Shown here piece by piece: positions 1 to 29,320 of a DNA stretch of 29,320 bases (positions are counted from its first letter, which is position 1; every line of letters starts with the position of its first letter). The translations under genes were made by a program, and so were the position numbers. The stretch lies in NCBI GenBank assembly GCA_017308345.1, contig JAFKFE010001199.1, forward strand, positions 1-29,320, in the 5' to 3' direction. The notes beneath the pieces were generated by a model that did no database searches, had not been told where the DNA came from, and saw only the letters and a program-made list of their open reading frames with translations. The stretch comes from Alphaproteobacteria bacterium. GTDB taxonomy: Bacteria > Pseudomonadota > Alphaproteobacteria > Rhizobiales > Rhizobiaceae.

Positions 1-212
1 AGAAGATCGTCATCGAGCATCTGGGCGTCGATGCCGACAAGGTGACGGAGCAGGCGAGCTTCATCGACGATCTCGGCGCGGACAGCCTCGACACGGTCGA
101 ACTCGTCATGGCGTTCGAAGAAGAGTTCGGCGTCGAGATTCCGGACGATGCGGCCGAGACCATCCTCACCGTCGGCGACGCCGTGAAATACATCGACAAG
201 GCCTCGGCCTGA
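1..212 (+). CDS. acpP: Acyl carrier protein AcpP (5' end missing)
   Basis: This is the C-terminal 69 codons of the acyl carrier protein, read from base 3 to a TGA at 210-212. The small acidic protein carries growing acyl chains in cytoplasmic type II fatty-acid synthesis. The DSLD phosphopantetheine-attachment motif is visible, with the modified serine codon at 84-86. It is followed by the acidic recognition helix ([18 protein letters not shown]) and a helical end ([10 protein letters not shown]), as in canonical AcpP. Only the first few residues and the start lie outside the window. fabF follows after 34 bases in the same direction, the conserved acpP-fabF arrangement, so the two are almost certainly co-transcribed. 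Confidence 0.97.
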
Positions 213-246
213 GCCTTTTCGCAGGCATCACCGGGGAGGACCTGCG

Positions 247-1509
247 ATGAGGCGTGTCGTCGTCACGGGCCTTGGCCTGCTTTCGCCGTTTGGCATGGGT
301 GTCGAGCACAGCTGGCGGGAATTGCTCTCGGGCCGCAGCGCCTGCCGCCGCGTCACCGAGTTCGAGGTGGACGATCTTGCCTGCAAGATCGCCCACATCA
401 TCCCGCGCGGCGACGGCTCGAACGGCACCTTCAATCCGGAGGCCGTTCTCGAGCCGAAGGAACTGCGCAAGATCGGCGATTTCATCCTTTACGGCATCGC
501 GGCCGCCGACGAGGCGCTGGCCGATTCCGGTTGGAAGCCTGAGACGCATAAGGACCAGTGCGCCACGGGCGTGCTGATCGGTTCCGGCATCGGCGGCATC
601 GACGGCATCGCCGAAAACGCGATGATCCTGAAGGATCGCGGTCCGCGCCGCATCAGCCCCTTCTTCATCCCCGGCCAGATCATCAACCTGGTCTCGGGCC
701 AGGTCTCAATCCGGCATGGCCTGAAAGGCCCGAACCACGCGGTGGTCACCGCCTGCTCGACCGGCGCGCACGCCATTGGCGACGCGGCCCGGCTGATCAT
801 GTGGGGCGATGCCGACGTCATGGTGGCGGGTGGCGCCGAGGCGCCGATCACCCGGCTGTCGATTGCCGGATTCGCCGCCTGCCGCGCGCTCTCCACCGAT
901 CGCAACGACGCGCCGGAAACCGCGTCGCGCCCCTACGACCGTGACCGTGACGGCTTCGTCATGGGCGAGGGCGCCGGCGTCGTCGTGCTCGAGGAACTCG
1001 AGCACGCCAAGGCGCGCGGCGCCAAGATCTACGCGGAGGTCACCGGCTACGGACTGACGGGCGACGCCTATCATATCACCGCTCCCGCCGAAGATGGCGA
1101 CGGCGCCTTCCGCTGCATGACGGCGGCGCTGAACAGAGCGAAGCTTTCGCCGGCCGACGTCGATTACATCAATGCCCACGGCACCTCGACCATGGCCGAC
1201 ACGATCGAGCTTGGCGCGGTCGAGCGGCTGGTCGGCAATGCCGCCTCGAAGATTTCGATGTCGTCGACGAAGTCGTCGGTCGGCCATCTGCTGGGCGCCG
1301 CGGGCGCCGCGGAAGCAATCTTCTCGATCCTTGCCATCCGCGACAACATCGCGCCCGCCACCATCAATCTCGACAATCCCGAACGCGAGACGGCGATCGA
1401 TCTCGTGCCGAACAAGCCGCGCCAGCGCCAGATCGACGTCGCGCTGTCGAATTCCTTCGGCTTCGGCGGCACCAACGCCTCGCTCGTGTTCCAGCGGTAT
1501 AGTGGCTGA
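247..1509 (+). CDS. fabF: 3-oxoacyl-[acyl-carrier-protein] synthase II (KAS II)
   Basis: A 420-residue elongating ketosynthase that condenses acyl-ACP with malonyl-ACP in the cytoplasm. The thiolase-fold signature is complete. The nucleophile is C170 in VVTACSTGAHAIGD. The two catalytic histidines are H311 (NAHGTST) and H347 (KSSVGHLLGAAG), with the conserved lysine K342 before the second. The C-terminal NSFGFGGTNAS loop is present. Length matches the family norm of about 410-420. The ATG at 247 has a GGAGGA ribosome site at 235-240. It lies directly downstream of acpP. FabF rather than FabB is favoured by the acpP linkage and the overall motif context. Confidence is very high. Confidence 0.97.
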   Translation: MRRVVVTGLGLLSPFGMGVEHSWRELLSGRSACRRVTEFEVDDLACKIAHIIPRGDGSNGTFNPEAVLEPKELRKIGDFILYGIAAADEALADSGWKPETHKDQCATGVLIGSGIGGIDGIAENAMILKDRGPRRISPFFIPGQIINLVSGQVSIRHGLKGPNHAVVTACSTGAHAIGDAARLIMWGDADVMVAGGAEAPITRLSIAGFAACRALSTDRNDAPETASRPYDRDRDGFVMGEGAGVVVLEELEHAKARGAKIYAEVTGYGLTGDAYHITAPAEDGDGAFRCMTAALNRAKLSPADVDYINAHGTSTMADTIELGAVERLVGNAASKISMSSTKSSVGHLLGAAGAAEAIFSILAIRDNIAPATINLDNPERETAIDLVPNKPRQRQIDVALSNSFGFGGTNASLVFQRYSG

Positions 1510-1532
1510 AAAGCCGGCCGTAGCAATCCCGG

Positions 1533-1553
1533 GAAAAGCGCGCAGCGTTTTTC
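1533..1553 (+). terminator. Possible weak terminator after fabF
   Basis: A short A-rich/GC/T-rich symmetry (AAAAGCGCGCAGCGTTTTT) lies about 25 bases past the fabF stop. The stem is only three strong pairs plus A-T pairs and contains a one-base bulge, so it would be weak. It fits the boundary between the fatty-acid genes and mltG. Confidence 0.25.
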
Positions 1554-1676
1554 CATCCAGGGTTGCTCAGGAACAGACAGCATAACCGGCAGTCCCGCCA
1601 CCTGCCGTCATTTTTGCCAAATTCTCCCCTAGCCTTGCGCCGGGGGATTCCTTGCGAGATGAGACGGTAGGGCGCT

Positions 1677-2924
1677 ATGAATACAAATCCGGGCGGCGGG
1701 GAATTCGGACAGCGTCAGACCCAAGGACCGATCGTGCCCAAGACAGCCGCCGAAGCCCTGCGCCCCGAGGCAGGCACACCGCCGCCGTCGAAGCGTTCGC
1801 GCGCCTCGCGCAGCCAGGTCGTGGTGTTCCTGAATTTCTTCCTGTCCGTGGCGATCCTCGTCGTGCTCGCCTCGGGCGCCGCGCTCTATTTCGGCATGCA
1901 GGCCTTCGTCGAGCCCGGCCCGTCCGCCAACGGCGACACCTTCATGATCAAGCCGAACACCGGCGTGCAGGAGATCGCCGATCAGCTGGAGCGGCGCAGC
2001 CTGATCAGCGACGCCCGCATCTTCCGGCTCGGCGTGCGCGCCACCGGCAATGAATCGGCGCTGAAGGCCGGTGAATATGCCATCAAGCCGCGCGCCTCGA
2101 TGCGGGACATCATGGAGCTCTTCAAGAGCGGCAAGTCGGTGATGTACTCGCTCACCATTCCCGAAGGGCTGACGGTCGAGCAGGCGCTGCAGCGTGTGGC
2201 CGACCAGGAAGCGCTGACCGGCGACATGCCGCAGACCTTGCCGTCGGAGGGCAGCATTGCCACCGACACGCTGCGTTTCACACGCGGCGCCACCCGCCAG
2301 CAGATGGTCGACAAGCTTGTCGCCGACCAGAAGAAGCTGGTCGAGGACGTCTGGTCGCATCGCGCGCCCGACCTGCCGATCGCCAACATCGATGATTTCA
2401 TCACTCTGGCCTCGATCGTCGAGAAGGAAACGGGCAGGAGTGACGAGCGCTCGCGCGTTGCCGCCGTCTTCCTCAACCGCCTGGCCAAGGGCATGCGGCT
2501 GCAGTCCGATCCGACCATCATCTACGGCCTGTTCGGCGGCAAGGGGAAGCCCGCGGACCGGCCGATCTACCAGTCGGACCTCGACAAGCAGACGCCCTAC
2601 AATACCTACATGATCAAGGGCCTGCCGCCGACCCCGATCGCCAATCCGGGGCGCGCGGCGCTGGAAGCGGTCGCCAATCCGTCGAAGACCGACGATCTCT
2701 ATTTCGTCGCCGACGGCAATGGCGGGCATGTCTTTGCCGCGACGCTGGAAGAGCACAACCAGAACGTCGCGCGCTACCGGGCGATGCAGAAGAAGCAGGC
2801 CGATGCCGCCGCCAAGGCTGCCGGCCAGACGACGGCGCCAGCCGCCCCGGATGGCAGCGCCGACGGCAATGACGCCGCCGATGGCGGCGAGAACGGCGAT
2901 GCCGGAGGCGACGCCGCGCAATAG
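1677..2924 (+). CDS. mltG: Endolytic murein transglycosylase MltG (YceG family)
   Basis: A 415-residue inner-membrane lytic transglycosylase that cleaves nascent glycan strands and so limits their length during peptidoglycan synthesis. Residues 1-46 are a polar cytoplasmic tail, and 47-72 form one membrane anchor (VVVFLNFFLSVAILVVLASG). The periplasmic part contains the hallmark ASIVEKETG (catalytic Glu about E249), then VFLNRLAKGMRLQSDPTIIYG and TPYNTYMIKGLPPTPIANPG, all diagnostic of YceG/MltG. The last 45 residues are a low-complexity Ala/Asp/Gly tail with no recognisable domain, a common variable extension. It stands 167 bases after fabF, in the same direction, and precedes the yicC-gmk pair. 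Confidence 0.95.
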   Translation: MNTNPGGGEFGQRQTQGPIVPKTAAEALRPEAGTPPPSKRSRASRSQVVVFLNFFLSVAILVVLASGAALYFGMQAFVEPGPSANGDTFMIKPNTGVQEIADQLERRSLISDARIFRLGVRATGNESALKAGEYAIKPRASMRDIMELFKSGKSVMYSLTIPEGLTVEQALQRVADQEALTGDMPQTLPSEGSIATDTLRFTRGATRQQMVDKLVADQKKLVEDVWSHRAPDLPIANIDDFITLASIVEKETGRSDERSRVAAVFLNRLAKGMRLQSDPTIIYGLFGGKGKPADRPIYQSDLDKQTPYNTYMIKGLPPTPIANPGRAALEAVANPSKTDDLYFVADGNGGHVFAATLEEHNQNVARYRAMQKKQADAAAKAAGQTTAPAAPDGSADGNDAADGGENGDAGGDAAQ

Positions 2925-2985
2925 AGCCGAATCAGGCCGCGCCGGAAGCGCGCGGCGGTGCCGGGACATTCATCGGACAAAGGCC

Positions 2986-3026
2986 TGAAGCGCATCGCCT
3001 CGATCCGTTCGGCGCTATGCGTTTAG
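2986..3026. repeat. Degenerate palindromic intergenic repeat, copy A
   Basis: An imperfect palindrome (AAGCGCATCGC...GCTATGCGTTTAG around a GATCCGTTC centre) resembles the segment at 15969-16013: the arms are similar and both share the ATCCGTTC core. It resembles a short palindromic element I recall as common between genes in Mesorhizobium and relatives. Assignment rests on the internal similarity of the two copies and on memory, not on a search. Confidence 0.4.
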
Positions 3027-3157
3027 GGTCGCCGCGCGCGTCCTTTGACGCGACGCCATATTCATGTTTTGAGGGAGCGTCGGCGATCGTCCGGCTTTTT
3101 TGAGGCGCGTAGCGCCGGGCCATGTGCGCTGGCCGGCGACAGGGGATGACAGGCACG

Positions 3158-4048
3158 ATGAACCTGCAAAGCATGACCGGCTTCGCGCGGTCCGCCGCCG
3201 AAAGCGACGGTACCTCGATCGCCTGGGAGGTGAAATCGGTGAACGGCAAGAGCGCCGAGGTGAGGTTGAGGTTGCCGCAAGGTTTCGACCGCCTGGAGAC
3301 CGCCGTCCGGCAGACCGTTCAGAAGCGCTTCGCGCGTGGCAATTTCCAGGCCACGTTGACCGTCGGCCGCGCCGCCGCCAGGCAAGCCCAGCCCGTGGTC
3401 AACGAAGCGTTCCTCAAGGATCTGGCGGGGCTGGCGAAGCGCCTGCAGGAGCAGTTCGGCACCAACCCGGCTACCGCCGACGGCCTGCTCTCCCTGCGCG
3501 GCGTGCTCGACATACCAGAAGCCATCGAGACCGACGAGGAGCGCGCCGCCCTTGATGCCGCGATCCAGTCGGCGCTCGAGGTGGCGCTCGCCGGCCTGGA
3601 GCAGGCGCGCCGCGGCGAGGGCGCGGCGCTGGGCGCGCTGCTTGCGGGCCATATCGACGCCATCGAGGCGCTGACGCTGAAGGCCGAAGCCGACCCGTCG
3701 CGCGAGCCTGCGGCAATCCGGGAGCGCATCGCGGAGCAGGTACGTCTCCTCATGGACGCTTCGGCCAATCTCGATGCTGTGCGCCTGCATCAGGAGGCAG
3801 CCTTCCTCGCCACCAAGGCTGACATACGCGAGGAGATCGACCGGCTGAAGACCCATGTCGTGTCCGCGCGGGCATTGCTCAAAAGCGAGGGCGCCGTCGG
3901 CCGCAAGCTCGATTTTCTCGCGCAGGAATTCAACCGCGAATCGAATACCTTGTGCTCCAAGTCGAACGCCGCCGCGGTCACCGCGATCGGGCTGGAACTC
4001 AAGGCGGTGGTCGACCAGTTTCGTGAACAGGTCCAGAATCTGGAGTGA
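3158..4048 (+). CDS. yicC: YicC/YloC-family endoribonuclease
   Basis: About 296 residues. Members of this family (E. coli YicC, B. subtilis YloC) are endoribonucleases; E. coli YicC takes part in small-RNA turnover. The start is set at ATG 3158 because family members open with a short I/L-x-SMT-x-FAR motif, here [12 protein letters not shown], and an AGGGGA lies just upstream at 3141-3146. An in-frame ATG at 3146 and one at 3122 are alternatives. The C-terminal DUF1732 half is clear: [36 protein letters not shown] and [18 protein letters not shown]. Length agrees with E. coli YicC (287). It is followed by gmk with essentially no gap, the same yicC-gmk neighbourhood found in many bacteria. Confidence 0.93.
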
Positions 4049-4053
4049 CGGGG

Positions 4054-4731
4054 ATGGTTGCCAAGGAGCCGACGGCTGCCAGGGATCTGGGGTCCCGCAT
4101 CCGCCGCCGCGGATTGATGCTGGTGCTGTCGTCGCCGTCGGGCGCCGGCAAGTCGACGATCGCGCGCAATCTTCTGGAAAGCGATTCGAGCGGACTGGAA
4201 TTGTCGGTGTCGGTCACCACCAGGCCGCGTCGCGGTTCGGAGATCGAGGGCGTCCACTATCATTTCCGCACCATGCGCGAGTTCGAGCGGTTGCGTGATT
4301 CCGACGCGCTGCTCGAATGGGCCGAGGTGCATGGCAATTTCTACGCGACGCCGCGTGAGCCGGCGGAACTGGCGCTGGCCGAGGGCCGCGACATGCTGTT
4401 CGACATCGACTGGCAAGGCGCCCAGCAGCTCAAGGAGAAGATGCGCGCCGACATCGTCTCGATCTTCATCCTGCCGCCGTCGATGAAGGAATTGAAGGCG
4501 CGCCTGAAGCGTCGCGCCGAGGACCAGGAATCAGTCATCGAGACTAGGCTGAAGAATGCCCGCCTCGAGATCGAGCACTGGAAGGAATACGACTTCGTCA
4601 TCGTCAACGACGACCTCGACCGCGCCTTCGCCGAGGTTCGGGCCATCGTCGCCGCCGAACGCCTGCGCCGCGACAGGCGACCTGGGCTGTTCGATTTCAT
4701 TTCCGGGTTGCTGGACGAGAAGACGGAGTAG
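4054..4731 (+). CDS. gmk: Guanylate kinase
   Basis: 225 residues; it phosphorylates GMP to GDP with ATP in the cytoplasm and is essential for guanine nucleotide supply. The P-loop [10 protein letters not shown] (K33) sits after an N-terminal extension of about 20 residues. The GMP-binding [21 protein letters not shown] stretch is split here only for naming: SVTTRPRRG, then [20 protein letters not shown] and [17 protein letters not shown] (lid) follow. ATG 4054 is preferred, with GGAG at 4042-4045 as ribosome site. A GTG at 4045 would overlap the yicC stop (GTGA) and cannot be excluded. Its 3' end overlaps the tail of the oppositely oriented Fic gene by 35 bases. Confidence 0.95.
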
Positions 4732-5317
4732 AGTCGCCTCGATGACTGGCGATATCCGTGATGAGGCGCGCCAGCGGCGCCTCGTCGCCGGCAAAGCTCT
4801 CGATCATCGCGTTGAGAACACGCTCGCGCTCGAGAACATCGGCATTGAACAAGAATCCAGCGCTCTCCATCAGCATTGCCAGAAAGGTAAGCTGAGTACG
4901 GCCATTGCCTTCTCGGAACGGATGCACGGCGTTGATCTCCGCCAAAACATGCGCGACTTCACCGGCGAAGTCTTCGATAGCAAGTCCGCGAAAATAGTCG
5001 GCCTCGGCCATGCCCTCGAAAATTCTGCGCATCTCCTGATCGATGTATTCGGGGTAGCAGAACCAGTTGCCGCCTTTGCCGATGCGAATGGTGCGAACCT
5101 CGCCAGCCCATTCGTAAATGTCCTGGAACAGATGATGGTGAACGACTTTGTAGTGTTCATAGTCCAGATTGCCGGTGGGGACCTCTTCAGCAGCTCTGGT
5201 CAGAAAAAGCGGTAACTCGAATTCTTCGAGCTTGGCCTGGTCCTCGATGTTCAGCTTGTTGCGAAGAACAGTCGTGCCTGGATAGCATAGCGGATCGTCC
5301 CCAGCGGCGTAGACCAC
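4697..5317 (-). CDS. Fic-family protein (toxin of a Fic/antitoxin pair) with altered second arginine
   Basis: 206 residues with the Fic fold. Fic enzymes usually transfer AMP from ATP to a hydroxyl of a target protein. The motif [12 protein letters not shown] begins at H132 and has the catalytic His, Phe, acidic residue (E136), GNG and first Arg (R140). The residue that is normally the second Arg (HxFx(D/E)GNGRxxR) is Leu143. The substrate-binding flap ([14 protein letters not shown], about 76-89) is present. The start is GTG 5317, nine bases after the antitoxin stop; AGGA at 5325-5328 can serve as ribosome site, so the two are translationally coupled. Base composition is visibly less GC-rich than in the flanking genes, suggesting transfer. 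The C-terminal tail overlaps gmk. Fic-family membership is certain; biochemical activity is not. Confidence 0.9.
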
Positions 5318-5326
5318 CTCCTGATC

Positions 5327-5527
5327 CTATTTTCGGGACGCTTGTTCCTTGATCAACGCCCTGCGCTCGTCCCCGGTTAGACCGCGCGCGCGGCTCTCCG
5401 TCAAAATCGCCTCCATGCGGCGGGACAACTTGAGACCTTCAATGGCGCTTATCTTCTCGCCTCTGTCGCTGGTCAGGACAAACGGGCCCTTTTGCCCGGA
5501 GGGGATGACAGTGTGGTTCTTTTTCAT
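5327..5527 (-). CDS. VbhA-like small antitoxin for the Fic protein
   Basis: 66 residues from ATG 5527 (a GTG at 5572 would add 15 residues; neither has a strong ribosome site). The C-terminal half, ISAIEGLKLSRRMEAI followed by LTESRARGLTGDERRAL, has the layout of VbhA-type Fic inhibitors: an E-G turn (E30-G31), then two helices. Class I inhibitors carry (S/T)xxxE(G/N). Here the position four before Glu is Ile and a Ser sits three before, so the motif is one residue out of register. The gene lies immediately upstream of the Fic gene (nine bases between stop and start). The assignment comes from position plus this partial motif; the N-terminal 20 residues match nothing I recognise. Confidence 0.7.
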   Translation of the reverse strand: MKKNHTVIPSGQKGPFVLTSDRGEKISAIEGLKLSRRMEAILTESRARGLTGDERRALIKEQASRK

Positions 5528-5588
5528 CCGACGACAGTACCACGTTCGGTGATTTCTCGGCAATCGTGGCACCCGAGCGGCACCGGGG

Positions 5589-6434
5589 CTACATCGCGTT
5601 CGTCAGCCTTACGAACTCTTCCACGCTGAGCGTTTCCGCCCGCCGCGTCGGGTCGATGCCCGCCCGGGTGAGAAGAGCCTCGCCGCCCAGGCTCTTCACG
5701 CTTTGCCTCAGCATCTTGCGGCGCTGGCCGAAGGCCGCCTCGGTGACGCGGCCGAGCTTTCCGCCGTCGACGGGCAGGGGGGACGGGCGCGGCACCAGAT
5801 GCACCACCGAGGACGTGACCTTCGGCGGCGGCGTGAAAGCCTGCGGCTGCACGTCGAAAGCGATCCTCGCCTCGGTGCGCCAGCCGGCCAGGACGCCGAG
5901 CCGGCCATAGGCGTCGCTGCCCGGACCCGCCGTGATGCGCTCCGCCACCTCGCGCTGGAACATCAGCGTCATCGACCGGTAGAAGGGCGGCCAGTCGGCC
6001 ACCGTCAACCACCGGATCAGAAGCTCGGTGCCGATATTGTAGGGCAGATTGGCAACGATCTTCACCGGGCCGCCATTCGCCTTGCCGGCAAGCGCGGCAA
6101 AATCGGTCTTCAGCGCGTCGCCGGGAATGACCTCGAGGCGGCCGGGATAATGGCTGGAAACCTCGGCCAGCGCTTCAAGGCAGCGCTCGTCGCGCTCAAT
6201 GGCGATCACGCGCCGCGCGCCGTTGAAGAGCAGTGCCCGCGTCAGCCCGCCTGGACCCGGACCGACCTCGATCACCGTCGCTTCGCCGAGATCGCCGGCC
6301 GCGCGGGCGATCTTGCCCGTCAGGTTGAGGTCGAGCAGGAAATTCTGCCCGAGCGCTTTCTTGGCCTGCAGCCCATGCTGCTCGATCACCTCGCGCAGCG
6401 GCGGCAACCCGTCGATTGTGGTGCGCCCGTTCAA
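5589..6434 (-). CDS. rsmA: 16S rRNA (adenine1518-N6/adenine1519-N6) dimethyltransferase
   Basis: 281 residues; also called KsgA. It dimethylates two adjacent adenines near the 3' end of 16S rRNA late in small-subunit assembly, using S-adenosylmethionine. Seen in order: [11 protein letters not shown] (25-35), the SAM-binding [15 protein letters not shown] (54-68), and the catalytic NLPYNI (129-134). FQREVAERI and a C-terminal helical domain ending in the LSVEEFVRL motif follow. The start is an unusual TTG at 6434, seven bases after the pdxA stop. It is supported by a GAGGA that overlaps that stop and by the position of the first conserved segment. It is the last core gene of the lptF-to-rsmA operon; the antitoxin gene follows 61 bases downstream on the same strand. 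Confidence 0.96.
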
Positions 6435-6441
6435 ACGGTCC

Positions 6442-7476
6442 TCATGCGGCCGCGGCCTGCCTGCCGCTGTCGGCCAACCGGCGCGCCAGTCTGAGCGCCG
6501 CGATCAGGCTGTCGGCGCGCGCAATGCCTTTGCCGGCGATGTCGAAGGCGGTGCCGTGGTCGGGAGAGGTACGGATGAACGGAAGGCCCAGCGTCACGTT
6601 GACCGCCTCGTCGAAAGCGAGCGTCTTTGCCGGGATCAGCGCCTGGTCGTGATACATGCACAGCGCCGCGTCATAGGAGGCGCGGGCGCGCGGATGGAAC
6701 ATGGTATCGGCCGGCAGCGGACCGACAGCGTCCATGCCTTCGGCCTGGAGCGCCTTCACGGCAGGGAGAACGATCGACAGATCTTCCAGGCCGATCGCGC
6801 CACCTTCGCCGGCATGCGGGTTGAGCCCGGCGACGGCGAGCCTCGGCCGCGCGATGCCGAAGCGGCTCTTGAGATCATTGGCGGTGACGCGCGCCGTGGC
6901 GACGATCAGTTCCGTGGTGAGCACCTTCGGCACTTCGGCCAGGGGGATGTGGATGGTCACCGGGACGGCGCGCAATTCCGGTCCTGCCAGCAGCATCACC
7001 GGCGTCACCTCCCTGCCGGTGTGGCGCGAGGCCAGGTGCGCCAGATATTCGGTGTGGCCGGGAAAGCCAAATCCCGCGTCGTAGAGCGGCTTCTTGGCGA
7101 TCGGGCAGGTGACCACAGCGGCGGCGCGGCCGGCGAGACAGTCGGCGACGGCGCGGTCGATGGCTTCGATGGTGCCGGCGGCATTGGCCAGGTGCGGCTT
7201 TCCCGGGCTGTCGACATGGCGCGCATGGAGCGGCACGACGGGAAGCGCGCGGGCAAAATGATGCGCCGCCTGTCCCGGCAACGTCTCGGCAACCGTCACA
7301 TTCGCGCCGATGAGGCGGGCGCGGGCTTCGACCAGGGCGGGGTCGGCGATGAGATAGAAGGGCGGCACCCCGGCGCTGTCGCCCGCCTGCCAGGCGGCGA
7401 TGGCGATCTCGGGTCCGATACCCGAAGGGTCGCCGACACTGAGCGCCAGCGGCGCGTCGGTCTTCCGCGAGCTCAT
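6442..7476 (-). CDS. pdxA: 4-hydroxythreonine-4-phosphate dehydrogenase
   Basis: 344 residues from ATG 7476. PdxA oxidises 4-phosphohydroxy-L-threonine in the DXP-dependent pathway to pyridoxal phosphate, as a cytoplasmic NAD- and metal-dependent homodimer. Diagnostic stretches are [12 protein letters not shown] (12-23), [12 protein letters not shown] in slightly varied form ([12 protein letters not shown]), [23 protein letters not shown] and GPLPADTMF. An in-frame ATG at 7566 would add 30 residues encoded by a palindromic repeat and is rejected. It sits between the surA-like gene and rsmA, the conserved surA-pdxA-rsmA order also known from enterobacteria. Confidence 0.95.
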
Positions 7477-7513
7477 GCGGTGGGCTGACTGCGGTATCGC
7501 ATGCTTGCCGCTC

Positions 7514-7564
7514 AGCGCATGATGCCGAAAAATGTGCAGCTGTTCTCGGGCGACATCATGCTCC
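7514..7564. repeat. Rhizobial-type palindromic repeat between surA-like gene and pdxA
   Basis: Terminal arms GCATGATG (7517-7524) and CATCATGC (7554-7561) are exact inverted copies. The interior is an imperfect palindrome (CCGAAAAATGTG / TGTTCTCGGG). The layout, a GCATGAT arm, a CCGAAAA block and a TTCTCGGG block, is that of a very abundant short palindromic repeat of Rhizobiales genomes, from memory rather than a search. It occupies most of the 145-base spacer inside the operon, so its transcript could fold and tune expression of pdxA and rsmA. Confidence 0.6.
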
Positions 7565-7621
7565 ATTTCTTTGATTGAGAGACGGATTCGGGCCGATCCG
7601 ACCCGACGAAGTCATCCGGCT

Positions 7622-8545
7622 CTAGCGTTCGACGATCTTGGCCTTCTGGCGCAGTTCGTCGACATATTTCTTGCTGAGCGCGTCGGCGTCCTTGTCGTTG
7701 CCGCCTTCGGCCTGGAACACCATCTGCGCGGCCTTATCGTCGGAAACCTCGCGCGAGGAGCAGATGCCGATGAACTCCACGCCGCGTTCGGTCTCTCGCG
7801 TCGGTGTCGCGCCGCCGACCTTGGTTGCCTTGATCTGCTCGGCCCAGTCGGGCGGCAATTGCGGCGCCAGGACGCGGCCGAGATCGCGCACGGTGACGTC
7901 GATCAGCCCCTTGGCGAACTCGCGCGTGGTGTTGCAGCCGCTGAAGCGGGCACGCATGGCGTCGGCCTCGCGCTTGCGTTTGGCGAGCGTGGCGGCGCGC
8001 TCGGACGCCGGCACCACGAAGATCACCTGCTGCAGCATGTATTCCGTGGCGGTCGGCTTGGCGCCGCCCTTGTCTAGCATGCGCCGCACGGCGTCCTGCT
8101 CGGTCACCGAGCCGCCTTCGCCGGAACGGTAGCGCGCGCCGAGCGCCTGGTTCCATGCCATCTGGGCGCGGATGAACTCCTTGAAATGTTCCTTGGTGAC
8201 GCCCGACTGCGTCATGATCGCGTCGAGCTTCGCCAGCGGCATCTTGTTGCCCGAGGCGAAGCGCTGGTAGGCGGCGTCGACCTGCTGGTCGGTGATGCGG
8301 ATGCCGAGCCGCTTGGCCTCGGCCAGCCGCAGCGTCTGGTCGATCATCTCCTGCGCGGCGTCGCCCTTCTTGCGCTGCAGCTTGAAGAAGGCGGCGCGGT
8401 GCGCGATGTCGCCGGTGGTGATCGGTATGCCGTTGACGACGTATTTGATCTCCGCCGCGAAAGCGGGCTGCACGACGGCCGTGACCGAAACCGAGGCCGC
8501 CGCCATCAGAAGCGCCAATCCTGCCGAAAACAGGTATTTCCTCAT
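7622..8545 (-). CDS. SurA-like periplasmic chaperone / peptidyl-prolyl isomerase
   Basis: 307 residues from ATG 8545, which has GGAAGG four bases upstream; a TTG at 8557 lies in that ribosome site and is rejected. Residues 1-30 are a Sec signal peptide (hydrophobic core LALLMAAASVSVTAVV, cleavage after AFA). The mature N-terminal part (IKYVVNGIPITTGDIAHR... then GDAAQEMIDQTLRLAEAKR) is the SurA N-terminal chaperone module. Residues of about 155-260 form one parvulin-type domain (EYMLQQVIFVVP, DLGRVLAPQLPPDW). E. coli SurA has about 428 residues and two parvulin domains, so this is the shorter alphaproteobacterial form. Its place directly after lptD fits a role in folding outer-membrane proteins such as LptD. 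Confidence 0.85.
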   Translation of the reverse strand: MRKYLFSAGLALLMAAASVSVTAVVQPAFAAEIKYVVNGIPITTGDIAHRAAFFKLQRKKGDAAQEMIDQTLRLAEAKRLGIRITDQQVDAAYQRFASGNKMPLAKLDAIMTQSGVTKEHFKEFIRAQMAWNQALGARYRSGEGGSVTEQDAVRRMLDKGGAKPTATEYMLQQVIFVVPASERAATLAKRKREADAMRARFSGCNTTREFAKGLIDVTVRDLGRVLAPQLPPDWAEQIKATKVGGATPTRETERGVEFIGICSSREVSDDKAAQMVFQAEGGNDKDADALSKKYVDELRQKAKIVER

Positions 8546-8765
8546 CTTACCTTCCAATTTCCCCGCCCCAATTTGTCGGCACGACAGCGCCGCGCGTCCT
8601 CCGAACGCCTGCGCGATGCGGCCGACCCAATGCCTGTCCTATGCGGCGAAACGATGTCGCCTGCGCATGGCCCCGAGAATCAGTGCATTTTCGGGGGTTC
8701 ACGCTCCAAATCAAGATCCAAGGCACCACCGGCACCCGGCTCGCAAGCCACGCGCCGGCCCTCGG

Positions 8766-11165
8766 TTACTGGATGGTATCGATGGCGCTGGTCGACGAGC
8801 CGAAATCGCCCAGCGTGCGGAACGACAGGTTGAAGCCGATATTCTGCGACACTTCCTTGGTTATGGTATCGCGTGTCTGAGAATACGTCATGATGTAGGT
8901 GAAGCAGGAGTCATTGTAGGCGAAGCCGACCCCGTCCTTGACCAGCACGTTGCTCTGGATGTCGTAGGTGCCGGTGCCGAACAGCCGCCAGTTCTGCGCC
9001 AGATGCGTCGAGGCTCCGAGCGTGACCTCGTGGCGGTCGGTAGTGAAGCCATAGAGCGGCTGCGCCTCGATGAAGGCGTATTTGGCGCTGAGCGATATCG
9101 GCAGGCTGGAATAGGCGGCCTTCACTTCGGCGCGCCTGACCTCGAATGTCTGCTCGTCGAAACGCCCGCTCAGCGAGCCGGAGAAGCCGCTCGGGCTGTT
9201 GAAGCCGACAAGGCCGACATAGTCCGAGGTCCGCTTGTCCAGGCCGGACTCGGCGCCGACATTGACGAGATCGGGGGCGGCGAAGGAGTTCAGGCCCGCG
9301 AGCTGATAGGACTGGCCGAAGATGGCGTTCGTGGCCCAGCCATTGTCGTAGGCGCCTGAATAGCGGAAGCCGACATTGGCGCGCGTGCCGCCCTCTATGC
9401 GGTCATAGCCCGAGAATTTGTCGCGCTCGAACAGCGTGGTGGCGTCGAAGACGAAGCTCTGCGAGTCTTCGTTGGGAACGGCCAGTCCGCCGACATATTG
9501 CTCGTTCGGGCGCACAAAGACCTGCGCGGTCGGCTCCAGGATGTGGCTGGAGCTCGGCATCGAGAACAGCAGCGGCCAACGCGCCTCGAGGCCGAGAGTG
9601 GCCATGTAGCGGGCAAGCGACGAGCGCATGTCGACGTCTTGGCCGAGATTCGTGCCCATCTGGTTGACGGCGGCGAGCGAAGCCGAATTGGCGTTGACAT
9701 AGCCGGCATCGCCGCGGAAGGCGAGCAACGGCGTCAACTGCAGTCCGCCATCGGTGGTGAAGGTGCGCTTCCATTCGGCTTCGGCGGTGATCCGGCTCGA
9801 CTCGCCCTCGACGCCGCGCACATTGTTGACGGACGTGTCGTCGAGCGGATTGGCCAGCACCGCATCCAGCCGGTTGCGGCTGATGACACGCGCGTTGACG
9901 TTGAACGACAGCTGGCCGCCGGCCACCGATGTGTCGGGAATATAGGCGTAATCGAGCGACGGCAGCACCCAGGGCTGCTTGGCCGCGCGCGCCGTCGGAT
10001 CGCTGGACAGCGTATCTTCCTGCACCTCGAAGCGCATGGCGCGAACATCGAAATAGTTGCGGTCGCTCAAGCCGGTCAGATAGATCGACGACTGGTGTGC
10101 GAGATCGCTGTAGCCGTCGATGTTGTAGGTGCGCGAGAAGTCCTTGTCGGTCTGCAGCAGCACGTCCCAGCCGAAGTTCCAGCGCTCGTTGATGGCGAAC
10201 TGGCCCTTGGTGCCCATCATGCCGCGGAACTTGTTCGGATCGCCGGGCTCGCCCGAATCGACGACATAGCGGTTGCCGGTGCCGATGAACGCATCGGGAT
10301 TCTGCTGGTTGATGCCGGCGATCTTCAACGAGTACTCGCCGTTGTTGAAGCGCTGGCGCCACTCGGCCTCGCCGAGGAAGCCCTGCTTGGTATAGCCGCT
10401 GCCGGTGACGGTGAGGTCATAGGTCGGCGACAGCGCGAAATAATAGGGGACTTTCACGCCGACGCCGAGATGGTTGTTGTAGACGATGCCGGGGATCAGG
10501 AAGCCGCTCTTGTGCTTCACGGTAGGGTCGGCGATCTCGAAGGCCGGCAGATAGGCAAGCGGGAAGCCGAAGAACTCGAAATTCGAGTTCTCGAAGCGGA
10601 CCGTCTTCTTCTCGCCGTTCCAGATGATCTTTCGCGCCTTGATGCGCCAGGTCGGCGCTTTGTCCGGCTTGTCCTCGCAAGGTTCGCAGGCGGTGTAGAC
10701 GCCATTGTGGAAGGTGGTCAGCACGCCGCCCATGCGCTCGGCGCTCTCGGCGGCGAAATAGGCCTTGTCGATCGTCTCGACGCGCAGCGCGTTGGTGAAG
10801 CCGTCGGCGAAGTCGTCGGTGATGTCGATATGGTCGGAATTGACCTTGGTGCCGTCGCTGTTGATGAGCTCGACGGCGCCGCTGGCCACGAGGCGCTTGG
10901 TGTCGCGGTTGTACACCACGCGCTGGGCGACGAGCTTGTTGCCGCCATAGTCGATCTGCACACCGCCGACGGCCGTCACCGTGTGCTTGTCGTTGTCATA
11001 GACAAGCGTATCGGCGGCCAGCAGCATCTGCGTGCCGGACGGGACGGGCTTGGCAGTAACGGTCTGCGCCAGCGCGGGTGCCATCGGCACCGCACAGGCG
11101 AACAGACATGCCAAGGCGGTCGCCCCATAGAGGCGTGCCAAACCGGCCTGCCTATGGCTGCGCAA
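8766..11165 (-). CDS. lptD: LPS-assembly protein LptD (outer-membrane LPS translocon)
   Basis: About 799 residues. LptD is the outer-membrane beta barrel that, with LptE, inserts lipopolysaccharide into the outer leaflet. A signal peptide ends in APALA at about residue 33. An N-terminal OstA/LptA-like jellyroll follows (MLLAADTLVYDNDKHTVTA, GNKLVAQRVVYNRDTKRL), then the conserved FFGFPLAYLPAFEIADPTVKHKSGFLIP entry (quoted in part: FGFPLAYLPAF, SGFLIPGI) and a long barrel of alternating strands. The preferred start is TTG 11165, with GGGAGG just upstream, giving a compact signal peptide. GTG 11180, sharing one base with the lptG stop, is the alternative. Mature cysteines are C160, C163 and C754 only, unlike E. 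coli, which has four. Confidence 0.93.
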   Translation of the reverse strand: MRSHRQAGLARLYGATALACLFACAVPMAPALAQTVTAKPVPSGTQMLLAADTLVYDNDKHTVTAVGGVQIDYGGNKLVAQRVVYNRDTKRLVASGAVELINSDGTKVNSDHIDITDDFADGFTNALRVETIDKAYFAAESAERMGGVLTTFHNGVYTACEPCEDKPDKAPTWRIKARKIIWNGEKKTVRFENSNFEFFGFPLAYLPAFEIADPTVKHKSGFLIPGIVYNNHLGVGVKVPYYFALSPTYDLTVTGSGYTKQGFLGEAEWRQRFNNGEYSLKIAGINQQNPDAFIGTGNRYVVDSGEPGDPNKFRGMMGTKGQFAINERWNFGWDVLLQTDKDFSRTYNIDGYSDLAHQSSIYLTGLSDRNYFDVRAMRFEVQEDTLSSDPTARAAKQPWVLPSLDYAYIPDTSVAGGQLSFNVNARVISRNRLDAVLANPLDDTSVNNVRGVEGESSRITAEAEWKRTFTTDGGLQLTPLLAFRGDAGYVNANSASLAAVNQMGTNLGQDVDMRSSLARYMATLGLEARWPLLFSMPSSSHILEPTAQVFVRPNEQYVGGLAVPNEDSQSFVFDATTLFERDKFSGYDRIEGGTRANVGFRYSGAYDNGWATNAIFGQSYQLAGLNSFAAPDLVNVGAESGLDKRTSDYVGLVGFNSPSGFSGSLSGRFDEQTFEVRRAEVKAAYSSLPISLSAKYAFIEAQPLYGFTTDRHEVTLGASTHLAQNWRLFGTGTYDIQSNVLVKDGVGFAYNDSCFTYIMTYSQTRDTITKEVSQNIGFNLSFRTLGDFGSSTSAIDTIQ

Positions 11166-11179
11166 AACCGCCTCCCTCA

Positions 11180-12262
11180 CTAGCCGTCTTCCTTGTATAG
11201 CAGAAACGTCACCCCAAAGAACATAGCCACGACGACTGGAACCCATGCTGCCACCACAGTAGGCACGAATCCAGCCACACCGAATGCCTTGACCAGTACC
11301 GAAACGACATAAAGCAGAAAGCCGGCCACGACGCCACCCAGAATCATCGTTGCCGACTGCCCCATTCGCGCAAATCGCATTGAAACCGTTGCGGCAATCA
11401 GCGTCATGGCGACGAGAAGGAACGGCAGCGCCACCAGCGAATCAAACTGCATGGCGAAGGCATTCGCCTTCAGCCCGAAGGAGCGGGCGACCTCGATCTT
11501 GCGCGGCAGCTCGTAGAAAGGGATGGTTTCCGGGCGCGCCAGGCGCTCCTGAACGAATTCCGGCTTTAGGTTGGTCGCCACCTTGTCGGTCGCCAGCGTC
11601 TGGATATTGCCCCCCTTGAAGACCTTGACGTCCTGCAATTCCCAGTAGCCGTCGCGCAGGAAGGCCTTGGCCGCGTCCTTGCGCTCGGCGATGTTGCCCT
11701 GCTGGTCGAGGACGAAGAACACCGCGTCCGCCATCTCCAGCCCCTGATTGAGGATGGCGCGGGCGCCGATGATGGTGTCGCCTGATTCGGTCTTCTGCCT
11801 GAGCCACGGCGTGACGTTGGTGGTCACGGCGTTCGATTTGCCGGCCCTGAGGTCGTTCTCCATCTGCTCGGACCAGGAAAAGCCATGCGCGGCGATCGGG
11901 TTCATCACCGCCACCGAAAGCACGCCGAACATCAGCGCGCCGACGCAGCACGGGAACAGGAACTGCCAGGCCGAAACGCCGGCCGAGCGCGCGATCACCA
12001 GTTCGTAGCGGCGGTTGAGCGACACGAGCGTCGCCATTGCCGAGAACAGCCCGACGAACGGCACCGTCTGCAGCATAATCATCGGCATCCTGAGCGCCGA
12101 GATGGCGAAGGCCGTGCCGTAGGTGAAACCCGGCAGTCCGGTCGTGCGGCCGGACAACTCCGTGAAATCGATCAGGAACACCAGCGCCAGCAAGCCCAGG
12201 AAGAACCAGAAGGTGATCGAGACGTAACGGAAGAAGAAGTAGCGGCCCAGCGTCCAGCCCAT
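11180..12262 (-). CDS. lptG: LPS export ABC transporter permease LptG
   Basis: 360 residues from ATG 12262, two bases after the lptF stop, with GGGAG upstream inside lptF. LptG pairs with LptF as the membrane half of the LptB2FG transporter that extracts LPS from the inner membrane. The start MGWTLGRYFFFRYVSITFW leads into the first membrane helix. Further helices follow near 60-85 and 100-120 (LFPCCVGALMFGVLSVAVM). A central periplasmic beta-jellyroll spans about 130-260, and three C-terminal helices end in VVAMFFGVTFLLYKEDG. This YjgP/YjgQ topology, with six helices around a periplasmic domain, fits the family, as does the lptF-lptG-lptD order. LptG is assigned over LptF by the LYK tail and second position. 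Confidence 0.94.
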   Translation of the reverse strand: MGWTLGRYFFFRYVSITFWFFLGLLALVFLIDFTELSGRTTGLPGFTYGTAFAISALRMPMIMLQTVPFVGLFSAMATLVSLNRRYELVIARSAGVSAWQFLFPCCVGALMFGVLSVAVMNPIAAHGFSWSEQMENDLRAGKSNAVTTNVTPWLRQKTESGDTIIGARAILNQGLEMADAVFFVLDQQGNIAERKDAAKAFLRDGYWELQDVKVFKGGNIQTLATDKVATNLKPEFVQERLARPETIPFYELPRKIEVARSFGLKANAFAMQFDSLVALPFLLVAMTLIAATVSMRFARMGQSATMILGGVVAGFLLYVVSVLVKAFGVAGFVPTVVAAWVPVVVAMFFGVTFLLYKEDG

Positions 12263-12264
12263 GG

Positions 12265-13461
12265 TCAGGCTCCCTGGCCCGACGTGCGCCGGGCGAGCCA
12301 GAGCTTGAAAGCCTGCCAGTTGTCGCTGGCGCGCCTGGCAAGATTCGTCAGCCAGTCTGCCCAACTGACCGGCAATTCCATGCTGCGCGACGAGATGATG
12401 AACCAGACCGAAACCGCCGAGGCGACGAACGGTATGACGTAGAGCAGGTAGACATAGTACCAGACCCTGTCGGCCTTTCCGGCTGCGAAGAAGCCCAGCC
12501 AGCGCACGAAAAGCGCTATCGCGATCGCCGTGATCAGCGGATTGATGCGCGCCTCCCGGTGCGAGCGTGCATCGCCGGCGACGGCAAGCGCGATCAGCGC
12601 GAACACCAGCGAATAGGACCATTCGGCGAAGCGCTGGTTCAGCTCCGCCCGATAGCTGCCCGGGTCGCGCTGGAACATCCTGTCGTTGGGATCCGGGTTG
12701 AGCAGATACGTCGTCGTCCGGTCCTTGGGCAAAAGCGATATCTCGTTCGCCGCCGACATGAAGGCCGACATGTCGAAGGCGTAGGAGGTGAAGCGGATGA
12801 CGGAGAGGTCGCCGGTCACCGATTTGCGGTTGATGACGCCGTCATTCATCATCAGCACCTTCTCGTCGCCCTTTTCGACGATGCTGCCGGTCTTGGCGTA
12901 ATAGGTGAGGCTGGCGCCTTCCTCGCGCGAATCGGCCACGAAGATGCCGCCCAGCCTGTTGCCGGGAAGCCGTTCGCCGATCTGCAGATACAGCCCCTCG
13001 TCGATCTTGCGGAACGTGCCTTCCTGGATGATCAGCGACACGAGGTCGGCGCGCGAGGCCGCCACCAACTGGCGGTTCTTCTGCCTGGCATAGGGGTCGA
13101 TGGCGTTGTCGACAATGAAGGAAAACGCGCAGGCAAAAGCCGCGAGCAGCAAGATAGGCTTGGCGATCGTCCAGCGCGAGGCGCCGGCGGCGCTGAGCAC
13201 GGCGAGTTCCGAATCGGTGTTCATCGCGCTCAGCGTCTGCGCCACCGCCACCACCAGGGCGAACGGCACCACGATCGGGATGATCGAGGGGATGATGAGC
13301 GCGGCGACTTCGAAGAAGGTCAGCGCCGACTGGCCGTTGTCGGTGACGAGGTCGATCTTGGCCAGCACCTGCGTCGTCCACACGATTGCCAGCGTCCAGA
13401 CCAGCGCCGCGAGGAACATCGTCAGCGCGCGGCGCATGATGTAGCGTTCAACGACCTTCAT
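12265..13461 (-). CDS. lptF: LPS export ABC transporter permease LptF
   Basis: 398 residues, first gene of the operon lptF-lptG-lptD-surA-pdxA-rsmA. The protein begins MKVVERYIMRRALTMFL, the usual opening of YjgP/YjgQ permeases. Three N-terminal membrane helices follow, including LIIPSIIPIVVPFALVVAVA, and the cytoplasmic coupling segment LSAMNTDSELAVLSAAGAS, diagnostic of this family. A periplasmic beta-rich domain spans about 140-260. Three C-terminal helices follow (SLVFALIALAVAG, ITAIAIALFVRWLGFF, YLLYVIPFVASAVSVWFII). ATG 13461 is the natural start. The operon promoter should lie in the 377-base divergent gap shared with pepA. Confidence 0.95.
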   Translation of the reverse strand: MKVVERYIMRRALTMFLAALVWTLAIVWTTQVLAKIDLVTDNGQSALTFFEVAALIIPSIIPIVVPFALVVAVAQTLSAMNTDSELAVLSAAGASRWTIAKPILLLAAFACAFSFIVDNAIDPYARQKNRQLVAASRADLVSLIIQEGTFRKIDEGLYLQIGERLPGNRLGGIFVADSREEGASLTYYAKTGSIVEKGDEKVLMMNDGVINRKSVTGDLSVIRFTSYAFDMSAFMSAANEISLLPKDRTTTYLLNPDPNDRMFQRDPGSYRAELNQRFAEWSYSLVFALIALAVAGDARSHREARINPLITAIAIALFVRWLGFFAAGKADRVWYYVYLLYVIPFVASAVSVWFIISSRSMELPVSWADWLTNLARRASDNWQAFKLWLARRTSGQGA

Positions 13462-13838
13462 GAAGGCTTTTCTCGATTTTGCCGAACGGCATCATGTCCG
13501 CCGACAAGGTAGTCATCCGGCGTCGCGCGCACAACTGGGTCATGGGCGGTTCGCTCCGGTTTGTCGCCCCACGCCGCGTTCCCCGGCGCGGCGGAGTCTC
13601 CGCGTCAATGGATAAGAAATGCAAAACATCGATGGTTAACAGCAGGTTACGGCAACAGGCTAAGGTCGTGCCGAGGCGAATCCTTTGTCCACGGTAGCGC
13701 AGATATAGACAGCGATTTCGGCCAAAGTCTTGCCAAATGGGTGAAAACGACCAAATGTCGCGCACGCTTGCCAAACCTCGCGCTCGCTGAAAATTATCTT
13801 TGCCGGCACCTTGCGGCCACCCCCGAAAGCAGGACCTG
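13462..13838. other. 377-base divergent intergenic region between lptF and pepA
   Basis: There is no convincing gene here. Short open frames run through it on both strands but lack ribosome sites and family resemblance. It must carry the outward promoters of the lptF operon and of pepA-holC. A candidate for pepA is listed separately; for lptF I see a TTGACG on the - strand near 13598 but no acceptable -10 partner. The central part (about 13600-13760) is noticeably more AT-rich than the coding flanks. Confidence 0.6.
13768..13797 (+). promoter_or_regulatory. Candidate sigma-70-type promoter for pepA-holC
   Basis: TTGCCA at 13768-13773 (five of six to TTGACA) and AATTAT at 13792-13797 (four of six to TATAAT) are separated by 18 bases. 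The predicted transcript would begin near 13804, about 35 bases before the pepA start. Alphaproteobacterial -10 elements are poorly conserved, so this is a reasonable but unproven call. Confidence 0.4.
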
Positions 13839-15350
13839 ATGACGTCGAGACCAACCATTTCTTTCGCCAAATTCGCCGCGCCGAAAAAGGGCAGCGTCTT
13901 CGTGTTCGCGGCCGACGGCGGCGGGCTCGGCGAGGCGGCGAAGGCCTGCGATCCGGCCGGTGCATTGGCCCGCGCGTTTCCGGTCGCCGATTTCTCCGGC
14001 AAGTTCGCAAGCTCGGCCGAGGTGCTGGCGCCGGAAGGAACGTCGGTCGACCGGCTGGTGGCGATCGGCGCCGGCAAGGTCTCGGCCCTCGACGACAATG
14101 CCTGGCTGAAGCTCGGCGGCGCGGTTGCCGCATCGCTGCGCAAGGCGACCGAGGTGGCCGTCATCCTCGATCTGCCGGAACTGCGGCCCGACGGCGGCCA
14201 GGCGGCGAGCCTTGCCGCCGGCCTCCTGCTGCGCAGCTATTCCTTCGACAAATACAAGACCAGGAAGGATAGGGAAAACGGGCAGTCCGACGCCAGGAAA
14301 GCGGAGGCGGCCAAGCCAGCGAAGATAACCATCCACTGCGCCGACCCGGCCGCCGCGAAGAAGGCCTTCGCCGGCGAGGAAGCGGTTGTCGACGGCGTGC
14401 TGCTTGCGCGCGACCTCGTCAACGAGCCGGCAAACGTGCTGGGGCCCGTCGATTTCGCCGAACGCGTCAAGGCGCTGGAGCAACTCGGCGTCGAGGTCGA
14501 GATCCTCGCTGAAAAAGAGATGAAGAAGCTCGGCATGGGCTCGCTGCTCGGTGTCGCTCAAGGCTCGCCGCGCGGCGCCCGCCTGGTGGTGATGCGCTGG
14601 AACGGCGGCAAGGCCAAGGATGCGCCGCTTGCCTTCATCGGCAAGGGCGTCACCTTCGACACCGGCGGCAATTCGATGAAGCCGGCCTCGGGCATGGAAG
14701 ACATGAAGGGCGACATGGGGGGCGCTGCCGCCGTCACCGGGCTGATGCGTGCGCTCGCCGCGCGCAAGGCCAAGGCCAATGTGGTCGGCGTCATCGGCCT
14801 GGTTGAGAACGCCGTCGACGGCCATGCCCAGCGTCCGGGCGACATCGTCACCTCGATGTCGGGCCAGACCATCGAGGTGCTCAACACCGATGCCGAAGGC
14901 CGCCTCGTCCTGGCCGACGCGCTCTGGTATGCCAACGACCGTTTCAAGCCGAAATTCATGATCAACCTGGCGACGCTCACCGGCGCCATCATGGTGGCGC
15001 TCGGCCAGCACTATGCCGGCCTCTTCTCCAACAATGACGAGCTCGCCGGACGGCTGTTCGGCGCCGGCCAGGCCAGCCAGGAGCGGCTGTGGCGCATGCC
15101 GCTCGGACCCGAATACGACAAGCTGATCGATTCCAAGAACGCCGACATGAAGAACATCGGCGGCCGCTATGGCGGCGCCATCATCGCCGCGCAGTTCCTG
15201 CAGCGCTTCGTCAAGGACACGCCCTGGGCGCATCTCGACATCGCCGGCACCGCGATGGGCGCGCCGTCGAGCGAGATCAACCAGTCCTGGGGTTCCGGTT
15301 TCGGCGTGCGCCTGCTCGACCGGCTGGTGCGCGACCACTACGAGGGTTAG
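13839..15350 (+). CDS. pepA: Leucyl aminopeptidase (M17 family)
   Basis: 503 residues from ATG 13839 (AGGA at 13831-13834); upstream in-frame codons give no conserved sequence. M17 enzymes are cytoplasmic two-metal hexamers that remove N-terminal residues; some also bind DNA. The metal and catalytic signature is intact: [10 protein letters not shown] with K269 and D274, [14 protein letters not shown], and NTDAEGRL (N349-L356) supplying D351, E353 and R355. These lie one residue off the E. coli numbering, so there is no internal loss. The end contains [10 protein letters not shown], also typical. One conserved Ser of the canonical FDSGGIS is Thr and the Ile is Asn here. holC follows after 11 bases. 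Confidence 0.96.
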
Positions 15351-15361
15351 GACTCCCCGGG

Positions 15362-15811
15362 ATGGCCGACATCCTGTTCTACCACCTGACCGAATCGACG
15401 CTGGAGGAGGCGCTGCCGGGCCTGCTTGAGCGCAGCATGGAGCGCGGCTGGCGCGCGGTGGTGCAGACGGGCACGGAAGAGCGCCGCGACGCGCTCGACC
15501 AGCATCTGTGGACATTCCGCGACGATTCCTTCCTCGCGCATGCCACCGATCGCGAGGCCTATCCGGCCGAGCAGCCGGTCCTGCTCACCACGGGCGAGGG
15601 CAACCAGAACGCCGCGCAGATCCGCTTCCTGGTCGACGGCGCCCGCCCGCCCGAGCTTTCCGGCTACGAGCGCGCCGTTTTCCTGTTCGACGGCCATGAC
15701 GCCGCGCAGCTCGAAGCCGCCCGCGGCCACTGGAAGACGATGAAGGAAGCCGGCCACGCCGTCACCTACTGGCAGCAGACGCCTGATCGGCGGTGGGAGC
15801 GCAAGGCGTAA
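15362..15811 (+). CDS. holC: DNA polymerase III chi subunit
   Basis: 149 residues. Chi links the clamp-loader complex (through psi) to single-stranded DNA-binding protein in E. coli. Seen: the opening MADILFYHLTEST, the RGWRAVVQTGTEERRDALDQ helix segment, and LWTFRDDSFLAHATDRE followed by QPVLLTT, a standard HolC signature. The FDGHDAAQLEAARGHWK region then leads to a WERKA end. Length matches family members (about 150). It begins 11 bases after the pepA stop, the conserved pepA-holC pair of Proteobacteria, and is surely co-transcribed. Alphaproteobacteria generally lack a recognisable psi, so its partner here is unclear. Confidence 0.93.
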   Translation: MADILFYHLTESTLEEALPGLLERSMERGWRAVVQTGTEERRDALDQHLWTFRDDSFLAHATDREAYPAEQPVLLTTGEGNQNAAQIRFLVDGARPPELSGYERAVFLFDGHDAAQLEAARGHWKTMKEAGHAVTYWQQTPDRRWERKA

Positions 15812-15968
15812 GGGACGTCGAATGGGATAGCCGGCCCCGAACACCTGCTGCCGTCTGGCGATGTTCGAACAGGGGGGCATCAATGAGAATGGAGGAACCG
15901 CTATCCCGGAACCCGCGCGGGTGATCTCAGCACCTCTGGCATCGTCGCAACACTGCATAAAAACAAAG

Positions 15969-16013
15969 GCTTAAATCGCGACGCCCGAATCCGTTCCTGC
16001 GCAACGCGCTTCA
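15969..16013. repeat. Degenerate palindromic repeat, copy B, overlapping the exporter's 3' end
   Basis: Arms AAATCGCGACGC and GCGCAACGCGCTT flank AATCCGTTC, the same architecture and core as copy A at 2986-3026. The stop codon and the last 14 or so residues of the oppositely oriented EamA transporter lie inside it. The repeat therefore appears to have supplied that gene's end. Family membership is judged by eye. Confidence 0.45.
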
Positions 16014-16978
16014 GGAGTTTGCGGCTGGGCCTCGCCCGGCTGCGCCTGCCTGCCGTGGAAGACGCGGATCGCCAGAACCACACCGGCGATCAGGACCGCA
16101 ATGCCGGTCGTCTCCATCCCCGTCGGCCATCGGCCGTGAACGACAAGTCCGCCGATAACGCCGAAGGCGGTTTCCGACACGATCAGTTGCGCTCCCAGCG
16201 CCACCGGCAGGCTTCGGGAGGCCACGTTCCACGCCCACACGCCGCAGACTGTAGCCATCAGCGCCAGCGAGACACCCCAAAGATAGAGGGAGCCGGCCGC
16301 GTCCCATCCAAAACCGAGCCCCGGCAATTGAAAGAGGCCCATCGTCGCCCCGACAGGGAAGAAGGCCAGCATCTGGACACCTCCGCCGACCAGGATGAGC
16401 CCCGACCACACGCTCGACGGCATGTCCGGCCGGCTGGCGAGCGCCGCCTGATTGGCGATCGCGAACCAGGCCCACAACACCACGGCCGCAAGCGCCAGGG
16501 GAACACCAATCCAAATGGAGCGAACGGAAGCCAGGCCTTCGGTGGTGAAGGCTGCACCGTTCACCAGAGCAAGGCCGATCGCCACCAGCACGAGTGGCAT
16601 CATCAGAAACCGCCATGGGAGGGTTTGCTGACGCCGGTTGCCGACGATCGCCAGCACGATCGGAACAAGGCCAAGAAAGGCCGGAGCTACCACCGGTCCG
16701 CAAAGGATCGCGGCTCCCGTCACAGTCAGGAAATAGCCGACATAGCCGATGAAGGCCAATCCGAGCGTCACCAGCCAGTTTCGAAACGAAAGATACTGGA
16801 TGACGCCCTTTTCTGAAATCAGAATGCCAGTGCCGACCAGCGCCGAGACAACATGGCGGATAAGGGCGAAGTCGAAGGTGGAATAGCCACCGATGACGAA
16901 GGGGACGATGAAGTTGAGAGAGAAGGCGAAGGCGGCGAAGAGAGCGGCGCATACGCCGAGCGTGTATTGCCTGCTCAT
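15971..16978 (-). CDS. EamA/DMT-superfamily transporter, exporter-like
   Basis: 335 residues with about ten hydrophobic helices in two repeats of five, the EamA (drug/metabolite transporter) layout. The first repeat starts LGVCAALFAAFAFSLNFIVPF and runs to about residue 140. The second starts near WIGVPLALAAVVLWAWFAIANQAAL and ends with GIAVLIAGVVLAIRVF. Such proteins usually export amino acids, nucleotides or other small metabolites from the cytoplasm; the substrate cannot be read from sequence. The polar C-terminal tail (about 310-335) is formed partly by a palindromic repeat and is not conserved-looking. It is divergent from the LysR gene across 146 bases, so that regulator probably controls it. 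The ATG at 16978 lacks a strong ribosome site. Confidence 0.85.
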   Translation of the reverse strand: MSRQYTLGVCAALFAAFAFSLNFIVPFVIGGYSTFDFALIRHVVSALVGTGILISEKGVIQYLSFRNWLVTLGLAFIGYVGYFLTVTGAAILCGPVVAPAFLGLVPIVLAIVGNRRQQTLPWRFLMMPLVLVAIGLALVNGAAFTTEGLASVRSIWIGVPLALAAVVLWAWFAIANQAALASRPDMPSSVWSGLILVGGGVQMLAFFPVGATMGLFQLPGLGFGWDAAGSLYLWGVSLALMATVCGVWAWNVASRSLPVALGAQLIVSETAFGVIGGLVVHGRWPTGMETTGIAVLIAGVVLAIRVFHGRQAQPGEAQPQTPEARCAGTDSGVAI

Positions 16979-17124
16979 GTTCGGACCAGTCCTGAAAATT
17001 CCGCCGGAAGAGCTGCCGGCGGCGCTTCCTTCACAGGCTTCCTCCCAGCTCCTGTCAGCGATAGCCCTTCCATCGCCTCAGTTCGATGGATAAGTTCGGG
17101 AAGCAGCTTTCGAAAAATAGAAAT

Positions 17125-18024
17125 ATGAACTGGAACGATGTCCGATACTTCATCGCGGTGACGCGTCACGGTGGCCTCACCGGCGCGGCGCGCGCGATGA
17201 AGGCCAGCCCCTCGACGGTCGCGCGCCGGATCGAAACGCTGGAGGTTGCCCTCGGGACCCGGCTGTTCGAGCGCAGGCCGGACGGCTACGAACTGACGGA
17301 AGCAGGCCAAGGCATGGTCGAAAAGGCCATGGCGATCGAAGCCGCCATGCACGAGATGGAAGATGGCTTCCGCGGACGGGACGGTCGCGTGTCCGGAACG
17401 GTGCGGGTCGTCACGGTCGATACGCTCGCTCACCACCTCCTGATCCCCAACCTGCCTGCGCTGCAGGACGCCTATCCCGATCTCTCGTTGGGAGTGGCGG
17501 TCAATGCCACGTCCTTCGCCGAGCATCCTCAGAGGGAGTCTGATGTCGGCCTGCGGCTTTGCCGCCCTGAGCATGGCAACTTCGTCATCCGGCGGATCGG
17601 AGCGATCGGCTTCGGCCTCTATGCCTCCAAAGACTATCTGGCCCGCCACCCTGTCCGCGAGAATCAGTTGCCGATCGCCGGCCATCGCCTCATCACATGG
17701 GGCAATCCACTGACGTTCATCGCTTTGCCGAAAACGCTCCGGTCATGGGTGGAAAGCGGTGTCGCCAACCTGACCGTCGATTCCATGCCGGCGCAGATGC
17801 TCGCGATGAAAGCAGGCAATGGCCTTGGCGTGCTGCCATGCATCCTCGCGGATGCGGAGGACCAGCTTGTCAGGGTCAAGCCCGATCTCTGCCGGCAGGA
17901 AGAAGGCATCTGGCTTGTCGTTCACGAGGCGGTCCGCGATACCAAACGCATACGTGTTGTCTGCGATTTCCTGGAAGCCATCGTAAAGCAAGGGCAGCCT
18001 GCGCTGTCAGGGCAGGCTGCGTGA
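17125..18024 (+). CDS. LysR-family transcriptional regulator
   Basis: 299 residues from ATG 17125, chosen because LysR proteins of this type begin MNWNDVRYFIAV; an in-frame ATG at 17086 would add 13 residues. The N-terminal winged helix-turn-helix is clear (GGLTGAARAMKASPSTVARRIETLEVALGTRLFER in pieces: GLTGAARAM, STVARRIETLE, LGTRLFERR). A linker helix and a periplasmic-binding-protein-like effector domain from about 90 follow. The effector is unknown. The neighbouring divergent transporter gene is the most likely target, with binding expected in the 146-base gap; no clear T-N11-A palindrome stands out there. A GNAT gene converges on its 3' end. Confidence 0.9.
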   Translation: MNWNDVRYFIAVTRHGGLTGAARAMKASPSTVARRIETLEVALGTRLFERRPDGYELTEAGQGMVEKAMAIEAAMHEMEDGFRGRDGRVSGTVRVVTVDTLAHHLLIPNLPALQDAYPDLSLGVAVNATSFAEHPQRESDVGLRLCRPEHGNFVIRRIGAIGFGLYASKDYLARHPVRENQLPIAGHRLITWGNPLTFIALPKTLRSWVESGVANLTVDSMPAQMLAMKAGNGLGVLPCILADAEDQLVRVKPDLCRQEEGIWLVVHEAVRDTKRIRVVCDFLEAIVKQGQPALSGQAA

Positions 18025-18069
18025 TCCGCCAGACTCGCTGAGACCCTGAGATGCAGCCCGGCCCTTGCG

Positions 18070-18570
18070 TCACTCCTGTTGGTTCAGACCGAATGCCGGA
18101 TGATGGATCAGCTCTCCGCGCGGCTCGGCGCCGTCGAAGGGCAGGGCCTGGACCACCTCGGGCGGGCAGCCGGTTACGCTCAGGCCGGGGAAGGCTCGGA
18201 AGCCGAACCGGCCATAATAGGCGGGGTCGCCCACCAGCGCCGCGCCCCGGCTGGTCGTCCGCAAACGGCGGAGGGCTTCCGCCATCAGCGCCGTTCCGAT
18301 CCCTCGGCGATGCCTTGACGGCGAAACGACGAGCGGGCCGATCACACTCCAGCCGCCCTGCGTGCCGATCCGCGCCGGCGAGGCGGCCAGATAGCCAATC
18401 ACCTCACCCTCGTCCTCGGCCACGAGCGAAAGGGTGAGCGCATCCTGCGCGCGTAGCTTCTCGACGATGCCCGCCTCGGTTCCGGTGGATTGCGCGAGCA
18501 TGAGGAGGGCCTCGGTGACGAGCCGGCTGATAGCCGGGATGTCCCGGGCAGTTTCGTCGCGGATCAGCAT
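18070..18570 (-). CDS. GNAT-family N-acetyltransferase (YhbS-like)
   Basis: 166 residues. The GNAT fold is shown by the opening MLIRDETARDIPAISRL and by VIGPLVVSPSRHRRGIGTALM, where R-x-x-G-I-G (86-92) forms the pyrophosphate loop for acetyl-CoA. ALVGDPAYYGRFGFRAF follows, the typical YhbS motif. The acceptor is unknown; members of this subgroup are poorly characterised. ATG 18570 has a good ribosome site (AGGGGA six bases upstream). It is convergent with the LysR gene (45 bases) and divergent from the ketosynthase operon. Nothing links it functionally to either. Confidence 0.85.
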   Translation of the reverse strand: MLIRDETARDIPAISRLVTEALLMLAQSTGTEAGIVEKLRAQDALTLSLVAEDEGEVIGYLAASPARIGTQGGWSVIGPLVVSPSRHRRGIGTALMAEALRRLRTTSRGAALVGDPAYYGRFGFRAFPGLSVTGCPPEVVQALPFDGAEPRGELIHHPAFGLNQQE

Positions 18571-18677
18571 GACATGTCCCCTGATCGTCGAGTTGCCGCT
18601 TGACGCCTCGTTTCGTCACAGAAGGGATCGCTGATCGTCATCTGGGCTGATTTCCTGCCTTGCGGGAGATACCTCGC

Positions 18678-18700
18678 TTGCCGGCGAATTTGGCCGGCAA
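18678..18700. promoter_or_regulatory. Perfect inverted repeat upstream of the ketosynthase operon, possible operator
   Basis: TTGCCGGC at 18678-18685 and its exact reverse complement GCCGGCAA at 18693-18700 flank seven bases (GAATTTG). It lies in the 230-base divergent region, about 100 bases before the ketosynthase start. A dimeric repressor or activator site fits. An mRNA hairpin is possible, but it lacks a T tract and is not at a gene end. Confidence 0.4.
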
Positions 18701-18800
18701 TATGGACTTTGGCCAAGAAGAGAATCTTATCGATTTGCCCGACCGTCGCCGTGGCCGGGTTTTTGGTTTAGACAGACCCAGGCTCACGCATGGGGGGAGA

Positions 18801-19790
18801 ATGCGGATCAGGATCGTCGGAACCGGCAGGGCTGTGCCAGCCGAGCTGGTTACGACACGTGCGCTCGAGGAGAGGCTGGGTCTTGGCAAGGGCGCGCTCG
18901 AAACCGCGACCGGCGTCGTCGAGCGCTACGTCTGCGAAGCCGAGTCGCAGATCGACCTCGCCTGTGCCGCGGCACGCCTGGCGTTGGACGATGCCGGCGC
19001 CGAGCCCGCCGCCGTCGACCTGATCATCGGCGGCTGCGGCGTGCCTTACCAGCCGCTGCCGGCGACCGCGCCCCTGGTCATGCAGCGCCTCGGGCTGGCG
19101 GACGGCTCGGCCGCCGCGTTCGACGTCAACAGCAGCTGCCTCGGTTTCCTCACCGCCTTCGAGACCGCCGGCCGCATGATCGAGGCCGGGCAATGCGGGA
19201 CGGCGCTGGTCTTTTCGTCCGAAGTCGCCTCGCGCGCCTTGCCGTGGCGGGATGCGCCGGAGATCGCGGCGCTCTTCGGCGACGGCGCCGCGGCGGCCGT
19301 GCTGCGCAAGGCTGAACCGGGCGAGGGCAGGGTGGCAGCGAGCCTGATGCGCACCTATCCCTCCGGCTGGGAGGCTTGCGGCATCGGCTCCGGCGGCACG
19401 CGCTTCGATTTCCGCAAGGAGCAGGAAGCGTTCGCCGCGCACAGCCTGTTCCACATGGACGGCAAGGAATTGTTCCGGCTCACCTCGCGCCACTTCGACG
19501 GCTTCGTCGGCGCCCTGCTCGAACGCGCCGGCTGGTCGCGAGGGGACGTTGATCTCGTCGTGCCGCATCAGGCAAGCCCCCTGGCGCTTGCGCATATGGC
19601 GCGTCAGACCGGCTTTGCGCCGGAAAAACTGGTCGACATCTCCGCCCGCTTCGGCAACCAGATCGCCGCCTCCATTCCCTTCGCGCTCGATCTCGCGCGC
19701 CGCGACGGGCGCGTGGCGCCGGGCATGAAGCTGCTCTTCCTCGGCACCTCGGCCGGCGTCTCCTTCGGCGGCGTGGCGCTGGAGGTCTGA
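18801..19790 (+). CDS. FabH/OleA-like 3-oxoacyl-ACP synthase III family protein
   Basis: 329 residues from ATG 18801 with GGGGGGAGA directly upstream. KAS III enzymes perform a decarboxylative or non-decarboxylative Claisen condensation on an acyl-CoA starter. The catalytic triad is complete: C113 in NSSCLGF, H256 in VVPHQAS, N286 in FGNQIAASIP, close to FabH numbering (112/244/274). The rest of the fold is present (DVNSSCLGFLTAFETA, LFGDGAAAAVL, LLFLGTSAGVSFGG). The asparagine loop reads GNQIAASIP instead of the GNTSAASIP usual in fatty-acid FabH, and the gene is not in a fab cluster. I therefore infer a dedicated role in a secondary pathway. It is first in a six-gene operon; the next gene starts two bases after its stop. 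Confidence 0.9.
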   Translation: MRIRIVGTGRAVPAELVTTRALEERLGLGKGALETATGVVERYVCEAESQIDLACAAARLALDDAGAEPAAVDLIIGGCGVPYQPLPATAPLVMQRLGLADGSAAAFDVNSSCLGFLTAFETAGRMIEAGQCGTALVFSSEVASRALPWRDAPEIAALFGDGAAAAVLRKAEPGEGRVAASLMRTYPSGWEACGIGSGGTRFDFRKEQEAFAAHSLFHMDGKELFRLTSRHFDGFVGALLERAGWSRGDVDLVVPHQASPLALAHMARQTGFAPEKLVDISARFGNQIAASIPFALDLARRDGRVAPGMKLLFLGTSAGVSFGGVALEV

Positions 19791-19792
19791 GC

Positions 19793-20700
19793 ATGGTCGT
19801 GCTCGTCACCGGCGCAAGCGGTTTCCTCGGCTCCCACGTGCTATCTCGGCTGGCCGCGTCCGGCACGCCGTCGCGCAGCCATTCGATGCCGCCCTCGACC
19901 CCAGGCTGGGCAGGGTCGAACGGATCATCCACTGCGCGGCGCTCTCCTCGCCCTTCGGACGCCTCGCGGATTTCGAGGCGGCCAATGTCACGGCAACGCG
20001 CAACCTTGTCGATTTCGCAAAACGGCAGGGCGTCAGCCGCTTCGTCCACATCTCCAGCCCGTCGGTCTGCTTCGCCTTCCGCGACCAGCTCGGCCTCACC
20101 GAAAACGCGGCCTTGCCGGAACCGGTCAATCACTATGCCCGCACCAAGCGCGAGGCCGAGACGGCCGTGCTTGGCCGGCCCGCCGTCCATCCGGTTGTGC
20201 TGCGGCCGCGCGGCATCTACGGCAAAGGCGACCGCGCATTGCTGCCGCGCCTGATCAAGGCCGCTAGAGGCCGGCCGCTGCCGCTTTTCCGCAATGGCCG
20301 GGCGGCCATCGACCTCACCCATGTCGACGATGTCGTCGATGCGGTGATGGCGGCGCTCGCGGCGCCCGGCAAGGCCGAGGGCGAGATTTTCAACATTTCC
20401 AGCGGAGAGGTTCTGCCGGTCCGCCGCATCGCCGACGAGGCCTGCATCCGCGCCGGCCTGCGGGCGCGCTGGCGGCCGGTGCCGCTGATGCCGGCGATGC
20501 TGGCGGCGGGCCTGATGGAAGCGGTGGCGCTTGCTCTGCCCGGACGCCCCGAACCGCCGGTCACCCGCTACGGCCTCGGCCTCTTTGCCTATGCGCAAAG
20601 CCTCGACCTTTCCAAGGCGAAACGGGTGCTCGGCTGGGCGCCGAAGATCCCGTTCGAGCAGGGGCTTGACCGCACTTTTTCCGGCAGGGCGCCGGCATGA
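19793..20700 (+). pseudogene. NAD(P)-dependent epimerase/dehydratase (extended SDR), frameshifted
   Basis: About 302 residues if repaired. Extended SDRs of this kind reduce or oxidise a keto/hydroxyl group with NAD(P)H. Reading starts at ATG 19793 with the Rossmann motif LVTGASGFLGSH. The frame then changes by -1 at about 19862-19866: inserting one C would give ASG-HAVAQPFDAALD. Conserved sequence resumes in the new frame (RIIHCAALSSPFG, NVTATRNLVDFAKRQGVSRF, HISSPSV). The catalytic YxxxK is in NHYARTKREAE, and DLTHVDDVVDAVMAAL and IFNISSG follow. Without repair the protein would lose most of its fold. The stop overlaps the next start (ATGA, 20697-20700). The change may be a real mutation or a one-base assembly error. 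Confidence 0.82.
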
Positions 20701-21521
20701 GGATCGTCTTCGCCAACAGCGCCTGGGTGAGCGCCGCCGAGCGGCTCATCCTGCGCGGCGGCGGCTGGCAAAGCGTCAGGCTGCGCGTGCGCTACGGGCT
20801 GATCCTTCACCCGGCTGCCGGGCCTGTACTCATCGACACCGGCTACACGCCGGAGGCGCTGAGCGGCGAGCGGCGCGGCCGGATGCTGCGCCTTTACGGC
20901 GCGCTGCTGAAGCCCGAGCTCAACGAAGCCGAACAGCTTCACCAGGTGCTGCGGCGTTTCGGCCTGTCGCCCGATGACATCCGCGCCGTCGTCGTCACCC
21001 ATTTCCATGCCGACCACATTTCGGGCCTGTCGCTGTTCCGCAACGCGCGCTTCATCGCCAGCGATGCCGCCTGGGCGCGGGTCAAGGCGCGCGGCCCAGG
21101 ACGGAATTTGCGCCATGGCGTCTTCACCGAACTTCTCCCGGCGGATTTCGAGGCGCGGCTGGAAGGCCTGTCCACGAGAAGGCGGGTCGAGGCGCGCGAG
21201 GATGTGCCCGCCGGCGCCGATCTCTTCGGCGACGGCAGCGTGATTGCGGTCGATCTTCCTGGACATGCCGATGGCCAGTTCGGCCTGTTGTTTGCCGGCC
21301 TGGAGCGGCCGCTGCTCTACGCCGTCGATGCGCAATGGCTGCTTCAAGCCCTGGCCGAAACTCGCACGCCCGGTCTTCCGGCCACCCTGATCGCCGAGGA
21401 TGCCGCGGCAATCGAGCCGACCAGCGCCATGCTGCGCCGCTTCCTTGCCTCCGGCGGCGAGGTGATGCTGTGCCATGATCCCGCGCCGACATCCTATGAT
21501 CTCTCGCCGGAGGTGGCATGA
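20697..21521 (+). CDS. Metallo-beta-lactamase-fold hydrolase
   Basis: 274 residues. The two-zinc MBL site is complete: THFHADH (H102, H104, D106, H107), the third histidine H190 in DLPGHADGQ, the bridging D211 in YAVDAQW, and H260 in MLCHDP. This HxHxDH arrangement, with a long insert between the first and second metal motifs, resembles the lactonase/thioesterase-like members, which open lactones or hydrolyse esters. The exact substrate is unknown. There is no signal peptide, so it is cytoplasmic. The start ATG overlaps the SDR stop and its own stop overlaps the next start (ATGA at 21518-21521). The operon position suggests it hydrolyses or releases an acyl intermediate. Confidence 0.88.
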   Translation: MRIVFANSAWVSAAERLILRGGGWQSVRLRVRYGLILHPAAGPVLIDTGYTPEALSGERRGRMLRLYGALLKPELNEAEQLHQVLRRFGLSPDDIRAVVVTHFHADHISGLSLFRNARFIASDAAWARVKARGPGRNLRHGVFTELLPADFEARLEGLSTRRRVEAREDVPAGADLFGDGSVIAVDLPGHADGQFGLLFAGLERPLLYAVDAQWLLQALAETRTPGLPATLIAEDAAAIEPTSAMLRRFLASGGEVMLCHDPAPTSYDLSPEVA

Positions 21522-22744
21522 GCGGGCTGGCGGAAGCGGCAGGCTCCTTCGCCCTGACACGCTGGGTCTCGCGCAAGATCCGGCCCGATTTCGAGCGCTG
21601 GCAGGCGGCCGCGCTGCGGCACTTCCTCGACCGCGACCTGCCGCGCGCGCCCTTTTACGGCAAGGCGCCAGCGAATCTCGCCGACCTGCCGGTCACCGGC
21701 AAGGCGCTGCTGATGGCGCGCTTCCGCGCAGGCATGGGCCGCCTTGGCAGGCGATGGCCGCGCCGGATCGCTCACGGTCGGCGCCAGCACCGGCACCTCC
21801 GGCAATCGCGGCCTGTTCGTGATTTCCGAGGCCGAGAAATACCGCTGGCTGGGGGCGATCCTGGCCAAGGCGGCGCCCGATCTCCTGTGGCTTGGCATGC
21901 GCGTCGCCGTCATCCTGCCGCAGAACACCGGGCTCTATGACAGCGCCCGCAAATCGCGCCTGATCAGGCTCGCCTTCTTGGATCTGACTGTGGGGCCGGA
22001 GAGCTGGCGCGGCGCGCTGGAAGCCTTCGACCCCACGGTCATCATCGCGCCGCCAAAGATCCTGCGGCATTTCGCGGCCGAGAATTTCCGGCTCCGGCCG
22101 AAGCGCGTCTTCTCCGCCGCCGAGACGCTCGATCCGGTCGACCGTCCGGTGATCGAAAATTACTTCCGGCTGCCGCTCGACCAGATCTACATGGCGCCGA
22201 AGGCCTGTTCGCGGTCACCTGTCGGCAGGGCGGCCTGCATCTTGCCGAAGACTCCGTCTTCTTCGAATTCGAACCGGCGGGCGAGGGGCTCGTCACGCCG
22301 CTGGTCACGTCCTTTCGCCGCCGCACGCAGATCATGGCGCGTTACCGCATGAACGACCTGCTGCGGCTCTCGGAGCAGCCCTGCAGCTGTGGTTCGCCCT
22401 TGCGCTCGGTCGACGAAATCGTCGGCCGCATGGACGATGTCTTCCGGCTTGCTTCGGCGAATGGCCAGATACTGGTCACGCCGGATGTACTGCGCAACGC
22501 CGTGCTCAAGGCCGACCGCCGGATCGACGACTTCCGCCTCGTCCAGACCGGGCCGGACAGGGTCGAGCTCAGGCTTCCGCCGATGCTCGCGAACGAGGCG
22601 GCGGCTGCCGCGCATCAGGCAGTCCGCGCGCTGCTGGAAGCGCGAACGGCCATCGTCACCGTCGCGCTCATCCGCGCGCCGCTGCCGCTGGAAACGGGCC
22701 GCAAGCTGCGCCGTGTCGAATGCCGCCTGGAGCAGGCGCGATGA
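21518..22744 (+). pseudogene. PaaK/F390-synthetase-like adenylate-forming enzyme, two frameshifts
   Basis: Roughly 408 residues if repaired. The family (phenylacetate-CoA ligase and coenzyme F390 synthetase relatives) activates a carboxylate as its acyl-AMP. Frame 1 runs from ATG 21518 (LTRWVSRKIRPDFERWQ, FYGKAPANLADLPVTGKALL) to about 21720-21745. Frame 2 then carries the AMP-binding loop LTVGASTGTSGNRGLFVIS and continues to QIYMA near 22195. One base appears lost there, and frame 3 gives EGLFAVTCRQGGLHLAED, RRTQIMARYRMNDLLRL, PCSCGSPLR and VGRMDDVFRL, the family's C-terminal signature. The first shift may include a small deletion, since the two segments do not join neatly. Stop and next start overlap (ATGA, 22741-22744). 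No adjacent ACP is present. Confidence 0.82.
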
Positions 22745-23886
22745 ATGGCGCGGCGGTGGCGCAGAAATCCTTGCAGCAGGCCGGCCGGGTCGAGAACGAT
22801 CCGGCCAAGGTCGAGGCTTTCGTCGGTCTTTTCAATGAGGTGCCGGTGCGCGATCTGATCGCCAACCTCAAGACGAAGGTCGAGGCGTTCGAAGTCGCCG
22901 GCCGCGTTTTTCCGCTGACGCTCAACGACGCCGGTGAAGCGCCCAACTGCTATATCTGCTGCCCGACCAGCGCCTATATCGACTATGCGGTCGACGAGAC
23001 GCGCAACTTCGCCGCTCATCCGTCGCTGCGGCGCGCGCTCGACACGTTGATCGGCGCCTGCGCGCCGCTGGTCAGGGCGAGCGGCCTCGACCGTCAGGCG
23101 CAGCTCAACAACTGGCTCTATTCGACCAATCCGGTGCCGCTGCTCGACCGGCCGACGGTCGCGTCGCTGCGCTCGGCCCTGACCGCGCGTTTCCCCGAGC
23201 GCGCCATCGTCATCCGCTCATTGAACGATATCGCCGATCCGGCGACCATTGCCGCGCTGAAGGCGGAAGGTTTTCGGATGCTGGCGGCACGCCAGATCTA
23301 CATCTTCGCCGACCGCAGCGCGGCGCCCGCCGTGACAAAGAACCTGAAACGCGACCGCAAGCAACTCGGCGCCACGCCTTTCGAGCGGGTCGGCGATGCC
23401 GATTTCACGGAGGACGACTATGCGCGCGCCGAGCAGCTCTACAACATGCTCTATCTGGAAAAATACACGCCGCTCAACCCGCACTACACCGCACGCTACA
23501 TCGCCGAGATGCACCGGCGCGGCATCATCAGCCTTGCCGGCCTGCGCCGGCCGGGCGGCGAGCTCGTCGCGGTCACCGGCCTGTTCGAGAATGGCGGCAC
23601 GCTCACCCAGCCGATCGTCGGCTACGACACCGGCCTGCCGCTCGGCGAGGGGCTCTACCGCATGGTGATGGCGCTTGCGCAGGACCATGCCACCAGGCGC
23701 GGCCTGTTCTTCAACATGAGCGCCGGGGCCGCCGGCTTCAAACGCCTGCGCGGCGCGGTCGCGGCGATCGAATACATTGCCGTCTATGCCGGGCACCTCC
23801 CGCTTCGCCGGCGTCTGGCGATCCGCGTCATGGAGACCGTGCTGGCGCTGATCGGCATTCCCCTGCTCAGGAGGTTCGAGCTGTGA
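22741..23886 (+). CDS. Uncharacterised protein, possible GNAT-fold acyltransferase
   Basis: 381 residues from ATG 22741, which overlaps the preceding stop by four bases. I do not recognise a named family with certainty. The N-terminal part has an unusual cysteine cluster, APNCYICCPTSAYIDYA (C70, C73, C74). The middle contains ARQIYIFADRS, NLKRDRKQL and a helical DDYARAEQLYNMLYLEKYTPLNPHYT in parts. The C-terminal half (RRGIISLAGLRRPGGELVAVTGLF, GLYRMVMALAQDHATRRGLFFNMSAG, AAGFKRLRGA) has the strand-helix pattern of GNAT/FemAB-type acyltransferases. In such proteins the FNMSAGAAGFKRLRG region would be the acyl-CoA or peptide-side end. No signal peptide is seen; a hydrophobic C-terminal stretch (ETVLALIGIPLL) may touch membrane. 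It probably acts on the pathway's acyl intermediate. Confidence 0.6.
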   Translation: MNGAAVAQKSLQQAGRVENDPAKVEAFVGLFNEVPVRDLIANLKTKVEAFEVAGRVFPLTLNDAGEAPNCYICCPTSAYIDYAVDETRNFAAHPSLRRALDTLIGACAPLVRASGLDRQAQLNNWLYSTNPVPLLDRPTVASLRSALTARFPERAIVIRSLNDIADPATIAALKAEGFRMLAARQIYIFADRSAAPAVTKNLKRDRKQLGATPFERVGDADFTEDDYARAEQLYNMLYLEKYTPLNPHYTARYIAEMHRRGIISLAGLRRPGGELVAVTGLFENGGTLTQPIVGYDTGLPLGEGLYRMVMALAQDHATRRGLFFNMSAGAAGFKRLRGAVAAIEYIAVYAGHLPLRRRLAIRVMETVLALIGIPLLRRFEL

Positions 23887-24878
23887 GCGAGCGCCATGGG
23901 CAAGACCAGTGGCAGGCCGTGGCCCTGTCCGCCGACATCGGCAAGCGGCCGAGGCGCATCCTGCTCGACGGCGAGCCCGTGGTGCTGTTCCGCTCGGCGC
24001 AAGGCATCGCCGCGCTGTTCGACCGCTGCCCGCACCGTCTGGTCGAACTCTCGACCGGCAAGATCGTCGGCGGCGAGATCGAATGCCCCTATCACGGCTG
24101 GCGCTATGACGGCGAGGGCCGCTGCACCGCCATTCCGGGCCATGTCGGCGCCACGCCGCGCTACCGGGTCCGCCGCTTCGCGGCGATCGAACGCGACGGC
24201 GTCGTTTTCGTCTCGTCCGGCGCGCCGTTGGGCGAGCCCTACCTGCACTGCATGCAGGGCAAGGACGTCATCGTGCGCCGGGTGCGTTCGTCGACGCAGT
24301 CGACGGTCATCAATGCCGCCGAAAACATCCTCGACGCCACTCATACTCATTTCACCCATAAGGGCCTGCTGCGCGGCCTGACCTCGAGACGCCATCGGGT
24401 GCGGGTTGAGGTCACCGGCGGTGAAGGCTGGGTCGAGGCCTGCTATACCGGCGAGGACCGCCAGCAGGGCCTGATCAGCCGGCTCCTGGAAGGCGAGCGC
24501 GCGAGAACCATCGGCCGCTTCCGTCATCCCGGCATCGCCGAGCTGGAATATTGGGGCAGGGACGGGCTGGTCCTGGCCACCACCTTCCACCTGCGCCAGG
24601 CCGACGAGCGCACCGTCGAGGGCATCGGTTGGCTGATTGGCCGGCGCCAGGGCCTGCTCGGCGAACTGAAGGCGCTGGCCTTCAAGCCATTGTTCAACGT
24701 CGCTCTTCAGCAAGACCGCCGCGTGCTGAAATCGGCCAGCGACAATGCTCGTTTCGCTCCACAAGCCCAGCCGGTCATCGGCCCGCTCGACTTCCTGCGC
24801 CGGGATATCGCGGCGATCATGAAGGGGAAAATGCCGCCGGTGGCGAGCGAACCGAAGGTGCATGAGATCGAGTTGTAG
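23883..24878 (+). CDS. Rieske (2Fe-2S) non-heme iron oxygenase, alpha-subunit-like
   Basis: 331 residues from GTG 23883 (GTGA overlap with the previous stop; AGGAGG at 23869-23874). The Rieske cluster ligands are C49-P-H51 and C68-P-Y-H71 (DRCPHRLVELS, ECPYHGWRYDGEG). The mononuclear iron site is ENILDATHTHFTH, with the electron-bridging D151 and ligands H154 and H159; QQDRRVL further on likely supplies the third, acidic ligand. Such oxygenases hydroxylate, demethylate or desaturate organic substrates and need a separate reductase, which is not in this window. The compact size resembles the VanA/KshA-like single-component terminal oxygenases rather than the larger ring-hydroxylating ones. It is last in the operon, so I infer a late tailoring step. 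Confidence 0.9.
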   Translation: MSERHGQDQWQAVALSADIGKRPRRILLDGEPVVLFRSAQGIAALFDRCPHRLVELSTGKIVGGEIECPYHGWRYDGEGRCTAIPGHVGATPRYRVRRFAAIERDGVVFVSSGAPLGEPYLHCMQGKDVIVRRVRSSTQSTVINAAENILDATHTHFTHKGLLRGLTSRRHRVRVEVTGGEGWVEACYTGEDRQQGLISRLLEGERARTIGRFRHPGIAELEYWGRDGLVLATTFHLRQADERTVEGIGWLIGRRQGLLGELKALAFKPLFNVALQQDRRVLKSASDNARFAPQAQPVIGPLDFLRRDIAAIMKGKMPPVASEPKVHEIEL

Positions 24879-24915
24879 TTTTTCGCCCGGAAGAAGGTTA
24901 GGTCGCGTTCCTTCC

Positions 24916-25073
24916 CGCCCCCCTCTGTCCTGCCGGACATCTCCCCCACGAGGGGGGAGATTGGCTGTCGCGCCGGCTTTCGCCAATGGCCAGCGCTGCA
25001 GAAGAAGCGCCGCCGTCGAAGCCGCTGATCTCCTCCCAAGTGGGGGAGATGTCCGGCAGGACAGAGGGGGGCG
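24916..25073. repeat. Composite inverted repeat (RIME-like) between convergent genes
   Basis: A perfect 34-base inverted repeat (24916-24949 and 25040-25073) flanks about 90 bases. Each arm also forms its own hairpin: ATCTCCCCC / GGGGGAGAT at 24939-24961 and a less perfect one at 25028-25050. The arms contain CCTCTGTCCTGCCGGACAT. This mosaic of nested palindromes resembles the RIME-type intergenic elements of Rhizobium and Mesorhizobium, from memory of that family. It fills the space between the Rieske gene and the convergent ATP-grasp gene and could end transcription from both sides. The arms are far too short and lack an open frame for an insertion sequence. Confidence 0.75.
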
Positions 25074-25099
25074 CTGTCCCGCCGACTTCTACAATCTGC

Positions 25100-26269
25100 C
25101 TAGCCCGAATCTGGCCCGTTCCACTCTATATCCCGCGTCGAAGCCGCCTGCAGACTGATCCGCTGTCGCAGTGCCACGCCGGCCATCTCAGCCAGCGCCC
25201 GCCATTGCGCCTTCACCGGCGCGCTGTCGCCCGGCCAGTCGAGCAATTCCTGACCGTCGCGCATCGCCTCTCGGAACCCACCTGAGCGCAGCGCCCCCGG
25301 CAGCCCATAGATCCACATCGCAAGCCGCACCGTCTGCGGCGCGGCGACGTCCGGCCTGACCTCCGGACCATCGCCGAGCACGGCATCCGCAAACCGCGCC
25401 GGATCGCGGAAGAAATGCAGGCCGCTGACGGCGCGCGGATTGCATTCCAGCGGCAGCACGCGGCCGCCCCGCTCGCGCATCAGGTCGAAGGAGATCTGCC
25501 CGGTCCACGAAGTGCCGGCGACGATGCGTTCGACAAGGTCGCGCGCCGCCGCATCCTCGATCCGCTCGAAGAAGATGCCGGCGCCCTTGCCCGCGCGGTA
25601 GCGCGAACGGTAGAGCGCCAGCGCCTTGAGACGGCCTTCGCGCGCCACCGCATAGGCGCTGATCTCATCGCCCTCGATAAAACGCTGCGCCACCCAGGGC
25701 GTGGCGGACGAGGGCGCGATTGCATCGAGCGCCTCGGGCGGCGGTCGCCGCAGGACATGGCTGCCGAAGCGCGACCACACCGGCTTGAACACCAGCGCGC
25801 GCGAGCGGCCGCGCACCGCCTCCAGATCGTCGCGGGAATTGAGAAGCGTGGTCTCCGGCGCCGCCAAGCCAAGCTGTTCAGCCAACCGGATGAAGCTGTG
25901 CTTGTTGTGAACCTGCGCCAGCAACCCGATATCGGGGGCGAACAGTCGCGCCGGTATGGTCCGACCTTGCCAGGCGAGCGCGAGGTGAAAGACCTCCTCG
26001 CAGGTCGGGATGGCGAGGCCGATGCCATCTGCCCGGACCAGCGCCTCAACCGCCTCGGCATAGGCCTGCGGCTCGAAGCGTGGCGGCGGCAGCCGGTGAT
26101 AGCGCGCGCAGGCATTGCTCGACGCCGCGATGGGCCGCGCCGGCGTGTCGGCCAGGATCACCCTGTGGCCGGCGCCGTGCAGCAGCCGCGCCAGATGCAG
26201 CGCCACCGGCGCGCGTGCCCCCGTAATCTGGATGGATGTAATCAGGATGGATCTGTCAGCCCCCGGCAT
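25100..26269 (-). CDS. ATP-grasp domain protein (carboxylate-amine ligase type), substrate unknown
   Basis: 389 residues. ATP-grasp ligases activate a carboxylate as acyl-phosphate and join it to an amine, thiol or hydroxyl. The N-terminal pre-grasp domain (ILITSIQITGARAPVALHLARLLHGAGHRVI, shown in part as GARAPVALHLARLL) is Rossmann-like. The grasp region has RALVFKPVWSRFG (K162), WVAQRFIEGDEISAYAV, GQISFDLM (D262) and VLPLECNPRAVSG (E275, N277, R279), where the E-x-N-x-R set binds Mg-ATP. It resembles the large group related to carbamoyl-phosphate synthase and amino-acid ligases; the substrate cannot be told. It converges on the Rieske operon and lies 92 bases past the glycosyltransferase gene. 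A role in the same pathway is plausible but unsupported by shared transcription. Confidence 0.82.
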   Translation of the reverse strand: MPGADRSILITSIQITGARAPVALHLARLLHGAGHRVILADTPARPIAASSNACARYHRLPPPRFEPQAYAEAVEALVRADGIGLAIPTCEEVFHLALAWQGRTIPARLFAPDIGLLAQVHNKHSFIRLAEQLGLAAPETTLLNSRDDLEAVRGRSRALVFKPVWSRFGSHVLRRPPPEALDAIAPSSATPWVAQRFIEGDEISAYAVAREGRLKALALYRSRYRAGKGAGIFFERIEDAAARDLVERIVAGTSWTGQISFDLMRERGGRVLPLECNPRAVSGLHFFRDPARFADAVLGDGPEVRPDVAAPQTVRLAMWIYGLPGALRSGGFREAMRDGQELLDWPGDSAPVKAQWRALAEMAGVALRQRISLQAASTRDIEWNGPDSG

Positions 26270-26361
26270 CGCTCATTCGCGGTCGTTCCCGTCGCGATGA
26301 CCGTTGCGCGAAATCGGCGTCGTTGGCAACGCGGGCAACTGTCGATGCCCGACCGACAGGA

Positions 26362-27447
26362 TCATTTCCGCCGTGGCTTCGCCTTTTCGGGCGCCAGCTT
26401 GCTCGGCCACTGCCAGCCGTCGCCCTCGCCATGGGCGGGCTGTGGCCGCGCCACATAGGCGAGCGCGCCATTGGCCTCGAGATAGATGCGTGACAGCATT
26501 TCGGCCAGCACGCCCGACGTCACCGCCTGCAGCCCGGCGATCACCAGGAAGAACCCGGTGATCAGCATCGGCCTTGTGCCGATGTCCTGGCCCCAAAACA
26601 CCTTGATCGCGAACAGATAGGCAAGGATCAGTGAGCCGATGACGCCGAGCACGATGCCGATGCCGCCGAAGAAGTGGCCGGGCCGGGTGCGGTAGCGCAT
26701 GAAGAAGAACATGAAGACGAGGTCGAGCACGACGCGGAAGGTACGCGAGATGCCGTATTTCGACTGGCCGTAAATGCGGGCGTGATGGGTCACCACTTCC
26801 TCGGCGATGCGGCGCGGCGTCGTCACAGTGGCCAGCCAGGCAGGGATGAAGCGGTGCATCTCGCCATAGAGGCGCACGCTGCGGATGACGCTGCCGCGGA
26901 ACACCTTCAGGCTGCAGCCATAATCGTTCAGCCGCACGCCGGTGACGCGCGCGATCAGCCTGTTGGCGATGCGCGAGGGCAGGCGGCGCATCCAGAACCC
27001 TTCCTGGCGGTTCTTGCGCCAGCCGGCGACGAGGTCGAGATCCTCGGTCAAAAGGCGATAGACCATGCGCGGAATGTCGAACGGATCGTTCTGCAGGTCG
27101 CCGTCGAGCGTCGCGATGACGTCGCCGCGCGCGGCGTCGAGGCCGGCCTGCATGGCGGCGGTCTGCTTGTAGTTGCGCACCAGTTCCACGCCGTGCACAT
27201 GCGGCCCGTAATGAGCCGCCAGCCGCCGGATCTCGGCGGGCGTCGCGTCGGTGCTGCCGTCGTCGACCAGCACCACTTCCCAGGGCTGGCTGTAGTTCTC
27301 CATCGCCTGGTGGATGCGCACGAGCAGCGGCTCGACATTGTCGGCCTCGTTATACATCGGGATGACGATGGAGAGCTTGTGCTCGGGCATGACGGCGCCC
27401 TCGGGCAATCCCGATGCGGGGATGGGAAGCACGTTCATTGCGGTCAT
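26362..27447 (-). CDS. Family 2 glycosyltransferase, polyprenyl-phosphate sugar synthase type
   Basis: 361 residues. The GT-A fold is clear: LSIVIPMYNEADNVEPLL (25-42), VVLVDDGSTDATP (58-70), VRNYKQTAAMQAGLDAARG, and the metal-binding LDGDLQNDP (114-122). An amphipathic and membrane part (about 235-282) and a second helix pair (293-318) follow, as in GtrB/ArnC/dolichol-phosphate mannosyltransferase-like enzymes that put a sugar on a polyprenyl phosphate at the cytoplasmic face. Sugar and acceptor are not readable. The start ATG 27447 overlaps the upstream flippase-like stop by four bases (ATGA), and AAGGA precedes it; an ATG at 27390 is less likely. The coupling suggests the lipid-linked sugar is then flipped by that neighbour. 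Confidence 0.88.
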   Translation of the reverse strand: MTAMNVLPIPASGLPEGAVMPEHKLSIVIPMYNEADNVEPLLVRIHQAMENYSQPWEVVLVDDGSTDATPAEIRRLAAHYGPHVHGVELVRNYKQTAAMQAGLDAARGDVIATLDGDLQNDPFDIPRMVYRLLTEDLDLVAGWRKNRQEGFWMRRLPSRIANRLIARVTGVRLNDYGCSLKVFRGSVIRSVRLYGEMHRFIPAWLATVTTPRRIAEEVVTHHARIYGQSKYGISRTFRVVLDLVFMFFFMRYRTRPGHFFGGIGIVLGVIGSLILAYLFAIKVFWGQDIGTRPMLITGFFLVIAGLQAVTSGVLAEMLSRIYLEANGALAYVARPQPAHGEGDGWQWPSKLAPEKAKPRRK

Positions 27448-28361
27448 TTCCTTGCCGGTCCCGCTGCCGGGGTTTCCGGCAGCGTCGATTTCGAGGGGAA
27501 AAGCCAGGCGATCGCGCCGGTCGCGACCGCGGAGCAGAGGATGAAGAGATGCAGCGCCAGCGCCGCCTGCAGCCCGTCCTTCAAGGCGATACCGGAATAA
27601 AGCAGCGCCGCGGCCGCGCCCGCCTCATAGGTGCCGAAGCCGGCGACGCCCTGCACCGGCAGGATGGCGGCGGCTTCAGCGCCGACCGCGCCGGGAAAGG
27701 CGGCCTGGAACGAGGTGTTGAGCAGCATGGCGAGCAGCCAGCCCTGCACGCCGAGCTTCAGCGCCCAGTTGGCGATGGTCCACCACCAGCCATAGCGCGA
27801 GCGCCCGGTCGCTTCGGTGAAGATGTCGCGCAATTTGCCGAGCTTCGAGACGATCCTGCCGCCCGCCGTCCAGTTGTGCGGCGCGCGCGCCCAGCGCGGC
27901 AGGTACCAGGCGGCGGCTATCAGCGCCGCGATGCCGGCGGCCCTCAGCGCCGGATGCAAGCCCGGCCAGACCAGGCAGGCGAGCACGCCGACGACGAAAG
28001 CGTCCTGCAGCCTGAACCAGAGAAGCGAGGCGCTGGCACGCACGATCGAGACGCCGAACACCCGGCGCAGCAGGATCGGGAAGGCCGTCTCGCCGCCGCG
28101 GAACGGCACGACGTTGATCATCGCATTGTGGATCAGGATGATGCGAAGCACGGCGCCGAAGCGGCCGTTCACGTCGTCGCGGAACTCGTCGCAGACGCGC
28201 AAAGCCCTCAGCACATAGGTGACGAACAGCGCCGCCGCCACCGCCACGAAGGCGCCGGGCGTGATGGAGGCGAACGCATCGCCGACCATCTTCCAGCGCT
28301 GGTCGCTGGCAAGCCATGCCAGCAGCGCCAGGGTGACGACTATCGATATCGCTCGCTTCAA
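27444..28361 (-). CDS. Flippase-like integral membrane protein (LPG-synthase transmembrane/YbhN family)
   Basis: About 305 residues with seven or eight hydrophobic helices: AISIVVTLALLAWLA, GAFVAVAAALFVTYVLRALRV, LRIILIHNAMINVVPFRGGE, LQDAFVVGVLACLVW, AALIAAAWYLP, then AAILPVQGVAGFGTYEAGAA and ALALHLFILCSAVATGAIAWL. The VPFRGGE and PVQGVAGFGTYEAGAA segments are hallmarks of this family (AglD C-terminal part, UPF0104). It is implicated in flipping or modifying lipid-linked molecules, without a defined reaction. The preferred start is TTG 28361 with GGAG six bases upstream; TTG 28373 is possible, and reading further upstream enters non-conserved sequence. It is translationally coupled to the glycosyltransferase. 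Confidence 0.78.
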   Translation of the reverse strand: MKRAISIVVTLALLAWLASDQRWKMVGDAFASITPGAFVAVAAALFVTYVLRALRVCDEFRDDVNGRFGAVLRIILIHNAMINVVPFRGGETAFPILLRRVFGVSIVRASASLLWFRLQDAFVVGVLACLVWPGLHPALRAAGIAALIAAAWYLPRWARAPHNWTAGGRIVSKLGKLRDIFTEATGRSRYGWWWTIANWALKLGVQGWLLAMLLNTSFQAAFPGAVGAEAAAILPVQGVAGFGTYEAGAAAALLYSGIALKDGLQAALALHLFILCSAVATGAIAWLFPSKSTLPETPAAGPARK

Positions 28362-28478
28362 CCAGATCTCCAAAGGCTTCGCCCGTTCGGCGAAGGCTGT
28401 TCCTATAGAGCAGCGGCCCCGGCGAATCCACCTGCTCCGTTGAAGCGTCGATCGGCAAGGAAAGACCCCGATGGCTGT

Positions 28479-28513
28479 AATGAATGGGCGGGCCAGTCGC
28501 CCGCCCATTCATT
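28479..28513. terminator. Strong perfect hairpin after the secreted CMD-like gene
   Basis: AATGAATGGGCGGGC (28479-28493) and its exact reverse complement (28499-28513) enclose a five-base loop. The 15-pair stem lies just past the stop of the AhpD-like gene, and reading on the - strand it would end that transcript before the flippase gene. There is no clear T run on either side, so it may act as an mRNA-stabilising or weak intrinsic terminator, or be a repeat unit. Confidence 0.5.
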
Positions 28514-28524
28514 GGCCTTGCGGC

Positions 28525-28998
28525 TTACTGTCCGCCCATCTCTTTCTTGAACTGGTCGAAATCGACCTGCATGCCGTTGAAGATGGTGCTCCAGTGGCGC
28601 GTCAGCGCCGCCATGGCGACCGCTTCCTGGATCTCCTCGTCGGTGGCGCCGGCGTGCCTTGCGTTCTCGGTGTCCGACCAGATGCAGTAGCTGCAAGGGA
28701 TCTGCGCCGCGACCGCCAGCGAGATCAGCGACTTCTCCTTCGGCGTCAGCGCCGTCTTGTCGCTGAGTTCGATGGCCTTGACCTCGGCCCAGGCGCCGGG
28801 CAGACCGGCTTTCGGGAACTGTTTGACGAAGCTCGGCACGCCGCCCATGGTCGATTGGATGTCCTTGAGGGTGGCGTCATAGTCGTCGGCCCGGGCAGGC
28901 GTGGAAGCGAGCGCCGCGGCAAACACGCCAGCGGCGGCGATGAGCGAGGCGGAACGAAGGCAGGAATGCACGGTTGAGACGATGCGAATGACTGACAT
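28525..28998 (-). CDS. Exported AhpD-like / carboxymuconolactone decarboxylase-family protein
   Basis: 157 residues. Residues 1-37 form a signal peptide (core LIAAAGVFAAALAS, cleavage after ARA), so the mature protein should be periplasmic. The alpha-helical CMD/AhpD domain is shown by LTPKEKSLISLAVAAQIPCSYC, with redox CSYC (C102, C105) and then SDTENARHAGATDEEIQEAVAMAA (shown in part: H115 in ARHAGAT). In AhpD-type proteins the CxxC is a peroxidase or disulfide centre. Most family members are cytoplasmic, so an exported one is uncommon. The ribosome site AGGAG is seven bases before ATG 28998. It is divergent from a TetR regulator and its promoter contains a palindrome, so repression by that regulator is likely. 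The reaction is unknown. Confidence 0.85.
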   Translation of the reverse strand: MSVIRIVSTVHSCLRSASLIAAAGVFAAALASTPARADDYDATLKDIQSTMGGVPSFVKQFPKAGLPGAWAEVKAIELSDKTALTPKEKSLISLAVAAQIPCSYCIWSDTENARHAGATDEEIQEAVAMAALTRHWSTIFNGMQVDFDQFKKEMGGQ

Positions 28999-29023
28999 GA
29001 TGTTCTCCTCTGGTTTTTGTTAG

Positions 29024-29038
29024 CCTTACGTTGTAAGG
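29024..29038. promoter_or_regulatory. TetR operator candidate 1
   Basis: CCTTAC-GTT-GTAAGG is a perfect palindrome with a three-base spacer, between the divergent secreted-protein and tetR starts. Its half-site matches site 2 at 29055-29067, and the centres are 30 bases apart, about three helical turns. Confidence 0.6.
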
Positions 29039-29045
29039 TGTGTGG

Positions 29046-29074
29046 AAGATGAACCTTACAGTGTAAGTTGTCAA
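29046..29074 (-). promoter_or_regulatory. Promoter of the exported AhpD-like gene
   Basis: On the - strand TTGACA (29074-29069) is a perfect -35 element. A 17-base spacer leads to CATCTT (29051-29046), a weak -10. Operator site 2 lies wholly within the spacer, so a bound repressor would block polymerase. The start of transcription would be near 29039, about 40 bases before the ATG. Confidence 0.5.
29055..29067. promoter_or_regulatory. TetR operator candidate 2
   Basis: CTTAC-AGT-GTAAG, a perfect five-base palindrome around three bases with the same half-site as site 1. It lies between the -35 and -10 of the divergent promoter and 16 bases before the tetR ATG, fitting both repression of the neighbour and autoregulation. 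Confidence 0.6.
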
Positions 29075-29082
29075 GCGCGGCC

Positions 29083-29320
29083 ATGGACGCATCGAGCAAA
29101 AAAAAGCGAACCCGCGGCAAACTCTCCCGCGAGATGATCGAGGATGCCGCCTTCGAGGTGATCGAGCGGGAAGGGCTGTCCGGTTTTTCGATGCGCAAAC
29201 TCGCCGCCAGGCTCGGCTGCGAGGCTATGCGCATCTACCACCACTTTCCCTCGCAGGCGCATCTCTACGGGTCGCTGGTCGACCGGCAGATGAGCGGGCT
29301 CGTCATCCCTGGCGACGATC
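29083..29320 (+). CDS. TetR-family transcriptional regulator (3' end outside the window)
   Basis: The first 79 codons of a TetR/AcrR-type repressor. The basic tail (MDASSKKKRTRGKLSREMIEDA) is shown in part as KKKRTRGKLSRE. It leads to the helix-turn-helix EREGLSGFSMRKLAARLGCEAMRIYHHFPS (in pieces GFSMRKLAARLG and RIYHHFPSQAHLY), with the invariant Y-x-H-F. It continues with LYGSLVDRQMSG, the start of the ligand domain, whose effector cannot be judged. ATG 29083 is the only suitable start. It is divergent from the exported CMD-like gene over 84 bases containing two matching palindromes, so it is the likely regulator of both genes. Confidence 0.9.
   Translation, partial: MDASSKKKRTRGKLSREMIEDAAFEVIEREGLSGFSMRKLAARLGCEAMRIYHHFPSQAHLYGSLVDRQMSGLVIPGDD

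Follow-up and report, generated by a model that had tools for sequence, protein, structure and literature searches.

The 29,320-nucleotide stretch of DNA analyzed here (the window; contig JAFKFE010001199.1 of assembly GCA_017308345.1, positions 1 to 29,320) carries seven conserved genes that may form a two-module biosynthetic unit, and our preferred reading, to which we give a probability of roughly 0.4, is that this unit makes an oxidized β-hydroxyacyl amide or lipo-amino acid. We infer the reactions, the order of the steps, and the product; what the analysis shows is which genes are present, how they are ordered, and that they are inherited together, along with their motifs and predicted folds and the existence of relatives that carry DUF3419 and a GNAT protein instead of the second module. 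The seven genes are as follows.

18801 to 19790, + strand: KAS III-like ketosynthase (KAS), 329 aa, with a Cys113-His256-Asn286 triad and Leu86 at the position of OleA's catalytic Glu
19793 to 20700, + strand: extended SDR, OleD-like; broken in the window by a 76-nt deletion near 19870 relative to Mesorhizobium sp. ORS3359 (locus L013) and locus L014, where it is open
20697 to 21521, + strand: MBL-fold hydrolase, 274 aa, with an HFHADH motif; the nearest solved structures are N-acylhomoserine lactonases
21518 to 22744, + strand: F390-synthetase-related (TIGR02304) adenylate-forming enzyme (PaaK/F390-like); broken in the window by deletions of 29 nt near 21723 and 1 nt near 22196 relative to the same two loci
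22741 to 23886, + strand: PF13480 double-GNAT acyl/aminoacyl transferase, 381 aa, with a predicted Fem/MprF/Sbb17-like fold
23883 to 24878, + strand: Rieske non-haem iron oxygenase, 331 aa, with a CxH/CxxH cluster and an NxxDxxHx4H iron site
25100 to 26269, − strand: ATP-grasp ligase, the convergent seventh member, 389 aa; NF005315/PRK06849-like, with a score below that model's cut-off

The six forward-strand ORFs are joined by a 2-bp gap and four 4-bp overlaps (ATGA at 20697, 21518, and 22741; GTGA at 23883), as a sequence-only reading had described, and the six families it named are borne out by Pfam and NCBIfam matches. In the window, KAS matches PF08541/PF08545, the MBL hydrolase PF00753, the GNAT protein PF13480, and the Rieske gene PF00355 and VanA_C, and the best NCBIfam model of the SDR is OleD, in keeping with the OleD-like reductase proposed. 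That reading was correct in its six genes but missed the ATP-grasp ligase as a conserved member of the set, and it overlooked that the SDR and PaaK/F390-like genes are broken in the window, where neither is open in a single frame. In the SDR, the cofactor motif and the catalytic YxxxK fall in different frames, and the TIGR02304 match of the F390-like gene comes as two pieces of 108 and 112 bits. Both genes are open in L013 and L014 under a rule that requires a stop-free best stretch spanning 85% of the query, a rule that also passes locus L017 even though its PaaK match spans two frames. The dN/dS values of the broken genes (0.16 and 0.18) are similar to those of intact genes, which rules out old pseudogenes and suggests either recent breaks or a fault in the assembly; the source assembly is 79.9% complete and in 1307 contigs. 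The pathway is probably incomplete in the window itself, unless the breaks are assembly errors, and this counts against the two-module reading.

Every one of the 49 loci with matches to all seven genes has them in a single shared order and orientation, among 55 loci that were fetched by a GNAT search and so are not an unbiased sample; a span rule (4.5 kb to the left and 2.6 kb to the right of GNAT) set aside 7 of the 55, including L014, which has all seven. In locus L171, all seven genes, ATP-grasp included, lie on one strand. Across 81 genomes of the genus, KAS, GNAT, Rieske, and ATP-grasp are present in the same 32 and absent from the same 49; the search covered these four genes, and their sets were compared by eye. 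The conserved order and this co-inheritance rule out a chance grouping and back the single pathway that had been read from the coupling of the genes. Only seven families are common to at least 10 of 16 divergent loci, and they are the seven named here, the next family occurring in 6 of 16 (ORFs of at least 90 aa). Because ORFs of this length are too long for an ACP, the search was repeated from 50 aa, and no ORF family of 50 to 400 aa outside the seven was found in more than 4 of the 16 loci; the earlier view that the set lacks an ACP and a Rieske reductase thus agrees with the want of a conserved neighbor of such size. The set occurs across many rhizobia and marine bacteria, including cultured Mesorhizobium strains, of which M. 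amorphae CCNWGS0123 (locus L033) is one whose cluster is intact. Our literature search found no product and no paper that we recognized as describing the seven genes, as the claim that no such cluster had been characterized would lead one to expect. In the accessible portions of PMC5467263, PMC9823363, and PMC5501837, only the name "coenzyme F390 synthetase" appears, in two of them in tables, and the cluster is not described there.

The KAS-SDR-MBL-F390 core is more widespread than the seven-gene set, being found in rhizobia, roseobacters, Bacillota, and E. coli (672 of 5,426 complete genomes). In the part of the TIGR02304 loci from which the list was drawn, the finishing modules beside the core are ATP-grasp and GNAT, with or without Rieske; DUF3419 and GNAT; a sulfotransferase; and PAP2 with a fatty-acid hydroxylase and desaturase. 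DUF3419 (which we take to be BtaA-like) and GNAT replace the ATP-grasp, GNAT, and Rieske module in some relatives, and the E. coli and G619 versions of the core carry fatty-acid enzymes. Among other contexts, a P. amygdali stretch has F390 and ATP-grasp with no KAS, SDR, or MBL match there, the cluster parts are scattered in Leaf58, and the G614 and G643 contexts, chosen from weak TIGR02304 matches, showed no such cluster. In the E. coli, Ketogulonicigenium, Paracoccus, Burkholderia stagnalis, Pseudomonas FeN3W, G619, and G689 stretches, no ATP-grasp or GNAT gene turned up close to the core, which may therefore make something without them; in Pseudomonas FeN3W, an ATP-grasp relative lies elsewhere on the plasmid, away from the core. 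Conversely, Deinococcus has ATP-grasp and GNAT only, without a nearby core, and both patterns weigh against a single two-module unit. We tentatively suggest that the core could define a new class of acyl-metabolite pathways, spread across phyla, whose finishing modules are swapped as units, and that the GNAT branches might join an amino-acid unit, possibly from aminoacyl-tRNA, to the acyl product, giving a new bacterial aminolipid family. Since the core recurs across this range, one solved product would provide chemistry for many unnamed clusters, and DUF3419 in place of ATP-grasp beside the same GNAT family is a testable hint about the attached group.

In the two-module reading, the core would be the module that makes and activates an acyl acid. 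An MxnB/FabH-type KAS would extend or join acyl thioesters to a β-ketoacyl product, the OleD-like SDR would reduce the ketone, the MBL hydrolase would release the acid from the thioester (or open a lactone), and the F390-like enzyme would convert the acid to an acyl-AMP. Attachment and tailoring would fall to the second module, in which ATP-grasp may form an amide via an acyl phosphate, the Fem-like double-GNAT protein may acylate or aminoacylate an amine, and hydroxylation (or demethylation) of the product could be the work of the Rieske oxygenase, served by an outside reductase. The intact L013 SDR scores 186 bits against the OleD model, below the curated cut-off of 580. The intact L013 F390-like protein reaches 261.2 bits against TIGR02304, above the cut-off of 251.9, and has no Pfam family at E ≤ 0.1, hence no AMP-binding model, consistent with the different activating family that had been proposed. 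The predicted structure of the GNAT protein shows a double-GNAT fold across the whole chain; at E ≤ 0.1, it matches only PF13480, a family that includes acyl-CoA-dependent enzymes too, and no FemAB Pfam model. The ATP-grasp protein has a predicted PurD/PylC-like ATP-grasp fold. Searches of PDB sequences with the GNAT sequence or profile, or with a single ATP-grasp sequence, gave no lead. The Rieske 2Fe-2S motif CxH/CxxH and the mononuclear iron motif NxxDxxHx4H are conserved in 47 of 47 and 46 of 47 loci, respectively, and in the window. Against this scheme, the enzyme activities in it are predicted ones, a shared fold need not mean a shared reaction, and adenylation by the F390-like enzyme would be redundant beside an ATP-grasp ligase.

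The ketosynthase bears on several alternatives. Family KAS proteins keep the Cys-His-Asn triad and a hydrophobic residue at the position of MxnB V94, and 21 of 21 have Leu or Ile at the OleA/PpyS Glu position, which is Glu in 4 of 4 OleA loci. According to the available part of PMC4578411, E117 of OleA corresponds to E105 of PpyS and this Glu has a catalytic role. The top PDB match is MxnB (168 bits), with FabH at 157 bits and 3h76, a PQS biosynthetic KAS, at 77 bits. In the tree, KAS and MxnB jointly split from FabH and OleA with a support of 0.969, MxnB's own placement inside the clade having 0.37. The missing glutamate and the tree speak against the OleA-type ketosynthase of the sequence-only reading, which we reject.

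A PQS-like pathway, in which the F390-like enzyme would activate a starter acid, KAS would condense it with a malonyl unit like PqsD, MBL would be a thioesterase like PqsE, and SDR, Rieske, and ATP-grasp would finish an aromatic or amino product, is unlikely: the triad, the 3h76 match, and the grouping of KAS, MBL, and ligase, which we take to resemble PqsD/E/A, fit it, but MxnB and FabH outscore the PQS enzyme, the MBL matches are lactonases, and fatty-acid enzymes accompany the core in E. coli and G619. The missing glutamate and the separation from OleA also tell against an Ole-like β-lactone or olefin pathway (head-to-head condensation by KAS, SDR reduction, lactone closure by the F390-like enzyme, and MBL in place of OleB), as do the missing AMP-binding match and the ATP-grasp and GNAT genes that it leaves unexplained. 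No OleB-type α/β hydrolase is among the families common to at least 10 of the 16 divergent loci, and we regard this pathway as improbable despite the OleD model and the adjoining KAS, reductase, and adenylating enzyme. We are similarly doubtful of an MxnB-type condensation of two chains to a pyrone or 1,3-diketone, the enol of which would be aminated by ATP-grasp as in MysC to an enaminone or pyridone. It would suit the MxnB match and clade, and a 27% relative of ATP-grasp lies in a cluster that presumably resembles mycosporine MysABCD (genes named by eye), but the SDR would remove the ketone, the 16 divergent loci have no conserved neighbor of carrier-protein size, MxnB is weakly placed, and the MysC likeness is remote. 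A ceramide-like N-acyl lipid, with GNAT acting like bacterial ceramide synthase and SDR like CerR, is very unlikely: the PF13480 N-acyltransferase-type protein, the extended SDR, and the lipid enzymes of sister clusters favor it, but no PLP enzyme like serine palmitoyltransferase is among the seven families common to at least 10 of 16 loci (Caulobacter bCerS lay outside the comparison).

The enzymes of the proposed two-module unit can be set beside those of known systems. The F390-like enzyme belongs with the TIGR02304 F390-synthetase-related proteins by its intact L013 copy, the window copy being broken; we know of no reaction assigned to this family. The GNAT protein shares its predicted fold with the aminoacyl-tRNA-dependent transferases FemX, MprF, and Sbb17 at 10 to 14% identity, and the ATP-grasp protein shares its own with PurD, PylC, and L-amino acid ligase at 11 to 20%. 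KAS resembles MxnB and CorB, the myxopyronin and corallopyronin pyrone ketosynthases, in its top PDB matches, in the hydrophobic residue that replaces Glu, and in its clade, subject to the low support for MxnB there (PMC4578411 and PMC5724707, in the portions available). In the accessible text of PMC5724707, MxnB couples two carrier-protein-bound chains within a PKS pathway, whereas the KAS of the cluster stands alone with SDR and MBL. With OleABCD, the cluster shares a KAS III-fold enzyme, an OleD-like reductase, and an adenylating enzyme in one gene run; it differs in lacking the OleA Glu and an AMP-binding Pfam match and in an OleD score far under the cut-off, and it adds the MBL, ATP-grasp, double-GNAT, and Rieske proteins.

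The six-gene operon that a sequence-only reading had placed at 18801-24878 stands up to a check of the sequence. The KAS III-like ketosynthase (KAS) occupies 18801-19790, the OleD-like SDR begins at 19793 after a 2-bp gap, successive 4-bp overlaps follow (ATGA at 20697, 21518 and 22741; GTGA at 23883), and the stop codon of the Rieske oxygenase ends at 24878; the families assigned to all six genes also held. Gene clustering at 55 named relatives, retrieved by a search with the GNAT, adds a seventh conserved family, encoded on the opposite strand directly downstream:

25100-26269, minus strand, ATP-grasp protein (NF005315/PRK06849, 315 bits, below the 406 cut-off)

This gene was recovered at 14 of 16 divergent loci by gene clustering and at 16 of 16 by tblastn, and in 11 of 49 loci its 3' end and that of the Rieske gene overlap by 16 nt. 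One locus (L171) carries all seven genes on a single strand, and in three others (L084, L085 and L119) ATP-grasp lies within the KAS operon; in L084 the GNAT is divergent and Rieske has no match.

Matches to all seven genes were present in 49 of the 55 loci, with identical order and orientation in all 49. Among the 48 loci with enough flanking sequence on both sides, 46 had all seven genes intact, meaning that the best stretch covers 85% of the query without a stop, a count that takes in Mesorhizobium loti UFLA 01-765 (L017), whose PaaK match spans two frames. The exceptions are Yoonia vestfoldensis, in which a stop interrupts the GNAT (L059:9998-11095), and a Thalassospira locus (L065) with no KAS, SDR, MBL or PaaK nearby. 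Beyond the seven genes, families of 50- to 400-aa ORFs were common to at most 4 of the 16 divergent loci, several of which were short stretches, and thus no conserved ACP or reductase is seen. The cluster of the window occupies the same region as in Mesorhizobium sp. ORS3359 (L013), sharing two upstream genes (94 and 97% identity), with several other genes intervening in the window, and a downstream glycosyltransferase (94%). Genes for LPS export (LptD and two LptF/LptG, 8766-13461) lie to the left of the cluster, and a FabF-type ketoacyl synthase sits at the left end of the window (247-1509).

Two of the six operon genes in the window, the SDR and the PaaK/F390-like gene, are not open. Relative to L013, the SDR lacks 76 nt near 19870, which leaves its GASGFLG cofactor motif and YARTK catalytic motif in separate frames, and the PaaK/F390-like gene has two gaps, one of 29 nt near 21723 and one of 1 nt near 22196; comparison with a second intact reference (L014) gave identical gaps. 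The dN/dS values of the broken genes against L013 (0.16 for the SDR, 0.18 for the PaaK-like gene) are comparable to those of the other five (0.14-0.21) and so give no sign of long decay. The breaks may be an assembly fault, the assembly being fragmented (1307 contigs, 79.9% complete). Broken copies are not unique to the window, as the split PaaK-like gene of M. loti (L017:8773-10001) and the interrupted GNAT of Yoonia indicate.

The sequence-only reading had proposed co-occurrence of the families across genomes as a check, and KAS, GNAT and Rieske do occur together: these three and ATP-grasp were each found in 32 of 81 genus genomes, the same 32 when the lists were compared by eye. An order-level GNAT profile search matched 5 of 347 genomes, 3 of them within the genus. 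Pairwise protein distances correlate for all gene pairs across 47 loci (Pearson r 0.92-0.98) and within the 36 Mesorhizobium-like loci (r 0.84-0.90). The cluster occurs in Mesorhizobium, Shinella, Tateyamaria, Maritimibacter, Yoonia, Roseibium, Stappia and Falsigemmobacter, among others. In Thalassospira the set is divided between a GNAT-Rieske-ATP-grasp locus (L065:5998-13271) and a KAS-SDR-MBL-PaaK operon (43, 38, 29 and 33% identity) on a separate contig, which indicates that the two halves are separable. By eye, the genes adjoining the L065 trio resemble those of ectoine synthesis.

The core, KAS-SDR-MBL-F390, recurs with differing partner genes; the plasmid records inspected were 7 of 18 matching ATP-grasp and 8 of 58 matching the F390-like protein. 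Shinella zoogloeoides has the complete set of seven. The order is KAS-ATP-grasp-SDR-MBL-F390-GNAT in Paenibacillus urinalis, the same with GNAT absent in Pontibacillus, and KAS-SDR-MBL-F390-ATP-grasp-GNAT on a Paraburkholderia plasmid, followed there by a partial Rieske match (L125:11167-12623; 39% over 104 codons, where no gene is annotated). The core is accompanied by a 530-aa unknown protein in Pseudomonas FeN3W and is also present in Burkholderia stagnalis. In Ketogulonicigenium and Paracoccus (L129:4533-10263 and L161:2439-8155) it stands with a TetR regulator and a sulfotransferase, the latter assigned by Pfam in Ketogulonicigenium, and the product there may be sulfated. Two further arrangements are as follows:

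L159:4144-10482, L164:4144-10476 and L172:3196-9695, core followed in order by a DUF3419-type protein and a GNAT relative (33-37% identity), in Rhizobium NIBRBAC000502774, Shinella oryzae and G1020
L130:4001-10882, KAS-SDR-MBL-F390-PAP2-fatty-acid hydroxylase-desaturase, in Escherichia coli NRG 857C between narI and tRNA-Tyr/purU

DUF3419 was assigned by Pfam score in the Rhizobium strain and by eye in the other two genomes; within these three stretches neither ATP-grasp nor Rieske had a match. Megablast detects the E. coli seven-gene relative in 672 of the 5,426 complete genomes of this species, 671 with coverage of at least 80%. Two Deinococcus records, P. amygdali and Leaf58, by contrast, hold an incomplete set or carry the genes at scattered positions. 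A TIGR02304 search gave any match in 39 of 299 genomes and a match above the cut-off in 4; the core was present in three of five contexts inspected (G619, G689 and G465) and absent from two. ATP-grasp matched 13 of 385 genomes of the class; three of the 12 other matching genomes were inspected, of which two had the core (G351, G366) and one did not (G145). An ATP-grasp relative (27%) lies in a four-gene set (L086:6343-11299) that, by eye, we take to resemble the mycosporine-like amino acid genes MysA-D.

The core would build a beta-hydroxy acyl acid and adenylate it, and the second module would amidate and oxidize this acid. Candidate roles for the MBL protein are thioesterase, lactonase and second-step enzyme. 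For the amino partner, the strongest hint is the alternation of ATP-grasp (with Rieske) and the DUF3419-type protein beside the same GNAT family; for the acyl chain, it is the fatty-acid hydroxylase and desaturase of the E. coli-type clusters. Among the openly licensed PMC papers that the searches returned, including PMC4578411 and PMC5724707, we recognized no description of the seven-gene set. Acyl pathways that use KAS, SDR and adenylation steps are already known, and the wider family has a fair chance of being new.
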